Shown: positions 1 through 64,000 of the stretch, one piece after another
Numbering within the stretch: position 1 is the stretch's first letter
How the letters are laid out: each line of letters opens with the position of its first letter
From: Hydrogenophaga sp.
GTDB taxonomy: Bacteria > Pseudomonadota > Gammaproteobacteria > Burkholderiales > Burkholderiaceae_C
Direction of reading: 5' to 3'
Length of the DNA: 64,000 bases
NCBI RefSeq assembly: GCF_025699295.1
Contig: NZ_JAILWB010000004.1
Span: 62,001-126,000 of the forward strand
Position numbers and translations under genes: made by a program
Notes under the pieces: model-generated
What the model was told of the DNA's origin: nothing
Databases searched by the model: none
Seen by the model: only the letters and a program-made list of their open reading frames with translations

Positions 1-1518
1 GCCGAGGACCTGCTCGAAACGGTGGGCCAGGTGTTTGGTCCGCTGCGCGGTGGCGTGGGCGTGGCCGTGGTGCTGGTGGGTGCGCTGCTGGCGGCCACCA
101 CCGGCGTGGTAGCCGCGTCGGTGATCTCCATGGGCCTGATCGCCATGCCCATCATGCTGCGATACGGCTACAACCGCACCATCGCCACCGGCACCATCAC
201 CGCCTCGGGCACGCTGGCGCAGGCCTTGCCGCCCTCGCTGGTGCTGATCGTGCTGGCCGACCAGCTGGGGCGTTCGGTGGGCGACATGTACGCTGGTGCG
301 CTGGTTCCCGGACTGTTGCTGGTCGGTCTCTACCTGTTGTTCATCGCGGCCGTTGCCATCGTCAGGCCCAAGTGGGTGCCGGCGCTGCCGCCGGAGGCCC
401 GCATCTATGTCGAGCCCAGCGGTGCCAGTGGTCATGTGTCGCTGGTCACCTTGCTGGTGCTGTGCGGAGCCGCGGGCTATGCCTGGTCGCAGATGCACGA
501 GGCGATCATGAACCCCTTCCTCGGGCGTGAGTTGCCCGCGCCGGGCGATGAAGTTTTCATCATGTCGCTCACCGTCTCGGCCTTCCTGGCCCTGGGGCTG
601 GCGCTGTTCAACCGCCTGTTCCGGCTGGGACTGCTCTCGCGCCTGTGTGAACGGGTCACCTTCGTGCTGATCCCGCCGCTGGTGCTCATCTTCCTGGTTC
701 TGGGCACAATCTTTCTGGGGGTGGCCACGCCCACCGAAGGCGGCGCCATGGGTGCGCTGGGCGCGCTGATCATGGCGGGTGCGCGGCGCACGCTGTCGTT
801 CTCGCTGCTCAAGCAGGCGCTGGAAAACACCACCAAGCTGGCCATCTTCGTGATGTTCATCCTGATCGGTTCGACGGTGTTCAGCTTCACCTTCAACGCA
901 GCCGACGGTCACGTCTGGGTCGAACACCTTTTCGACAAGCTGCCTGGCGGCCAGCTCGGCTTCCTGCTGGTGGTCAACTTCCTGGTGTTCGTGCTGGGCA
1001 TGTTCATCGACTTCTTCGAGATCGCGTTCATCGTGATTCCGCTGCTGGCGCCTGTTGCCGAGAAACTGGACATCGACCTGATCTGGTTCGGCATCATCCT
1101 GGCGATGAACCTGCAGACCTCGTTCCTCACGCCGCCTTTCGGTTTCGCGCTGTTCTACCTGCGCAGCGTGGCCGCGCGCGAGGACTACGACGATGCGGTG
1201 ACCGGCAAGCGCATCCCGGCTGTCACCACCACGCAGATCTACAAGGGCTCGATCGCCTTCATCATCCTGCAGGTCATCATGGTGGCGGTGATCGTGTTCA
1301 ATCCCACCATCGTCACCGGCAATCTGGAGGCTGCGGTCAAGGTAGATGATGCCGCCGTGACCGACATGCTGCGCAACATGCCCAGCCTGGATGAGGCTGC
1401 CGAAGAAGCCGCGGAGGAAGAGGAGGGCGAGGAGGGCGCGATGCCCGAGCCGCCCGCTCTGGAGCAGAACGCCGACGACCCGATGAAGGCGCTTCAGAAC
1501 AGCCTCAAGAAGAACTGA
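1..1518 (+). CDS. TRAP transporter large permease (DctM family), 5' end missing
   Basis: The reading frame is open from the first base, so this gene starts left of the window; the GTG at 22 in the ORF track is an internal codon. About 505 residues are visible. They contain the many hydrophobic helices and Gly/Pro/Thr motifs of DctM permeases, for example [12 protein letters not shown] and [14 protein letters not shown]. These proteins move organic acids across the inner membrane using an ion gradient, together with a small permease and a periplasmic binding protein, neither of which is in view. The visible part already exceeds the common 425-residue form, so it is a long-type DctM. The last 60 or so residues form a low-complexity acidic tail ([13 protein letters not shown]) that is not needed for transport and is probably cytoplasmic or periplasmic. 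The substrate cannot be told from sequence. Confidence 0.9.
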
Positions 1519-1549
1519 TGAATGCCCACCTGTATGGAGCGAACGGCGC

Positions 1550-1999
1550 ATGCACATTGACGTGAAGGTGCTGGATCCGCGCATCGCGGACCAGCTCCCG
1601 GCCTACGCCACCGCCGGCAGCGCCGGACTGGACCTGCGCGCGTGTCTGGACGAACCCCTGACGCTCGCTCCCAATGCCTGGCAGCTCGTGCCCACCGGCA
1701 TGGCCATTCATCTGGCCGATCCGGGCTACGCGGCCATGATCCTGCCGCGCTCGGGGCTGGGCCACAAGCACGGCATCGTGCTGGGCAATCTGGTCGGCCT
1801 GATCGACAGCGACTACCAAGGGCAGCTCATGGTGAGCGCCTGGAATCGCAGCGACGTGGCCTTCACCATCCAGCCACTGGAGCGGATCGCGCAGATGGTG
1901 ATCGTGCCCGTGGTGCAGGCCCGCTTCAATGTGGTGAGTGACTTTGCCAGCGCCAGCGAGCGCGGCGCAGGCGGTTACGGTTCAACCGGTCGCGGCTGA
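1550..1999 (+). CDS. dut: Deoxyuridine 5'-triphosphate nucleotidohydrolase (dUTPase)
   Basis: This 149-residue protein hydrolyses dUTP to dUMP and pyrophosphate, which keeps uracil out of DNA and supplies dUMP for dTMP synthesis. All the classic trimeric dUTPase motifs are visible in order: [10 protein letters not shown] near residue 25, [10 protein letters not shown] near 65, [10 protein letters not shown] near 82, and the glycine-rich C-terminal arm [12 protein letters not shown] that closes over the active site. Length matches the family. It starts 31 bases after the upstream permease stop and has the same strand, so it may be read through from it, but the functions are unrelated. Confidence 0.97.
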
Positions 2000-2060
2000 G
2001 AAACCCGCAGCGAACGAGGCTGTACCGCCCAGAGGTGCCGCGGAACCGGCTCTGCCGGGC

Positions 2061-2113
2061 CGCAGGCGCCGTCCTCTTGAGGGGGGCGCGCGCAGCGCGG
2101 CGGGGGTGTTTCC
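2061..2113 (-). repeat. Intergenic GC-rich repeat, copy A
   Basis: Read on the minus strand this stretch begins GAAACACCCCCGCCGCGCTG directly after the stop codon of the FKBP-type isomerase gene and continues into a CCTC/GAGG-containing fold. Similar blocks with the core CACCCCC-GC-GCGCTTCGC lie at 35398-35447, again right behind a stop codon, and at 54621-54648. Such repeats are scattered in Comamonadaceae intergenic regions; a role as terminator or RNA-stabilising hairpin is a guess. Confidence 0.5.
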
Positions 2114-2117
2114 GAAT

Positions 2118-2669
2118 TCAGTGCAGCGTGTGCGGGCCGGGCGGCGTCAGGCCAGGGCCCTGCAGTTCGTCGGGCGCATCCACCTGCATGCGGAAGAAGC
2201 CCGTGCCCAGGCTCCCCTTGCCCACTTCGCTCTCCTGCGCCTCGCGCACCGCGTGCACCTTCAGGCTGATGCGCAATGCGATGCCGGCCAGCGGGTGGTT
2301 GCCGTCGAGCACCACGTGATCCGGGTAGATGTCGCTGACGAAGTACAGGCGGTCCTTGGGCGCGGCCGGGTTGCAGCCCTGGGGCAAGCCTTCGAAGCCC
2401 ATGCCTTCCTCGATGTCGTCGGGGAACAGGTGGCGGGGTTCCAGGAACAACAGGCGATCGTCGTAGTCGCCAAATCCGTCGGTGGGCTCCAGGTGCAGCT
2501 CGACCGTATCGCCCGCCGAGTGGTGCAACAAGGCTTCCTCGATCTTGGCCAGCAGGTCGGTGCCACCCATGAGGAACTCCACGGGCTCGTCGAGCACGTC
2601 GAGTTCTTCGCCCAACGTGTCCTTGAGGGTCCAGGTCAGCGCCACCACGCATTGTTGGTTGATTTTCAT
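2118..2669 (-). CDS. FKBP-type peptidyl-prolyl cis-trans isomerase (SlyD-like)
   Basis: The 183-residue product has the SlyD-type arrangement: an FKBP domain split by an insert-in-flap chaperone domain. Typical signatures are EFLMGGTDLLAKIEEALLHHSAGD near residue 31 and the LEPTDGFGDYD stretch that begins the flap region, followed by VVLDGNHPLAG, where the FKBP fold resumes. It should catalyse proline isomerisation and help folding in the cytoplasm. The C-terminal tail lacks the His/Cys-rich metal-binding extension of Escherichia coli SlyD, so a nickel role is not supported. The start codon is only 14 bases from the divergent roxA start; the two share one promoter-like palindrome and probably have leaderless mRNAs. 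Confidence 0.9.
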   Translation of the reverse strand: MKINQQCVVALTWTLKDTLGEELDVLDEPVEFLMGGTDLLAKIEEALLHHSAGDTVELHLEPTDGFGDYDDRLLFLEPRHLFPDDIEEGMGFEGLPQGCNPAAPKDRLYFVSDIYPDHVVLDGNHPLAGIALRISLKVHAVREAQESEVGKGSLGTGFFRMQVDAPDELQGPGLTPPGPHTLH

Positions 2670-2671
2670 CC

Positions 2672-2681
2672 GACAATTGTC
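2672..2681. promoter_or_regulatory. Palindromic bidirectional -10 element between the isomerase gene and roxA
   Basis: The 14 bases separating the two start codons contain the perfect palindrome GACAATTGTC. Read on either strand it supplies GACAAT, a -10-like hexamer whose last base lies 7 bases from the A of the ATG on that strand. This geometry predicts transcription starting at or next to each start codon, giving leaderless mRNAs both ways. Neither side has a Shine-Dalgarno sequence, and there is no room for one. The -35 matches are weak on both sides. Confidence 0.5.
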
Positions 2682-2683
2682 CC

Positions 2684-3847
2684 ATGCCCCCTGTCCGCAA
2701 ATCCAGCCCGTCCTCGCCGTATGCCGCGGCGCCCGATCTTCCCCGCGCCTTGCTGGGGGGCCTTTCCCCCGCGCAGTTCATGCGCCGGCACTGGCAGAAG
2801 AAGCCCCTGTTGATCCGCGCCGCGATGCCCGGACTGGTGCCCCTGCTGAGCCGCCAGGCGCTGTTCGATCTGGCCGCGGACGAGGCGGTCGAATCGCGCC
2901 TGATCGTGCGCCAACCACGGGGCTGGGCCCTCAGGCACGGGCCGCTGGCCCGCTCCAGCCTGCCCCCACTCAGGCGGGGCGGCTGGACGCTGCTGGTGCA
3001 GGGCGTGGATCAGCATCTGGATGCAGCGCACGAGTTGCTGCGGCAGTTCCGATTCATCCCCGACGCGCGTCTCGACGATCTGATGATCTCGTGGGCCAGC
3101 GATGGCGGCGGTGTGGGCCCGCACTTCGACAGCTATGACGTGTTCCTGCTGCAGGCCACCGGACAGCGGCGCTGGCGCATCGGGCGGCAGAAGGACCTTT
3201 CGCTGCAGCCCGACGTTCCCCTGAAGATCCTGAGCCATTTCGAACCGGAGGAAGAGTACGTGCTCGATCCGGGCGACATGCTGTATCTGCCGCCGCGCTG
3301 GGCGCACGACGGTGACGCGGTCGGCGGTGATTGCAGTACCTATTCCATCGGTTTCCGTGCCCCCCAGCGCGGCGGGCTGGCGGGCGAGTTGCTTCAGCGC
3401 ATGGCCGACGAGTTCGAGGACACCACGCTCTACCGCGACCCGCGGCAACCGGCCACCGCGACCCCTGCGGCGATGCCGGTCGCGCTTGAGGCATTTGCTG
3501 CCGGTGCACTGCAGCGCCTGCTGGGCGAGCGCGGGTTGCTGGCCTGCGCGCTCGGTGAAGTCATGACCGAACCCAAGCCCCGCATCTGGTTCGACGAAGC
3601 CTCGGCGGCCTGGGTGCCTGGCGCCTTGCGGCTGGACCGGCGCACGCGCATGATGTACGACGATCACCATGTGTTCATCAATGGCGAGAGCTTTCGCGCA
3701 GGTGGCGCCGACGCCCGACTGATGCGCACGCTGGCCGACCAGCGCTGCCTGGGCGATCGCCAGGTGGTCCGCGCCAGCGCGGACGCCCTGGCCCTGCTTC
3801 GGGACTGGTTCGAAGCCGGTTGGCTGCATCGGGTGGAACCCGCCTGA
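2684..3847 (+). CDS. roxA: JmjC/cupin 2-oxoglutarate oxygenase, ribosomal protein L16 arginine hydroxylase type
   Basis: The 387-residue product resembles the bacterial ribosomal oxygenase RoxA (YcfD), an Fe(II)/2-oxoglutarate dioxygenase that hydroxylates an arginine of ribosomal protein L16. The iron ligands are visible as H147-x-D149 in GPHFDSYDVFLLQ and a distal His near residue 208 in PPRWAHDGD; the spacing matches the family. A C-terminal winged-helix-like dimerisation part follows (residues about 250-387), ending in the LRDWFEAGWLHRV type sequence. An N-terminal SPAQFMRRHWQKKPLLIRAA segment is also diagnostic. It is transcribed divergently from the isomerase gene and is followed closely by a hypothetical gene. 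Confidence 0.9.
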   Translation: MPPVRKSSPSSPYAAAPDLPRALLGGLSPAQFMRRHWQKKPLLIRAAMPGLVPLLSRQALFDLAADEAVESRLIVRQPRGWALRHGPLARSSLPPLRRGGWTLLVQGVDQHLDAAHELLRQFRFIPDARLDDLMISWASDGGGVGPHFDSYDVFLLQATGQRRWRIGRQKDLSLQPDVPLKILSHFEPEEEYVLDPGDMLYLPPRWAHDGDAVGGDCSTYSIGFRAPQRGGLAGELLQRMADEFEDTTLYRDPRQPATATPAAMPVALEAFAAGALQRLLGERGLLACALGEVMTEPKPRIWFDEASAAWVPGALRLDRRTRMMYDDHHVFINGESFRAGGADARLMRTLADQRCLGDRQVVRASADALALLRDWFEAGWLHRVEPA

Positions 3848-3879
3848 TACCGCGCTGTCATACGGGACTGGAGCCTTGC

Positions 3880-4401
3880 ATGACCGACACCGCCCCCACC
3901 GCCGACATGCCTGAGCCTGGGCCACTGCCCGAAGGCCGGCTCTCGGGCCGCCAGGCCTTTGCGGATCTGGTGCGTCAGGCCTTCGAGACGGCGGCGCGGG
4001 AAGGGTGGCCGCGCATCGTGCTGTGCGACGCCGACTTTGCCGACTGGCCCCTGGGCGACCGCGACGTGGTGGCCTCGCTCAATGCCTGGTCGACGCGGGG
4101 CCGCTCGCTGCAGCTGCTCGCGCGCGAGTACGGCGTGTTGCGCCAGCTGCACCCCCGCTTTGTGCAGTGGCGGGTGACATGGTCGCACCTGGTGGAGGCG
4201 CAGGCCTGTCCCGCTGCCACGGTGGAGGAACTGCCCAGCCTGCTGTGGTCTCCGGTCTGGACCCTCCAGCGGCTGGACACGGTGCGCTGCACCATGGTGG
4301 CCAGCCGCAGCGCCGAGCGGCGTGTGGCCCTGCAGGAACAGCTGCAGCAGTGGTGGCTGAAAGGCACGCCTGCGTTTCCGGCTTCGACGCTGGGCTTGTG
4401 A
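3880..4401 (+). CDS. Conserved hypothetical protein
   Basis: I use the ATG at 3880 (MTDTAPTADM) rather than the TTG-type start in the ORF track, because the earlier start would lie inside the end of roxA. The 173-residue product has no signal peptide or membrane segment and is rich in Trp, Arg and Leu (RIVLCDADFADWPLGDRDVV, LQQWWLKGTPAF). I recognise no domain; the Asp-rich RIVLCDADF region and later VVASLNAW stretch suggest an alpha/beta fold. It starts 32 bases after roxA and probably shares its transcript. A strong hairpin follows its stop codon. Confidence 0.75.
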   Translation: MTDTAPTADMPEPGPLPEGRLSGRQAFADLVRQAFETAAREGWPRIVLCDADFADWPLGDRDVVASLNAWSTRGRSLQLLAREYGVLRQLHPRFVQWRVTWSHLVEAQACPAATVEELPSLLWSPVWTLQRLDTVRCTMVASRSAERRVALQEQLQQWWLKGTPAFPASTLGL

Positions 4402-4431
4402 ACGGAAGCAAGGGATCGCGGACCTGAATGA

Positions 4432-4457
4432 AAAGAGCCGCCCTCGGGCGGCTCTTT
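4432..4457. terminator. Rho-independent terminator between convergent genes
   Basis: An 11-base perfect stem (AAAGAGCCGCC paired with GGCGGCTCTTT) closes a 4-base CTCG loop. On the minus strand it ends in TTTT and follows the bamC stop by about 35 bases; on the plus strand it has a short TTT and follows the hypothetical gene. It can serve both transcripts, but the U-tract is better for bamC. Confidence 0.85.
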
Positions 4458-4492
4458 CCGGTGGCATCCGGGGGCAGCGCCCCGCAGGGCAT

Positions 4493-5632
4493 CTACTTCA
4501 GGTCTTCCGCAAGCAGCCTGGCGATGCGCTGCGCAGCGGCCGAGCCATCGGGCAGGCCCTGGCTGTCGAGCACCGCCACGGTGGTCTTGTTGTCGTCGCT
4601 GCGCACCGAGACGCGGTAGCGCGCCGTGCTCGCTTCTTCCTTGGAGGCGCCGAACAGCTTGGAGAAAAACCCGGGCTCCTTGGCATTGACCACGGGCTCG
4701 ACATAACGCACGAAGTACAGGCCTTTGCTGCGGTCGCGGTCCTCGACGGTGAAGCCGGTGCGGTCCAGCGAGAGGCCCACGCGGCGCCAGGCGCGGTCGA
4801 AGTTGTCGTCGAACTGCACCACCGGCGCGTTGTTCACCTGGGTGACCCTGGCCGCGGCCTGCACGGGTGCGCTCGCGGCCACCGCCTGCGCCTGCGCCTC
4901 GCTCACGCCGAGCTTGACCATCAGGCGTCGCAGGAACTCGATTTCCAGTTCCACATCGGCTGGGCGGGGTTGCCACACCGTCTGGTCCTTGTCCTTGCTG
5001 GAATAGACCTCCACCATGCCGCGGTGGCTGATGTAGATCTCGGTGCCGCCGTCGGCCCGACGTTCCAGGCGCGTACGGAAGCGGTCGCGTTCGCCGGTGG
5101 AATAGAGGTTCTCGAACAACTTGCCGATGGTCGAACGGATGAAGTCCTGCGGCAGCTTGGCGCGGTTCTCGGCCCAGTCGGTCTCCATGATGCCCAGCGT
5201 CTCCTGGTCGATGTCCAGCAGGAAGCCGTTCTCCTGCCAGAAGTCGCGCAGCGGGGTCCAGAGCTTGTCGGCCGGGCGGTTGACCACCAGCCAGCGCTGG
5301 GTGCCCGCGCGCTCGATGCGGACGTCGCCCACGGTGGCCATGGCGGTGCTGGAGGCCGTGGCCTGCGAAGGCTGGGCCGTTTCATAGCCGCTGGCGGTGA
5401 CCACCGAGCCTGGCAGGTTGTAGCGCGAATCGCGGCTGAGTTGGGTGAGATCGGGTGGCACATCCAGCGTGCTGCCACGCTGCGCGCTCTTGTAGTCGAT
5501 CTTGTCCTCCTGCAGCATCGAGCAGCCCGTGGCCAGCAGGGCCGCTGCGGCCAGCAGGCCGAGTCGGGCCAGGGCATTGCACGTTGGCTGTGCCGCGGAG
5601 TGCAGGGTCGGGATCGGGGTGCGGATGGACAT
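4493..5632 (-). CDS. bamC: Outer-membrane assembly lipoprotein BamC (NlpB)
   Basis: The start is set at 5632 (MSIRTPIP), because everything upstream in the 520-residue ORF overlaps dapA. The 379-residue product begins with a lipoprotein signal ending in the lipobox LLATGC, with Cys37 as the acylation site, followed by the acidic LQEDKIDYKSA stretch that in BamC binds BamD. Two helix-grip domains follow (about residues 90-220 and 260-379), ending IARLLAEDLK. BamC is an accessory subunit of the BAM complex that inserts beta-barrel proteins in the outer membrane. It lies 56 bases after dapA, the same dapA-bamC order as in Escherichia coli. Confidence 0.93.
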   Translation of the reverse strand: MSIRTPIPTLHSAAQPTCNALARLGLLAAAALLATGCSMLQEDKIDYKSAQRGSTLDVPPDLTQLSRDSRYNLPGSVVTASGYETAQPSQATASSTAMATVGDVRIERAGTQRWLVVNRPADKLWTPLRDFWQENGFLLDIDQETLGIMETDWAENRAKLPQDFIRSTIGKLFENLYSTGERDRFRTRLERRADGGTEIYISHRGMVEVYSSKDKDQTVWQPRPADVELEIEFLRRLMVKLGVSEAQAQAVAASAPVQAAARVTQVNNAPVVQFDDNFDRAWRRVGLSLDRTGFTVEDRDRSKGLYFVRYVEPVVNAKEPGFFSKLFGASKEEASTARYRVSVRSDDNKTTVAVLDSQGLPDGSAAAQRIARLLAEDLK

Positions 5633-5688
5633 GTTGGGGGGCTCGTCAGGAAGAAGGGTCGGTCGCGTAGAGGCGCTGGCACGCCGCA

Positions 5689-6588
5689 TCAGGAAAGCAG
5701 GCCGCTGTCTCGCAGCGCACCCTCCACCGTGGGTACCAGGGAGCGCGACATCGGCGTCATGGGCAGACGCAGGGTCTCGTTGCACAGGCCCATGCGGGCC
5801 ATGGCCCACTTGAGCGGAATCGGATTGGCTTCGGCAAACAGGTGCTTGTGCACCGGCATGAGCTGGAACTGGATCGCCATGGCGCGCTTCACATCGCCCG
5901 CGATCGCGGCCACGCAGAGCTCGTGCATCAGGCGCGGCGCGATGTTGGCGGTCACGCTCACGTTGCCCTGCCCGCCACAGAACATGAGCGCGACGGCGGT
6001 CGGGTCGTCGCCCGAATAGACAGCGAAACCCTTGGGTACCTCGCGGATCAGCCACTGCGCGCGCTCGATGTTGCCGGTGGCTTCCTTGACGCCGACGATG
6101 CCGGGCACCTGTGCCAGGCGCAGCACGGTGTCGTGCTGCAGGTCGGCCACGCTGCGCCCGGGCACGTTGTAGAGCACGGTGGGCAGGTCGCCCACGGCTT
6201 CGGCAATCGCCTTGAAGTGCTGGTACTGACCCTCCTGCGTGGGCCTGTTGTAGTAGGGCACGACCTGCAACTGGCAGTCAGCGCCCACGCTCTGCGCGAA
6301 GCGCGCGAGCTCGATCGCCTCGGCGGTGGAATTGGCACCGCAGCCAGCCATGATGGGCACGCGTCTGGCGCCATGCGTCCTGGCCTGCTCGACCGAGACC
6401 CGGATGATCTCGCAGTGCTCCTCCACCGAGACGGTGGGCGATTCGCCGGTGGTGCCGACCACGCCGATGCAATCGGTGCCTTCGGTGATGTGCCAGTCGA
6501 TCAGCTTGCGCAGCGTGGGGTAGTCGACGCTGCCGTCTTCATGCATGGGCGTGACCAGGGCCACGATGCTGCCGGTGATGGGTGTCAT
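5689..6588 (-). CDS. dapA: 4-hydroxy-tetrahydrodipicolinate synthase
   Basis: This 299-residue class I aldolase condenses pyruvate with aspartate semialdehyde, the first committed step to diaminopimelate and lysine. The TIM-barrel signatures are complete: [11 protein letters not shown] near residue 43, the catalytic Tyr140 in [10 protein letters not shown] and the Schiff-base Lys168 in [11 protein letters not shown], offset by 7 from the Escherichia coli numbering. It heads a two-gene unit with bamC downstream. No riboswitch-like leader was seen in the 75 bases before it. Confidence 0.97.
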
Positions 6589-6663
6589 AGGTACAGACTT
6601 GATTGGGGGGCGTCCTTCTGGCTCCGTTCCCTGGGGACGGCCAGCGCGCGCGAACCTTGCATT

Positions 6664-7218
6664 CTACCCAGTGGCATCCAGCGGATACCTAGGGGGCAAC
6701 ACGGGTGTTTCCGGTCGTTTTCGCACCGCCGCCAGGCGCTGGACGAAGCGTTCGGGTCGATCGCAGAAGCCGTCTTCGTACGCCACCACATGCAGACCTG
6801 CGGCGGCCTGAAGAAGTTCGCCCGGCTGCAGCAGAAAGTCGGGCCGCGAGGGCTTGCCGACGCTCTGGTTGCCGTCGGCAAAGGTTTCGTACACCAGCAC
6901 GCCACCCTCGGCCACGCTGGCCACGAGGGTGGGCAGCAGCGCGCGCCAGAGGTAGTTCGTGACGACGACGGCGTCGAAGCGCTCGCCCTCGAAGGGCCAA
7001 GGGCCGTTCTCGATGTCGGCCCGCACCGCCCGCCCCAACGGCAGCACCGATTCGATGGCCTCCGGCGAGCGGTCCACGCCGGTGACGGCGTGGCCGCGCT
7101 GCGCGAACCAGCGCATGTGGCGGCCGTGCCCGCAGGCCACGTCCAGCACCGAGCCGCCCGTGGGCACCAGGTGCGACCAGCGCCGTACCCAGGCCGACGG
7201 CGCCTCTGTGCCGTGCAT
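6664..7218 (-). CDS. Class I SAM-dependent methyltransferase
   Basis: The start is placed at the ATG at 7218 (MHGTEAPSAW). It overlaps by one base the stop of a small upstream gene (TGATG), so translation is likely coupled. The 184-residue product has the SAM-binding glycine motif VLDVACGHGRH near residue 28, the acidic GVDRSPEAI that binds the ribose, and RADIENGPWPF, then FDAVVVTNYLWR. These are Rossmann-fold methyltransferase motifs I to IV. The substrate is not deducible. It is the last gene of an MFS / small membrane protein / methyltransferase cluster. Confidence 0.88.
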   Translation of the reverse strand: MHGTEAPSAWVRRWSHLVPTGGSVLDVACGHGRHMRWFAQRGHAVTGVDRSPEAIESVLPLGRAVRADIENGPWPFEGERFDAVVVTNYLWRALLPTLVASVAEGGVLVYETFADGNQSVGKPSRPDFLLQPGELLQAAAGLHVVAYEDGFCDRPERFVQRLAAVRKRPETPVLPPRYPLDATG

Positions 7219-7346
7219 CAGAAACAGCTCCAGAGCTGGTCGGCCAGACTGACCAGGAATTCGGGTCGCTGGTACAGCGCCAGCGTGGCCAGCAGGCCCG
7301 CGACCACCGCAGTCCACACCAGAACGCGCGTGGCCAGGGGTCTCAA
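7218..7346 (-). CDS. Small single-span membrane protein, not in the ORF track
   Basis: A TTG start at 7346 opens a 42-residue frame with one hydrophobic helix (VLVWTAVVAGLLATLALY) and a short polar end ending ADQLWSCF. It fits the gap between its neighbours exactly: the TTG overlaps the MFS stop by 4 bases (TTGA), and its own TGA overlaps the methyltransferase ATG by one base (TGATG). Such interlocking overlaps on both sides argue for a translated, coupled gene. I believe similar small proteins occur at this position in related bacteria but cannot verify that here. Function unknown; it is likely an inner-membrane protein. Confidence 0.6.
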   Translation of the reverse strand: MRPLATRVLVWTAVVAGLLATLALYQRPEFLVSLADQLWSCF

Positions 7347-8593
7347 GCCGGGGCCCCCGCGCGCAGTGGTTCGCGCACGATCGGTGTCTCGCGCACCGGC
7401 AGGTTGATCAGGCCGGCGAAGACGCCCAGCGCGATCGCGAGATACCAGACGATGTCATAGCTGCCGGTGCGGTCGTAGAGCACCCCACCCAGCCACACGC
7501 CCATGAAGCTGCCGATCTGGTGGCTGAAGAAGATGAAGCCGCCCAGCATCGACATGTGGGCCACGCCGAAGATCTGCGCCACCACGGCGTTGGTGGGCGG
7601 GATCGTCGAGAGCCACAGCAGGCCCATGACACTGGCAAAGATGTACACGCTCATCGGCGACAGCGGCGCAATCAGGAACACCGCGATGACGGCGGCGCGC
7701 GCAAAGTAGATGAAAGCCAGGATGTGGCGCTTGGCCAGGCGCTGGCCCAGCGCACCGGCGGCGTAGGTGCCGACCACGTTGAACAGACCGATGAGCGCGA
7801 GCGCATAGCTCGCCACCTGGGGGGACAGGCCGTTGTCCTTGAGGTAGCTGGGCATGTGCACGCCGATGAAGACGACCTGGAAGCCACAGACGAAATAGCC
7901 GGCCATGAGCAACTGGAAGCTGCGGTAGCGGAACGCCTCGCGCAGCGCCTGCGCGATGGTCTGCTCGCGCATGGGTGCCACGCCGCCGGTGAAACCCGGC
8001 TCGCGCAGGCCCAGGGCCAGCGGCACGATCAGCAGCACCGCGGCGCCCAGGAACAGCAACGCTTCCTGCCAGCCAAAGCTGCTGATGAGCCAGCCCTCCA
8101 CCGGCACCATGAGGAACTGGCCGAACGAGCCAGCGGCCGCGGCCACGCCCATGGCCCAGGAGCGCTTTTCGGCCGGAATCTGCCGGCCGATCACGCCGTA
8201 GATCACCGCGTAGGTGGTACCGGCCTGGGCCGCGCCGATCAGCACGCCGGCGGTGAGCGCGAAGCCCAGGGACGAGGTGCTCAGCGCCATGCCGGCCAGG
8301 CCCAGCCCGTACAGCAGCGCGCCCCCGATCAGCACGCGGAAGGCGCCGAAGCGGTCGGCCGCCATGCCGGCGAAGATGCCGAACACGCCCCAGGAGAGGT
8401 TCTGGATGGCCAGCGCGAACGAGAAGGTCTCGCGCGTCCAGCCCTGGGCCTGGGTGATCGGTTGCAGCCACAGCCCGAAGCCGTGGCGGATGCCCATGGA
8501 CAGCGTGACGATCAGGGCACCGCAGGCGAGCACCTGCAGGGCCGACAGGCGAGGTATGGACGGTACGGGGGCAGGGTGTGGCGTTGAAGACAT
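7343..8593 (-). CDS. MFS transporter (oxalate/formate antiporter-like)
   Basis: The start is set at 8593 (MSSTPHPAPVPSIPRLSA); longer versions in the track would add an arginine-rich, non-membrane leader that runs into the parE promoter. The 416-residue product has twelve predicted membrane spans and MFS loop motifs such as GMAADRFGAFRVLIGG between spans 2 and 3. The opening GIRHGFGLWLQPITQAQGW is typical of the MFS group that includes monocarboxylate and oxalate/formate carriers. Substrate unknown. A -10-like TACATT lies 7 bases before the ATG, and no Shine-Dalgarno is seen, so the mRNA may be leaderless. Confidence 0.87.
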   Translation of the reverse strand: MSSTPHPAPVPSIPRLSALQVLACGALIVTLSMGIRHGFGLWLQPITQAQGWTRETFSFALAIQNLSWGVFGIFAGMAADRFGAFRVLIGGALLYGLGLAGMALSTSSLGFALTAGVLIGAAQAGTTYAVIYGVIGRQIPAEKRSWAMGVAAAAGSFGQFLMVPVEGWLISSFGWQEALLFLGAAVLLIVPLALGLREPGFTGGVAPMREQTIAQALREAFRYRSFQLLMAGYFVCGFQVVFIGVHMPSYLKDNGLSPQVASYALALIGLFNVVGTYAAGALGQRLAKRHILAFIYFARAAVIAVFLIAPLSPMSVYIFASVMGLLWLSTIPPTNAVVAQIFGVAHMSMLGGFIFFSHQIGSFMGVWLGGVLYDRTGSYDIVWYLAIALGVFAGLINLPVRETPIVREPLRAGAPA

Positions 8594-8698
8594 CCGGGAA
8601 ATGTAGCGAAGAAGCCGCCGGCTTGCCTGCCGCACCCTTGACATCGGACGCCGGGATTGATGATCCGGACGCATGGGTCGCTCGGCGCGGGTGTCTAT

Positions 8699-8714
8699 CT
8701 GTATTTGTATACAG
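8699..8714. promoter_or_regulatory. LexA-type SOS box upstream of parE
   Basis: The sequence CTGTATTTGTATACAG fits the CTGT-N8-ACAG LexA operator of gamma- and betaproteobacteria exactly, with 6-base perfect arms (CTGTAT/ATACAG). It lies 34 bases before the parE start codon and just ahead of a -10-like TACAAT, so it would cover the -35 region. The MFS gene start is 105 bases away on the other side. Confidence 0.65.
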
Positions 8715-8734
8715 TGGTTTCGGGTCGGCGGGCA

Positions 8735-8740
8735 TACAAT
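8735..8740 (+). promoter_or_regulatory. -10 element of a probable leaderless parE transcript
   Basis: TACAAT, 8 bases before the parE ATG, matches the -10 consensus at five of six positions. The C-rich bases between it and the ATG hold no Shine-Dalgarno, so transcription probably starts at or beside the start codon. The -35 region is poor and overlaps the LexA-type box. Confidence 0.5.
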
Positions 8741-8748
8741 CCGCCCCC

Positions 8749-10719
8749 ATGGCGATCCAAACACCCAACGAATATTCCGAAGGCTCGATCCGCGTCCTCA
8801 AGGGGCTGGAGCCGGTCAAGCAGCGCCCGGGCATGTACACCCGCACCGACAACCCGCTGCACATCATCCAGGAAGTGCTGGACAACGCGGCCGACGAGGC
8901 CCTGGCCGGGCATGGCAAGAAGATCAAGGTCACGCTGCACACTGACCATTCGGTGAGCGTGGAGGACGATGGCCGGGGCATTCCGTTCGGCCTGCACCCC
9001 GAGGAAAAGGCCCCGGTGGTCGAACTCGTGTTCACCCGGTTGCACGCGGGCGGCAAGTTCGACAAGGGCAAGGGCGGCGCCTACAGCTTCTCCGGTGGCC
9101 TGCACGGGGTGGGTGTGAGCGTGACCAATGCGCTCTCCACCCGACTGGAGGTGACCAGCTTCCGCGACGGCCAGGTGGCAAGGCTGGCGTTCTCAGGCGG
9201 GGACGTGACCGAACCCCTGGCACTGGCTCCTCGGGGCGAGGGCGACCGCAAGCAGGGCACCACCGTGCGCGCCTGGCCCGACGCGAAATACTTCGAATCC
9301 GCCACGCTGCCCATGGCCGAGCTCACCCACCTGCTGCGCAGCAAGGCGGTGCTGATGCCGGGCGTGACGGTGACGCTGGTCAACGAAAAGACGAAGGACG
9401 TGCAGACCTGGCTCTACAAGGGCGGCCTGCGCGACTACCTGCAGCAGACCCTGACCGGCGACCCGGTGATCCCGCTGTTCGAGGGCGAAGGCTTTGCCGA
9501 CAGCGGGCACGACAGCTTTGCCGAAGGCGAGGGCGCGGCCTGGTGCGTGGCCTTCACAGAAGACGGCCAGCCGGTGCGCGAGAGCTACGTCAACCTCATT
9601 CCCACCAGCGCCGGCGGCACGCACGACAGCGGCCTGCGCGACGGCCTGTTCCAGGCCGTCAAGAGCTTCATCGAACTGCACGCGCTCCTGCCCAAGGGGG
9701 TGAAGCTGCTGCCCGAGGACGTGTTCGCGCGCGCCAGCTATGTGCTCAGCGCCAAGGTGCTGGACCCGCAGTTCCAGGGCCAGATCAAGGAGCGCCTGAA
9801 CTCGCGCGACGCCGTGCGCCTGGTCGGCAGCTTCGTGCGCCCGGCGCTGGAACTCTGGCTCAACCAGCACGTGGACTACGGCCGCAAGCTCGCCGAACTC
9901 GCCATCAAGGCCGCGCAGTCGCGGCAGAAGGCGGGCCAGAAGGTCGAGAAGCGCAAGGGCTCGGGCGTGGCCGTGCTGCCGGGCAAGCTCACCGATTGCG
10001 AGAGCAAGGACCTGGCGCACAACGAGGTGTTCCTGGTCGAAGGCGATTCGGCCGGTGGCAGCGCCAAGATGGGCCGCGACAAGGAGTGCCAGGCTGTGCT
10101 GCCGCTGCGTGGCAAGGTGCTCAACACCTGGGAGGTCGAGCGCGACCGCCTGTTCGCCAACACCGAGATCCACGACATCGCGGTCGCCATCGGCGTCGAT
10201 CCGCACGGCCCGAACGACACGCCCGACCTCTCGGGCCTGCGCTACGGCAAGGTTTGCATCCTGTCCGACGCCGACGTCGACGGCTCGCACATCCAGGTGC
10301 TGCTGCTCACCCTGTTCTTCCGGCACTTTCCGAAACTCATCGAAGCCGGTCACGTGTTCGTGGCGCGCCCGCCGCTGTTTCGCGTGGACATTCCCGCGCG
10401 CGGCAAGAAGCCCGCGGCCAAGCAGTACGCGCTGGACGAAGGCGAACTGCACGCCATCCTGGACAAATGTGGCAAGGACGGCGTGGCGCCAGAGAAGTGC
10501 CAGATCAGCCGCTTCAAGGGCCTGGGCGAAATGAGCGCGGAGCAGCTGTGGGACACCACGCTCAACCCCGACACGCGCCGCCTCATGCCCGTGGTGCTCG
10601 GCGCGATCGACTTCGCCGGCACCGAGGCCCTCATCACCAAGCTCATGGGCAAGGGCGAAGCCGCCTCGCGCCGCGAGCTCATGGAGTTGCACGGCGACTC
10701 GGTGGAAATCGATATCTGA
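8749..10719 (+). CDS. parE: DNA topoisomerase IV subunit B
   Basis: The ATG at 8749 (MAIQTPNEYS) gives 656 residues, the usual ParE length; the upstream extension in the track has no homology to the family. The GHKL ATPase motifs are EVLDNAADEA with the Mg-binding Asn46, VEDDGRGIP near residue 71, and GLHGVGVSVTNALS. The TOPRIM domain carries EGDSAGGSAKMGRDK near residue 430 and SDADVDGSHI near 505. With ParC it decatenates daughter chromosomes. GyrB-type length and insert are absent and parC follows after 12 bases, which supports ParE over GyrB. A LexA-type box sits in its promoter. Confidence 0.96.
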   Translation: MAIQTPNEYSEGSIRVLKGLEPVKQRPGMYTRTDNPLHIIQEVLDNAADEALAGHGKKIKVTLHTDHSVSVEDDGRGIPFGLHPEEKAPVVELVFTRLHAGGKFDKGKGGAYSFSGGLHGVGVSVTNALSTRLEVTSFRDGQVARLAFSGGDVTEPLALAPRGEGDRKQGTTVRAWPDAKYFESATLPMAELTHLLRSKAVLMPGVTVTLVNEKTKDVQTWLYKGGLRDYLQQTLTGDPVIPLFEGEGFADSGHDSFAEGEGAAWCVAFTEDGQPVRESYVNLIPTSAGGTHDSGLRDGLFQAVKSFIELHALLPKGVKLLPEDVFARASYVLSAKVLDPQFQGQIKERLNSRDAVRLVGSFVRPALELWLNQHVDYGRKLAELAIKAAQSRQKAGQKVEKRKGSGVAVLPGKLTDCESKDLAHNEVFLVEGDSAGGSAKMGRDKECQAVLPLRGKVLNTWEVERDRLFANTEIHDIAVAIGVDPHGPNDTPDLSGLRYGKVCILSDADVDGSHIQVLLLTLFFRHFPKLIEAGHVFVARPPLFRVDIPARGKKPAAKQYALDEGELHAILDKCGKDGVAPEKCQISRFKGLGEMSAEQLWDTTLNPDTRRLMPVVLGAIDFAGTEALITKLMGKGEAASRRELMELHGDSVEIDI

Positions 10720-10731
10720 GTTTGAACATCC

Positions 10732-13083
<2,352 letters not shown>

Positions 13084-13090
13084 GGCCGGC

Positions 13091-14191
13091 ATGGCGCGTT
13101 CGCCCACGCTGGCCGAGCTGCGCCGCTACGCAATAGCGCGCAGCCTGTTCAAACCGGTGACGTTGCCGGCGGCCATCCGCCGGCTGGGTTTCGTGCAGGC
13201 CGACCCGATGCGCGCACCCGCCCGTGCGCAGGACCTCATCCTCTTCCAGCGCGTGCGCGACTACCGCGCGGGTGACCTGGAGCGCCGCTACGAGCGACTG
13301 GCGATCGAGGAAGACGCCTTTGTCAATTACGGCTTCGTGCCGCGCGAGATGCTGGCCCTGCTGCACCCGCGCACGCCGCGCCAGCCCTGGGACGAGGCCA
13401 CGGTGCGCCGCGCGCGGGAGGTGCTGGACTTCGTGCGGGAGCGCGGCGCGGTGCATCCCCGTGAAGTGGGCGAAGTCTTTGTGCATCACGGCCGCGTGCC
13501 CGGGTACTGGGGTGGCGAGCTCAATGCGAGCACCCGCCTGCTCGAGCACATGCACCACCACGGCTGGCTGCGCGTGCGCCGCCGCGAATCCGGCACGCGG
13601 GTGTACGAAGCGATCAGGCACGCCGAACAGGACGAGAGCCCATCGGCCCGCCTGGCGCGTGCCCAGGCGCTGGTCGACGCCATCGTGGCGCTGTACGCAC
13701 CGATCCCTTCACCCAGCCTGGGCTACCTGGTGACGCTGTTGCGCTACGGGGCTCCCCATCTTTCGGTTGAAGCCCGTGCGGTGGTGAAAGCGGCCCGCGA
13801 GCGCTACGGTCATGCCGTGGTCGATGGCACCACCTGGTTCTGGCCGGCGGATGAAAACCCGGTCTCGCGCCGCCACCAGCCCGGTGAGGGCCTGCGCTTT
13901 CTCGCACCGTTCGATCCCGTCGTCTGGGACCGGCGGCGCTTCGAGATGCTGTGGGGCTGGGCCTACCGCTTCGAGGCCTACGTACCGGCCGCGAAGCGCA
14001 CCATGGGCCACTACGCGCTGCCCGTGCTGTGGGGCGAGCAGGTGGTGGGCTGGGCCAACATGCGTGTGGAACGCGGCCATCTTCGGCACCAGTTGGGATT
14101 TGCGGGAGCCCGTGCGCGGGACGCAGGATTCCAGCGGGCGCTGGACGAGGAACTGGCACGTTTCGAAATCTTCCTGGAACAGGGGAACTGA
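13091..14191 (+). CDS. Winged-helix DNA glycosylase of the AlkZ/YcaQ family
   Basis: The ATG at 13091 (MARSPTLAELRRYAIA) gives 366 residues of the HTH_42 (tandem winged-helix) family. The catalytic Q-x-D signature of the YcaQ (AlkX) branch is visible as Q36-A-D38 in RRLGFVQADPMRAPARAQD; AlkZ itself uses Q-x-Q. YcaQ-type enzymes remove bulky N-alkyl purines and unhook interstrand crosslinks. Other family hallmarks are LAPFDPVVWDRRRFEMLWGW and RTMGHYALPVLWG. It begins 7 bases after parC, so this repair gene is in the same transcript as topoisomerase IV, behind the LexA-type box. Confidence 0.85.
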   Translation: MARSPTLAELRRYAIARSLFKPVTLPAAIRRLGFVQADPMRAPARAQDLILFQRVRDYRAGDLERRYERLAIEEDAFVNYGFVPREMLALLHPRTPRQPWDEATVRRAREVLDFVRERGAVHPREVGEVFVHHGRVPGYWGGELNASTRLLEHMHHHGWLRVRRRESGTRVYEAIRHAEQDESPSARLARAQALVDAIVALYAPIPSPSLGYLVTLLRYGAPHLSVEARAVVKAARERYGHAVVDGTTWFWPADENPVSRRHQPGEGLRFLAPFDPVVWDRRRFEMLWGWAYRFEAYVPAAKRTMGHYALPVLWGEQVVGWANMRVERGHLRHQLGFAGARARDAGFQRALDEELARFEIFLEQGN

Positions 14192-14193
14192 AG

Positions 14194-14373
14194 ATGGACA
14201 ACGGGGAATGGGCCGGGGTGGTGATCGCGGCGGTGCTGGCGGCGCTGTCCTTTGGCGTCGCGCGTTTTGCAACACGCCACTTCGCACGGCGGCGCGCCGC
14301 CCGGGAACAGGCGGCGGCCAAAGCCACGCAGAGCCGCCAGGTGCGGCGCGCGAACGAGCGCAAGAAGAAGTGA
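14194..14373 (+). CDS. Small membrane protein with basic tail
   Basis: A 59-residue product begins MDNGEWAGVVIAAVLAALSF, one membrane span, followed by a strongly basic, Ala/Arg/Lys-rich cytoplasmic tail (RRRAAREQAAAKATQSRQVR). The track only shows it as the end of a longer overlapping frame; the ATG at 14194 starts 2 bases after the glycosylase stop. Topology by the positive-inside rule puts the tail in the cytoplasm. Function unknown. It is the last gene of the parE-parC operon. Confidence 0.65.
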   Translation: MDNGEWAGVVIAAVLAALSFGVARFATRHFARRRAAREQAAAKATQSRQVRRANERKKK

Positions 14374-14475
14374 GCCGCGACACTTCAGCAAGCTTGCCGG
14401 CGCGAAGTGCCTGATCCAGAGATGCCAAGGGTCCGGCTCCGTCGGCCCCGGGCATCGCCGCCTTCCAAAGCGGGG

Positions 14476-14492
14476 GCGCGCCGAAGGCGCGC
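14476..14492 (-). terminator. GC hairpin after the RidA-family gene
   Basis: A perfect 7-base stem (GCGCGCC/GGCGCGC) with a 3-base loop lies 6 bases beyond the ridA-like stop codon, between two convergent transcripts. There is no U-tract, so intrinsic termination is doubtful; it may stop exonucleases or act with Rho. Confidence 0.35.
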
Positions 14493-14498
14493 AGGAGG

Positions 14499-14966
14499 TT
14501 ATTCGATCTCCGCGATCAGCTCGATTTCCACGCAAGCGCCCATGGGCAGTTGCGCCACGCCGAACGCGCTGCGTGCGTGCGCACCCACCGGGCCGAAGAC
14601 TTCACCGATGAGTTCGCTGCAACCGTTGGTGACCAGGTGCTGCTCGGTGTAGGTGGGGGTGGAGTTGACCAGGCTGAGCACCTTGACGATGCGCTTGACG
14701 TCGTCCAGGCTCTTGCCGACGGCCAGGCAGGCTGCGGACAGCGTGCCCAGCAGATCGATGGCCACGGCGCGGGCCGCGGCCTTGCCCTCGTCGGTGGTCA
14801 TGGTCAGGCCCAGTTGGCCCACCCAGGGCTTGCCGTCCTTTCGGGCGATGTGGCCGCTGAGGAAGATCAGCTTGCCGGTCTGGACGAAGGGCACGTAGGC
14901 GGCGGCCGGCACCGAGACGGGAGGCAGCGTGATGCCGAGGCGGGACAACTGGTCGTGGACGCTCAT
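14499..14966 (-). CDS. RidA family protein (YjgF/YER057c/UK114)
   Basis: This 155-residue protein has the chorismate-mutase-like RidA fold. The conserved arginine motif ARSAFGVAQLP near residue 130 is the position that in RidA contacts the imine or enamine substrate, and the end GACVEIELIAEI is also typical. RidA enzymes hydrolyse reactive 2-aminoacrylate and related imines released by PLP enzymes. At 155 residues it is longer than classic RidA (about 128) and fits the RidA-like subfamily with GKPWVGQLG and a central ARAVAIDLLGTL helix. Its start is preceded by a Shine-Dalgarno AGGAG and, further up, a -10-like TAGAAT. Confidence 0.88.
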   Translation of the reverse strand: MSVHDQLSRLGITLPPVSVPAAAYVPFVQTGKLIFLSGHIARKDGKPWVGQLGLTMTTDEGKAAARAVAIDLLGTLSAACLAVGKSLDDVKRIVKVLSLVNSTPTYTEQHLVTNGCSELIGEVFGPVGAHARSAFGVAQLPMGACVEIELIAEIE

Positions 14967-15064
14967 GAAAGACTCCTGGTAGCTGGGCGTTTCATTCTAT
15001 CGACGGCCCTTGCGATCAGGCCCTGCATGAGGGGCTTTCATGGCCCCGCAAATGAGATCGCCGC

Positions 15065-16042
15065 TCAGCTGTCTTCAGACGCCTGCAGCCGGTCCAGCTC
15101 ATCGGGTGGCGCGACCGTCACCGCCACCGCGAGCTCGTGTCCGGCGCCGCTCTGGATCACGCCCCGCATCGGGGACACGTCGGCAAAGTCGCGGCCGATG
15201 GCCAGGGTCACGTAGTCCTCGCCCGGGCTGCCCCAGCCACAGCGGTTGTTGGTGGGGTCGAAGTCGAACCACGCTCCGCTGGGCGTCGCCGCACCGTCAT
15301 CACCGTCCGCTGCGGCGCTGGCGGGCACGGGCACGTACACCGATACCCAGGCGTGCGAGGCGTCGGCCCCGATCAGGCGCGGCTGGCCCGGGGGTGGCCG
15401 CGTGAGCAGGTAGCCGCTGACATAGCGCGCCGGCAGACCCAGCGTACGCAGGCATCCCAGCATGATGTGGGCGAAGTCCTGGCACACCCCCTTGCCCTGT
15501 TCAAGTGCCTCCAGCGCAGGGGTGCTGACCTCGGTGCTTTCGCTTTCGTAGATCAGCTCGGTGTGGATGCGCTCCATGAGCGCGCGCGCGGCCACCAGCG
15601 CGGGCAGGTCGGGCGTGAACGCAGGCCGCGCAAAGGCGGCGAAACGGTCGTCGCGAGGTACGTGAGGGGACGCGAACAGGAATTCGCTGGCCGCGTCGAA
15701 CGGGGCCTTGGCGCGGTAGCGGAAGTGCTCCCGCACCCGTTCCCAGCTCATGCAGCGCCACGGAGTGCCCTCGGGCAAGGGCAATGGCGCGTGGGTCTCG
15801 ACCAGGCTGTCGGCCTCCACCGTGAGCACACTGTGGGTGGACTGCAGGGAAAAGAAGCTGCGCGTATTGCCGAAGACATCGGTGGTTTCGCTGCGCGCGG
15901 CCGGTTCGGGGGTGATGCGCAGTTCGTGCGAGATCACCCGCTGCAGCGGCGTGTCCACCGGCCGCAGGTGCGCCATGTGCTGCGCCATGTCGACGCTGCC
16001 CCGGTAGTCGTATTCGGTGCGGTGAAGGATGCGCAGGAGCAT
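15065..16042 (-). CDS. Transglutaminase-like cysteine protease family protein
   Basis: The 325-residue product has the bacterial transglutaminase N-terminal domain (MLLRILHRTEYDYRGSVD) followed by a transglutaminase core. The catalytic triad is visible: Cys in GKGVCQDFAHI, His in DASHAWVSVYVP and Asp in FDFDPTNNRCGWG. Such soluble transglutaminases are thought to act as peptidases or amide-bond transferases on peptides made by neighbouring ATP-grasp ligases. It is the last gene of a three-gene minus-strand set, 28 bases after the ATP-grasp/alpha-E fusion gene. No signal peptide; cytoplasmic. Confidence 0.92.
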   Translation of the reverse strand: MLLRILHRTEYDYRGSVDMAQHMAHLRPVDTPLQRVISHELRITPEPAARSETTDVFGNTRSFFSLQSTHSVLTVEADSLVETHAPLPLPEGTPWRCMSWERVREHFRYRAKAPFDAASEFLFASPHVPRDDRFAAFARPAFTPDLPALVAARALMERIHTELIYESESTEVSTPALEALEQGKGVCQDFAHIMLGCLRTLGLPARYVSGYLLTRPPPGQPRLIGADASHAWVSVYVPVPASAAADGDDGAATPSGAWFDFDPTNNRCGWGSPGEDYVTLAIGRDFADVSPMRGVIQSGAGHELAVAVTVAPPDELDRLQASEDS

Positions 16043-16070
16043 GTTCAGTGCACGGCGTGGCGGTTCATGG

Positions 16071-18734
16071 TCAGGCGCCCAGGCTCTGGTTGCGCTGGTC
16101 GGCGTGGCTGAAATGCAGGCGTGTGATTTCGTCGGAAAGGTCCACCGCCGCGGTCTCGCAGTCGTCGAGCAGCGCGGCCAGGTCGCTCCAGGTGCGCAGG
16201 CCCTCGGCGTTGCGCTGCCAGTTGCTCAGGTCGAGCAGCACCCAGGTACCGGGGTCGGGCAGGTTGCGCGCGAGCACCGCGTCCTGCGGCGTGGCGCTGT
16301 TGGCCAGCTTGGCCAGGCGCGAGCGCAGCGTGTGTACCACCCAGGCCAGCGAGCGTGGATTGTCGCGGTCCATCACCAGCAGGTCGATCAATGCCACCAT
16401 GTCACGGCGTTGCTGGTACTGGGCATGGAATGTGATGGTGCTGTCGAACAGCGCGATAACGGCCTCGAAGCCGGTCGCGTCGTGCACGCAGCCGTGTTCC
16501 AGCGCCAGCGACAGCGCGCGCGAGAGCGCGATCAGGCGTTCGATGTGGCGGCCCATGGAGAGCAGGCGCCATCCGTCGTCGCGCACCATGCGGTCGGTCT
16601 GCGAACCGGTGATGGCCGCGAGCATTTCGCTGGCGTTCTGCAGGGCCGTCATGGCCTCGGCGGTGGCGTACTCGGCGTCGGTGGACAGTGCCGCGCAGTC
16701 GCGCGCGAAGCTCGCTTCGGTGCGCTCGATCAGGCTCCAGTGCTCCTGCGACAGGCGCTCGCGCACCTGTGCGGCGGCGGCCCTGAGCGCGCGCAGGTTG
16801 AAGCCCACGCTGTGCGACTGCTCGGCCATGGTGTCGCCGGCCTGGGGCGACAGCGCCGCGATCAGGCTGCGCGCGAACACGCGCGGCGAGAGCGTGGCCG
16901 CGGGCGCGTCAGGCAGCACCAGCGCGTTCTCGCGTGCGGTGTCGGAGAGCCAGGCCATGAGCGCGCGCGAGGTAGGTTCCTCGCCGCCCATGTGGTTCAG
17001 CACGATCTGCGCCAGCCGCACGCTGTTCTCCGCGCGCTCGGTGTAGCGACCAAGCCAGAACAGGTTTTCGGCCGCGCGGCTGGTCACGGGTTGCTTCTGC
17101 TGCGCCAGCGCCAGCGTGCTGGGGGCCGATTGCAGCAGGCTGGTGTGGTCCACCGCGCCGTCGGTGAGGACCCAGCAATCGGCGCTGCTGCCGCCGCGCT
17201 GCATGGCCGCGATGAGCTGCCCCCGCGGCGCCAGCCGCACCATGCCGCCGGGCAGCACGCGCCAGGACAGCGGGCCATCGGCCAGCGCGAACACGCGCAG
17301 CATGGCCGAACGCGGCATCAGGCGCTCGCCGCTCCAGGTGGGGGTCTGCGACAGCGGAAGCCAGGACTGCACGGTGTAGTTGTCGGGGTGGCGCGCCATG
17401 CGACCAGACCATTCGTCGAGTTCGCGCTCGCCCAGGCTCTGGCCCATCGCGGTCTCCAGTCCTGAGCGGGGGTAGGTGGGCTTGATCACGCTGTCCTTGA
17501 GCAGCGGCAACACCTCGCGCAGCGCCGCGTCCTCGCCGCACCACCAGGTGGCCAGCGAGGGCAGGGCCAGCTCCTCGCCCAGCAGGTGGCGGCTGATGGC
17601 CGGCAGGAAGCCGAGCAGCGCGCTCGACTCCAGCGGCGCCGACCCCGGGGTGTTGGCCAGCAGCAGGTTGCCCGCGCGCAGCACCTGCAGCAGGCCGGGC
17701 ACGCCCAGGCGCGAGTCCGAGCGCAGCTCCAGCGGGTCCAGCCACTCGTCGTCCAGCCGCTTGATCAGCGCGTGCACCGGCTCCAGCCCGCTGAGGGTCT
17801 TGAGGAACAGGCGCTGGTCGCGCACCGTGAGGTCGTTGCCCTCGACCAGCGTGAGGCCGAGGTAGCGCGCCAGGTAGGCGTGTTCGAAATACGTTTCGTT
17901 GTAGGGGCCTGGTGTGAGCAGCGCGATGCGCGCGCTCTCGCCTTCGGGCGCCATGCGCTTGATGCCGTCCATGAGCGCGCGGTAGCTCGCGGCCAGGCGC
18001 TGCACCTTCATGCCGGCGAAGGCCTTGGGGAACTGGCGCGAGATCGCGATGCGGTTCTCCAGCAGGTAGCCCAGGCCCGAAGGGGCTTGCGTGCGCTGAC
18101 CGACCACCCACCAGCGGCCGTCAGGCCCCTGGGCCAGGTCGAAGCCCACGATGTGCAGCCAGGTGTCACCGGGCGGGCGCATGCCCTGCATCGAACGCAG
18201 GTAACCCGGGTGGCCCTGCACCAGCGCAGCGGGCAGCAGCGCGCGTTTGAGCAGTTCGCGCTCGCCATACAGGTCGGCCATCATGGCGTTGAGCAGGCGC
18301 GTGCGCTGCAGCACGCCGGCTTCGATCTGCGCCCAGTCCTGGGTGTCGATGATCTTGGGGAAAAGGTCGAGCGCCCAGGGACGTTCCAGTCCCTTGGACG
18401 CGTGGGCGTAGACGTTGTAGGTCACGCCGTTGTCGCGGATCTGGCGCTGCAGGTTGTCGGCGCGGCGGTTCAGGTCGGCCAGGCCATCCGTGCCGATGTG
18501 ATCGAAGAAGCTGGCCCAGGTGGGCGCCAGGGCGGTGGCCTCGGGCGAACCGTCGGCACGCAACTCGTCACGGTGGCCCGGGTCGGCCGGCACGGACAGG
18601 GACAGCGCCCACTCACCCGGCGAGTCGGGGCGCAGTTCGTCAAACAGCGAGTCGGTCGGTTCTGGCGTCACGGTTCCCGAGTATGCCCGTTGGCCCCTGG
18701 GCGGCCCTGCCGTGCGCTCTTCGCCCTGTTGCAT
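16071..18734 (-). CDS. Fusion of circularly permuted ATP-grasp ligase and alpha-E domain
   Basis: The 887-residue product joins two domains. Residues about 60-540 are a circularly permuted type 2 ATP-grasp domain, with NGVTYNVYAHASKGLERPW, LLTPGPYNETYFEHAYLAR and VKPTYPRSGLETAMGQ-like segments. Residues about 550-880 are the all-helical alpha-E domain, starting SRAAENLFWLGRYTERAEN. The ATP-grasp part probably forms amide or peptide bonds; the alpha-E role is unknown. The same two domains exist as separate genes at 26733-29151. The gene lies 24 bases after the transglutaminase/DUF2126 gene and 28 bases before another transglutaminase gene. Ligated substrate is not known. Confidence 0.93.
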   Translation of the reverse strand: MQQGEERTAGPPRGQRAYSGTVTPEPTDSLFDELRPDSPGEWALSLSVPADPGHRDELRADGSPEATALAPTWASFFDHIGTDGLADLNRRADNLQRQIRDNGVTYNVYAHASKGLERPWALDLFPKIIDTQDWAQIEAGVLQRTRLLNAMMADLYGERELLKRALLPAALVQGHPGYLRSMQGMRPPGDTWLHIVGFDLAQGPDGRWWVVGQRTQAPSGLGYLLENRIAISRQFPKAFAGMKVQRLAASYRALMDGIKRMAPEGESARIALLTPGPYNETYFEHAYLARYLGLTLVEGNDLTVRDQRLFLKTLSGLEPVHALIKRLDDEWLDPLELRSDSRLGVPGLLQVLRAGNLLLANTPGSAPLESSALLGFLPAISRHLLGEELALPSLATWWCGEDAALREVLPLLKDSVIKPTYPRSGLETAMGQSLGERELDEWSGRMARHPDNYTVQSWLPLSQTPTWSGERLMPRSAMLRVFALADGPLSWRVLPGGMVRLAPRGQLIAAMQRGGSSADCWVLTDGAVDHTSLLQSAPSTLALAQQKQPVTSRAAENLFWLGRYTERAENSVRLAQIVLNHMGGEEPTSRALMAWLSDTARENALVLPDAPAATLSPRVFARSLIAALSPQAGDTMAEQSHSVGFNLRALRAAAAQVRERLSQEHWSLIERTEASFARDCAALSTDAEYATAEAMTALQNASEMLAAITGSQTDRMVRDDGWRLLSMGRHIERLIALSRALSLALEHGCVHDATGFEAVIALFDSTITFHAQYQQRRDMVALIDLLVMDRDNPRSLAWVVHTLRSRLAKLANSATPQDAVLARNLPDPGTWVLLDLSNWQRNAEGLRTWSDLAALLDDCETAAVDLSDEITRLHFSHADQRNQSLGA

Positions 18735-18758
18735 CGTTCACACAGGGCCCGCGGGTGC

Positions 18759-21700
18759 TCAGGTCCGCAGGTCGAGCGTGAACGGAAACTCGCGCGCGCG
18801 GGTGACGGGCGCCACGTCCATGCGCCCCGGCGTGTGCCCCATCTGGAAGAAGCGTGAGAGCCGGCGGCTTTCGGCCTCGAAGGCGTTGATGGGGAAGGTG
18901 TCGTAGTTGCGCCCGCCCGGGTGGGCCACGTGGTACTGGCAGCCGCCCATGGAACGCTTGAGCCAGGTGTCGACGACGTCGAACGTGAGCGGCGCATGCG
19001 CCGGAATCGACGGGTGCAGCGCCGACGGCGGGCTCCAGGCCTTGTAGCGCACGCCGGCCACGTATTCGCCCACTGTGCCGGTGCTCTGCAGCGGCAGGGC
19101 GCGGCCGTTGCAGGTGATCACGTGGCGGTTGTCGTTGAAGCCGCTCACGCGCACCTCGACGCGCTCCAGCGACGAGTCCACGTATCGCACGGTGCCGCCC
19201 GGCGCGCCTTCCTCGCCCATGACGTGCCAGGGCTCCAGCGCGCTGCGGATGGTGAGCTCGATGCCGCGCGCGGCGACCTCGCCCACCAGCGGGAAGCGGA
19301 ATTCGAAATGCGGCTCGAACCACGCCATGTCGAAGGCGTAGCCGAAGTCGGCCAGGTCGGTGAGCACGTCCTCGAAGTCCATGCGCACGAAGGTCGGCAG
19401 CAGGTAGCGGTCGTGCAACTCTGTGCCCCAGCGTGTGAGCGGCGTGGACCAGGGTTGCTGCCAGAAGCGCGCGATCATGGCGCGCAGCAGCAGCTGTTGC
19501 GCGATGCTCATGCGGGCGTGCGGCGGCATTTCGAAGGCGCGCAGCTCCAGCAGGCCCAGGCGCCCGGTGGGGCCGTCGGGTGAGTAGAGCTTGTCGATGC
19601 AGAACTCGCTGCGGTGGGTGTTGCCGGTGACGTCGATCAGGATGTTGCGCAGCGTGCGGTCCACCATCCAGGGCGGCATGTCCTCGCCATAGGTCTTGCG
19701 GTTTTTCCCGATCTGCGCGAGCGCGATCTCCAGCTCCACCAGCTGGTCGTTGCGCGCCTCGTCCACGCGCGGCGCCTGGCTGGTCGGGCCGATGAAGAGG
19801 CCGCTGAACAGGTAGGACAGCGAGGGGTGGTTGTGCCAGTAGGCCAGCAGGCTGGCGAGCAACTCGGGCTTGCGCAGAAAGGGTGAATCGGCTGGCGTTG
19901 CACCGCCGAGCACGAAGTGGTTGCCGCCGCCGGTGCCGGTGTGGCGGCCATCGGTCATGAACTTCTCGGCGCACAGGCGCGTCTGGTGAGCGGCTTCGTA
20001 CAGGAACTCGGTGTGCTCGACCAGCTCGCGCCAGTTGTGCGCGGGGTGGATGTTGACTTCGATCACCCCCGGGTCGGGTGTGACCTGCAGCATCTTCAGG
20101 CGCGGGTCGCGCGGTGGCGGATAGCCTTCGAGCACGATGGACATGCCCAGCTTCTCCGCGGTCGCTTCCACCGCGGCGAGCAGGTCGAGGTAATCCTCGA
20201 GCTGCGCCATCGGCGGCATGAACACATAGAGGTGGCTGCTCTTGCCGCCGCCGGCCTTTTCTGCCTTGGGGCCGCTGGCACGATGGGGGTCGCGCGCTTC
20301 CACGCACAGCGCGGTGCGCGTGAGCCAGGCGGCCGATTCGCCGCGCTGCGGAAAGCGCGCGGCCAGAGCCTGCGCGGGCGCGGCGCCCGGGCCGGGTTGC
20401 CCCGGGCGCAGGCCTTCGACGGTTTCAGCATCGGAGTCGAAGTCCATGCCCTGCATGGACACCGTGCCACCTTCGGCAAAGCCGCCGCCAACCTGGTGCG
20501 GCGAGACCTGGTGCTTCACCGCCGCGCCGCGCGGCAGCGGGTCGCGCGCGGAGTGCGGGTCCTGCTCGATGTGGTACGGGTAGTCGCCCGCCGATACCCA
20601 GGGCAGGGAGTCCAGCGGCAGGCGGTAGCCCATGGGCGAGTCACCGGGAATGAGGTACATGCGCTCGTCGCGGAAGAACCAGGGACCGGTGGACCACACC
20701 GTGCCCGAGATGCGCGGGTAGCCGCTCTTGCCGTTGCTGGAGAGCGCGCCGTTCTGCCCCGAGGCCTGCAGCGGCAGCACGTAACCCACGGTGGCCTCCA
20801 GCCCCTGGCCGAACACGCGGCGCAGGCGTGCGCGTTCGAGCTCGTCGTCGAGCTTGCTGTCGAACGGGTCCACGTTCACCGGCAGGCGCCGCTCGCGCCA
20901 GAGGTAGTACCAGGTGTCCTCGTAGCCCGGGGTGATGTACTGGGTCGACAGGCCGAGCTTGCGCGCCAGCGCCTGCGTGAAGCGGCGCGCGTCGTCGCTC
21001 GTGTACCTGGCGGCATCGCGCTCGTCGGCCAGCAGCGCCGGGTTGCGCCAGATCGTGTCGCCGTCGGCGCGCCAGAACAGCGAGAGTGCCCAGCGCGGCA
21101 GCTGCTCGCCCGGGTACCACTTGCCCTGGCCCATGTGCACGAAGCCGCCTGCGCCGTATTCGGTTCGCAAGCGTCCCAGCAGTTCGGTGGCATAGCCGCG
21201 CTTGGTCGGGCCGAGGGCGTCGGTGTTCCACTCGGCGGCGTCGCGGTCGCCGGTGGCCACGTAGGTGGGCTCGCCGCCCATGGTCAGGCGCACATCGTGT
21301 TGTTCCAGATCGGCGTCGACCTGTTCGCCCAGCGCGAGCACGCCGGCCCACTGTTCGTCGGTGTAGGGCGCGGTCACGCGCGGCGATTCGTACACGCGCG
21401 TGACGCCCATGTGGTGGCTGAACTCCACCTCGCACTTGTCCATGGCGCCCTCGACCGGCGCCGCGCTGGAGGGTTGTGGCGTGCAGGCCAGTGGCACATG
21501 GCCTTCGCCGGCCAGCAGGCCGGAGGTCGGGTCCAGCCCGATCCAGCCGGCGCCGGGCAGGAACACCTCGCACCAGGCGTGCAGGTCGGTGAAGTCCTTC
21601 TCGGGGCCGTTGGGGCCGTCGACCGATTTCACGTCGGCCGTGAGCTGGATCAGGTAGCCCGAGACGAAGCGCGCGGCCAGCCCCATGTGGCGCAGGACCT

Positions 21701-22265
21701 GCACCAGCAGCCAGCCGCTGTCGCGGCAGGAACCGCTCTTGAGCTTGAGCGTGTCCTCTGGCGTCTGCACGCCGGGTTCCATGCGGATGGTGTAGGCGAT
21801 GTCGCGCTGCAGACGCTGGTTGATCTCCACCAGGAAGTCGATGGTGCGGCGCTCGCTGCGGTCCACCGCGTCCACATAGGCCTTGAGCAGCGGCGTGAGC
21901 GGCGCGGTCGCGAGGTAGGGTGCGAGTTCCTGCTTCTGCGCGTCGTCGTATTTGAACGGGAAGTTCTCCGCGGACGGTTCAAGAAAGAAATCGAACGGGT
22001 TGTAGACCGCCATCTCCACCACGAGGTCGATCGTGACCTTGAACTCGGTGGTGGGCTCGGGAAACACCAGCCGCGCCTGGTAGTTGGCGAACGGGTCCTG
22101 CTGCCAGTTGATGAAGTGGCCTTCGGGTTCGATGCGCTGCGAATACGACAGCACCTTGGTGCGGCTGTGCGGCGCGGGTCTCAGCCGCACCACCTGAGGC
22201 CCCAGCTTGACCAGGCGGTCGTACCGATAATGGGTGATGTGGCTCAGGGCGACATGGATGGCCAT
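18759..22265 (-). CDS. Transglutaminase / DUF2126 giant protein
   Basis: At 1168 residues this is one of the longest genes here. Residues 1-85 are the transglutaminase N-terminal domain (MAIHVALSHITHYRYDRLV). Residues about 150-260 are a transglutaminase core with Cys in LKSGSCRDSGWLL, His in DLHAWCEVFLPG and Asp in IGLDPTSGLLAG. From about residue 290 to the end is DUF2126 (COG4196), which includes HMGQGKWYPGEQLPRW and TGGGNHFVLGG; comparative work relates this region to glutamine-synthetase-like amidoligases. The protein therefore probably combines amide-bond making and breaking. It is the first gene of the three-gene set. Confidence 0.93.
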   Translation of the reverse strand: MAIHVALSHITHYRYDRLVKLGPQVVRLRPAPHSRTKVLSYSQRIEPEGHFINWQQDPFANYQARLVFPEPTTEFKVTIDLVVEMAVYNPFDFFLEPSAENFPFKYDDAQKQELAPYLATAPLTPLLKAYVDAVDRSERRTIDFLVEINQRLQRDIAYTIRMEPGVQTPEDTLKLKSGSCRDSGWLLVQVLRHMGLAARFVSGYLIQLTADVKSVDGPNGPEKDFTDLHAWCEVFLPGAGWIGLDPTSGLLAGEGHVPLACTPQPSSAAPVEGAMDKCEVEFSHHMGVTRVYESPRVTAPYTDEQWAGVLALGEQVDADLEQHDVRLTMGGEPTYVATGDRDAAEWNTDALGPTKRGYATELLGRLRTEYGAGGFVHMGQGKWYPGEQLPRWALSLFWRADGDTIWRNPALLADERDAARYTSDDARRFTQALARKLGLSTQYITPGYEDTWYYLWRERRLPVNVDPFDSKLDDELERARLRRVFGQGLEATVGYVLPLQASGQNGALSSNGKSGYPRISGTVWSTGPWFFRDERMYLIPGDSPMGYRLPLDSLPWVSAGDYPYHIEQDPHSARDPLPRGAAVKHQVSPHQVGGGFAEGGTVSMQGMDFDSDAETVEGLRPGQPGPGAAPAQALAARFPQRGESAAWLTRTALCVEARDPHRASGPKAEKAGGGKSSHLYVFMPPMAQLEDYLDLLAAVEATAEKLGMSIVLEGYPPPRDPRLKMLQVTPDPGVIEVNIHPAHNWRELVEHTEFLYEAAHQTRLCAEKFMTDGRHTGTGGGNHFVLGGATPADSPFLRKPELLASLLAYWHNHPSLSYLFSGLFIGPTSQAPRVDEARNDQLVELEIALAQIGKNRKTYGEDMPPWMVDRTLRNILIDVTGNTHRSEFCIDKLYSPDGPTGRLGLLELRAFEMPPHARMSIAQQLLLRAMIARFWQQPWSTPLTRWGTELHDRYLLPTFVRMDFEDVLTDLADFGYAFDMAWFEPHFEFRFPLVGEVAARGIELTIRSALEPWHVMGEEGAPGGTVRYVDSSLERVEVRVSGFNDNRHVITCNGRALPLQSTGTVGEYVAGVRYKAWSPPSALHPSIPAHAPLTFDVVDTWLKRSMGGCQYHVAHPGGRNYDTFPINAFEAESRRLSRFFQMGHTPGRMDVAPVTRAREFPFTLDLRT

Positions 22266-22375
22266 ACGAAAGACTTTCCAGGCAGGGGGGAAACAACGAT
22301 GAATCCGCAGGCACGACGGTGGCGGGGGAGGCTTGCAGCCATGCTAGCAAGTCTTGCGCCATCGCACGATGACAT

Positions 22376-24859
22376 TTGCACGGGCGCGTGCCGGCCGGTC
22401 TGATCGTGGGGCACCGGGGTTTCGTGGTCCTGGCCGGCTGGGTGCTGGGTGTGGCCCTGCAACTTCAGCAGCCCGCGCTCTGGGCAGGACCGGTTTATGC
22501 CGCCTTGCTGCTGGTCGGCGTTGTCGGGGTGCTGATGCTGTTCCGGCGCCGTGCCATCGGGTCCCTGCCGCCTGCCATTGTGCTCGCAGCAGCCTTGCTG
22601 ACCGGCGCCATGGTCGGCGCCGGCCTGACCGGCGCCCGTGCCGTGCTGTTTGTCGCCGACGCGCTCGACCCGACCCTGCAGGGGATTGACGTCGAGATCA
22701 CCGGGCGCATCGCCTCGTTGCCGCAGCGCGGCGCCCAGGGTGAACGCTTCGAGTTCGTGGTGGAGTCGGCCACGCATGCGAGTGAGGCCGTGTCGCTGCC
22801 GCCGCGCCTGCAACTGGGCTGGTACGGCGGCGTTGGCGCCCTGCCCGAGGTGGGAGCCTGGCAGTTGTCGGCCGGCAGCCCCGGTCTGCGCGCGGGCGAG
22901 CGCTGGCGCTTCACCGTGCGCCTGCGCAGCCCGCATGGCAATGCCAACCCGCACGGCTTTGACCGCGAGCGCTGGCTCTGGGAGCGGGGCATACAGGCCA
23001 CGGGCTATGTGCGCAGTGGCCCACGCGACCCGGCGCCGCGGCGGCTGGGCGCCACGTTGCGGCACCCGCTGGACACGCTGCGGCAGACGGTGAGCGAGCG
23101 CATCGAAGCCCGTGTGGCGGACGACCCGCGCAGTGCTGGCGTGCTGGCCGCGCTGGTGGTGGGCGAGCAGTCGGCCATCGACCGCGCCGACTGGGACCTG
23201 TTCCGCACCACAGGCGTGGCTCACCTGATGAGCATTTCGGGCTTGCATGTGACGCTGTTCGCCTGGCTGGCCACTGCGCTGGTGGGTGTGCTCTGGCGGC
23301 GCCTGGCGCACCGCTGGCCGCAGGCCCTTCTGGCCGTGCCCACACCCTGGGCTGCGGGCATGGGTGGCGTGGCGCTGGCCACGGCCTATGCGCTGTTTTC
23401 GGGCTGGGGCGTGCCGGCGCAGCGCACCGTGCTCATGCTGGCGGTGGTGGTGGGTCTGCGCCTGGGTGTGCGCCACTGGCCCTGGCCCATGGTCTGGCTG
23501 CTGGCCATGGCCGTGGTGCTGCTGCTCGACCCCTGGGCACTGATGCAGGCTGGCTTCTGGCTCAGTTTCGTGGCGGTGGGCATCCTGTTCGCCACCGATC
23601 CGGGGCGGCGGCGCCGGGCGCCGCATGGGGAGGAGGGAGACCCCCAGGCCTGGCTGTGGCGCGGCGTGCGGGCCATGCAGGGTCTGGTGCGTGAACAGGG
23701 GGTGGTCACGGTGGCGCTCGCGCCGCTCACGCTGCTGCTGTTCGGCCAGTTCTCTGTGGTCGGGCTGCTGGCCAACCTGGTCGCCATTCCCTGGGTGACG
23801 CTGCTGGTCACGCCGCTGGCGCTGCTGGGCGTGCTGGTGCCGCCGCTGTGGGAGGTGGCTGGCTGGGCCGTGCAGGGTCTTTCGCTGTGCCTGCAATGGC
23901 TGGCCCAGTGGTCCTGGGCCGCCCTGTTCCGGCCTGTCGCGCCCTGGCCACTGGCGCTGGCCGCGGTGGCCGGCGGCGTGCTGCTGGTGCTGCGCCTGCC
24001 CTGGGCCGTGCGGCTGGCGGGCCCGTTGCTGGTGTGGCCGGCGCTGCTGTACATGCCGCCGCGTCCTGCGATCGGTGAGTTCGATCTGCTGGCGCTGGAC
24101 GTGGGGCAGGGCAGCGCGGTGCTGCTGCGCACCGCGCGCCACAGCCTGCTGTACGACACCGGGCCGCGGTACGGCCCACAACCCGATGCCGCCGACGCCG
24201 GTGACCGTGTGGTGCTGCCGGTGCTGCGCGCGCTGGGCGAGCGCCTGGGCGCCGTGGTGGTGAGCCACCGCGACAGCGACCACGCGGGCGGTGCGGCCTC
24301 GGTGCAGGCGGCGCAGCCGCAGGCGCGCTGGCTCTCGTCGTTCGACACCGACCCGGCGCGCCGCTGCGTGGCTGGCCAGCGCTGGCAATGGGACGGTGTG
24401 GACTTCGAGGTCCTGCACCCACAGCCTGGCGACTACGCCGACGATGGCACGGCCCGCCTCGCCAGCAACGCCATGTCCTGCGTGCTGCGCGTCTCCAGCG
24501 GTGCGCACAGCGCCTGGCTGGGGGGCGATATCGACGCCACACGCGAGGTGCGGCTGGCGCTGGCGCGACCCGACGAGCGTGCCACCGTACTGCTCGCACC
24601 GCATCACGGCAGCCGCACGTCCAGCAGCCCGGTGCTGCTCAACACCCTGCAGCCGCGCTGGGTGCTGGTGCAGTCGGGGTATCGCAACCGCTTCGGCCAC
24701 CCGGCACCGGCCGTGCTGGAGCGCTACGCGCAGCGCGGCATCCGATGGGTGAACTCGCCTGAATGCGGGGCCGCCACCTGGAACAGCGCCCGGCCCGATG
24801 CCGTCGTGTGCCAGCGCGAGGTGTATCGGCGGTACTGGCATGCCATGCCAAATGAATAG
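22376..24859 (+). CDS. comEC: DNA internalisation competence protein ComEC/Rec2
   Basis: The 827-residue product forms the inner-membrane channel through which single-stranded DNA enters during transformation. It has an N-terminal membrane and DUF4131-type region, the Competence domain with LMSISGLHVTLFAWLATA near residue 285, and a C-terminal metallo-beta-lactamase domain with LDVGQGSAVLLRT near 575 and the metal-type motif SHRDSDHAGG near 631, later LAPHHGSRTSSS. The start is uncertain: no ATG exists near the N-terminus, so TTG 22376, GTG 22388 or GTG 22406 must be used. It is divergent from the DUF2126 gene. Confidence 0.9.
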   Translation: MHGRVPAGLIVGHRGFVVLAGWVLGVALQLQQPALWAGPVYAALLLVGVVGVLMLFRRRAIGSLPPAIVLAAALLTGAMVGAGLTGARAVLFVADALDPTLQGIDVEITGRIASLPQRGAQGERFEFVVESATHASEAVSLPPRLQLGWYGGVGALPEVGAWQLSAGSPGLRAGERWRFTVRLRSPHGNANPHGFDRERWLWERGIQATGYVRSGPRDPAPRRLGATLRHPLDTLRQTVSERIEARVADDPRSAGVLAALVVGEQSAIDRADWDLFRTTGVAHLMSISGLHVTLFAWLATALVGVLWRRLAHRWPQALLAVPTPWAAGMGGVALATAYALFSGWGVPAQRTVLMLAVVVGLRLGVRHWPWPMVWLLAMAVVLLLDPWALMQAGFWLSFVAVGILFATDPGRRRRAPHGEEGDPQAWLWRGVRAMQGLVREQGVVTVALAPLTLLLFGQFSVVGLLANLVAIPWVTLLVTPLALLGVLVPPLWEVAGWAVQGLSLCLQWLAQWSWAALFRPVAPWPLALAAVAGGVLLVLRLPWAVRLAGPLLVWPALLYMPPRPAIGEFDLLALDVGQGSAVLLRTARHSLLYDTGPRYGPQPDAADAGDRVVLPVLRALGERLGAVVVSHRDSDHAGGAASVQAAQPQARWLSSFDTDPARRCVAGQRWQWDGVDFEVLHPQPGDYADDGTARLASNAMSCVLRVSSGAHSAWLGGDIDATREVRLALARPDERATVLLAPHHGSRTSSSPVLLNTLQPRWVLVQSGYRNRFGHPAPAVLERYAQRGIRWVNSPECGAATWNSARPDAVVCQREVYRRYWHAMPNE

Positions 24860-24870
24860 AGCATTTGTCG

Positions 24871-24898
24871 TGATTTGATCAATATATAAATCAAATCA
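24871..24898. promoter_or_regulatory. Inverted repeat 1, candidate HipB operator
   Basis: Perfect 9-base arms TGATTTGAT and ATCAAATCA are separated by 10 AT-rich bases, directly after comEC and 64 bases before hipB. The region is far more AT-rich than the rest of the window. The repeat is placed to act as a repressor site for the hipBA promoter. Confidence 0.55.
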
Positions 24899-24920
24899 AC
24901 TTGCTGGCATGAAGTCAATA

Positions 24921-24938
24921 TGATAAATTAACTTATCA
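24921..24938. promoter_or_regulatory. Inverted repeat 2, candidate HipB operator overlapping a -10 element
   Basis: TGATAAATTAACTTATCA is an 18-base site with perfect 6-base arms and a 6-base centre, 24 bases before the hipB start. It overlaps a -10-like TATGAT (24919-24924). HipB-type regulators repress their own operon through such palindromes; the GATAA/TTATC arms recall the TATCC/GGATA arms of the Escherichia coli site. Confidence 0.55.
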
Positions 24939-24961
24939 ATTTTAGATAAAAGATCATTTTC

Positions 24962-25261
24962 ATGAGCATTGTTCAGGACATTGAAAGTGCCCGCAAGGCG
25001 GCCTCGCTCACCCAGGAGGGGCTGGCGCAGCGCGCGGGCGTCAGCCGCATGACCGTCTCCCGCATTGAGGCCGGCATGGACCCCCGGCTGTCCACGCTGC
25101 AGGAACTGGCGCGGGCCATGGGCATGGAGCTGATGCTGGTGCCGCGCGCGCTGCGCCCCGAGGTGGAGGGTTTCCTGCGATCGGGCGGGCGCGTGCTGGG
25201 GCAGCCTGCCGGCGCGGGCGCACCCCGCTCGCTGGTCGATCTGCTCGACAAGGCGCCCTGA
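24962..25261 (+). CDS. hipB: XRE-family antitoxin/repressor, HipB-like
   Basis: The 99-residue protein carries a lambda-repressor-like helix-turn-helix at residues about 8-62 (ARKAASLTQEGLAQRAGVSRMTVSRIEAG). A C-terminal tail of about 35 residues probably contacts the kinase partner. It is followed after 78 bases by a HipA-like kinase gene, the standard antitoxin-toxin order, and preceded by two perfect inverted repeats. No Shine-Dalgarno is visible before its ATG. Proposed role: neutralise HipA and repress the operon. Confidence 0.85.
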   Translation: MSIVQDIESARKAASLTQEGLAQRAGVSRMTVSRIEAGMDPRLSTLQELARAMGMELMLVPRALRPEVEGFLRSGGRVLGQPAGAGAPRSLVDLLDKAP

Positions 25262-25339
25262 TGGCGGGGTGCCCATGAGCACAGCGCCGGGCCGTCCCAA
25301 GCAAGCTCGCACCGCAGTGCGCAGCACGAAGGTTGTCCA

Positions 25340-26638
25340 GTGAGCACGTTCATTCGCTACCTGCGCCTGTCGCTGCACACGCCGACAGGCGAGAAGCGGC
25401 CCATCGGCCACCTCTCGCAGTACGGCGACATCCTGCGCATGTCCTTCGATGCGTCGTACATCGACGACCCGCACCGGCCCACCCTGTCCATGAGCCTGCG
25501 CGGCGTGGACGACGACGCCACCCGGCAGATCCTGCGCGCTCCGCGCGACGAACGCCTGGTGCGCAACGATGGCCACTGGCCGGTGTTCTTCCAGAACCTG
25601 CTGCCCGAAGGCCACAACCGCGAACGCCTTGCGGCGCAAAGGGGGTGCTCCACCGACGACGAATTCGAGCTGCTGGCCGCTGCCGGGCACGACCTGATGG
25701 GTGCGCTGGAGGTGGAGCCCGTGCCGACGGACGAGGAGATTCCGCAGGCGGTGCGCCACTGGCACGCGGCGCTGGGGCTTGATGTGCTGGAGCCGGGTTT
25801 CGTGGAACTGCCGGTGGAAGACGCGGCGTCCCTGCCCGGCATGGTGACGAAGTTCTCCGCGGTGCAGGAAGGTCGGCGCTATGTCGTCAGGCGCCATGGC
25901 CTGGCCGGCAGCCACATCCTCAAGCTGCCCAGCACCCGGCACCCCGACCTGGTCGAGAACGAATACACGGGTTACCGGCTGTGCACGGCGCTGGGGCTGG
26001 ACTGCGCCCGCGCCAGCATCATCACCCGGGAGCAGGCGCAACTGCCCGAGCCCGCCGGGTTCCCGCACATCCTGGCGGTCGAGCGGCTGGACCGCCAGCA
26101 TGGCCTGCGGGTGCACATGGAAGAGTTCGCCCAGGTGATGGGCTATGCCCCGAAGCACAAATACGGCAAGGGCATCGAGCGCGACTTCGGGCAGATGCTG
26201 CGCCTGCTCAACCAGTATTCGGTGCAGCCGGCCCGGGACACGCGCGAATTTCTCGGCCGCTTCGTCGCCTTCATCCTGATGGGCAATACCGATGCCCACC
26301 TCAAGAACTGGGCCCTTTTGTACCCGGATGGCATCGAACCCCAGCTGGCTCCGCTGTACGACCCGGTCTGCGTGAGCGCGTTCTTCGCGGGCCTGCCGCC
26401 AGCGGACTACGGCGTCAACCGCGCCATCGACCGCACGCTGCGCGCGTTCACCTGGGATCAGCTCGGCTCGCTGATCGAGCGCGCGGGCCTGCTGCGCAAG
26501 GCGGTGGTGCTGCGCCACTGCAGGGACCTCGTCAAGGCAGCACGCGCCGACTGGCCCGCGCTGCTGGCCGATGCGCCGCGCAACGTCCGGGATGAAGTCG
26601 GCGCGCGCCTGCAGGGCGGTGTGGCACTGACCGCCTGA
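25340..26638 (+). CDS. hipA: HipA-like serine/threonine kinase toxin
   Basis: The 432-residue product starts at a GTG (MSTFIRYLRLSLHTPTGEKR). The N-terminal HipA_N domain is followed by the kinase lobe: the ATP-site lysine in GSHILKLPSTRHPDL, the catalytic Asp/His/Lys/Asn loop GNTDAHLKNWALL near residue 314, and the metal-binding Asp in LAPLYDPVCVS. Classic HipA phosphorylates glutamyl-tRNA synthetase and causes dormancy. The usual S-x-x-G-x-Q-x-K motif that holds the autophosphorylated serine is degenerate here (SLPGMVTKFSAVQ, with Val in place of Gln), so regulation may differ. It pairs with hipB upstream. Confidence 0.87.
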   Translation: MSTFIRYLRLSLHTPTGEKRPIGHLSQYGDILRMSFDASYIDDPHRPTLSMSLRGVDDDATRQILRAPRDERLVRNDGHWPVFFQNLLPEGHNRERLAAQRGCSTDDEFELLAAAGHDLMGALEVEPVPTDEEIPQAVRHWHAALGLDVLEPGFVELPVEDAASLPGMVTKFSAVQEGRRYVVRRHGLAGSHILKLPSTRHPDLVENEYTGYRLCTALGLDCARASIITREQAQLPEPAGFPHILAVERLDRQHGLRVHMEEFAQVMGYAPKHKYGKGIERDFGQMLRLLNQYSVQPARDTREFLGRFVAFILMGNTDAHLKNWALLYPDGIEPQLAPLYDPVCVSAFFAGLPPADYGVNRAIDRTLRAFTWDQLGSLIERAGLLRKAVVLRHCRDLVKAARADWPALLADAPRNVRDEVGARLQGGVALTA

Positions 26639-26706
26639 GCAACCTGGCGCGCGGGCTGAATTCGAGCACGGCGGTCGCGAAACCCCATCCCTGGCCCAGT
26701 CCTTGC

Positions 26707-26712
26707 TATGCT
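26707..26712 (+). promoter_or_regulatory. -10-like element before the second ATP-grasp gene
   Basis: TATGCT lies 20 bases before the ATG of the ATP-grasp gene, and a Shine-Dalgarno AGGAGA lies between them. The same hexamer occurs before the orphan gene at 31201. No good -35 was found. Confidence 0.3.
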
Positions 26713-26732
26713 GTGCCCAGGAGAAAAAGCCC

Positions 26733-28172
26733 ATGAGCAGACCGATGTTCGACGAAATGAATGCCTCGCCCAGCGAGGTCAGGGCCCACTACCAGAACTA
26801 CGCGAAGTGGCTGGCGCAGCAGCCCGACGACGTCATGGCGGCGCGGCGCGAGGAAGCCGAGATGATCTTCCGGCGCGTCGGCATCACCTTTGCGGTGTAC
26901 GGCGCCAAGGACGAGGATGGCTCGGGCACCGAGCGCCTCATTCCCTTCGACCTGATTCCCCGCGTCATTCCCGCGCACGAATGGCAGAGCATGGAGGAAG
27001 GCCTGGTGCAGCGCGTCACCGCCCTCAACCGCTTCATCCACGACGTCTACCACGAGCAGGAGATCATCAAGGCCGGCATCGTCCCGGCCGACCAGATATT
27101 CCAGAACGCGCAGTTCCGCCCCGAGATGATGGGCGTGGACGTGCCGCACCAGGTCTATTCGCACATCTCTGGCGTGGACATCGTGCGCGCGCCGAATGCC
27201 GACGGCGTGGGCGAGTATTACGTGCTGGAGGACAACCTGCGCGTGCCCAGCGGCGTGAGCTACATGCTCGAAGACCGCAAGATGATGATGCGGCTCTTCC
27301 CCGAGCTCTTCGGTGAAAACCGCGTGGCACCGGTGGCGCATTACCCCGACCTGCTGCTCGAAACCCTGCGCGCCGTCAGCCCGGCGACCACGGCCGAGCC
27401 CACGGTGGTGGTGCTCACGCCCGGCATGTACAACAGCGCGTACTTCGAGCACGCCTTCCTGGCGCAGCAGATGGGCATCGAGCTGGTCGAGGGCCAGGAC
27501 CTGTTCGTCAAGGACAACTTCGTCTACATGCGCACCACGCGCGGTCCCCGGCGCGTGGACGTGATCTACCGCCGCGTCGACGACGACTTCCTCGACCCGT
27601 CCGTGTTCCGGCCCACCTCCACGCTGGGCTGCGAGGGCCTGCTTGGCGTGTACCGCAGCGGCAACGTGGCGATCTGCAATGCGGTGGGTACCGGCGTGGC
27701 CGACGACAAGTCGATCTACCCCTACGTGCCCAAGATGATCGAGTTCTACCTCGGGCAGAAGCCGATCCTGAACAACGTGCCCACCTACATGGGCCGCGAC
27801 GCCGAAGACCTCAAGTACATGCTGGCGCACATGAAGGACCTGGTGGTCAAGGAAGTGCACGGCGCCGGCGGCTACGGCATGCTGGTCGGACCGGCCTCCA
27901 CCCAGGCGGAGATCGAGGACTTCCGCAAGGCCGTGGTGGCCAACCCCGGCGGCTACATCGCCCAGCCCACCCTCTCGCTCTCGACCTGCCCGACCTACGT
28001 GCAAAGCGGCGTGGCGCCGCGCCACATCGACCTGCGGCCCTTCGTGCTCAGCGGCAAGGAAGTGCAGATGGTGCCCGGCGGCCTCACGCGCGTGGCGCTC
28101 AAGGCTGGCTCGCTGGTGGTCAACTCGTCGCAGGGCGGTGGTACCAAGGACACCTGGGTACTCGAAGACTGA
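26733..28172 (+). CDS. Circularly permuted type 2 ATP-grasp protein (stand-alone)
   Basis: The ATG at 26733 (MSRPMFDEMNAS), preceded by AGGAGA, gives 479 residues. Family segments include FAVYGAKDEDGSGTERLIPFDLIPRVI, HQVYSHISGVDIVRAPN, VLEDNLRVPSGVSYMLEDR, VVLTPGMYNSAYFEHAFLAQ, and VVKEVHGAGGYGMLVGP, the nucleotide-binding loop. It corresponds to the N-terminal half of the fusion at 16071-18734. It probably makes an amide bond on a peptide or protein substrate. The alpha-E gene follows after 19 bases, a two-gene operon. Unlike the first set it has no adjacent transglutaminase gene. Confidence 0.93.
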   Translation: MSRPMFDEMNASPSEVRAHYQNYAKWLAQQPDDVMAARREEAEMIFRRVGITFAVYGAKDEDGSGTERLIPFDLIPRVIPAHEWQSMEEGLVQRVTALNRFIHDVYHEQEIIKAGIVPADQIFQNAQFRPEMMGVDVPHQVYSHISGVDIVRAPNADGVGEYYVLEDNLRVPSGVSYMLEDRKMMMRLFPELFGENRVAPVAHYPDLLLETLRAVSPATTAEPTVVVLTPGMYNSAYFEHAFLAQQMGIELVEGQDLFVKDNFVYMRTTRGPRRVDVIYRRVDDDFLDPSVFRPTSTLGCEGLLGVYRSGNVAICNAVGTGVADDKSIYPYVPKMIEFYLGQKPILNNVPTYMGRDAEDLKYMLAHMKDLVVKEVHGAGGYGMLVGPASTQAEIEDFRKAVVANPGGYIAQPTLSLSTCPTYVQSGVAPRHIDLRPFVLSGKEVQMVPGGLTRVALKAGSLVVNSSQGGGTKDTWVLED

Positions 28173-28191
28173 TTGACCGAAGGGACACAAC

Positions 28192-29151
28192 ATGCTTTCG
28201 CGCACCGCCGACCACCTCTTCTGGATGTCCCGCTACACCGAGCGCGCGGAGAACACCGCCCGCATGCTCGACGTGAACTACCAGACCTCGCTGCTGCCGC
28301 AGTCCGCCGCCGTGGCCCAGGTGGGCTGGGAAGGTCTGCTCATCATCAGCGAGCTCATGCCGAGCTACACCGCCAAGTACGGCCAGGCCATCACGCCGCG
28401 CAACGTGATCGACTTCATGGTGCGCGACGAGGCCAACCCGTCGAGCATCTACACCTGCCTGAAGGCCGCGCGCGAGAACGCCCGCGCGGTGCGAGGCGCG
28501 CTCACCACCGAGTTCTGGGAAACGCAGAACCAGACCTGGCTCGAACTCAACCGCATGGTCAAGAGCAAGAACTTCGAGCGCGATCCGAGCGAGTTCTTCG
28601 AATGGGTCAAGTTCCGCTCGCACCTCTCGCGCGGCGTGGCCATCGGCACCATGCTGCAGGACGAAGCGTTCCACTTCTACCGCATGGGCACCTTCCTGGA
28701 GCGCGCGGACAACACGGCGCGCCTGCTCGACGTCAAGTTCCACGCCGTGCACAGCGACTTCTTCGGCGCCGCCAGCGAGCTGGATCAGGAATACGACTTC
28801 TACCACTGGAGCGCCATCCTGCGCTGCGTCAGCGGCTTCGAGGTCTACCGCAAGGTCTACCGCGACGTGATCACGCCCGAGCGCGTGGCCGAGTTGCTGA
28901 TCCTGCGCGCCGATATGCCGCGCAGCCTGGCCGCCAGCCTGAACGAAGTGGTCAACAACCTCGCCGTGGTGTCCAACGAGCACTCGGCCGAAACCCTGCG
29001 GCGCGCCGGCAAGCTCAAGGCCGACCTGCAGTACGCGCGCATCGACGAGATCCTCTCGACCGGTCTGCACGCCTTCCTGACGCAGTTCCTGGACCGGGTG
29101 AACGAACTCGGCGGGCGCATCAGCCAGGACTTCCTGGTGCCCTCGCACTGA
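28192..29151 (+). CDS. Alpha-E domain protein
   Basis: The 319-residue, all-helical product begins with the family signature MLSRTADHLFWMSRYTERAE and carries a second copy-like segment FYRMGTFLERADNTARLLDV near residue 160. The function of alpha-E is unknown; it always travels with circularly permuted ATP-grasp ligases and often transglutaminases. It matches the C-terminal third of the fusion protein at 16071-18734. No signal peptide or membrane segment. A perfect hairpin follows its stop codon. Confidence 0.93.
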   Translation: MLSRTADHLFWMSRYTERAENTARMLDVNYQTSLLPQSAAVAQVGWEGLLIISELMPSYTAKYGQAITPRNVIDFMVRDEANPSSIYTCLKAARENARAVRGALTTEFWETQNQTWLELNRMVKSKNFERDPSEFFEWVKFRSHLSRGVAIGTMLQDEAFHFYRMGTFLERADNTARLLDVKFHAVHSDFFGAASELDQEYDFYHWSAILRCVSGFEVYRKVYRDVITPERVAELLILRADMPRSLAASLNEVVNNLAVVSNEHSAETLRRAGKLKADLQYARIDEILSTGLHAFLTQFLDRVNELGGRISQDFLVPSH

Positions 29152-29155
29152 GCCC

Positions 29156-29178
29156 GGCCACCGGCTCAGCCGGTGGCC
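29156..29178. terminator. Hairpin shared by convergent alpha-E and LysR genes
   Basis: Perfect 10-base arms (GGCCACCGGC/GCCGGTGGCC) enclose a 3-base loop TCA, which is itself the stop codon of the LysR gene on the minus strand. The right arm codes for the last residues of the regulator. On the plus strand only TT follows, so intrinsic termination is possible but not strong. Confidence 0.5.
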
Positions 29179-30029
29179 TTCAGTGTCTGCACCATCAGTT
29201 CGAACAGCGCATCCACCGCCTTCAAGGCGCGCGAGGCCTGGCTGCGGTACAGCGCCACGTCCATCGAGGCCAGTGCCGGCAGGCCCTGGCGTTCACCGAG
29301 GATGGCGAGGTGCGCCGGCACGCTGCAGCGTGTGAGCACGGCCACCGCCAGGCCACTTTCCACCGCCGCAAGCTGCCCCGCCAGGCTCGAGCTGTTGTAG
29401 ACCACGCGGTGGGCGCGCCGCTGCGCGGTGAGCGCCGCGATGGTCGCACGGCGCGCCAGGCTGGTGGCCTCGTACACCGCGATCGGCAACGCATCGCGCC
29501 GCCAGACCTCGAACTGCGGGGCGCCCACCCACACCAGCGGCTCCTGGAACAGCAGCGTGCCGCGCGTGGCCTTGTCGCGCGAGACCAGGGCGATGTCGAT
29601 CTCGCCGCGCTGCACCCGGGGAATGAGCGCGGTCGACTGTTCGCAGTTGAGTTCGATCTCCACGCCCACGTGGCGGCTGGCGTAGCTGCGCAGCACCGGC
29701 GTGAGGTACTTGCCGGCGTAGTCGTCCGGCACGCCCAGGCGCACGCGGCCCGACAGCACCGGCCCGTGCAGCGCCTCCAGGGCCTCGCTGTGCAGGGCCA
29801 GCATGCGCCGCGCATGGACCAGCAGCTCGGTGCCGGTGGGCGTGAGTTCGAGGTGGCGCGGGCCGCGCAGCAGCACCGCGCGTCCCACCGCGTCTTCCAG
29901 CTTGCGGATTTGCATGCTCACCGCGGGCTGCGAGCGGTGCACCAGCGGCGCGGCCGCCGACAGCGAGCCACCGTCCACCACGGCGACGAAGGCGCGCAGC
30001 CAGTCGAGCTGCAGGTCGGTATGGGTCAT
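29166..30029 (-). CDS. LysR-type transcriptional regulator
   Basis: The 287-residue product has an N-terminal winged helix (residues about 5-65: LRAFVAVVDGGSLSAAAPLVHRSQPAVSMQIRKLE) and a LysR substrate-binding domain. It reads away from a DMT transporter gene across an 84-base gap that contains a 19-base perfect-arm palindrome, so it most likely controls that exporter and itself in response to a small ligand. Ligand unknown. Confidence 0.93.
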   Translation of the reverse strand: MTHTDLQLDWLRAFVAVVDGGSLSAAAPLVHRSQPAVSMQIRKLEDAVGRAVLLRGPRHLELTPTGTELLVHARRMLALHSEALEALHGPVLSGRVRLGVPDDYAGKYLTPVLRSYASRHVGVEIELNCEQSTALIPRVQRGEIDIALVSRDKATRGTLLFQEPLVWVGAPQFEVWRRDALPIAVYEATSLARRATIAALTAQRRAHRVVYNSSSLAGQLAAVESGLAVAVLTRCSVPAHLAILGERQGLPALASMDVALYRSQASRALKAVDALFELMVQTLKATG

Positions 30030-30039
30030 GGCACCTCGA

Positions 30040-30058
30040 TCATTCGTTTATCGAATGA
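30040..30058. promoter_or_regulatory. Candidate LysR operator between divergent genes
   Basis: TCATTCGTTTATCGAATGA has perfect 7-base arms around a 5-base centre, the dyad form with an ATTCG-N5-CGAAT core typical of LysR recognition sites. It lies 10 bases before the regulator start and about 55 bases before the transporter start. Confidence 0.55.
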
Positions 30059-30113
30059 GATGGATTCTATTTATCCGCTGTACAGAGCCCGTGTGCCGGC
30101 CGACCATCGGTGC

Positions 30114-31043
30114 ATGAACACGTCCGTCTCGTTGCCTGCCACCGCCACCGCCGACATCCACTCCGCGCGCGAGCGCAGCGGCCTGTGGCTGATGGTCGCG
30201 GGCGGTGCGGTGCTCGGCACGCTGGGCATCTTTCTGGAGGAGGCGGGCCAGAGCCCTTTCATGGCCGTGTGGTTCCGCTGCGCCTTCGGCCTGCTTGCGC
30301 TCACCGCCTGGTTCGCCGTCACCCGCCGCTGGAGCGAGCTCAGGCTGATCGGCACGGCGCGCGTGGCGGCGGTGAGCGCCGGCGTGCTCGCGGTGGTCAA
30401 CTGGCTGCTGTTCTTCGAGGCCATAGCCCGCACCTCCATCGGCGTGGCCACCGTCGTCGTGCACGTGCAGCCCTTTCTGGTGATGGCCTTTGGCGCCTGG
30501 TGGTGGAAGGAGCGCATCAGCCGCTCGCAAGGCATGGCCGCACTGGCCGCGCTGACCGGCCTGGCGCTGGCCTCGGGCTGGCTCGATGGCGCCCTGAACG
30601 GCGTGGGCGGGTCGTCCCGCTACCTCTGGGGCATCGCGCTGGCCCTGCTCAACTCGGTGGGCTATGCCGCGCTCACCCTCATCGCGCTGCGCGCGCGCGG
30701 CGTGAGCCCGCTTGCGCTGGCCTGGTGGCAATGCGCGGTGGGCGCTGTGGTGCTGGTGTGGTGGCCGCTCTCGCAGGGCTGGCCCGCCTTCGGGCCGGCG
30801 TGGGCGTGGCTGGCCGGGCTCGGTGCGATTCACACGGGCCTGGCCTACGTGGTGCTCTATGCCGGCGTGGCGCGCCTGGGCGCCGGGCGGGTCGCCGCAC
30901 TGCAGTTCGTCTACCCGGCGACCGCGGTGGCGGTGGAGTGGCTGGTGTATGGCCGGGCTTTGAGCGCGAGCCAGTTGCTCGGCGTGGTGGTGATGCTGGT
31001 GGCCCTCGTGGCGGTGGGCACCGAGCGCTCGCGCAGGGCCTGA
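30114..31043 (+). CDS. DMT-superfamily transporter (EamA family)
   Basis: The ATG at 30114 (MNTSVSLPATATADIH) gives 309 residues with ten predicted membrane helices in two EamA repeats; the 956-residue track frame is mostly shadow of other genes. The first repeat starts GLWLMVAGGAVLGTLGIFLEE and the second GSSRYLWGIALALLNSVGYA. Family members export amino acids or metabolites through the inner membrane. The divergent LysR gene suggests inducible expression. Confidence 0.9.
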   Translation: MNTSVSLPATATADIHSARERSGLWLMVAGGAVLGTLGIFLEEAGQSPFMAVWFRCAFGLLALTAWFAVTRRWSELRLIGTARVAAVSAGVLAVVNWLLFFEAIARTSIGVATVVVHVQPFLVMAFGAWWWKERISRSQGMAALAALTGLALASGWLDGALNGVGGSSRYLWGIALALLNSVGYAALTLIALRARGVSPLALAWWQCAVGAVVLVWWPLSQGWPAFGPAWAWLAGLGAIHTGLAYVVLYAGVARLGAGRVAALQFVYPATAVAVEWLVYGRALSASQLLGVVVMLVALVAVGTERSRRA

Positions 31044-31123
31044 CGGCCGCAAAAACCCGCCCCGCTGGTCGCAAAAGTCACGGACGGCCGCCGCCTGCGG
31101 CCGGGGAGGTGGCCAAATCGAAC

Positions 31124-31129
31124 TATGCT
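31124..31129 (+). promoter_or_regulatory. -10-like element before the orphan gene at 31201
   Basis: TATGCT occurs 72 bases before the start codon, just ahead of a leader hairpin; the same hexamer precedes the ATP-grasp gene at 26733. Confidence 0.3.
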
Positions 31130-31136
31130 GCCCTTC

Positions 31137-31171
31137 GGGCGGGCGCCGGAGCCTCCAGGACTGGCCCGCCC
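31137..31171 (+). promoter_or_regulatory. Leader hairpin before the orphan gene
   Basis: Perfect 8-base arms GGGCGGGC and GCCCGCCC flank 19 bases. With a start site near 31135 this would sit at the 5' end of the mRNA, about 30 bases before the start codon, and could protect the mRNA or act in regulation. No U-tract follows. Confidence 0.3.
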
Positions 31172-31200
31172 ACGAAGAAGATGCCATCACCGGAGGCGAC

Positions 31201-32142
31201 ATGGCCAGCGATCTCGACACGGTAAGGGTGCTGCGCGCCCTGTTCAACGACATGCCCCGGGCACCCCAGGGCCTCTCGCCCGAGGAAACCATGGCCTGGG
31301 TCCAGCGCTCGATGGGCGATTACGCGGGCGGCGACATGGCCTACATGCTCGAACACATCACGCGCAGTTCCATGCTCGACATCGTGCTGCGCCTGCGCGA
31401 GGACGGCTACCTCAAGAACGACGCTGCCTTCACCGAAACCGTGGACCTGCTCTCCACCCCTGAAGGCCGCAAGACCTTCATGGACCGCTGCATCCAGGCG
31501 CAGAAGAGCGCCGACGCCACCTCGCGCCTGATCCACCGTGCCAAACGCTCGTGGACCGACCCGCTGCCCCTGTTCAGTTCCGACCCCGGCACCCTCGAGC
31601 GCTTCGTGCGCGGCGAGCTCTCGGGCCCCGGCCCGCTGTACGCCGAGTACCAGGCGCGCGAGGACGTGCGTGAAGTCGGCGTACTCGCGCAGGCGCCCGA
31701 CGGCATCCACGAGTTTTCCTGGGGCTTCGTCGTCGAGGACCAGGGCGCCTGGGTGTTCTATCTCGCCGACGTCTGGCGCCGCGGCACTGTGGGCTGCTTC
31801 GACCGCTTCCTGAGCGCCTGGCAGCAGATGACGCAGGTGGACATCGTGGCCACCACGCCCGCCGCACCCGCACGGGAAGGCCAGGACAGCGGCAACGACA
31901 GCCACGACGGCAGCAGCGCCCAGGCGCTGGCCGGCCTGCCCCCTGTGCCCACGGGTCTGCTCATGGAAGACGGCATCGCCACCTTCAGCAGCCTCTCGCT
32001 GCAGGCTGCCGGCCCCATGAACCGCCCCGAACTGCGCCGCTGGATCGGCGAGGTTTTCATCGACCGCATGCTGCCGACCATGGCCGCGCGGGTAGTGGAT
32101 GCCGACTACGACTTTCCGCTGGTGGGAGTGTCGGCGCATTGA
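31201..32142 (+). CDS. Unrecognised 313-residue protein
   Basis: I recognise no family. The N-terminal half (residues about 1-110) is helical, with MASDLDTVRVLRALFNDMPR and ARG-type charged helices. The middle (about 115-220) looks beta-rich with many aromatic residues (GVLAQAPDGIHEFSWGFVV, GAWVFYLADVWRRG). A low-complexity linker (about 220-245, Ala/Gly/Asp/Ser-rich) leads to a short C-terminal helical part. No signal peptide or membrane span. It stands alone, with its own promoter-like sequence and leader hairpin, and converges on mltB. Confidence 0.75.
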   Translation: MASDLDTVRVLRALFNDMPRAPQGLSPEETMAWVQRSMGDYAGGDMAYMLEHITRSSMLDIVLRLREDGYLKNDAAFTETVDLLSTPEGRKTFMDRCIQAQKSADATSRLIHRAKRSWTDPLPLFSSDPGTLERFVRGELSGPGPLYAEYQAREDVREVGVLAQAPDGIHEFSWGFVVEDQGAWVFYLADVWRRGTVGCFDRFLSAWQQMTQVDIVATTPAAPAREGQDSGNDSHDGSSAQALAGLPPVPTGLLMEDGIATFSSLSLQAAGPMNRPELRRWIGEVFIDRMLPTMAARVVDADYDFPLVGVSAH

Positions 32143-32173
32143 GGTCGTTGAAGGCCTGCGGGAGGTATGCGCG

Positions 32174-33274
32174 TCAACGCTCCCCCATCATTTGCCGCAC
32201 CGTTTCCCCCAGTTCGATCACCGCCAGCGCGTAGTAGCTGCTCCAGTTGTAGCGTGTGACCACATAGAAGTTCTGTGTGCCTGCGATGTAGGTCGACGGT
32301 GCACTGGCGTTTTGCAGTTCCACCAGGGCGAGCGGGCCGCTGTGCTGCGGTGCCAGGGGGCTTTCGATCAGCACGCCCTTTTTGTTGAAGGTTTCCACGC
32401 TGAAGCTGGGCAGGATGTCCGGCGCGAGCAGGGTGGCCAGGTCCTGCGGGCTCTGGTTGGGGTCGAAGCGCACGGGGTAGTGCGTGGGCAGGCCGGGTTG
32501 CCAGCCGAAGGCCTTGAAGTAGTTGGCGACCGAGCCGATCACGTCGGCCTGGCTGTTGAACAGGTCGACCTTGTCGTCAGCGTCGAAGTCGATGGCGTAT
32601 TTCGTCCAGCTGCTGGGCATGAACTGGGGCCAGCCCATGGCGCCGGCGTAGCTGCCCAGGTAGCTCGCGGGGTCGGTGCCGGTGCGTTCGGCCAGGCTCA
32701 GGAACTGTTCGAGTTCGCTCCGGAAGAATTCGGTGCGGGTCGCTGCGCGCGGGTGGCTGCCGGGAAAGTCGAACGAAAGCGTGGCGAGCGCGTCGATGAC
32801 GCGAAAGTTGCCGGTGTACCGGCCGTACAGCGACTCCACGCCTATCACCCCCACGATGAGGCTGGCGGGGACACCGTACTCGGCCTCGGCACGCGCGAGT
32901 GCCTCGCGGTTGTCTTCCCAGAAGCGCTGGCCGGCGCGCAGGCGCACGGGTTCGATGAAGCGCGCGCGGTAGGCGGCCCAGTTCTTGGGAGTGCCGCTTG
33001 GCGCGGGCTGCATGAGGCGGATGACGGCGGGGATGCGCTGTGCGGCACCGAGCTGCCGGCGCACCCAGGTGGGGTCAAGGTTGCGGCGCTCGGCCATGTC
33101 GCTGGCGAAGGCCATCGCGGCCTCGCTCTGTGCGTAGTTGAAGGCCGCTGCGGCGGGCGAGGCGCCTGGCCGCGTTTTGGCGGGCGACTGCGCGAGGGCG
33201 GTGGTGGCGCCGGCAAGGCTCAGCAGGCTGGTGGCGAAGAGGGCGAGGGCGCTGCGCGGGAGGCAAATGGACAT
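32174..33274 (-). CDS. mltB: Lytic murein transglycosylase B
   Basis: The start at 33274 (MSICLPRSALALF) gives 366 residues with a Sec signal ending near ALAQS; there is no lipobox cysteine, so unlike Escherichia coli MltB it is probably soluble in the periplasm. The catalytic glutamate lies in VIGVESLYGRYTG, followed by LATLSFDFPGSHPRAATRTEFF, SYAGAMGWPQFMPSSW and the end of the domain. It cleaves glycan strands of peptidoglycan, leaving 1,6-anhydromuramic ends. It follows the TgpA-like gene by 13 bases and closes the MoxR envelope operon. Confidence 0.92.
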   Translation of the reverse strand: MSICLPRSALALFATSLLSLAGATTALAQSPAKTRPGASPAAAAFNYAQSEAAMAFASDMAERRNLDPTWVRRQLGAAQRIPAVIRLMQPAPSGTPKNWAAYRARFIEPVRLRAGQRFWEDNREALARAEAEYGVPASLIVGVIGVESLYGRYTGNFRVIDALATLSFDFPGSHPRAATRTEFFRSELEQFLSLAERTGTDPASYLGSYAGAMGWPQFMPSSWTKYAIDFDADDKVDLFNSQADVIGSVANYFKAFGWQPGLPTHYPVRFDPNQSPQDLATLLAPDILPSFSVETFNKKGVLIESPLAPQHSGPLALVELQNASAPSTYIAGTQNFYVVTRYNWSSYYALAVIELGETVRQMMGER

Positions 33275-33287
33275 TCGGGGGATGGGT

Positions 33288-35321
33288 TCAACGGGACGGT
33301 GTGGAATTTCGGGGCCAGGCCAGTTGCCGGAATTCGCTTTGCAGTGTGGCCAGGGTGTTCGTGCCCGGCGTGGCGGGGCGACCGTAGCGCTGGGCTTCGA
33401 GCCGGATGAGCCATTGTGCAATGCGTTGCGCTGCGGCGTTGCTGCCGCCCCAGTGTTGCCGCACGCGCTGCGCGAGTTCGCGCGGCGGGGTGTGCTCGGC
33501 GCTGTCCACGCCCAGGGCCCTGAGTTTCTGGCGCGCGCGGCGCAGCAGGCGCAGCCAGGGGTCGTGCTGCTGACGTTCCCACAGGGTCCAGGCCGCTCCG
33601 AGCAGACTCACGATCACCACCACGCCGATGAGGACGTAGGCCAGATCGGTCCAGCTCGGGGATTTGAAGCCGAGGTTGCGCAGCAGGTCGAGCTGGCTGC
33701 CCTGGGTGTAGTTCAGCACCCACTGGTTCCAGCTGTTGTTGAGGGCTTCCCAGGCGGCGCGCAGCTGGGCCGACAGGTTGGGCGTGAGGTTGCGGATCGC
33801 GCCGGCGATGGCACCTTCAGGTGCGCTCAGGCGCTCGAACGCGCCGATGCGCCCGGGCGCCACGGCCGAGGTGGGGTCCACCCGCACCCAGCCCTGGCCG
33901 GCCAGCCAGACCTCGGTCCAGGCGTGGGCGTCGCGCTGGCGCACCGTCCAGTAGCCGTCCAGCCCGTTGAGCTCGCCACCCTGGTAGCCGGTGACGATGC
34001 GCGCGGGGATGTCGAGCGCGCGCATGAGGATGACGAAGCTGCTGGCGATGTGTTCGCAGAAACCCGCGCGAACGTCGAACCAGAATTCGTCGGCGGTGTC
34101 GCGCCCGTACACGCCGGGCGAGAGCGTGTAGCTGTAGCCGCCGGTGCGCAGGCGCTCCATCACCGCCTGGACGAGGCGGGCGTTGGCGTCGGCGCCCGTG
34201 CCATGCTCGCGCCGCAGCTGCTGCGCGAGCGCCAGCGTGCGCGGGTTGTAGCCCGGCGGCAGGGCCACGTGGTCCTGCAGGGCCACGCTGGGTTCGAGCG
34301 GGCCGTGGCGGAAGGTGGTGTGGCTTTCGGCGCGGTAGCGCACCAGGCTGTTCATGGGCCGGTTGGTGACCCACTGCAGGTCGTCGTTCATGCGCACGCG
34401 CGTGCCCGGCACTTCGGGCGCCTGTGTGGCCGCCTCGAGCAGGAACAGCCAGGGCCGGCGGTGCGGCTCCATGGTCACCTCGTAGCGCACGGGATCGCCC
34501 GCCACGCTCAGGTTGGCCGCCAGGCTCAGGCGCGCCGGGAATTCGGAGCGCACCGGGCGCCATTCGACACCGTCGAAATCGCTCAGCACCGGCCCGCGAA
34601 AGTACAGCTGGCTCTGGGGGGGCGGCGCGTCGTCGAAGCGCAGGCGCAGCGCGATGCTGTCGTCGAGCACCAGCTCGGCGATCTGGCCCACGCGCATCTC
34701 GCCCGAGAGGCCGCTGCGCCCGGTGTCGGACTGGGAAGGAACGCCCCACAGCGGCGCCAGGCGCGGAAAAAGCAGGAACAGCACCAGCATGATCGGCGCG
34801 CCCATGGCGGCCATGCCGGCGGCGATGCGCGCGGCTTGCGCGAGCGAAGGCCGGCCCACCGGCATGTGGGCGTTGACCAGCGCGGTGAGCAGGCCCAGCA
34901 GCGCCACCAGGATGCCGGCCGCGGTGGGCAGGGACTGCGAGTAGAAGAAGTGCGTGAGCAGGGTGAAGAAGGCGAGGAAGAAGATTACGAAGGCGTCGCG
35001 TCGCGCTCGCATCTCCAGCGTCTTGAGTGTCAGAAGCACGACGATGAGCGTGACGCCGGCATCCTGGCCCAGCACGGTGCCGTGGGTGGCCCAGGTGGCC
35101 AGCAGCGTGAGCAGCAGCAGGCCCAGGCGCCATGGCCAGCCCGGCAGCGGCAGGCCGCGCAGCGCCAGCACGGCACGCCAGACCAGCACGCCCGCGGTGA
35201 GCGCGCTGCACCACCACGGAACGTGGCCCACCTGCATGCCGACCACCCAGGCGACGACCACGAGCAGGAAGAGCGCGTCGCGCGTCTCGCGGGGCAGGGA
35301 AGACAGTGACAGGGCAGCCAT
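33288..35321 (-). CDS. TgpA-like membrane transglutaminase (DUF3488/DUF4129)
   Basis: The ATG at 35321 (MAALSLSSLPRETRD) gives 677 residues. Several N-terminal membrane spans (about 20-180, DUF3488) precede a periplasmic transglutaminase core with Cys in DVRAGFCEHIASSF, His in RDAHAWTEVWL and Asp in VRVDPTSAVAPG. A further membrane span near 560 (LAYVLIGVVVIVSLLGAA) leads to a cytoplasmic C-terminal DUF4129 domain. TgpA of Pseudomonas aeruginosa is essential for viability, so a cell-envelope role is likely. It lies in the MoxR-DUF58-TgpA-MltB operon, 126 bases after the DUF58 gene with a GC repeat between. Confidence 0.93.
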   Translation of the reverse strand: MAALSLSSLPRETRDALFLLVVVAWVVGMQVGHVPWWCSALTAGVLVWRAVLALRGLPLPGWPWRLGLLLLTLLATWATHGTVLGQDAGVTLIVVLLTLKTLEMRARRDAFVIFFLAFFTLLTHFFYSQSLPTAAGILVALLGLLTALVNAHMPVGRPSLAQAARIAAGMAAMGAPIMLVLFLLFPRLAPLWGVPSQSDTGRSGLSGEMRVGQIAELVLDDSIALRLRFDDAPPPQSQLYFRGPVLSDFDGVEWRPVRSEFPARLSLAANLSVAGDPVRYEVTMEPHRRPWLFLLEAATQAPEVPGTRVRMNDDLQWVTNRPMNSLVRYRAESHTTFRHGPLEPSVALQDHVALPPGYNPRTLALAQQLRREHGTGADANARLVQAVMERLRTGGYSYTLSPGVYGRDTADEFWFDVRAGFCEHIASSFVILMRALDIPARIVTGYQGGELNGLDGYWTVRQRDAHAWTEVWLAGQGWVRVDPTSAVAPGRIGAFERLSAPEGAIAGAIRNLTPNLSAQLRAAWEALNNSWNQWVLNYTQGSQLDLLRNLGFKSPSWTDLAYVLIGVVVIVSLLGAAWTLWERQQHDPWLRLLRRARQKLRALGVDSAEHTPPRELAQRVRQHWGGSNAAAQRIAQWLIRLEAQRYGRPATPGTNTLATLQSEFRQLAWPRNSTPSR

Positions 35322-35397
35322 GTCAGAGCACGCGACGGAGCGAGGTGGCACATGCCAGGGCAGCCGTGGAACTGGCTTCGCCAGGCCACAGGCTGCG

Positions 35398-35447
35398 TCT
35401 CCCTCCCGCAGGAGAGGGGGAAGACGCGAAGCGGCGCAGGGGGTGTT
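35398..35447 (-). repeat. Intergenic GC-rich repeat, copy B
   Basis: On the minus strand it begins GAAACACCCCCTGCGCCGCT immediately after the DUF58 stop codon and includes CTCTCC/GGAGGG arms. It shares the CACCCCC-GC-GC-CTTCGC core with copies A and C. It occupies most of the gap inside the MoxR operon and could attenuate or process the mRNA between the DUF58 and TgpA genes. Confidence 0.5.
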
Positions 35448-36421
35448 TCATGCCAGCGCCAGCGCCTCCAGGCAGCGCGCGCGGTGCGCCGGACCCTGGT
35501 CGGGCACGAGTTCGCGCGCGGGCAGGCGCAGGCCGTAGTCCAGCCCGAGGCGATCGGCCATCAGCACCCAGGCGGTCAGACGCGAGAGGCGCGCTTCCAG
35601 CCCGCTGTGCCCGCATTGCGCGTGGTCCAGCCAGAGCTGCTGGCGCTGGGTGGAGAGCGCGTCGCGGCTCACCAGTTCGTCGCGCCCGGCGGCAAAGGCC
35701 TGCGCAGCCTTCTTCCACACCACGGCTTTCATGGGGTCGCCACGGCGGTAGCCGCGCACGCCATCGAATTCGCCGGTGCTCTGTACGCGCGCGCTGCCCG
35801 AACTGCCGGCCTGCGGCTCCCCTGGCGGCAGCGGCGGGGGATGGTTTTCCGGCTCCGGGTACACCAGCACGGTGGACGCCGGACGCCACACTGTCCAGAC
35901 ACGGAAGGTGCCGAGAGGAAAGAGCGTGAGCGCGGTCAGCGCGGGCAGCGTGTGCAGGCCGCGCCCGGGCACCGGCCAGCTCACCTGCAACGTCGCGCTG
36001 CCCTGCGCGGGCACGTCGATCCAGGCCAGTGGCGCGTGGGCCAGGTCGGCACCGATCACCCCCATGCCGATGCCGTAGCGGGTGCGTGTTCGTTCGCTGG
36101 AGAGGCGGATGTCCATCGCCACAGCCTGGCCCGCGTGCACCGGCGCGGGCGCGTCCAGGTGCAGGGTGGTGCCGCGCAGGTTGCCGTGGCACACGTGCAT
36201 GCCCACCACCGCGCTGCCCGCCAGCAGGAAAGTCAGCAGGTAGCCCAGGTTGAGCTGGTAGTTGATGCTGGCCACGAGCAGCAGCATCAGCGTGAGCGCC
36301 AGCATCCAGCCCGCGCGCGTGGGCAGGATGTAGACATTGCGCTGGGTCAGCGTGAGGGTGTCGCGGCGCGGCAGCCGGTTGTGCCACCAGGTGCGGATGC
36401 GGGCGCGAACCGGGATGGCGC

Positions 36422-36425
<4 letters not shown>
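35448..36425 (-). CDS. DUF58 domain protein
   Basis: The 325-residue product starts at a GTG that overlaps the stop of the moxR-like gene by 4 bases (GTGA), so translation is coupled. Two N-terminal membrane spans (AGWMLALTLMLLLVASINYQ, LGYLLTFLLAGSAVVGM) lead to a cytoplasmic or periplasmic domain with the DUF58 signature GEFDGVRGYRRGDPMKAVVWKKAA near residue 225. DUF58 proteins are partners of MoxR ATPases, with a probable von Willebrand A-like fold. Confidence 0.92.
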
Positions 36426-37354
<929 letters not shown>

Positions 37355-37368
37355 ACCGTAAAACCGCC

Positions 37369-38322
37369 ATGGGACAGGCCACCGGATATTTCACCCACAA
37401 GGAATGTTGGAGGCACGAGATGGGCGCCGGCCACCCGGAATGCCCCCAGCGGCTCGATGCCATCGAGGACCGGTTGCTCATCAGCGGCCTGGACATCGCA
37501 CTGGAACGCCGCGAGGCCACCGCCGCGGCCATTGCCGATCTCGAACTCGCCCACACCCGCATGCACCTGGCCTCGCTGCGCGGCCTGAGCGAACAGCTGC
37601 GCGAGGACATGGCCGCAGGCGGCCCGGGGCGCGCGCAGGTGGACCCGGACACCTCCATCAACACCCACAGCTGGGACGCGATCCTGATGGCCGCGGGCGC
37701 GGCCATCGACGCCACCGACGCGGTCATGGCCGGCGAGCTGGCCAATGCCTTCTGCGCGGTGCGCCCACCCGGTCACCACGCCACGCGCAACCAGGCCATG
37801 GGCTTCTGCTTTGTCAACAACGTGGCCGTGGCCGCCAGGTACGCGCTGGAACGCCACGGCTTGAAGCGCGTGGCCATCGTCGACTTCGACGTGCACCACG
37901 GCAATGGCACCGAGGACATCGTGGCCGGCGACGAGCGCATCCTCATGTGCAGCTTCTACCAGCACCCGTTCTATCCGTTGTGCGAACACTCCACCGCGAG
38001 CAACCTCGTCAACCTGCCGGTGCCGGCCTACACCAAGGGCATGGACGTCCGGGAGCTGGTCGACATGATGTGGCTGCCCCGGCTGGAGGCGCACAAGCCG
38101 CAGATGATCTTCATCAGTGCGGGTTTCGACGCCCACCGCGAGGACGACATGGCGCAGCTGGGCCTGGTGGAGAACGACTACGCCTGGCTCACCGAGCGCA
38201 TCAAGGAAGTGGCGCAGCGCCACGCGAAAGGCCGCATCGTGAGCTGCCTGGAAGGCGGATACGCGCTCAGCGCGCTGGGGCGCAGTGTGGAGGCACACCT
38301 GCGCGTGCTGGCCGGCGTCTGA
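37369..38322 (+). CDS. Histone deacetylase family protein
   Basis: The ATG at 37369 (MGQATGYFTHKECW) gives 317 residues of the arginase/deacetylase fold. Zinc and catalytic residues are visible in CAVRPPGHHATRNQAMGFC and VDFDVHHGNGTEDI near residue 180, and the later SAGFDAHREDDMAQLGL. Bacterial members deacetylate polyamines, acetoin-related compounds or proteins; which one applies is unclear. It is divergent from the moxR-like gene with almost no space for a normal promoter. Confidence 0.93.
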   Translation: MGQATGYFTHKECWRHEMGAGHPECPQRLDAIEDRLLISGLDIALERREATAAAIADLELAHTRMHLASLRGLSEQLREDMAAGGPGRAQVDPDTSINTHSWDAILMAAGAAIDATDAVMAGELANAFCAVRPPGHHATRNQAMGFCFVNNVAVAARYALERHGLKRVAIVDFDVHHGNGTEDIVAGDERILMCSFYQHPFYPLCEHSTASNLVNLPVPAYTKGMDVRELVDMMWLPRLEAHKPQMIFISAGFDAHREDDMAQLGLVENDYAWLTERIKEVAQRHAKGRIVSCLEGGYALSALGRSVEAHLRVLAGV

Positions 38323-38346
38323 GCCGCAGGCCGCCGGAGTGCGGCC

Positions 38347-38352
38347 GATAAT
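38347..38352 (+). promoter_or_regulatory. -10 element of a probable leaderless transcript
   Basis: GATAAT lies 8 bases before the ATG at 38360 of the enoyl-CoA-hydratase-like gene; no Shine-Dalgarno follows. The alternative ATG at 38351 overlaps this hexamer and is less likely to be used. Confidence 0.5.
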
Positions 38353-38359
38353 GCGCTCC

Positions 38360-39172
38360 ATGACGGATTCCACCCCCACGCCCACCGACCCGATCGACGG
38401 CTCGCTGCTGCTGCAGGCGCGCGATGCGCGCGGTGTGTACACGCTCACGCTGAACACGCCGCGCAGTTTCAACGTGCTGTCCGAGGCCATGCTGACAGCC
38501 CTGCAGGCCGCGCTGGACACCGTCGCGGCCGACCCGCAGGCGCGTCTGGTGGTGATCGCCGCCAGCGGCCGCGCATTCTGCGCCGGGCACGATCTCAAGC
38601 AGATGCGCGCTACGCCCGAACTGGGCTACTACCAGCGGCTGTTCGCGCAGTGCTCGCGCCTGATGCTCGCCATTCGCAAGCTGGAGGTGCCCGTGATCGC
38701 TCGCGTGCAGGGGCTGGCCACGGCCGCGGGTTGCCAGCTGGTGGCGCAGTGCGACCTGGCGGTGGCGAGCGACAACGCCAGCTTCGGCGTCAACGGCATC
38801 GACGTGGGCCTGTTCTGCGCCACACCCGGCGTGGCGCTCTCGCGCAACATCCTGCCCAAGCAGGCCATGGAGATGCTGCTCACCGGTGACTTCATCTCGG
38901 CCGCGGAAGCGCGCGCGCGCGGACTGGTCAACCGCGTTGTGGCACCCGATGCACTCGACGCCGAGGTGGCCGCGCTGGCCGATCGCATCCTGGCCAAGCC
39001 ACGCGAGGCCCTGGCCATGGGCAAGGCGCTGTTCTACCGGCAGCTCGAAACCGGCATCGAGTCGGCCTACCAGCTCGCGGGTCAGACCATGGCCTGCAAC
39101 ATGGTCCACGAGGTGGCGCAGGAGGGCGTGCAGGCCTTCGTCGACAAACGGCCGCCCGCCTGGCGCGCCTGA
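38360..39172 (+). CDS. Enoyl-CoA hydratase/isomerase family protein lacking the usual catalytic acids
   Basis: The ATG at 38360 (MTDSTPTPTDPI) gives 270 residues with the crotonase fold. The two oxyanion-hole segments are present: GRAFCAGHDLKQM near residue 72 and GLATAAGCQLVAQCDLA near 115. The residues that act as the two catalytic glutamates in true hydratases are here Gln (AAGCQLV) and Gly (FGVNGIDVGL), as in the ECHDC3-type branch. It can therefore bind acyl-CoA but is unlikely to be a standard hydratase. It lies between a deacetylase gene and an MscS gene; no pathway partner is adjacent. Confidence 0.88.
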   Translation: MTDSTPTPTDPIDGSLLLQARDARGVYTLTLNTPRSFNVLSEAMLTALQAALDTVAADPQARLVVIAASGRAFCAGHDLKQMRATPELGYYQRLFAQCSRLMLAIRKLEVPVIARVQGLATAAGCQLVAQCDLAVASDNASFGVNGIDVGLFCATPGVALSRNILPKQAMEMLLTGDFISAAEARARGLVNRVVAPDALDAEVAALADRILAKPREALAMGKALFYRQLETGIESAYQLAGQTMACNMVHEVAQEGVQAFVDKRPPAWRA

Positions 39173-39202
39173 CTTTCTTCAACCACCGGTTTGCACCACC
39201 CC

Positions 39203-40534
39203 ATGAGTTCCACCGCCAATCCCAAACCGATCGACGACCTCGGCCTGTGGCTGTCCGGTTTCGCGCAGCCCACCGTGCTGGTCGAACTGGCCGCGCTGGT
39301 GGTCTGCGTCGTGCTGGCCTGGTTCTTCAGCTGGGCCCTGCGCCGCGCGCTGGGCATGCAGGATGAAAAGACTTCGGTGCTGTTCGGCCGGCGCCTGATC
39401 GACGGGGCGCTCTTTCCGCTGGTGCTGCTCACGCTGGGCTACATTGCGCGCGCACTGGTGACCAAGTTCCTGCCGCTGGCGGCCTTCAAGGTCGCCATTC
39501 CGGTGCTGGTCTCGCTGGTGGTGATCCGCGTGGGCGTGAAGGTGCTGCAGGTGGCGTTCGCTACCGCACCCTGGGTGCGCGTGCTCGAGCGCACCATCTC
39601 CTGGGTGGCCTGGCTGGCCATGGTGCTCTGGGTCAGCGGGCTGCTGCCGGTGGTACTGGCCGAGCTCGACGGCATCAACTGGAAAATCGGGGCCACCACG
39701 CTGAGCTTGCGCACGCTGCTCGAAGGCATCATCACCGCGGGTGTGGTGCTCATCCTCTCGCTGTGGGTATCCTCGGCGATCGAGACGCGACTGCTGCGCA
39801 AGGCGGTGGGCGGCGACCTCTCGCTGCGCAAGGCGGTAAGCAATGCGACGCGCGCGCTGCTGATGTTTCTGGGCCTCATCGTCGCGCTGTCCATGGTCGG
39901 TATCGACCTCACCGCGCTGTCGGTGCTCGGCGGCGCCATCGGCGTGGGCATCGGCTTCGGCTTGCAGAAGCTGGCTTCGAACTACGTCAGCGGCTTCGTG
40001 ATCCTGGCCGAGCGCAGCATGCGCATCGGCGACAACGTGCGCGTGGACAACTTCGAGGGGCGCATCACCGACATCAACGCGCGCTACACGGTGATCCGTT
40101 CGACCACGGGCCGCGAGTCCATCGTGCCCAACGAACTGCTGATCATCAACCGGGTGGAGAACCTCTCGCTCGCCGACAACCGCCTGTGGCAGTCGACCGT
40201 GGTCTCGGTGGCCTACGACAGCGACGTGGAGCTGGTGATGCGGCTGCTGACCGAGGCCGTGGCCGAGCACGAGCGCGTGCTCAAGGACCCGGGACCGTCG
40301 GCGGCGCTGTCCAGTTTCGGCGCGGACGGGCTGGAGTTCACGCTCGGCTACTGGATCGCCGACCCGGAGAACGGCACGCTCAACATCCGCTCACTGGTCA
40401 ACCGCAGCATCCTGGCTGCGCTGCGGGCGAACGGTATCGAGATTCCGTACCCGCAGCGCGTGCTGCACATGGTGTCCGCGCCCGCGCTCACACCCGAGCC
40501 TCCAGCGGACTCAGCGGTTCATGAACCCCGGTAG
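39203..40534 (+). CDS. MscS-family mechanosensitive channel
   Basis: The ATG at 39203 (MSSTANPKPIDDLG) gives 443 residues. Five or so membrane spans end in the pore helix VLGGAIGVGIGFGLQKLASNYVSGFVIL near residue 250, the glycine/alanine-rich MscS pore. The cytoplasmic beta-domain follows with RIGDNVRVDNFEGRITDINARYTVI and ESIVPNELLI. It releases solutes on hypo-osmotic shock. Its last 24 bases overlap the 3' end of the convergent dctM gene. Confidence 0.92.
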   Translation: MSSTANPKPIDDLGLWLSGFAQPTVLVELAALVVCVVLAWFFSWALRRALGMQDEKTSVLFGRRLIDGALFPLVLLTLGYIARALVTKFLPLAAFKVAIPVLVSLVVIRVGVKVLQVAFATAPWVRVLERTISWVAWLAMVLWVSGLLPVVLAELDGINWKIGATTLSLRTLLEGIITAGVVLILSLWVSSAIETRLLRKAVGGDLSLRKAVSNATRALLMFLGLIVALSMVGIDLTALSVLGGAIGVGIGFGLQKLASNYVSGFVILAERSMRIGDNVRVDNFEGRITDINARYTVIRSTTGRESIVPNELLIINRVENLSLADNRLWQSTVVSVAYDSDVELVMRLLTEAVAEHERVLKDPGPSAALSSFGADGLEFTLGYWIADPENGTLNIRSLVNRSILAALRANGIEIPYPQRVLHMVSAPALTPEPPADSAVHEPR

Positions 40535-41806
40535 CCACAACGCGATGGCCGGGAAAGCGATCAGGATGCCCAGGCGCACGATGTCGGCCAGCACGAAGGG
40601 CCAGACGCCGCGGTAGATCGAGCCGAGCTTGACCTGGGGCAGCAGCGAGTTGATGACGAACAGGTTCAGCCCCACCGGGGGCGAGATCATGCCGATCTCC
40701 ACGATGGTGACGATCAGGATGCCGAACCACACGGGGTCGAAGCCCAGCCCGGTGATGACGGGGAAAAAGACCGGGATCGTCAGCAGCACGATGGCCAGTT
40801 CTTCCATCACCATGCCCAGCGCCAGGTAGACGCCCATCATCACGACGACGACCATCACCGGGTGCGGGCTGAACTGCAGCACGAAATCGCGCAGGTCGGC
40901 CGGCATGGTGGTGAAGTTGATGAAGTTGGTGAAGATCATCGCGGCGATCAGGATGGTGAACAGCATGGCTGTCGTGCGCGAGCTCTCGACCAGGATGTCC
41001 ACCAGCACGCGCGGCGTGAGCGCTCCGCGAAGCAGCGCGAAGACGAAGGCGCCAGCCGCGCCCACGCCCGCGCCTTCGGTGGCGGTGAACACGCCGCCGT
41101 AGATGCCGCCGATGACCAGGGCGAACAGCACGGCCACGCCCCAGATGCCACGGATGGCGGCCAGGCGCTGGCGCCAGCTGAAGCGCTCGGCCGGCGGGCC
41201 CGCGGCGGGGTCGCGCCAGGTGACGAAGACCACACCCAGGCACAGGCAGGTGATGGCCACCAGACCCGGCAGGATGCCTGCGATGAACAGCTTGCCGATA
41301 TCGGTCTCGGTGATGATGCCGTAGATGACCAGGATGGTGGAGGGCGGGATCAGGATGCCCAGGGTGCCGCCCGAGGCAATGGCACCCGTGGCCAGCGTGT
41401 CCTTGTAGCCGTGCGCCTTCATCTCAGGGTAGGCCACGCGCGCCATGGTTGCCGCCGTGGCGATGGACGAACCGCAGATGGAACCGAAGCCACCCGACGC
41501 AATGATGCTGGCCATGGCCAGGCCGCCCTTGCGGTGACCGACGAAGGCGTTGGCCGCGGTGTACAGCTCCTTGGCCATGCCGGCGCGCGCCACCAGATTG
41601 CCCATGAGAACGAACAACGGGATGACCGAAAGCACGTAGTGAAAGCCGGTCTCGAAGATGACCTGGCTGGTGCTGGCGTAGGCCGGCTGCCAGCCGCGCA
41701 GCAGACCCATGCCGACGATGCCGGCGATGGTCATCGCCACGGCCAGCGGGATGCGCATGAAAGCCATCGCGAAGACGGCCAGGAAACCCAGCACGGCTTC
41801 GATCAT
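40511..41806 (-). CDS. dctM: TRAP transporter large permease DctM
   Basis: The 431-residue product has the standard length and twelve helices of DctM (start MIEAVLGFLAVFAMAFMRIP). Signatures include SGGFGSICGSSIATAATMARVA, ASGGTLGILIPPSTILVIYG and ISPPVGLNLFVIN. It starts 4 bases inside the dctQ gene (ATGA overlap) and is the last gene of the dctPQM operon. Substrate is unknown but will be a carboxylate or related compound. Confidence 0.95.
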   Translation of the reverse strand: MIEAVLGFLAVFAMAFMRIPLAVAMTIAGIVGMGLLRGWQPAYASTSQVIFETGFHYVLSVIPLFVLMGNLVARAGMAKELYTAANAFVGHRKGGLAMASIIASGGFGSICGSSIATAATMARVAYPEMKAHGYKDTLATGAIASGGTLGILIPPSTILVIYGIITETDIGKLFIAGILPGLVAITCLCLGVVFVTWRDPAAGPPAERFSWRQRLAAIRGIWGVAVLFALVIGGIYGGVFTATEGAGVGAAGAFVFALLRGALTPRVLVDILVESSRTTAMLFTILIAAMIFTNFINFTTMPADLRDFVLQFSPHPVMVVVVMMGVYLALGMVMEELAIVLLTIPVFFPVITGLGFDPVWFGILIVTIVEIGMISPPVGLNLFVINSLLPQVKLGSIYRGVWPFVLADIVRLGILIAFPAIALWLPGFMNR

Positions 41807-42321
41807 GAGGGCGCCCTCTCGGCGTTGACGGGCGCGGGATGGTGGGGCGACGGTACCGGCACCGTGATGAAGACGAACAGCAGGTGCACCAGGGCCGTGA
41901 GCAGGAGGAACAGCGCCATCATCCAGGCCACCGGCGCGATCGAGAGCTGCAGGTGCACGGTGATGTCACCGTACTCCATGAAACGTTCGGCGCGCGTGGT
42001 CATGAGGTAGGCCAGGAAGCCGAACACCGCCGCGCACACCAGGTTCACCAGGCGCGCCTGGATAGAGCGCAGCCAGCCGGGTATGAAGGCGTCCAGCGAA
42101 TCGAATACCACGTGTTCGCCGCGCCAGGACACCAGCGGCATGGCGCCGAAGATCACCACCACCATGAGGATTTCGGTGATCTCCAGCCCGCCTGGCACCG
42201 AATGGCTGAAGAAGCGGCGGCCTGTGACATCCACCAGGGTGAGCCACATGATGGAGAAAAGGGCCATGGCCGCCATGAGGCCGGCGGACCAGCGCAGCAT
42301 GCGCTCGAGCAACTTGAGCAT
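41803..42321 (-). CDS. dctQ: TRAP transporter small permease DctQ
   Basis: The start at 42321 (MLKLLERMLRWSAG) gives 172 residues with four membrane helices and the DctQ signatures DVTGRRFFSHSVPGGLEITEILMVVVIF and SWRGEHVVFDSL. It is translated coupled to dctM by an ATGA overlap. A hairpin with a U-tract stands between it and the upstream dctP gene. Confidence 0.93.
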   Translation of the reverse strand: MLKLLERMLRWSAGLMAAMALFSIMWLTLVDVTGRRFFSHSVPGGLEITEILMVVVIFGAMPLVSWRGEHVVFDSLDAFIPGWLRSIQARLVNLVCAAVFGFLAYLMTTRAERFMEYGDITVHLQLSIAPVAWMMALFLLLTALVHLLFVFITVPVPSPHHPAPVNAERAPS

Positions 42322-42340
42322 GGTGGGAAGTCTTGATGTG

Positions 42341-42372
42341 AAAAGGCCGGCGGGCATGTTGCTCCGCCGGCC
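42341..42372 (-). terminator. Partial terminator between dctP and dctQ
   Basis: On the minus strand a perfect 9-base stem (GGCCGGCGG/CCGCCGGCC) with a 10-base loop ends in CTTTT-like TTTT, 30 bases after dctP. A leaky terminator here would give much more binding protein than permease. Confidence 0.7.
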
Positions 42373-42402
42373 GCTGACGGCTGGTGGGATGGGCAGGGTG
42401 CC

Positions 42403-43416
42403 TTATTTCACCTTGGCGATTTCAGCACGGAATTCGGCCAGCACGGCCTTGGGGTTCTTCAGGCCCTTGACCTGGGCGGCCGCAGCCCACTTGGTCTCCA
42501 GGTAGTCCTGCTTGTCGGCGACAGCCTTCACGAACGCCTTGTCGGCCATGACGCGCGCGACGCCCTGGGACTTCTGCAGCTCGCGGCTGGCCGCGTCCAC
42601 CTTGTCCCAGCCTTCGCCGAACATGCGTGCGGCCGTTTCGCCAGAGATCTTGTCCACCACCGCCTTGTCCTGCGCCGACAGGGCGTTGTACTTGCCCTGG
42701 TTCATCATGAAGACGAAGCTGGTGTTGTAGAGGCCACCGGGGAAGGTGGTGGCATGCCTGATCATGCTGAGCTTGAACGAGGCCACCGATTCATCGGGGA
42801 AGAAGGTGCCGTCCATCACACCGGTGGAGAGCAGCTCGAACGACTCGGGCGCCGGCTTGAGCGTGGTGTTCCAGCCCATCGCCTTGGACAGCTCGTTGAT
42901 GTTGCCCCCACCGATGCGAAACTTCAGCGACGCCGCATCCGCCGCCGATGTCACGGGCTGCTTGCTGTTGAAGATGATGCCCGGGCCGTGCGTGAACACC
43001 GCGAGCGCCTTCACGCCACGGTGCTCTCCCAGTGGCGCGAAGTACTTGCTGTAGATGCGCTGGTAGGCCACGGAGGTGGCGGTGGCGTTGTCGCCCAGGA
43101 ACGGGAACTCGGCCACCTGGGTATTGATGAAGCGTCCCGGCGTATAGCCATCCACCGTGTACGAAATGTCGGCCAGGCCGTCGCGCACGGCGTCGAACGT
43201 GCCGGGTGCGGCTGTCACGCCCTTGGGCAGGATGTTGCACTTCATGCGGCCCGCGCTGTCCTTCTCCAGCAGGTCGCACCAGTTCTTCTGGACGGTGCTC
43301 AGCGTGTGCGTGGGTGGCAGCCAGCTGGAGACGGTGAACACGGTCTGGGCCGAGACCGCGCCGGCTGCGAGCACGGTGGTGGACAGGGCAGCGGCGAACA
43401 GGTGGCGAGATTTCAT
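42403..43416 (-). CDS. dctP: TRAP transporter periplasmic binding protein DctP
   Basis: The 337-residue product begins with a Sec signal cleaved near VSAQT (MKSRHLFAAALSTTVLAAG). Ligand-domain signatures are SSWLPPTHTLSTVQKNWCDLLEKD and SAADAASLKFRIGGGN, the latter near the arginine that in this family grips the substrate carboxylate. It delivers the ligand to DctQM. It heads the operon and faces the etfBA operon across a 354-base regulatory gap. Confidence 0.93.
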   Translation of the reverse strand: MKSRHLFAAALSTTVLAAGAVSAQTVFTVSSWLPPTHTLSTVQKNWCDLLEKDSAGRMKCNILPKGVTAAPGTFDAVRDGLADISYTVDGYTPGRFINTQVAEFPFLGDNATATSVAYQRIYSKYFAPLGEHRGVKALAVFTHGPGIIFNSKQPVTSAADAASLKFRIGGGNINELSKAMGWNTTLKPAPESFELLSTGVMDGTFFPDESVASFKLSMIRHATTFPGGLYNTSFVFMMNQGKYNALSAQDKAVVDKISGETAARMFGEGWDKVDAASRELQKSQGVARVMADKAFVKAVADKQDYLETKWAAAAQVKGLKNPKAVLAEFRAEIAKVK

Positions 43417-43444
43417 GCGACAACTCCGGGTAAGGGGGGAATAA

Positions 43445-43456
43445 TTAATATATTAA
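43445..43456. promoter_or_regulatory. AT palindrome upstream of dctP
   Basis: TTAATATATTAA is a perfect 12-base palindrome about 30 bases before the dctP start, in an otherwise GC-rich region. It may be an operator or supply the -10 for dctP. Confidence 0.35.
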
Positions 43457-43523
43457 GTAAAGACACGGTGACTCAATATAAGCAATTACCCGGGAACACC
43501 GTCCCCAGACTTACCCGAATTGC

Positions 43524-43539
43524 CCGACCGATTGGTTGG
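43524..43539. promoter_or_regulatory. TetR-style palindrome, distal site
   Basis: CCGACCGATTGGTTGG is symmetric at 12 of 16 positions (CC-ACC-AT-GGT-GG). It lies about 70 bases before the etfB -10 box and resembles operators of TetR-family regulators of fatty-acid genes. Confidence 0.4.
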
Positions 43540-43608
43540 TTAATGGTCGCTCGGGCGACATTACCGACGGGGCCGTCGATGTGACTTGGGCTTGCAAGGG
43601 CGATCCTC

Positions 43609-43614
43609 TATAAT
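43609..43614 (+). promoter_or_regulatory. Consensus -10 box of the etfBA promoter
   Basis: Perfect TATAAT; TTGGGC sits 17 bases upstream as a weak -35. Transcription would start near 43621, giving a leader of about 150 bases. Confidence 0.6.
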
Positions 43615-43621
43615 TCGAAAT

Positions 43622-43635
43622 AGCACGACCGTTCT
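43622..43635. promoter_or_regulatory. TetR-style operator over the etfBA start site
   Basis: AGCACGACCGTTCT is symmetric at 10 of 14 positions (AG-ACG--CGT-CT) and begins 7 bases after the TATAAT box, so a bound repressor would block transcription. The AACG-CGTT style is common for TetR-family regulators of acyl-CoA metabolism in Burkholderiales (from memory). Confidence 0.5.
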
Positions 43636-43770
43636 TTTTTTTTGTGGCCGCATCCAGCATGACCCGTTCTCCCGCGATGGCGCAGAGTGGGTGCAGGCAT
43701 ACAATCCCCGAGTTGACGTGCACGTCAATTCGTGGCGCCCATTTTTCCAATCATCCAGGAGCAAACCAGC

Positions 43771-44520
43771 ATGAAGGTCATCGTCCCCGTCAAACGCGTG
43801 GTGGATTACAACGTCAAGGTGCGCGTCAAGAGCGACGGCAGTGGCGTGGACATCGCCAACGTGAAGATGAGCATGAACCCGTTTGACGAGATCGCGGTGG
43901 AAGAAGCCGTGCGCCTGAAGGAGAAGGGCGTGGTCACCGAGGTGATTGCGGTCTCCTGCGGCGTCACGCAGTGCCAGGAGACGCTGCGCACGGCCATGGC
44001 CATCGGCGCGGACCGCGCCATCCTGGTCGAGACCAGCGAGGAACTGCAGCCTCTGGCCGTGGCCAAGCTGCTCAAGGCCCTGGTGGACAAGGAACAGCCC
44101 GGCCTGGTGATCCTGGGCAAGCAGGCGATCGACGACGACTGCAACCAGACCGGCCAGATGCTGGCCGCGCTGGCCGGCCTGCCGCAGGCCACGTTTGCAT
44201 CCAAGGTGGAAGTGGCCGACGGCAAAGCCAGCGTCACGCGCGAAGTCGATGGCGGTCTGGAGACCCTGTCGGTCACGCTGCCGGCGGTCATCACCACCGA
44301 CTTGCGTTTGAACGAGCCGCGCTACGTGACGTTGCCCAACATCATGAAGGCCAAGAAGAAGCAGCTCGACACCGTCAAGCCCGAGGACCTGGGCGTGGAC
44401 GTGAGCCCGCGCATCAAGACCCTGAAGGTCGGCGAGCCGCCCAAGCGGGGTGCCGGCATCAAGGTGCCCGACGTGGCCACCCTTGTCGACAAGCTGAAAA
44501 ATGAAGCCAAAGTGATCTGA
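43771..44520 (+). CDS. etfB: Electron transfer flavoprotein beta subunit
   Basis: The ATG at 43771 ([19 protein letters not shown]), 9 bases after AGGAG, gives 249 residues; the 13 extra residues in the track are not conserved. Family signatures are [20 protein letters not shown], the AMP-binding [21 protein letters not shown], and the EtfB motif [22 protein letters not shown] near residue 180-200. With EtfA it carries electrons from acyl-CoA dehydrogenases to ETF-ubiquinone oxidoreductase. etfA follows after 11 bases. Confidence 0.97.
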
Positions 44521-44531
44521 GGACCTGACAC

Positions 44532-45464
44532 ATGACCGCACTCGTTATTGCCGAACACGACAACGCCTCCGTCAAGGGCGCGACCCTCAACACCGTGACC
44601 GCCGCCGCCCAGTGCGGGGGCGAGGTGCACATCCTCATCGCCGGGCACAACGCCGGTGAAGCCGCCAAGGCCGCCGCGCAGATCGCGGGCGTGGCCAAGG
44701 TGATCCACGCCGACGCGCCGGGCTTCGAACACGGCCTGGCCGAGAACGTGGCCGCGCAGGTGCTGGCCATCGCCGCCAACTACAGCCACATCCTGTTCCC
44801 CGCCACCGCCAGCGGCAAGAACATCGCCCCCCGCGTGGCCGCCACGCTGGACGTGGGCCAGGTCAGCGACATCACCAAGGTGATCAGCGCCGACACCTTC
44901 GAGCGCCCGATCTACGCCGGCAACGCCATCGCCACGGTGCAGGCGCTGGACGAGAAGAAGGTCATCACCGTGCGTACCACCGGCTTCGACCCGGCGGCGG
45001 CCACCGGTGGCAGCGCCGCGGTGGAAACCGCCACGGCCGCGGCCGACGAGGGCAAGAGCACGTTCGTGGGCAGCGAGATCGCCAAGAGCGACCGCCCCGA
45101 GCTGACGGCGGCCAAGATCATCGTCTCGGGCGGCCGGGCGCTGGGCAGCGCCGAGAAGTTCAACGACGTCATGACGCCGCTGGCCGACAAGCTCGGCGCC
45201 GCGCTGGGTGCCAGCCGTGCCGCGGTGGACGCGGGCTACGCGCCCAACGACTGGCAGGTGGGCCAGACCGGCAAGATCGTCGCGCCCCAGCTCTACATTG
45301 CCGCGGGCATCTCGGGCGCGATCCAGCACCTGGCCGGCATGAAGGACTCCAAGGTGATCGTGGCGATCAACAAGGACCCCGAGGCCCCGATCTTCTCGGT
45401 GGCCGACTACGGCCTGGAGGCCGATCTGTTCGAGGCCGTGCCCGAGCTGATCAAGGCGCTCTGA
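44532..45464 (+). CDS. etfA: Electron transfer flavoprotein alpha subunit
   Basis: The 310-residue product has the N-terminal ETF domain and the C-terminal FAD-binding domain with [28 protein letters not shown] and [20 protein letters not shown] near residues 245-295. It forms a heterodimer with EtfB in the cytoplasm. The hairpin after it separates the pair from the acyl-CoA dehydrogenase gene. Confidence 0.97.
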
Positions 45465-45480
45465 GCCCTCTGAACCACAC

Positions 45481-45504
45481 AAGGGCATCGTTAGCGATGC
45501 CCTT
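45481..45504 (+). terminator. Hairpin after etfA
   Basis: AAGGGCATCG and CGATGCCCTT form a perfect 10-base stem with a TTAG loop, 16 bases after the etfA stop. The tail is GTTGT, short of a full U-tract, so read-through into the dehydrogenase gene is likely. Confidence 0.65.
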
Positions 45505-45542
45505 GTTGTATCTGCATTCCTGAATTCCGTGGAGACAAGACC

Positions 45543-47333
45543 ATGAGCTACACCGCACCCCTCAAGGACATGCTGTTCGACATCGAACACCTGGCGCGCA
45601 TCGACCAGGTGGCGCAGATGCCGGGCTTCGAAGACGCCGGCCTGGAAACCGCGCAGGCCGTTCTCGAGGAGTGCGCCAAGCTCAACGAGGGCGTGATCGC
45701 GCCGCTGAACTTTGAAGGCGACAAGAACCCGTCGTCGTTCAAGGACGGCGTCGTCACCACCACGCCCGGCTTCAAGGACGCTTTCAGGCAGTACGCCGAA
45801 GGCGGCTGGCAGGGCCTGCAGCATCCGGTCGATTTCGGTGGCCAGGGCCTGCCCAAGACCATCGGCGCGGCCTGCGGCGAAATCCTCAACAGCGCCAACA
45901 TGAGCTTTGCGCTGTGCCCGCTGCTGACCGACGGTGCCATTGAAGCCCTGATCACGGCCGGCAGCGACGAGCTCAAGGCCATCTACCTGGAAAAGCTGGT
46001 GAGCGGCCAGTGGACCGGCACCATGAACCTCACCGAGCCGCAGGCTGGCTCCGATCTGGCCGCCGTGCGCAGCCGCGCCGAACCGCAGCCCGACGGCAGC
46101 TACAAGGTCTTCGGCACCAAGATCTTCATCACCTACGGTGAGCACGACATGGCCGAGAACATCGTGCACCTGGTGCTCGCGCGCGTGACCGGCGCGCCCG
46201 AGGGCGTCAAGGGCATCAGCCTGTTCGTGGTGCCGAAGTTCCTGGTGAACCAGGACGGCTCACTGGGCGCACGCAACGACGTGCACTGCGTGAGCATCGA
46301 GCACAAGATGGGCATCAAGGCCAGCCCCACCGCCGTGCTGCAGTACGGCGACGCAGGCGGCGCCGTGGGCTACCTCGTGGGTCAGGAAAACCGCGGCCTC
46401 GAATACATGTTCATCATGATGAACGCCGCGCGCTACGCCGTCGGCGTGCAGGGCATCGCGATCGCGGAACGTGCATATCAAAAGGCCGTGGGCTACGCGA
46501 AGGATCGCGTGCAGAGCCGCCCGGTCGACGGCTCGCTCTCTGCGGCCGCACCCATCATCCACCACCCCGACGTGAAGCGCATGCTCATGACCATGCGCGC
46601 CTCGACCGAAGGCTGCAGGGCCATGGCCAGCGTGGCCGCTGCCGCCTACGATGCGGCGCACCACCACCCGGACGCCGAGGTGCGCAAGCAGAACGCAGCG
46701 TTCTACGAATTCCTGGTGCCACTGGTCAAGGGCTACAGCACCGAGATGAGCCTGGAGGTCACCTCGCTGGGCGTGCAGGTGCACGGCGGCATGGGCTTCA
46801 TTGAAGAAACCGGCGCGGCGCAGTACTACCGCGACGCCAAGATCCTGACCATCTATGAGGGCACGACGGCGATCCAGGCCAACGATCTGGTGGGCCGCAA
46901 GACCGCGCGCGACGGCGGCACCGGCGCCAAGGCGATCGCGGCGCAGATTCAGAAGACGGAGGCCGAGTTGGCAAAGCGCAGCAGCGCCAACGCCAAGGCC
47001 GTGCACCAGCGCCTGAAGGCTGCGCGCGAGGCCTTTGTGGACGTGGTCGAGTTCATCGCGGCGAACACCCGGTCCAACCCCAACGCGGCCTTTGCGGGCA
47101 GCGTGCCTTACCTCATGCTCGCGGGCAACCTGGTGGCGGGCTGGCAGATGGCGCGCGCGCTGATGGTGGCCGAAGACCTGTCTGCCAAGGGACAGGACAG
47201 GGCCTTCATGGACGCGAAGATCACCACCGCGCGTTTCTATGCCGACCACATTCTCAGCCGCGCGCCTGGTGTGCGCGATGCCATCGTCGATGGCGCCGAG
47301 GCCGTGACCGCGCTGGCCATCGAATCGTTCTGA
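45543..47333 (+). CDS. Acyl-CoA dehydrogenase, long DmdC-like form
   Basis: At 596 residues it is longer than classic acyl-CoA dehydrogenases (about 380-400) and carries the C-terminal extension of the DmdC (3-methylmercaptopropionyl-CoA dehydrogenase-like) branch. Motifs: MNLTEPQAGSDLAAVR near residue 162, the flavin-side ITYGEHDMAENIVHLVLAR, and IYEGTTAIQANDLVGRK near 440 that holds the catalytic glutamate region. It oxidises an acyl-CoA to the enoyl-CoA and passes electrons to ETF, encoded just upstream. The exact chain length or substrate cannot be read from sequence. Confidence 0.93.
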   Translation: MSYTAPLKDMLFDIEHLARIDQVAQMPGFEDAGLETAQAVLEECAKLNEGVIAPLNFEGDKNPSSFKDGVVTTTPGFKDAFRQYAEGGWQGLQHPVDFGGQGLPKTIGAACGEILNSANMSFALCPLLTDGAIEALITAGSDELKAIYLEKLVSGQWTGTMNLTEPQAGSDLAAVRSRAEPQPDGSYKVFGTKIFITYGEHDMAENIVHLVLARVTGAPEGVKGISLFVVPKFLVNQDGSLGARNDVHCVSIEHKMGIKASPTAVLQYGDAGGAVGYLVGQENRGLEYMFIMMNAARYAVGVQGIAIAERAYQKAVGYAKDRVQSRPVDGSLSAAAPIIHHPDVKRMLMTMRASTEGCRAMASVAAAAYDAAHHHPDAEVRKQNAAFYEFLVPLVKGYSTEMSLEVTSLGVQVHGGMGFIEETGAAQYYRDAKILTIYEGTTAIQANDLVGRKTARDGGTGAKAIAAQIQKTEAELAKRSSANAKAVHQRLKAAREAFVDVVEFIAANTRSNPNAAFAGSVPYLMLAGNLVAGWQMARALMVAEDLSAKGQDRAFMDAKITTARFYADHILSRAPGVRDAIVDGAEAVTALAIESF

Positions 47334-47357
47334 TCTGATCCATCACCCGGAGACACC

Positions 47358-48338
47358 ATGACCGCACCCGCACGCAGCCTGCCGCCCGTACTCAAGAGCC
47401 TGAAGTTCCCGGTGATCGGCTCGCCGCTGTTCATCATCAGCAATCCCAAGCTCGTCATTGCCCAATGCAAGGCCGGCGTGGTGGGGGCCATGCCTGCGCT
47501 CAATGCGCGCCCGGCCTCGCAGCTCGACGAGTGGCTGGCCGAGATCACCGAGGCGCTGGCAGCGCACGACCAGGCGAACCCCGACAACAAGGCCGCGCCC
47601 TTCGCCATCAACCAGATCGTGCACAAGAGCAACGACCGGCTGGAGCAGGACATGGCGCTGTGCGCCAAGTACAAGGTGCCGATCATCATCACCAGCCTGG
47701 GCGCGCGCGAGGACGTGAACCAGGGCGTGCACGGCTGGGGCGGCATCGTGCTGCACGACGTGATCAACAACGTGTTCGCGCACAAGGCGATCGAGAAGGG
47801 CGCAGATGGCCTGATTCCCGTGGCGGCCGGCGCTGGTGGTCACGCCAGCGTGAAGAGCCCGTTTGCCATGGTGCAGGAAATCCGCCAGTGGTTCGGTGGC
47901 CCGATCGCGCTCTCGGGCGCCATTGCCTCCGGCGGCGCGATCCTGGCCGCGCAAGCCATGGGCGCCGACCTGGCCTACATCGGCTCGGCCTTCATCGCCA
48001 CCGAGGAAGCGCGCGCGGTGGACGGCTACAAGGAAATGATCACCGCGTCGGACTCCGACGACATCGTCTACAGCAATTTCTACACCGGCATCCACGGCAA
48101 CTACCTCAAAGGCAGCATCCAGAACGCCGGCATGGACCCGAACAACCTGCCGCAAAGCGACCCCAGCAAGATGAACTTCGCCACCGGCGAAGGCGCCAAC
48201 GCGGCCAAGGCCTGGCGCGACATCTGGGGCTGTGGCCAGGGCATCGGCGCGATCCACGAAGTGGTGCCGGCAGCCGATCTCGTGGCGCGCTTCAAGCGCG
48301 AATACGCCGAGGCCAGGGCGCGGCTCTGCGCCGCCTGA
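47358..48338 (+). CDS. Nitronate monooxygenase-like flavin oxidoreductase
   Basis: The 326-residue FMN-dependent TIM-barrel protein has LKFPVIGSPLFIISNPKLV at the start, GLIPVAAGAGGHAS near residue 155 with the conserved His, and SGAIASGGAILAAQAMGADLAYIGSAFIATEE near 190, the phosphate-binding region. Family members oxidise nitronates or act as 2-nitropropane dioxygenase-like enzymes; many in fatty-acid loci have unknown substrates. It follows the dehydrogenase by 24 bases, so it belongs to that operon. Its stop codon abuts that of the convergent PBP1A gene. Confidence 0.9.
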   Translation: MTAPARSLPPVLKSLKFPVIGSPLFIISNPKLVIAQCKAGVVGAMPALNARPASQLDEWLAEITEALAAHDQANPDNKAAPFAINQIVHKSNDRLEQDMALCAKYKVPIIITSLGAREDVNQGVHGWGGIVLHDVINNVFAHKAIEKGADGLIPVAAGAGGHASVKSPFAMVQEIRQWFGGPIALSGAIASGGAILAAQAMGADLAYIGSAFIATEEARAVDGYKEMITASDSDDIVYSNFYTGIHGNYLKGSIQNAGMDPNNLPQSDPSKMNFATGEGANAAKAWRDIWGCGQGIGAIHEVVPAADLVARFKREYAEARARLCAA

Positions 48339-50681
48339 TCAGGGCGACGTCGTCGGGCGCGCCGGCTCGCCGCCGCCCAGCCAAGCCTTGAAGGCGTCCA
48401 GAGCCGAGCCGATGGCGGCCCCGAAGCTGCTCTTGTACTGCACGCCGTACGCGTCCGAGATCTGCGACACCCAGCCACCGTCACGCCACTCCGCGTACAG
48501 CCAGTCGCCGCCGTCGCGCACCAGACCTTCGGGAGCGGAGCCTGGCTGCGCCACCGGAACGCCCTTGAGCGCGGCGCCCATGTAGTCGATCCAGATCGGC
48601 AGCGCGATGCGGCCACCCGACTCGCTGCCGCCCAGGCCGCGTGGCTTGTCGTAGCCCACCCACACGGTGGTGGCCAGCGTCGGCTGGTAGCCCGCGAACC
48701 AGGCGTCCACCGCGTCGTTGGTGGTGCCGGTCTTGCCATACAGGTCAGGGCGCTTGAGCTGGGCCTGCGCGCGCGCGGCCGTGCCCGTGCGCGTCACGTC
48801 GTTGAGCAGGCTCGACACCACGAAGGCGTTGCGCGCCGGGATGGTGCGGCTGTCCTCGGTGAAGGGCGCCGGTGGTGGCGCCTCGAACAGCACCTTGCCC
48901 TGGGCGTCAGTGATCTTCTCGATCACCACCGGAGCCACCTGCCAACCGCCGTTGGCCAGCGTGGCGTAGGCCTGGGTCATCTGCAGCGGCGTGACGCTGC
49001 CTGTGCCCAGTGCCAGCGTGAGGTCGCTCGGCTGGCGCGCCACATCCAGGCCAAAGCGGCCCGTCCATTCGCGTGCGGACTGGGTGCCCGTGTGCTGCAG
49101 CACGCGCACGCTGGCCAGGTTGCTGGATCGCGTCAGCGCTTCGCGCACCGTGATCGCGCCCAGGTGCTCGTGGCTGGCGTTGTCGGGGCTCCAGCCATTG
49201 GCGGCGGTGAAGGGCAGGTCGTCCACCAGGGTGGCAGGCATCACGCGCGCCTCCAGCGCGGCCGAGTACAGCAAGGGCTTGAGTGCGGAGCCTGGCTGGC
49301 GCCAGCCTTGCGTGACGTGGTTGAACGGCTGTTTGCCGAAGTCGAAGCCACCGACCAGCGCGCGCACGCGACCGGTGTGCGGGTCCATGGCGACCAGTGC
49401 GGCCTCGGCCTCGGGCCACTGCGAGATGGCCCAGGTGGTGACGGCCTTGCCCTTGACCTTGCTGCTGCTCCCGACCACGCGCACGATGGCGCCGCGCGCG
49501 AGCCTGAGCGGGGCCTTGGCCTTGGGATCGAGAGCGCGCTGTGCCCAGCGCAGGCCCTCACCCTGTACCGAAATGCGCTCGCCACTGGCCAGTTGCACCC
49601 GCAAGGCCTTGGGGCTGGCCGCGAGCACGATGCCCACGCGCAGGGTCTCGTCGTCCCGGTGGTCCTTGAGCGCCTCGGCCGCGGCGCGCTCCAGATCGGC
49701 ACCATCGCCCGCGGGCAGGGACTCCATGTCTTCCGGGCCGCGCCACGCACCGCGCCGGTCGAAGGCCAGCACGCCACGCTGCACCGCTGCGTGTGCCGCA
49801 CGCTGGTCGGCCGCGCGCAGTGAGGTCGTCACACGCAGGCCTTTGGAATACACCTCCGTGCCGAAGCGTTCGACCACCGCCAGGCGCGCCATCTCCGCCA
49901 CGTGGGCGGCGTGCACGCTGCGCAGGCCCGGCGTGCGGATATTGAGCTTCTCGGCACGCGCCGTGGCCAGTTGTTTCTCGGTGATCACGCCGGTCACGCG
50001 CATGCGTTCGAGCACCACGCGCTGGCGCTGGGTCGCACGCTCGAAGTTGGCGACCGGGTTGGCGTAGTACGGGTTCTGCGGCAAGCCGGCGAGCATGGCA
50101 GTCTCGGCCAGCGAGAGCTGGTCCAGCGGCTTGCCGAAGTAGATCTGCGAGGCGGCAGCGAAGCCGTAGGCGCGCTGGCCGAGGAAGATTTCGTTGAGGT
50201 AGATCTCCAGGATGCGGTCCTTGGAGATTTCATCTTCCAGCTTCAGCGCGAGCCAGATTTCCTTGGCCTTGCGTTCGGCGGAGAACTCGCGCGTGAGCAG
50301 CATGGTGCGCACGAGCTGCTGGGTGATGGTCGACGCACCCTGCTTGCGCCCGCCAGTGACAGCTGCTACCAGCGCGCGCACCATGCCTTTCGGGTCCACG
50401 CCCGAGTGTTCGCGAAAGCGCGCGTCTTCCACCGCCAGCACGGCCTGCTGCAGCTGCAGCGGGATGCGGGAGAGCGGCACGTACTCGCGCCGCTCCGTGC
50501 CGAACTGCGCGATCTCCACGCCGTCGGCGGTGAGCACCTGCAGCGGCAGCTTGGGCTGGTAGTGGACGATGCGGTCGAGCGACGGCAGATCGAAGGTCGA
50601 GGCCGGGACCGGAAGTGCGACAACGGTGGCGGCGGCAATCGCCAGGGCCACTGCGGCCCGGCGCAGGGTGAACTGAGGCAT
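48339..50681 (-). CDS. mrcA: Class A penicillin-binding protein 1A
   Basis: The 780-residue bifunctional peptidoglycan synthase has an N-terminal membrane anchor (AAVALAIAAATVVALPVPA). The glycosyltransferase domain shows VEDARFREHSGVD with the catalytic Glu, GASTITQQLVRTMLL and KAKEIWLALKLE. The transpeptidase domain shows the active serine motif GSALKP near residue 470, SSN near 517 and KTGTTN near 655. It builds and crosslinks peptidoglycan at the outer face of the inner membrane. Two short genes lie upstream on the same strand but look independent. Confidence 0.93.
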   Translation of the reverse strand: MPQFTLRRAAVALAIAAATVVALPVPASTFDLPSLDRIVHYQPKLPLQVLTADGVEIAQFGTERREYVPLSRIPLQLQQAVLAVEDARFREHSGVDPKGMVRALVAAVTGGRKQGASTITQQLVRTMLLTREFSAERKAKEIWLALKLEDEISKDRILEIYLNEIFLGQRAYGFAAASQIYFGKPLDQLSLAETAMLAGLPQNPYYANPVANFERATQRQRVVLERMRVTGVITEKQLATARAEKLNIRTPGLRSVHAAHVAEMARLAVVERFGTEVYSKGLRVTTSLRAADQRAAHAAVQRGVLAFDRRGAWRGPEDMESLPAGDGADLERAAAEALKDHRDDETLRVGIVLAASPKALRVQLASGERISVQGEGLRWAQRALDPKAKAPLRLARGAIVRVVGSSSKVKGKAVTTWAISQWPEAEAALVAMDPHTGRVRALVGGFDFGKQPFNHVTQGWRQPGSALKPLLYSAALEARVMPATLVDDLPFTAANGWSPDNASHEHLGAITVREALTRSSNLASVRVLQHTGTQSAREWTGRFGLDVARQPSDLTLALGTGSVTPLQMTQAYATLANGGWQVAPVVIEKITDAQGKVLFEAPPPAPFTEDSRTIPARNAFVVSSLLNDVTRTGTAARAQAQLKRPDLYGKTGTTNDAVDAWFAGYQPTLATTVWVGYDKPRGLGGSESGGRIALPIWIDYMGAALKGVPVAQPGSAPEGLVRDGGDWLYAEWRDGGWVSQISDAYGVQYKSSFGAAIGSALDAFKAWLGGGEPARPTTSP

Positions 50682-50766
50682 GGGGCTGAATTATCCCGCG
50701 CCGATGTGAAGCACGGGTGTGGTCAAAGGTCGTCGACGTAACCAGCTGTGACCGCACCCAGGCCGT

Positions 50767-51054
50767 TCAGACGCCCTCGATCGCGAACAATGTACCGTTG
50801 GACGCGCTCTGGCGAATCTTGACCAGGCGCTGGTACTCGGGTGATCGATAGAAAGCCTGCAGGTGTGCCATGTCCGGGAATTCCAGGATCACCTGGCGGT
50901 GCGGCACGCCGCCGCCTTCGAGCACCGTGACCGCGCCGCCGCGCACCAGGTAGCGCCCGCCATGCGCGGCGATCAGTGCCGGCACCTCCTGGCGATAGGT
51001 TTCGTAGGTAGCCGTGTCGGTGACTTCGACATTGGCGTAAATGTAGGCGGGCAT
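50767..51054 (-). CDS. DUF1330 domain protein
   Basis: The 95-residue product fits DUF1330, a small ferredoxin-like dimeric fold (MPAYIYANVEVTDTATYETY; GGRYLVRGGAVTVLEGGG; VILEFPDMAHLQAFYRSPEYQ). Function unknown; the family is widely spread and soluble. It follows the LacI-type regulator by 39 bases on the same strand, so the two may share a transcript. Confidence 0.92.
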   Translation of the reverse strand: MPAYIYANVEVTDTATYETYRQEVPALIAAHGGRYLVRGGAVTVLEGGGVPHRQVILEFPDMAHLQAFYRSPEYQRLVKIRQSASNGTLFAIEGV

Positions 51055-51093
51055 GGTTTCTCCAATGGAGGTGAATCGGTACGGCTTCGGGCT

Positions 51094-52119
51094 TCAACTG
51101 CTCCCGCGCAGCATCATCTCAAACCCCAGATCCATCGAGTTGCGTGGCGGCATCTCGCCGCGCATCAGACCGAGCAGCATCTGCGCACTCGCCTCTCCCA
51201 TCGCTCGGCGTGGTGTGCGCACCGTGGTGAGCGGCGGCACCATCTGGTCGCTGCCCGAGAGGTCGTTGAATCCCACCACGGCGATGCGGCCCGGCACGTT
51301 CACGCCGAGCTTCAGCGCCATGAGCAGGCCACCCTGGGCCAGGTCGTCATTGCAGAAGAACACGGCGTCCACCTCGGGCCGGGTGCGCAGCAGGTCTTCC
51401 AGCAGTTCGCCACCCAGCCGCATGGACGAGGGTTGCGGGCTCAGCAGTTCCAGCCGCGCGTCGTACAGCCCGTGCTCGCGCAGGCAGCGGCGGTAGCCCT
51501 CGGCGCGCTGCAGGGTGCGCGGGTCGAGCTGGGCGGCCACGAAGGCGATGCGCTGGCGGTCGCGCTGCACCAGGTGTTCGGTGATGGCGTGACCGGCGTC
51601 GGCTTGTGAAAAGCCCACGCAGTACACGTTGGGCGCCTGGGTCAGCTCCATCAGGTACACGCAGGGCACGGTGCTGGTCGCGATCATCTGGCGCGCGGCT
51701 TCGGTGCGGTCGAAACCCGTGAGCAGCAGACCGGCCGGGCGGTGTGCGAGATAGCTGCGCAGCAGTTGCTCTTCTTCCTGAGGATCGTAGTGGGTCACGC
51801 CGATCATGGGTTGGTAGCCATGCGGCAACAGCGTGCGGTGCACGGCTTCGAGCACGTCCACGAACAAGGCGTTGGACAACAGGGGCACCAGCACCGGTAC
51901 CTGGGTGCTGCGCTGCGAGGCCAGGGCGCGTGCGGCCGGGTCAGGCACGTAGCCGAGCTGCTCGGCCGCCCGCTTGACGCGCTCTACCAGATCGGCTGCC
52001 ACGCCCCGTTCGCCGCGCAGGGCGCGTGAAGCGGTGATGGGGCTGACCTCGGCGGCCAGCGCCACGTCGCTCAGGGTGGTGCGGCCGCTGTGGCGGCGCC
52101 TGCGTTCGGTCGGATCCAA
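51094..52119 (-). CDS. gntR: LacI-family gluconate regulator (GntR type)
   Basis: The LacI helix-turn-helix TTLSDVALAAEVSPITASRALRG is followed by a hinge helix and a sugar-binding periplasmic-protein-like domain (VPVLVPLLSNALFVDVLEAV onward). I place the start at the TTG at 52119 (341 residues), with GGGAAA upstream, because the track start at 52173 would put the operator inside the gene. It is divergent from gntK and an organic-acid TRAP transporter, and matching TAGCGCT palindromes lie before both transcripts, so it most likely represses both until gluconate or 6-phosphogluconate appears. Confidence 0.85.
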   Translation of the reverse strand: MDPTERRRRHSGRTTLSDVALAAEVSPITASRALRGERGVAADLVERVKRAAEQLGYVPDPAARALASQRSTQVPVLVPLLSNALFVDVLEAVHRTLLPHGYQPMIGVTHYDPQEEEQLLRSYLAHRPAGLLLTGFDRTEAARQMIATSTVPCVYLMELTQAPNVYCVGFSQADAGHAITEHLVQRDRQRIAFVAAQLDPRTLQRAEGYRRCLREHGLYDARLELLSPQPSSMRLGGELLEDLLRTRPEVDAVFFCNDDLAQGGLLMALKLGVNVPGRIAVVGFNDLSGSDQMVPPLTTVRTPRRAMGEASAQMLLGLMRGEMPPRNSMDLGFEMMLRGSS

Positions 52120-52156
52120 GGGTTTTCCCTGTATTTGATGCGGTTTGCGTGGCGTT

Positions 52157-52173
52157 AGGATAGCGCTGTCCAA
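52157..52173. promoter_or_regulatory. GntR operator 1, before the regulator gene
   Basis: AGGATAGCGCTGTCCAA contains GGATAGCGCTGTCC, symmetric at all but one base pair. It lies about 40 bases before the proposed regulator start, fit for autoregulation. Confidence 0.65.
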
Positions 52174-52283
52174 TGCTTTCTGCCACCCGAATTTACCCTG
52201 AACCGCAGGGCATGCGTCAAGGCAGGGCCCAGACGATACAGCGGCGACGCGACCAGGTCGATCCGCCTCTTTTTTTAGCTCGT

Positions 52284-52301
52284 TGGGATAGCGCTACCAA
52301 A
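52284..52301. promoter_or_regulatory. GntR operator 2, at the gntK start codon
   Basis: TGGGATAGCGCTACCAAA shares GGATAGCGCT and CCAA with operator 1 and ends on the A of the gntK ATG. A repressor bound here would block transcription start or early elongation. The TAGCGCT core is the one reported for the Pseudomonas aeruginosa GntR operator (from memory). Confidence 0.7.
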
Positions 52302-52840
52302 TGAAGAATCCGCCCGAAAACACCTCTCTCGTCGTCATGGGCGTGGCGGGTTGTGGCAAATCGAGCCTGGGCCAGCGCTGTGCCGGGGCACTGGGTCTGC
52401 CTCTGCTCGAAGGCGACGACTTTCACTCCGCGAGCAACGTGGCCAAGATGCGCAGCGGCACGCCGCTGAGCGACGACGACCGCGCTGCCTGGCTCGATGC
52501 CCTTGCCACGCAGTTGCAGGCGCATCCGCGCGGCGTGGTGCTGACCTGCTCGGCGCTCAAGCTGCGCTACCGCGAGCACCTGCGCGCGGCCGCGCCCGGC
52601 CTGCGTTTCGTGTTTCTCGACCTCACGCAGGAACAGGCCCGCGAGCGCGTGGCCTCGCGCCCGGCGCACCTGTTTCCGGTGAGCCTGGTGGCCAGCCAGT
52701 TCGCCGCACTGGAAGACCCGCGCGAAGAGCCTGGCGTGCTGCATCTCGAGGCCACCGCGCCGCTCGACGAACTGGCCGCGTCCGTTGTGCGCTGGGTGCA
52801 TGCCGCACCGGCCACGGCCGGTCTGGAGACTCGAACATGA
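52301..52840 (+). CDS. gntK: Gluconokinase
   Basis: The 179-residue kinase phosphorylates D-gluconate to 6-phosphogluconate. The P-loop GVAGCGKSSLGQRCAGALG near residue 13 is followed by EGDDFHSASNVAKMRSGTPLSDDDRAAWL, the signature of thermoresistant gluconokinases, and FVFLDLTQEQARERVASRPAHLFP. Its stop overlaps the next gene's start by 4 bases (ATGA), so it is coupled to the TRAP transporter. 6-phosphogluconate then enters the Entner-Doudoroff route (edd, eda at the right end). Confidence 0.95.
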   Translation: MKNPPENTSLVVMGVAGCGKSSLGQRCAGALGLPLLEGDDFHSASNVAKMRSGTPLSDDDRAAWLDALATQLQAHPRGVVLTCSALKLRYREHLRAAAPGLRFVFLDLTQEQARERVASRPAHLFPVSLVASQFAALEDPREEPGVLHLEATAPLDELAASVVRWVHAAPATAGLETRT

Positions 52841-53331
52841 AGCCCGCTCAGGCCCTGAAGCACGGCATTGAAGCCCTTCTGGCGCTGTGCCTGCTGGGCA
52901 TGGTCGTCTGTGTGTTTGGCAACGTGTTGCTGCGCTACTTCTGGGGCACGGGCTGGGTGGTGTCCGAAGAACTCTCGCGCCTGCTGTTCGTGTGGCTGGT
53001 CTGCCTCTCGGCCATCCTGGCTTTTGGCGAAAACAAGCACCTGGGCTTTGACCTGGTGACGGCGCGCCTCAAGGGAACTTCAGCCGCGGTGTTTCGCTGG
53101 CTCACGCGTGGCCTGATTGCGCTGGCGCTGTATTACCTCATCGACGGCTCGTGGTCGCAGGTGCTGGTGGGGCTGGACAGCCGCAGCCCGGTGATGAACA
53201 CGCCGCTGGCCGTGGGTGCCGCGGGCACGCTGGTGATGGGTGTGTGCATGGCCATGTTGCTGGTGCTGCAGGCCTGGGACGATCTGCGGGGGAACGCGCC
53301 CGGATCGATGACCGAAGGAGAGCGGTCATGA
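52837..53331 (+). CDS. dctQ: TRAP transporter small permease DctQ (gluconate locus)
   Basis: The ATG at 52837 (MKPAQALKHGIEALLAL) gives 164 residues with four membrane helices and the motif VLLRYFWGTGWVVSEELSRLLFVWLV. It overlaps gntK and dctM by 4 bases each (ATGA), so the three are tightly coupled. It pairs with the large permease to import a sugar acid, probably gluconate. Confidence 0.92.
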   Translation: MKPAQALKHGIEALLALCLLGMVVCVFGNVLLRYFWGTGWVVSEELSRLLFVWLVCLSAILAFGENKHLGFDLVTARLKGTSAAVFRWLTRGLIALALYYLIDGSWSQVLVGLDSRSPVMNTPLAVGAAGTLVMGVCMAMLLVLQAWDDLRGNAPGSMTEGERS

Positions 53332-54605
53332 CCATCGCGATTTTCCTGCTGGTCCTGTTCGCCACCATGACGGTGGGCGTGCCGATCGCGTTTGCGCTCA
53401 TGCTCACCGCGCTGGCGCTCATGGTGCACCTCGACTTCTTCGACGCGCAGCTGCTCGCGCAGAACGTGCAGGCCGGCTTCGACAGCTTCCCGCTGCTGGC
53501 CGTGCCCTTCTTCATCCTGGCGGGCGAGCTGATGAACGCGGGCGGCCTGAGCCGGCGCATCATCGATCTGGCGCGATCCCTGGTGGGCCATGTGCCGGGT
53601 GGCCTGGGCTACGTGGCGATCGCGGCCTCGGTGCTGCTCGCCTCCATGAGTGGCTCGGCGATTGCCGACACGGCCGCGCTGGCCACGCTGCTGCTGCCCA
53701 TGATGCGGCGGCAGAACTACCCCGACGGATCGAGTGCGGGCCTGATCGCGTCGGGCGGCATCATCGCACCGATCATTCCGCCGTCCATGCCCATGGTGAT
53801 CTATGGCGTGACCACCAACACCTCGATCAGCAAGCTGTTCCTCGCGGGCATCGTGCCTGGCCTGCTGATGGCCAGTGCGCTGGTGCTGGTGTGGCGCCGC
53901 GTGGCGCGCGACAAGCAGCTGTCCGTGGCCGAGAAAACGAGCTGGCCCGAACGCCGGCACGCCCTGGCCAGCAGCGCCTGGGCGCTGATGATGCCGGTGA
54001 TCATCATCGGCGGGCTGCGCATGGGCTTCTTCACACCCACCGAAGCCGCCGTGGTGGCCGCGGTGTACGCCCTGCTGGTGGCCACGCTGGTTTACCGCGA
54101 ACTGAATTTTGCGGGCATCTACCGCGTGCTGGTGAATGCCTCGCGCACCACCGGCGTGGTGATGTTCCTGTGTGGCGCCGCCACCGCCGCGTCCTACATG
54201 ATCACGCTGGCCGACCTGCCCAACGAGCTGGCGAAAAGCATCGGGCCGCTGCTCTCGGAGCCCATGCTGTTCATGGCCGTGGTCTGCCTGTTCCTGCTGG
54301 CCGTGGGCATGGTGATGGACCTCACGCCCACCATCCTGATCCTGGCGCCGGTGCTCGCGCCGCTGGCCGCCAAGGCGGGCATCGATCCGGTGTACTTCGG
54401 TTTCGTCTTCATCTTTGTCGGCTGCCTCGGTCTGCTCACCCCGCCGGTGGGCACCGTGCTCAACGTGGTCGCCGGTGTCGGTGGCCTGCGCATGGAACCG
54501 GTCATCCGCGGCGTCATGCCCTTCCTGCTGGTCTACATGGCCATGCTGGCCCTGCTCATCGTGTTCCCGGCCATCGTGCTGTGGCCCCTGAAGCTGATGT
54601 TCTGA
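53328..54605 (+). CDS. dctM: TRAP transporter large permease DctM (gluconate locus)
   Basis: The ATG at 53328 (MTIAIFLLVLFATMTVGVP) gives 425 residues with the standard helices; SGSAIADTAALATLLLPMM and ASGGIIAPIIPPSMPMVIYG are DctM signatures, and LTPPVGTVLNVV ends the ion-site region. A GC repeat lies in the 62 bases between it and dctP. The substrate is inferred from gntK. Confidence 0.95.
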   Translation: MTIAIFLLVLFATMTVGVPIAFALMLTALALMVHLDFFDAQLLAQNVQAGFDSFPLLAVPFFILAGELMNAGGLSRRIIDLARSLVGHVPGGLGYVAIAASVLLASMSGSAIADTAALATLLLPMMRRQNYPDGSSAGLIASGGIIAPIIPPSMPMVIYGVTTNTSISKLFLAGIVPGLLMASALVLVWRRVARDKQLSVAEKTSWPERRHALASSAWALMMPVIIIGGLRMGFFTPTEAAVVAAVYALLVATLVYRELNFAGIYRVLVNASRTTGVVMFLCGAATAASYMITLADLPNELAKSIGPLLSEPMLFMAVVCLFLLAVGMVMDLTPTILILAPVLAPLAAKAGIDPVYFGFVFIFVGCLGLLTPPVGTVLNVVAGVGGLRMEPVIRGVMPFLLVYMAMLALLIVFPAIVLWPLKLMF

Positions 54606-54620
54606 CGCGCCCACCTTCTT

Positions 54621-54648
54621 TTGCACCCCCGCGGCGCTTCGCCGCATC
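54621..54648 (+). repeat. Intergenic GC-rich repeat, copy C (short)
   Basis: TTGCACCCCCGCGGCGCTTC matches the CACCCCC-GC-GCGCTTCGC core of copies A and B but lacks the long second half. It sits between dctM and dctP of the gluconate locus. Confidence 0.4.
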
Positions 54649-54667
54649 CAACCCGAGGAGACTTCCC

Positions 54668-55684
54668 ATGAAACTCAAGCAACTCACCATCGCCGCGGCT
54701 GTTGCGCTGGCCACCCTGGGCGCCGGCATCGCCCAGGCGCAGGACATCAAGCCGCGCCTGATCCGCTTCGGCTACGGCCTGAACGAAATCTCCAACCAGG
54801 GCCGGGCGACCAAGGTGTTCGCCGACGAGGTGGAAAAAGCCTCCGGCGGCAAGATGAAGATCCGCGCCATCGGCGCGGCCGCGCTGGGCTCGGACGTGCA
54901 GATGCAGCAGGCGCTCATCGGCGGCGCGCAGGAAATGATGGTCGGCTCCACCGCCACGCTGGTGGGCATCACCAAGGAGATGGCGATCTGGGACACGCCC
55001 TTCCTGTTCAACAATGCGCAGGAAGCCGATGCCGTGCTCGACGGCCCGGTGGGCCAGAAGGTGATGGACAAGCTGCAGGAGAAGGGCCTCGTGGGCCTGG
55101 TGTACTGGGAGAACGGTTTCCGCAACCTCACCAACAACAAGCGCGCGGTGACCAAGCTGGAAGACATGGACGGTATCAAGCTGCGCGTGATGCAGAACAA
55201 CGTCTTCATCGACAGCTTCAAGACCCTGGGCGCCAACGCGGTGCCGCTGCCGTTCTCCGAACTCTTCACCGCGCTGGAGACCAGGACGGTCGACGGCCAG
55301 GAGAACCCGTACAACACCATCCTCTCGAGCAAGTTCTACGAGGTGCAGAAGTACCTGACCGTCACCAACCACGTCTACAGCCCCTGGATCGTGCTGGTGA
55401 GCAAGAAGTACTGGGATGGCCTGAGCAAGGACGAGCAGAAGGTGCTGATGGACGCGGCGAAGAAGAGCCGCGACTTCGAGCGCCAGGACACGCGCGCCGA
55501 GGCCGACAAGGCTCTGGCCGACCTCAAGGGCAAGGGAATGCAGATCAACCAGCTCAGCCCGTCCGAGGCCAACCGCATGCGCGAGAAGCTCGGCGCGGTC
55601 AACGCCAGCATCGCAGCCAATGTCGGCGAGGATCTGTGGAAGGACACCCAGGCCGCGGTGGCGAAGGCGCGCGCCTCGAAGTAA
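54668..55684 (+). CDS. dctP: TRAP transporter periplasmic binding protein DctP (gluconate locus)
   Basis: The ATG at 54668, preceded by GAGGAG, gives 338 residues with a Sec signal ending near AQAQD. Ligand-domain signatures: FGYGLNEISNQGRATKVFADEVEKAS, MDGIKLRVMQNNVFIDSFKTLGAN, in which the arginine of KLRV is the usual carboxylate ligand, and TVDGQENPYNTI. The sugar-acid ligand is inferred from gntK and the Entner-Doudoroff genes; other hexonates are possible. Last gene of the operon; converges on the SulP gene with a 15-base gap. Confidence 0.92.
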   Translation: MKLKQLTIAAAVALATLGAGIAQAQDIKPRLIRFGYGLNEISNQGRATKVFADEVEKASGGKMKIRAIGAAALGSDVQMQQALIGGAQEMMVGSTATLVGITKEMAIWDTPFLFNNAQEADAVLDGPVGQKVMDKLQEKGLVGLVYWENGFRNLTNNKRAVTKLEDMDGIKLRVMQNNVFIDSFKTLGANAVPLPFSELFTALETRTVDGQENPYNTILSSKFYEVQKYLTVTNHVYSPWIVLVSKKYWDGLSKDEQKVLMDAAKKSRDFERQDTRAEADKALADLKGKGMQINQLSPSEANRMREKLGAVNASIAANVGEDLWKDTQAAVAKARASK

Positions 55685-55699
55685 GCGACGACCTGCTTC

Positions 55700-57430
55700 T
55701 CAGCCCACGTCAGGTGCGAGTTCGCGAACCGCCTGGTAGTGGCTGAGGAAGATCCGGCCGCTGAGTGTGCGCGGGAAGTCCGTGCGCTGCAGGCGGTCCA
55801 TCACCGGGCCTTTCACTTCGGACAGGTGCAGCTGGATGCCCGCTTCGCGCAGCCGCATGTCGATGGCCTCCAGGCTTTCGAGCGCGCTGGCGTCGATGTC
55901 GTTGATGGCCGAGCACTGCAACACCAGATGCTCGAGCCCCGGGTGCCGGGCCACGGCTTCGTTCACGCGGTCTTCCAGCGCGCGCGAGTTTGCGAAGTAC
56001 AGGCTTTCGTCCACCCGCAGGCCCAGTAGCCGCGGGCTCACCACCACCGCGTGGCGCTGTACGTTGCGGAAGTGTTCGGTGCCGGGCACCAGGCCCACTT
56101 CGGCGATGTGCGGGCGGCTGGTGCGGTACAGGTGCAGGGCCAGCGACACGCCCACGCCGACCACCAGACCCGACTCCACGCCCGCCCCGAGGGTGACCAC
56201 CAGGGTGGACAGCATGGCGATGAAGTCCGGCTTCGAGTAGGCCCAGGTCCGCCTGAAGATGCCGAAATCCACCAAGGACAGCACTGCCACCACGATGGTC
56301 GCGGCCAGCGTGGCCTGCGGCAGGTGGAAGAGGGCGGGGGTCAGGAACAGCGAGGCCAGCAGGATGCCTGCCGCCGTGAGCACGCCGGCCAGCGGCGTCT
56401 GCGCGCCGGCGTCGAAATTGACCACCGAGCGCGCGAAGCCGCCGGTGACCGGGAAGCCGCCGGTGAAGGCTGCGCCCAGGTTGCTCGCGCCCAGCGCCAC
56501 CAGTTCCTGGTCGGGATCGATGCGCTGGCGCCGCCGTGCGGCCAGCGTCTGACCCACCGATACCGATTCGACAAAACCCACCACGCTGATCAGCAGCGCC
56601 GGCACCAGCAGGGACTGCCACAGCGCCATGTCCCACAGCGGCAGCGTGAAGGGGGGCAGGCCTTGAGGCACAGTGCCCACGGTCTTCACGCCCTGCGCCT
56701 GCCACTGCAGGGCCCAGGCCAGCAGCGCCGTGGTGCCGATGGCGGCGATCGGCCCCGCCTTGGCGATCAGGTCGGCGGCGCGTGCCGGCAGGCCCGCGCG
56801 CACCAGCAAGGGCTTGAGCCCGCTGCGCACCCAGAACAGGAACACCACGCTGGCCACGCCCACCAGCGCGGTGAGTCCATGCACCTGCTCGATCTGCGAC
56901 AGCAGCGAGCGGCCCAGTTCGATGAGGTTGTGGCCACCGGCCTGCACGCCCAGCAGCGTCTTGAGCTGGCTGGCCGCGATCAGCAGGCCGGAGGCCGAAA
57001 TGAAGCCCGAGATCACCGGGTGGCTCAGGAAGTTGGCCAGGAAGCCCAGCCGCAGCAGGCCCATGGCCAGCAGCAGCACGCCCGAAAGAAAGGCGAGGGT
57101 GATGGCCACTGCCCACCAGATGTCGCTGCCCGGCGTGGCGTGCTCGCCGATGGCCGCGGCCGTCATGAGCGAGACCACGGCCACCGGCCCCACCGCGAGC
57201 ACGCGGCTGGAGCCCAGGGCCGCATACAGCAGCAGCGGAGCGATGCTGGCGTACAGCCCGACTTCGGGTGGCAGGCCCGCGAGCAGGGCGTAAGCCAGGC
57301 TCTGCGGAATGAGCATGATGGTGACGATGAGCGCGGCCAGGCCGTCGCTCGTCAGGGTGTCACGCCCATAGCCACGCGCCCACTGCCGCGCGGGCAGCGT
57401 GGGCAGCCACGCGCTCCATCGGGACATCAT
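55700..57430 (-). CDS. SulP-family anion transporter with STAS domain
   Basis: The start at 57430 (MMSRWSAWLPTLPARQW) gives 576 residues. Signatures: DGLAALIVTIMLIPQSLAYALLAGLPPEVGLYASI near residue 40, GSSRVLAVGPVAVVSLM, and GAAFTGGFPVTGGFARSVVNFDAGAQTPLAG, then a C-terminal STAS domain (about 440-560, with LQCSAINDIDASALESLEAI). Family members carry sulfate, bicarbonate or other anions. Beside a sulfur-stress module, sulfate is a reasonable guess. It follows pmpA by 10 bases and could be part of the BigR-controlled transcript. Confidence 0.92.
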   Translation of the reverse strand: MMSRWSAWLPTLPARQWARGYGRDTLTSDGLAALIVTIMLIPQSLAYALLAGLPPEVGLYASIAPLLLYAALGSSRVLAVGPVAVVSLMTAAAIGEHATPGSDIWWAVAITLAFLSGVLLLAMGLLRLGFLANFLSHPVISGFISASGLLIAASQLKTLLGVQAGGHNLIELGRSLLSQIEQVHGLTALVGVASVVFLFWVRSGLKPLLVRAGLPARAADLIAKAGPIAAIGTTALLAWALQWQAQGVKTVGTVPQGLPPFTLPLWDMALWQSLLVPALLISVVGFVESVSVGQTLAARRRQRIDPDQELVALGASNLGAAFTGGFPVTGGFARSVVNFDAGAQTPLAGVLTAAGILLASLFLTPALFHLPQATLAATIVVAVLSLVDFGIFRRTWAYSKPDFIAMLSTLVVTLGAGVESGLVVGVGVSLALHLYRTSRPHIAEVGLVPGTEHFRNVQRHAVVVSPRLLGLRVDESLYFANSRALEDRVNEAVARHPGLEHLVLQCSAINDIDASALESLEAIDMRLREAGIQLHLSEVKGPVMDRLQRTDFPRTLSGRIFLSHYQAVRELAPDVG

Positions 57431-57440
57431 GCGGCCTCGC

Positions 57441-57878
57441 TCAGCGTGCCACCGCACCCGGGCGGTTGAACGAGCGCTCGGCCACCTCGTACAGCGCCAT
57501 GCCCACCAACATGGCGGCGACGAAGATCGCGGCCTTGACCTCGCCCGAGGCCATGGACACGATCCCCGGCCCCGGGCAGAAACCGGCCAGGCCCCAGCCG
57601 GCGCCGAAGGTCAGGCCGCCGAGCACCAGTCGCCGGTCGATCTGGTTCGACTTCGGCAGGTGCAGGGCTCCACCCAGGAAGCTGGTGGTGCGCTTGCGGG
57701 CGAGCGCGAAGGCGAAGAAGCCCACGGCGATGGCGCCGCCCATGACGAAGGCGAGCGAGGGGTCCCAGGTGCCGAACAGGTCCAGGAAGCCGAGCACCTT
57801 GCCCGGGTCGGTCATGCCCGAGAGCAGCAGGCCCAGGCCGAACAGCAGGCCCACGAAGAATTCGGTGATGCGGTGCAT
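57441..57878 (-). CDS. pmpB: YeeE/YedE half-protein, PmpA/PmpB type (second)
   Basis: The start at 57878 (MHRITEFFVGLLFGLG) gives 145 residues, a half-size YeeE/YedE (DUF6691) membrane protein. The signature GLAGFCPGPGIVSMASGEV holds the Cys that in full-length TsuA-type thiosulfate transporters lines the path. Paired with the next gene upstream it would make one complete carrier for thiosulfate or a similar sulfur compound. Gene order bigR-pmpA-pmpB on the minus strand. Confidence 0.88.
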   Translation of the reverse strand: MHRITEFFVGLLFGLGLLLSGMTDPGKVLGFLDLFGTWDPSLAFVMGGAIAVGFFAFALARKRTTSFLGGALHLPKSNQIDRRLVLGGLTFGAGWGLAGFCPGPGIVSMASGEVKAAIFVAAMLVGMALYEVAERSFNRPGAVAR

Positions 57879-57889
57879 GTGAGAACTCC

Positions 57890-58327
57890 TTACAGAACGT
57901 GGCGGACCACGAAAACCATGACAAAGCCCGCGCCCATGAAGGCGAGTGTGGCCACCAGCGAGCGGGGCGACAGGCGCGAGAGGCCGCACACGCCGTGGCC
58001 GCTGGTGCAACCCGAGCCGTAGCGTGTGCCCAGGCCGACGAGCAGGCCGGCCGCCACGATGGCGCCGTAGCCCGCGTCGATCCGGGGAGCCTGCGCGAAG
58101 CCCTCGGGCGCGAGCAGGCCGTAGGCCAGGGGCGCGGCCAGCATGCCGAGCAGGAAGGCGATGCGCCAGCCCGCGTCGCCGGACCTGGGCTTGAGCAGCC
58201 CGCCCAGAATGCCGCTGATGCCGAGCACGCGGCCATTCAGCAGGATGAAGAGTGCCGAGGCCACGCCCAGCAGGATGCCGCCGGATAGCGAGGCCCAGGG
58301 GGTGAAGTTTGTCCAGTCGATGCTCAT
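57890..58327 (-). CDS. pmpA: YeeE/YedE half-protein, PmpA/PmpB type (first)
   Basis: The start at 58327 (MSIDWTNFTPWASLSGG) gives 145 residues with several membrane spans and the signature GTRYGSGCTSGHGVCGLSRLSPRSLVATL, whose two cysteines are conserved in YeeE/TsuA. Its ATG overlaps the bigR stop by 4 bases, so translation is coupled to the regulator. Probable function: uptake or export of a sulfur compound under BigR control. Confidence 0.88.
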   Translation of the reverse strand: MSIDWTNFTPWASLSGGILLGVASALFILLNGRVLGISGILGGLLKPRSGDAGWRIAFLLGMLAAPLAYGLLAPEGFAQAPRIDAGYGAIVAAGLLVGLGTRYGSGCTSGHGVCGLSRLSPRSLVATLAFMGAGFVMVFVVRHVL

Positions 58328-58650
58328 GTCTTGCTCCGTTTCGTGCCGCAGAACTGTGCGTACAGCACCTGCATCACGGCCAGCGTCCGCGGGCTGTCGA
58401 GCAGGTAGTAAATGTGCTTGCCTTCGCGGCGCGTGCTCACCAGCGCTTCGTCGCGCAGAACGGTGAGCTGCTGCGACAGCGTGGGTTGCACGATGCCCAG
58501 CAGCTCTTCCAGTTCGCCCACGCGGTGCTCGCCCTGCGAGAGCTGGCACAGGATGAGCAGGCGATCGGGGTTGGAGAGCACCTTCATCAGCCGGCAGGCG
58601 TCGGCCGCGGCCGTTCGCATGTCGTCGAGGTCCAGGGTGGTGGAAGTCAT
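58324..58650 (-). CDS. bigR: ArsR-family persulfide sensor, BigR/SqrR type
   Basis: The ATG at 58650 (MTSTTLDLDDMRTAAADACR) gives 108 residues with the ArsR winged helix (LMKVLSNPDRLLILCQLSQGEHRVGELEELLGIVQPTLSQQLTVLR). Cys35 and Cys101 are 66 residues apart, the spacing of the redox cysteine pair in BigR (42/108) and SqrR (41/107), so it probably senses persulfides by forming a polysulfide bridge and leaves its operator. A third Cys19 is also present. It is divergent from blh across a palindromic promoter and is followed by pmpAB. Confidence 0.92.
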   Translation of the reverse strand: MTSTTLDLDDMRTAAADACRLMKVLSNPDRLLILCQLSQGEHRVGELEELLGIVQPTLSQQLTVLRDEALVSTRREGKHIYYLLDSPRTLAVMQVLYAQFCGTKRSKT

Positions 58651-58680
58651 GGTGTTTTCTCGTGGTTCAGCATGGTGCAT

Positions 58681-58715
58681 ATTCTATTGACAGACAATAT
58701 ATTTGTCAATAGACT
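58681..58715. promoter_or_regulatory. BigR operator with two divergent promoters built into one palindrome
   Basis: CTATTGACA (58684-58692) and TGTCAATAG (58704-58712) are perfect 9-base arms around 11 AT-rich bases. Each arm contains TTGACA on one strand: plus-strand -35 TTGACA (58687-58692), 17 bases, -10 TAGACT (58710-58715) towards blh; minus-strand -35 TTGACA (58709-58704), 17 bases, -10 TAGAAT (58686-58681) towards bigR. One dimer can therefore silence both promoters. Confidence 0.8.
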
Positions 58716-58743
58716 ATTTGTAGATTAATTGAAGGAGGTCTTC

Positions 58744-59619
58744 ATGAAACCCGGTGCCATTTCTCCGCAAGTCCAGGGCTTTTTCGATCCTGCCACCTGG
58801 ACGGTGACCTACGTCGTTCACAACGGGCCGGGCAGCGCCTGCGCCATCGTCGACCCGGTGCTCGACTACGACCCCAAGGCCGGCCGCACCGGCCATGGGT
58901 CGGCCGACAAGGTCGCGGCCTACGTGCGTGCGAACAGCTTGAAGGTCGAGTGGATCCTGGAGACGCACGCCCATGCCGACCACCTGTCGGCCGCGCCGTA
59001 CATCAAGTCCCAGCTCGGGGGCCGCATTGCCATCGGCAGCCACATCACCGACGTGCAGAAGGTGTTCAAGGGCATCTTCAACCTGGAGCCGGACTTCCGG
59101 CTCGACGGTTCACAGTTCGACCACCTGTTCCAGGACGGTGAAGCCTTCCAGGTGGGTGACCTCACCGGCGAGGTGCTCTACGTGCCCGGCCACACGCCCG
59201 CTTGCGTGGCCTACCGCATCGGCGACGCGGTGTTCGTCGGCGACACGCTGTTCATGCCCGACGTGGGAACGGCGCGCTGCGACTTTCCTGGTGGCGACGC
59301 GAAGACGCTGTATGCCTCCACGCGCAGGCTGTTGAGCCTGCCGCCCCAGACGCGGCTGTTCATGTGCCACGACTATCCGCCCGGCGACCGCGCGGTGGCC
59401 TTCGAAACCACCGTGGCCGAGCAGCGCGCGCACAACATCCATGTGCACGACGGCGTGAGCGAAGAAGCGTTCGTGGCCATGCGCACACGGCGCGACGCCA
59501 CGCTGGAGATGCCGGTACTGATCCTGCCGTCGGTGCAGATCAATATCCGCGCGGGCCAGTTGCCACCTGCCGAGGACAACGGCATCGCCTACGCGAAGAT
59601 TCCGCTGAACGTGCTGTAG
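58744..59619 (+). CDS. blh: Blh persulfide dioxygenase-like metallo-beta-lactamase protein
   Basis: The ATG at 58744, 4 bases after a strong GAAGGAGGT, gives 291 residues of the ETHE1/Blh branch. The metal motif THAHADHLSAA (His-x-His-x-Asp-His) near residue 77 is followed by VPGHTPACVAYRIGDAVFVGDTLFMPDVGTARCDFPGG and LFMCHDYPPGDRA, all typical of persulfide dioxygenases. These oxidise glutathione persulfide to sulfite. It is the divergent partner of bigR, pmpA and pmpB; no rhodanese or sulfide:quinone reductase gene is adjacent. Confidence 0.92.
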   Translation: MKPGAISPQVQGFFDPATWTVTYVVHNGPGSACAIVDPVLDYDPKAGRTGHGSADKVAAYVRANSLKVEWILETHAHADHLSAAPYIKSQLGGRIAIGSHITDVQKVFKGIFNLEPDFRLDGSQFDHLFQDGEAFQVGDLTGEVLYVPGHTPACVAYRIGDAVFVGDTLFMPDVGTARCDFPGGDAKTLYASTRRLLSLPPQTRLFMCHDYPPGDRAVAFETTVAEQRAHNIHVHDGVSEEAFVAMRTRRDATLEMPVLILPSVQINIRAGQLPPAEDNGIAYAKIPLNVL

Positions 59620-59655
59620 GGAAGGGGGCTGGTGCTGGCCCCGGTCGGGAGGCGC

Positions 59656-60012
59656 TCAGCCGCGCCGCTGGCCCTGGCCGCGCTGGAACGACTGCAACTG
59701 CGCCCTTGAGATATTGCCTTCGAACAGGGGCGTCAGATCCGACACCGCGGCCAGCGCGCTGGTTTCGTCCCGCTGAAGGCACATGGCTTGCGCGAGGTCG
59801 GCACGCAGGAACCACAGCGCCTCGATGCTCGAAGCGTAGCGGATGCGGTTCTCCAGCTGGGGATTGAGTTCGGCGCCACGCACCCCCAGCAGACGCAACA
59901 TCGATTTCTGAATGAGAACCATGGCCTGGGGGTCGGCTGCCTTGGGCGCGGACTCGGCGTTCGGCGACAGGATCGATGTGAGGCTGCTGAGAAAGGTCTT
60001 GACGCTTTGCAT
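59656..60012 (-). CDS. Unrecognised 118-residue protein
   Basis: Mostly helical, with a short hydrophobic-rich start (MQSVKTFLSSLTSILSPNAE) that is not a clear signal, a central LENRIRYASSIEALWFLRADLAQAM helix, and a Gln/Gly-rich basic tail. The middle resembles the helical region of uroporphyrinogen-III synthase-linked HemX-like proteins (LALLRADLAQA), but the match is too short for a call. It faces an equally unknown plus-strand pair over a 224-base gap. No Shine-Dalgarno is obvious. Confidence 0.7.
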   Translation of the reverse strand: MQSVKTFLSSLTSILSPNAESAPKAADPQAMVLIQKSMLRLLGVRGAELNPQLENRIRYASSIEALWFLRADLAQAMCLQRDETSALAAVSDLTPLFEGNISRAQLQSFQRGQGQRRG

Positions 60013-60168
60013 GCTTGAGGATGCCTTTCGTGTGAGCCGAACTGGCAGAAGGGTGCGGTACCTGTGCGGAACAAATGGGTTTATACCCGATACCGTATTT
60101 TCCCGGCGATTCCACGCGACAACGCGCCCGACAACAGTTCATTCCCGAGCGAAGCGCTGGCGCGGTGC

Positions 60169-60198
60169 TTGACTTGCTCTGGCCTGCGGGCGTTGAAT
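60169..60198 (+). promoter_or_regulatory. Promoter-like pair before the cysteine-rich gene
   Basis: TTGACT (60169-60174) and TTGAAT (60193-60198) are 18 bases apart, 39 bases before the ATG at 60237. The 224-base gap upstream (60013-60236) otherwise shows a TATACC-like hexamer in an AT-richer patch near 60081-60105 and no gene. Confidence 0.35.
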
Positions 60199-60236
60199 CC
60201 GTCCAGCCCCCTGGCGGGGTCGGACGGGAGGCCTTC

Positions 60237-60794
60237 ATGGGTGCGGCTTGTTACCTTTGTGAACACCAGTACGGCTTGATTCCAGGCCAGAGCGCTGGCG
60301 ATGCGGTCGGGGCTTGCAAGCTGTGCGGCGTGCTCGCCTGTCTGGCCCACGGCATGCGCGACAAGAGCCGACCCGCCTACGTCTGTGGCTGTTGCGTCGT
60401 GGGGCTGCTCACGGTGGCTGCGGGCAAGACCTCGGGCGGTGCGGGTGACTCTCCGGCCGGACCCGGACCCGGAGCCGGGGACGACCGCGATCCGACGGAG
60501 GGCACACCCTCCGGTTTCGCCATCTGGGCACAGGGTATCGAGGATGTCGAAGACCTGATCGGTGATCTGGCCGAGGAGCGCTGGACGTGGCTGCGCCATG
60601 ACGCGACCTACCTGTCCGAACTGCTGGCGGGGCCAGACACGCCAGCCAGCCTGAAGGCCTACGCCAGACCGGGCGCTGCCAGGGCGCGCGCCCTCATGGG
60701 AGCGGCCGCCGCGCTCGCGACGCAGCTCAACCTCCCTGAAAGCGAACTTGCGCCTGCGCTGCAGCACGTGGTGCAGGAGGTGCGCCGTGTCTGA
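60237..60794 (+). CDS. Unrecognised cysteine-rich protein
   Basis: The ATG at 60237 (MGAACYLCEHQYGL), preceded by GGGAGG, gives 185 residues; the longer track frame adds 54 residues with no coding look. Cysteines form pairs CYLC, CKLC, then C-x(n)-H and VCGCC within the first 75 residues, which looks like a zinc-ribbon or treble-clef fold. A Gly/Pro/Asp-rich linker (GAGDSPAGPGPGAGDDRDP) leads to a helical C-terminal part (FAIWAQGIEDVEDLIGDLAEERW). I know no family. It overlaps the next gene by 8 bases, so the two are made together. Confidence 0.75.
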   Translation: MGAACYLCEHQYGLIPGQSAGDAVGACKLCGVLACLAHGMRDKSRPAYVCGCCVVGLLTVAAGKTSGGAGDSPAGPGPGAGDDRDPTEGTPSGFAIWAQGIEDVEDLIGDLAEERWTWLRHDATYLSELLAGPDTPASLKAYARPGAARARALMGAAAALATQLNLPESELAPALQHVVQEVRRV

Positions 60795-61278
60795 GGCACA
60801 ACTTGTTGTCCGTGCGCTCGGCTCAGGCGCCGAAGCCTCTTTGCCCGAGTACGGCAAAGGGTCCGAACTGGCACGGGCCAGGTACCTGCGCATTGCGCTC
60901 AAGGACGATGCGTCCCGCTCGGGGATCTTTGCGGTGAACCCGGTCGTTCGTGCCGGCGCCACGGACGAGATCTTCCTGCTGCCGGGGCAACTGGGCCTGA
61001 CACACGGTGAGCGCGCGCCGGTGTCGGTGGTGCCTGCGAGTGCGTGGGCCTATCGGCGCGCCCAGCTGTTCACGCCGACGGGCGCACTGGTGCTGGGCGT
61101 GCTGTGCACCGCACTGATTTCGGCGGGAATCGATGGTTCGCTGGCCCTGGGCAAACAGGGCCTCGTGCTCGGAACGTTCAAGGCCGCCACGCTGAACGGG
61201 CTGGCTGCTGTATCGATGGCCTGCAAGCTGTTGTCCGCCGTCCTGGCTTTTCTGCTGGCCCTGTGGTTCAAGAAGTGA
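60787..61278 (+). CDS. Unrecognised protein with C-terminal membrane helices
   Basis: The GTG at 60787 (VSEAQLVVRALGSGAEAS) gives 163 residues and lies inside the end of the cysteine-rich gene (8-base overlap), which favours this start over the track's. Residues 1-90 are soluble and beta-rich (GIFAVNPVVRAGATDEIFLLPGQ); two or so membrane helices follow (FTPTGALVLGVLCTALISAG; LAAVSMACKLLSAVLAFLLAL), ending WFKK. Its N-terminal domain probably faces the cytoplasm beside the cysteine-rich partner. No family recognised. It converges on pgi with a 4-base gap. Confidence 0.75.
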   Translation: MSEAQLVVRALGSGAEASLPEYGKGSELARARYLRIALKDDASRSGIFAVNPVVRAGATDEIFLLPGQLGLTHGERAPVSVVPASAWAYRRAQLFTPTGALVLGVLCTALISAGIDGSLALGKQGLVLGTFKAATLNGLAAVSMACKLLSAVLAFLLALWFKK

Positions 61279-61282
61279 CGGC

Positions 61283-62857
61283 TCAGCCGGGCGCCTTCTC
61301 CATCGCCTTGGCCATCGTCTTGCCCAGCTCCACGCCCCACTGGTCGTAGGCGTTGATGCGCCAGATGGCAGCCTGGGTGAACACCTTGTGTTCGTAGAGC
61401 GCGATCAGCGCGCCCAGGCGCATGGGGTCCAGGCGGTCCAGCCAGAGCACGTGGCTGGGGATGTTTCCGTCAAAGCTGCGGTGCGGTGCCATCGACCTCG
61501 CCTGGGCTTCGTCCAGCCCGTCCTTTTGCAGTAGCGCCTGCGTGTCCTGCAGTGAGCGCCCGCGCGCCATCGCCTCGGCCTGGGCGCGCAGGTTGAGGCT
61601 GACCACCGCGTGGTGCGTGGCGGCCAGGGGCAGCGGCGTGTCTTCGTTCTCCACGCCGATGAAATCCACCGGCACGGTGTGCCGGCCCTGGTGGATGAGC
61701 TGGAAGTAGGCGTGCTGCCCGTCGATGCCCAGGCCGCCCCAGACAATGGGGCCGGTATCGACCGTGGCGGGGGTGCCGTCGGTGTGCGTGTGCTTGCCGT
61801 TGGACTCCATGTCCATCTGCTGCACGAAGGGCGTGAAGCGCACCAGCCGCGAGGCGTAGGGCACGATCAGTTGTGTGGGCAGGCGCAGGAAGTTGCGGTT
61901 CCACACCCCGTTGAGGGCCATCTGCACGGGCAGGTTTTGCGCCAGCGGCATGTCGCGGAAATGGGCGTCCATCTCGCGCGCCCCGGCGAGGAAGGCGCGA
62001 AACTGTTCTGCGCCGATGGCGATGGCCAGCGGCAGGCCCAAGGCCGACCAGACCGAGTAGCGCCCGCCGACCCAGTCCCAGAACAGGAAGGTGCGTTCGG
62101 CCGGATAGCCCAGCTTTGCCGCCTGCGCCGTCGAGGCGGTGATGGCCACCAGGTGCTTCGCCAGGGCATCGGCCGGACAGCCGTTGTCGCTCAGCCAGCG
62201 TTGCGCGCTGGCTGCGTTGGTCAGCGTCTCCTGGGTGGTGAAGGTCTTGCTGGAGACGACGAGCAGGGTGCGCTGTGCGTCCAGTCCACGCAGCACGCTC
62301 CACAAGGCCCAGGCATCGGGGTTGGAGACGTAGTGCACGCGCACCCCGGGGTGGGCGAGATGGGCCAGCGCGTCGGCCGCCATGCGCGGGCCGAGGTCGG
62401 AGCCGCCGATGCCGATGTTCACCACGTCGGTGATGGCCTGGCCGCTGTGCCCGCGCACCGTGCCGGCGCGCAGCGCCTCGGCGAAGTCGCACACCCGCTG
62501 CAGCTCGCGCTGCACCTCGGCCTGCACCGCCGCGCCCCAGGGCCCGGTGTGCAGCGGGTCGCCCCGCAGAGCCACGTGCAGCACGGGGCGGTCCTCGGTG
62601 GTGTTGATGCGGTCCCCGCGGAACATGGCCTCGCGCTGCGCGGTCAGGCCCGATTGTTCGGCCAGGGCCAGCAAGGCCTGCTCGATCGCGGGCGAGACGC
62701 GCTGGCGGCTGGCGTCGAGCGTGATGCCGGCGGCGCGCAGCGTCATGCGGGCAGCCCGGCCGGTATCGGTGGCCAGCAGGTCGCGCAGGTGGGGCTGCGT
62801 GGCGCGGGCCAGTGATTCGAGTTGTTTCCAGGCGGACAGTTGGGTGGGTGCGCTCAT
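61283..62857 (-). CDS. pgi: Glucose-6-phosphate isomerase
   Basis: The 524-residue product interconverts glucose-6-phosphate and fructose-6-phosphate. Signatures: [18 protein letters not shown] near residue 150, the first phosphate-binding motif [15 protein letters not shown], the PGI signature [15 protein letters not shown] and [14 protein letters not shown] near the end. In an Entner-Doudoroff operon it recycles fructose-6-phosphate to glucose-6-phosphate. It starts 21 bases after eda and is coded on the same strand. Confidence 0.97.
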
Positions 62858-62878
62858 GGGTGCTCCGTTCGCCCGGGT

Positions 62879-63517
62879 TCAAACGCCTGTCGCAAGGGCG
62901 GTCGCCTCGCGCGCGAGCTGGGTGATGCGCTTCCAGTCGCCGTCGCGCAGCGCGTCCGATGGCGTGAGCCAGGAGCCACCGGCCATGGCCACGTTGGGCA
63001 GGGTCAGCATGGCGCGCAGGTTCTCTGTGCTCACACCGCCGGTGGGGCAGAAGCGCACGTCGGGCAGAGGCGCGCCCAGTGCCTTGAGCATGGCGATGCC
63101 GCCAGCCTGCGCGGCAGGAAAGAGTTTCATCAGCGTGAAGCCATGGTCGCGCGCCTGCATCACTTCGCCCGGTGTCATCACGCCGGGAATGAAGGGCAGG
63201 GCAGCCTTGCGCACCGCCTCCACCAGCGCAGCGGTGCAACCCGGCGACAGCGCGAATGCCGCGCCGGCAGAGGCAACCTGCGACACCTCGGCCGCGCGGG
63301 TGACGGTGCCCGCGCCCAGGTGCATCTGCGGCACGGCGCGCGCCACGGCCTCGATGGCCTGCAGCGCCACGCCCGAGCGCAGGGTGATCTCCATGACGTC
63401 GATACCGCCTTCGAGCAGGGCGTGGGCAAGGGGCACCGCGTGCGCGGCGTCCTTGAGCACGATCACGGGCACGACGCGGGATTTGAAGGCAGGGCGGGAG
63501 AAACAGGTGGTGGTCAT
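62879..63517 (-). CDS. eda: 2-dehydro-3-deoxy-phosphogluconate aldolase
   Basis: The 212-residue class I aldolase splits KDPG into pyruvate and glyceraldehyde-3-phosphate. Signatures: [17 protein letters not shown] with the catalytic Glu near residue 45, and the Schiff-base Lys near 130 in [16 protein letters not shown], then [11 protein letters not shown]. It lies 11 bases after edd and 21 before pgi. Confidence 0.97.
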
Positions 63518-63528
63518 GGTGTCTGGGT

Positions 63529-64000
<472 letters not shown>

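Follow-up and report, generated by a model that had tools for sequence, protein, structure and literature searches.

The window analysed here, a stretch of 64,000 nucleotides, comes from a Hydrogenophaga-like genome whose nearest ParE is that of H. palleronii (96%). It carries a rightward gene cluster that begins with the two subunits of topoisomerase IV (Table 1). The 155-bp gap between parE and a leftward MFS gene, whose ATG lies near position 8593, contains the palindrome CTGTATTTGTATACAG, which ends 35 bp upstream of the parE ATG (8749). The gene order given in the initial annotation, parE-parC followed by a glycosylase and then a small membrane protein, agrees with the coordinates: the glycosylase begins 7 bases past parC and the 59-aa reading frame 2 bases past the glycosylase. 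The assignment of the glycosylase to the YcaQ branch also holds. The YQL branch of PF06224 is defined by a Q-hydrophobic-D catalytic motif (PMC9040887), and VQADP stands at this place in the window protein as in its homologues from Hydrogenophaga. Overall similarity of the glycosylase to characterised members is modest, with one PDB hit (E 1e-11). The 59-aa protein had no match in Pfam or NCBIfam, PADLOC returned no hit for either the glycosylase or the small protein, and no terminator above chance level was detected behind the operon.

Table 1. Features of the parE region, with positions in the window
Feature	Positions	Strand	Basis
Divergent MFS transporter, conserved neighbour	7343..8593	-	PF07690
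Predicted LexA operator (SOS box) CTGTATTTGTATACAG	8699..8714	.	Letters; matrix score 23.4 bits; conservation in 69/81 parE promoters
Predicted -10 of parE, TACAAT	8735..8740	+	20 bp past the box; each of the 81 aligned promoters has TA(C/G)AAT here
parE, topoisomerase IV subunit B	8749..10719	+	TIGR01055 parE_Gneg best model, 692 bits, under the model's cut-off
parC, topoisomerase IV subunit A	10732..13083	+	TIGR01062 parC_Gneg, over cut-off
AlkX/YcaQ-type (AlkZ-like, PF06224) DNA glycosylase	13091..14191	+	PF06224, 156 bits; catalytic motif QAD
Small predicted membrane protein, 59 aa	14194..14373	+	Homologues directly after parC in Hydrogenophaga G128

The palindrome fits CTGT-N8-ACAG exactly and its 6-base arms are perfect, as had been stated beforehand. 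This fit alone is no evidence of function, since the bare pattern occurs 25 times in the 4.69-Mb genome, the same number as its reversed-pattern control, and is thus not enriched genome-wide. Of the 12-base form CTGTATN4ATACAG the 4.69 Mb contain just two copies, one of them the parE box. We scored sites with a LexA matrix of 77 unique sites collected from relatives, using the lexA promoter in 55 genomes and the recA promoter in 22 and leaving all parE sites out. The parE box reached 23.4 bits (training median 17.9, maximum 25.5), so that the dyad matches the LexA boxes of its own clade. The second exact CTGT-N8-ACAG match of the window, at 23198, failed the matrix at 5.4 bits. Apart from the parE box, just one site in the window exceeds 8 bits, a LexA-like sequence of 14.1 bits at 2691-2706, CTGTCCGCAAATCCAG, at the very start of a 387-aa reading frame. 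No close copy was found in the plasmid collection.

A cognate LexA is encoded in the same genome (contig C13), and its promoter has CTGGTTAAAAATACAG and CTGGATGGGCAAACAG. Related lexA promoters carry two boxes in tandem, as a rule CTGGTTAAAAATACAG and CTGGATN4AAACAG with 3 bp between them; recA promoters of related genomes typically have CTGTTCAAGCATCCAG and a second box. Pattern searches of the genome followed by matrix scoring returned boxes at lexA (23.3 bits), at imuA followed by dnaE2 (20.4 bits), near a umuC/SRAP cluster (22.8 bits) and at a PA0069-family radical-SAM gene (20.2 bits). Two further boxes were observed in this genome. One, of 20.4 bits, precedes a Ku gene for non-homologous end joining by several hundred bases (L098, G000:C41:43884); the other, of 22.3 bits, lies about 100 bp upstream of a minus-strand gene for a PF04245 37-kD nucleoid-associated protein (L012, G000:C12:255932).

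A site at or above our threshold of 12 bits is present in 69 of 81 Comamonadaceae-type regions upstream of parE, compared with 0.57% of shuffled sequences and no coding control out of 648. In 65 of these 69 promoters the gap between box and -10 is 19-20 bp, whereas the DNA around the box is not conserved across the aligned promoters. Many of the parE sites read CTGT...CCAG or CTGG...CCAG, relaxed forms that recur in the recA and lexA boxes. Within the GTDB family the box is present in most of the closer members and mostly missing from the more diverged ones, in which the -10 is often TAGAAT; in other families of the order a comparable site was found in 2 of 37 genomes (G135 and G132). Relatives with the order parE-parC-glycosylase have the box wherever the parE promoter was read, with scores of 23.4 bits in the window, 21.8 in H. 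palleronii (L016/L386) and 22.4 in Acidovorax radicis (L028); the weaker ones are those of G398 (13.4 bits) and G408 (15.1 bits). Absence of the box from relatives with this gene order, which the initial annotation had named as refuting its reading, was thus not observed. The original proposal of a LexA-type box is thus strongly supported by an independent matrix, by conservation at a fixed place and by the loss of the box in LexA-less genomes described below.

In the promoter itself, the stretch from the end of the -10 hexamer to the first in-frame start codon measures 8 nt in 63 of the 81 loci and 7-10 nt in 76, and none of the 81 has a Shine-Dalgarno-like sequence between the two. At the place of the -35 hexamer, 67 of 71 box-positive parE promoters show at most two of six matches, and because of this missing element a scan for consensus sigma-70 promoters did not find the promoter. 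The simplest reading is that parE mRNA is probably leaderless across the family and is transcribed from a -10-driven promoter without a recognisable -35. If transcription starts at the parE ATG, the box spans about -48 to -33. The initial annotation had placed it over the parE -35 region, which is right as to position, although no recognisable -35 hexamer lies there.

The distribution of LexA within the family offers a natural comparison. LexA was not found in G035 and in two Giesbergeria-type genomes (G017, G018), all three of which have RecA, and here the boxes are missing at recA and at parE alike. In the family sample, all eight near-complete LexA-less genomes (G307, G351, G310, G324, G266, G274, G378 and G296) are without a box at parE; the TACAAT -10 is retained in seven. 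All 11 genomes that we judge genuinely LexA-less, three from the first set and eight from the family sample, therefore have no box at parE; among LexA-positive genomes of the family sample, 51 have it and 40 do not (Fisher p 0.002, relatedness ignored). On the ParE tree the LexA state changes about six times. A paired phylogenetic comparison points the right way, about three independent pairs being in favour and none opposed, but it is underpowered and not significant (p 0.25). LexA appears to have been lost repeatedly within the family.

Two genomes have a less certain LexA status. The small metagenome-assembled genome G002 has boxes at parE and recA but LexA was not found, and G056, with a doubtful LexA call, has a weak parE box together with recA boxes. 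In both, the absence of LexA is probably an assembly gap; for G002, a small MAG that still has a recA box, lexA probably went unassembled. In the other direction, the box is missing from several genomes that do have LexA. Among them are a Variovorax clade (L063, L072, L095), which has kept LexA and lost the parE box, as well as L026, L048, L088, G277, G313 and most family members that are more diverged. TAGAAT replaces TACAAT as the -10 in boxless L063, L072, L088, L095, L047 and L049, as if promoter strength had been reset upon losing LexA control.

Taken together, the palindrome is almost certainly a true LexA-binding site that has been kept across most of a bacterial family. With high confidence we read it as an operator through which LexA would repress a leaderless, -35-less parE promoter until DNA damage relieves the repression. 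LexA bound from about -48 to -33 would cover the upstream contact region and block RNA polymerase; upon damage, RecA-stimulated self-cleavage of LexA would free the promoter and topoisomerase IV would rise. Judged from their promoters, Comamonadaceae probably make more topoisomerase IV after DNA damage.

LexA normally acts as a repressor. An opposite role, in which LexA binds the box as an activator and recruits polymerase to parE so that damage would lower parE expression, is improbable. It would suit the position of the dyad, whose centre near -41 is the place of class II activators, and the missing -35 of the box-positive promoters. However, LexA-less genomes keep the same -10 and have gained no evident -35, so the -10 seems to work unaided and LexA does not appear to be a needed activator; moreover, the parE box is the same kind of site as the boxes at lexA and recA. 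Still less probable is that the box serves the divergent MFS transporter instead of parE. The two genes share the intergenic region and the MFS gene adjoins parE in most loci, but the spacing of the box is fixed relative to the parE -10, and 9 of 11 loci that have no MFS homologue still carry the box at a distance of 18-20 bp to the -10, which argues that it belongs to parE. A chance palindrome, or a similar dyad of a non-LexA regulator, would agree with the equal counts of the bare pattern and its control but is just as improbable given the matrix score, the conservation in 69 of 81 promoters and the lack of the box in all LexA-less genomes tested save the two with doubtful LexA calls.

Under LexA repression of parE, the genes that respond would depend on the genus. 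The two topoisomerase IV genes are often apart: a distance of no more than 250 bp between parE and parC was observed in just 30 of 76 loci, so the reach of the operator differs among genera. The glycosylase follows parC in 5 of 24 sampled Hydrogenophaga (G000, G389, G397, G398 and G408) and in Acidovorax radicis; next to parC it is thus lineage-specific, confined to the H. palleronii group and one Acidovorax. Five further Hydrogenophaga encode a homologue of about 50% identity, and no parC was found in the flanking DNA that was read. Since the small gene directly follows parC in Hydrogenophaga G128, the glycosylase gene seems to have entered between the two. It is a recent addition behind an operator that also exists in its absence. 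In the lineage of the window, the AlkX-type glycosylase and the small membrane protein, spaced 2-7 bases apart behind parC, could be induced together with topoisomerase IV, and for the glycosylase such co-induction with parE-parC is plausible. The fuller proposal, that one LexA operator at a leaderless, -35-less promoter couples damage-inducible decatenation by topoisomerase IV to the unhooking of interstrand crosslinks by AlkX and makes AlkX SOS-inducible in this lineage, we put forward as tentative.

A LexA operator at parE on the level of the family is a genuine finding of an ordinary kind and a useful extent, and the coupling to crosslink repair is a local variation. Topoisomerase IV would accordingly count as a family-wide SOS gene in Comamonadaceae, probably a long-standing one. 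An essential gene under LexA combined with natural losses of LexA in one family makes a clean system, and it poses the questions of why cells should make decatenation inducible by damage and how their promoters adapt once LexA is lost. Quinolones target topoisomerase IV and induce the SOS response, and the quinolone response of Comamonadaceae could therefore be affected.

To our knowledge, parE and parC of E. coli are not counted among its SOS genes. The box at parE shares motif and dyad with the canonical SOS boxes of the CTGT-N8-ACAG type known from gamma- and betaproteobacteria, and related genomes have this form at lexA and recA too. The initial annotation held that topoisomerase IV genes are not standard SOS genes and that damage-inducible decatenation plus crosslink repair from one operator would be unusual, but control of topoisomerase IV by LexA has been reported before in three other groups. 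In Bacteroidetes the parCE operon is LexA-regulated, and its induction by mitomycin C was confirmed by RT-qPCR (PMC8565304). As predicted here, a topoisomerase IV operon is under the SOS repressor, yet the Bacteroidetes LexA is non-canonical and recognises CTAA-N5-TTAG, with no canonical box of the gamma/beta type. In Sinorhizobium meliloti, parE is listed as SOS regulated in work cited in PMC3323433, with an alphaproteobacterial LexA motif; the text sections of that article do not mention parE for betaproteobacteria, Variovorax paradoxus included. In Streptomyces venezuelae, parE belongs to the LexA regulon, there with an actinobacterial motif and described as an additional topoisomerase IV subunit (PMC9380542). 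In the open literature searched we found no earlier report of LexA-controlled topoisomerase IV for Comamonadaceae, though one may be listed in RegPrecise or in subscription papers. Together with the isolated reports for Alphaproteobacteria, Streptomyces and Bacteroidetes, the family marks decatenation as a recurring output of the SOS response. The glycosylase has its counterpart in E. coli YcaQ/AlkX, a PF06224 protein with the same Q-hydrophobic-D catalytic motif. Expression of E. coli ycaQ is unchanged by a crosslinking agent (PMC7367128); unlike ycaQ, the window gene adjoins parC and lies behind a promoter with a LexA box.
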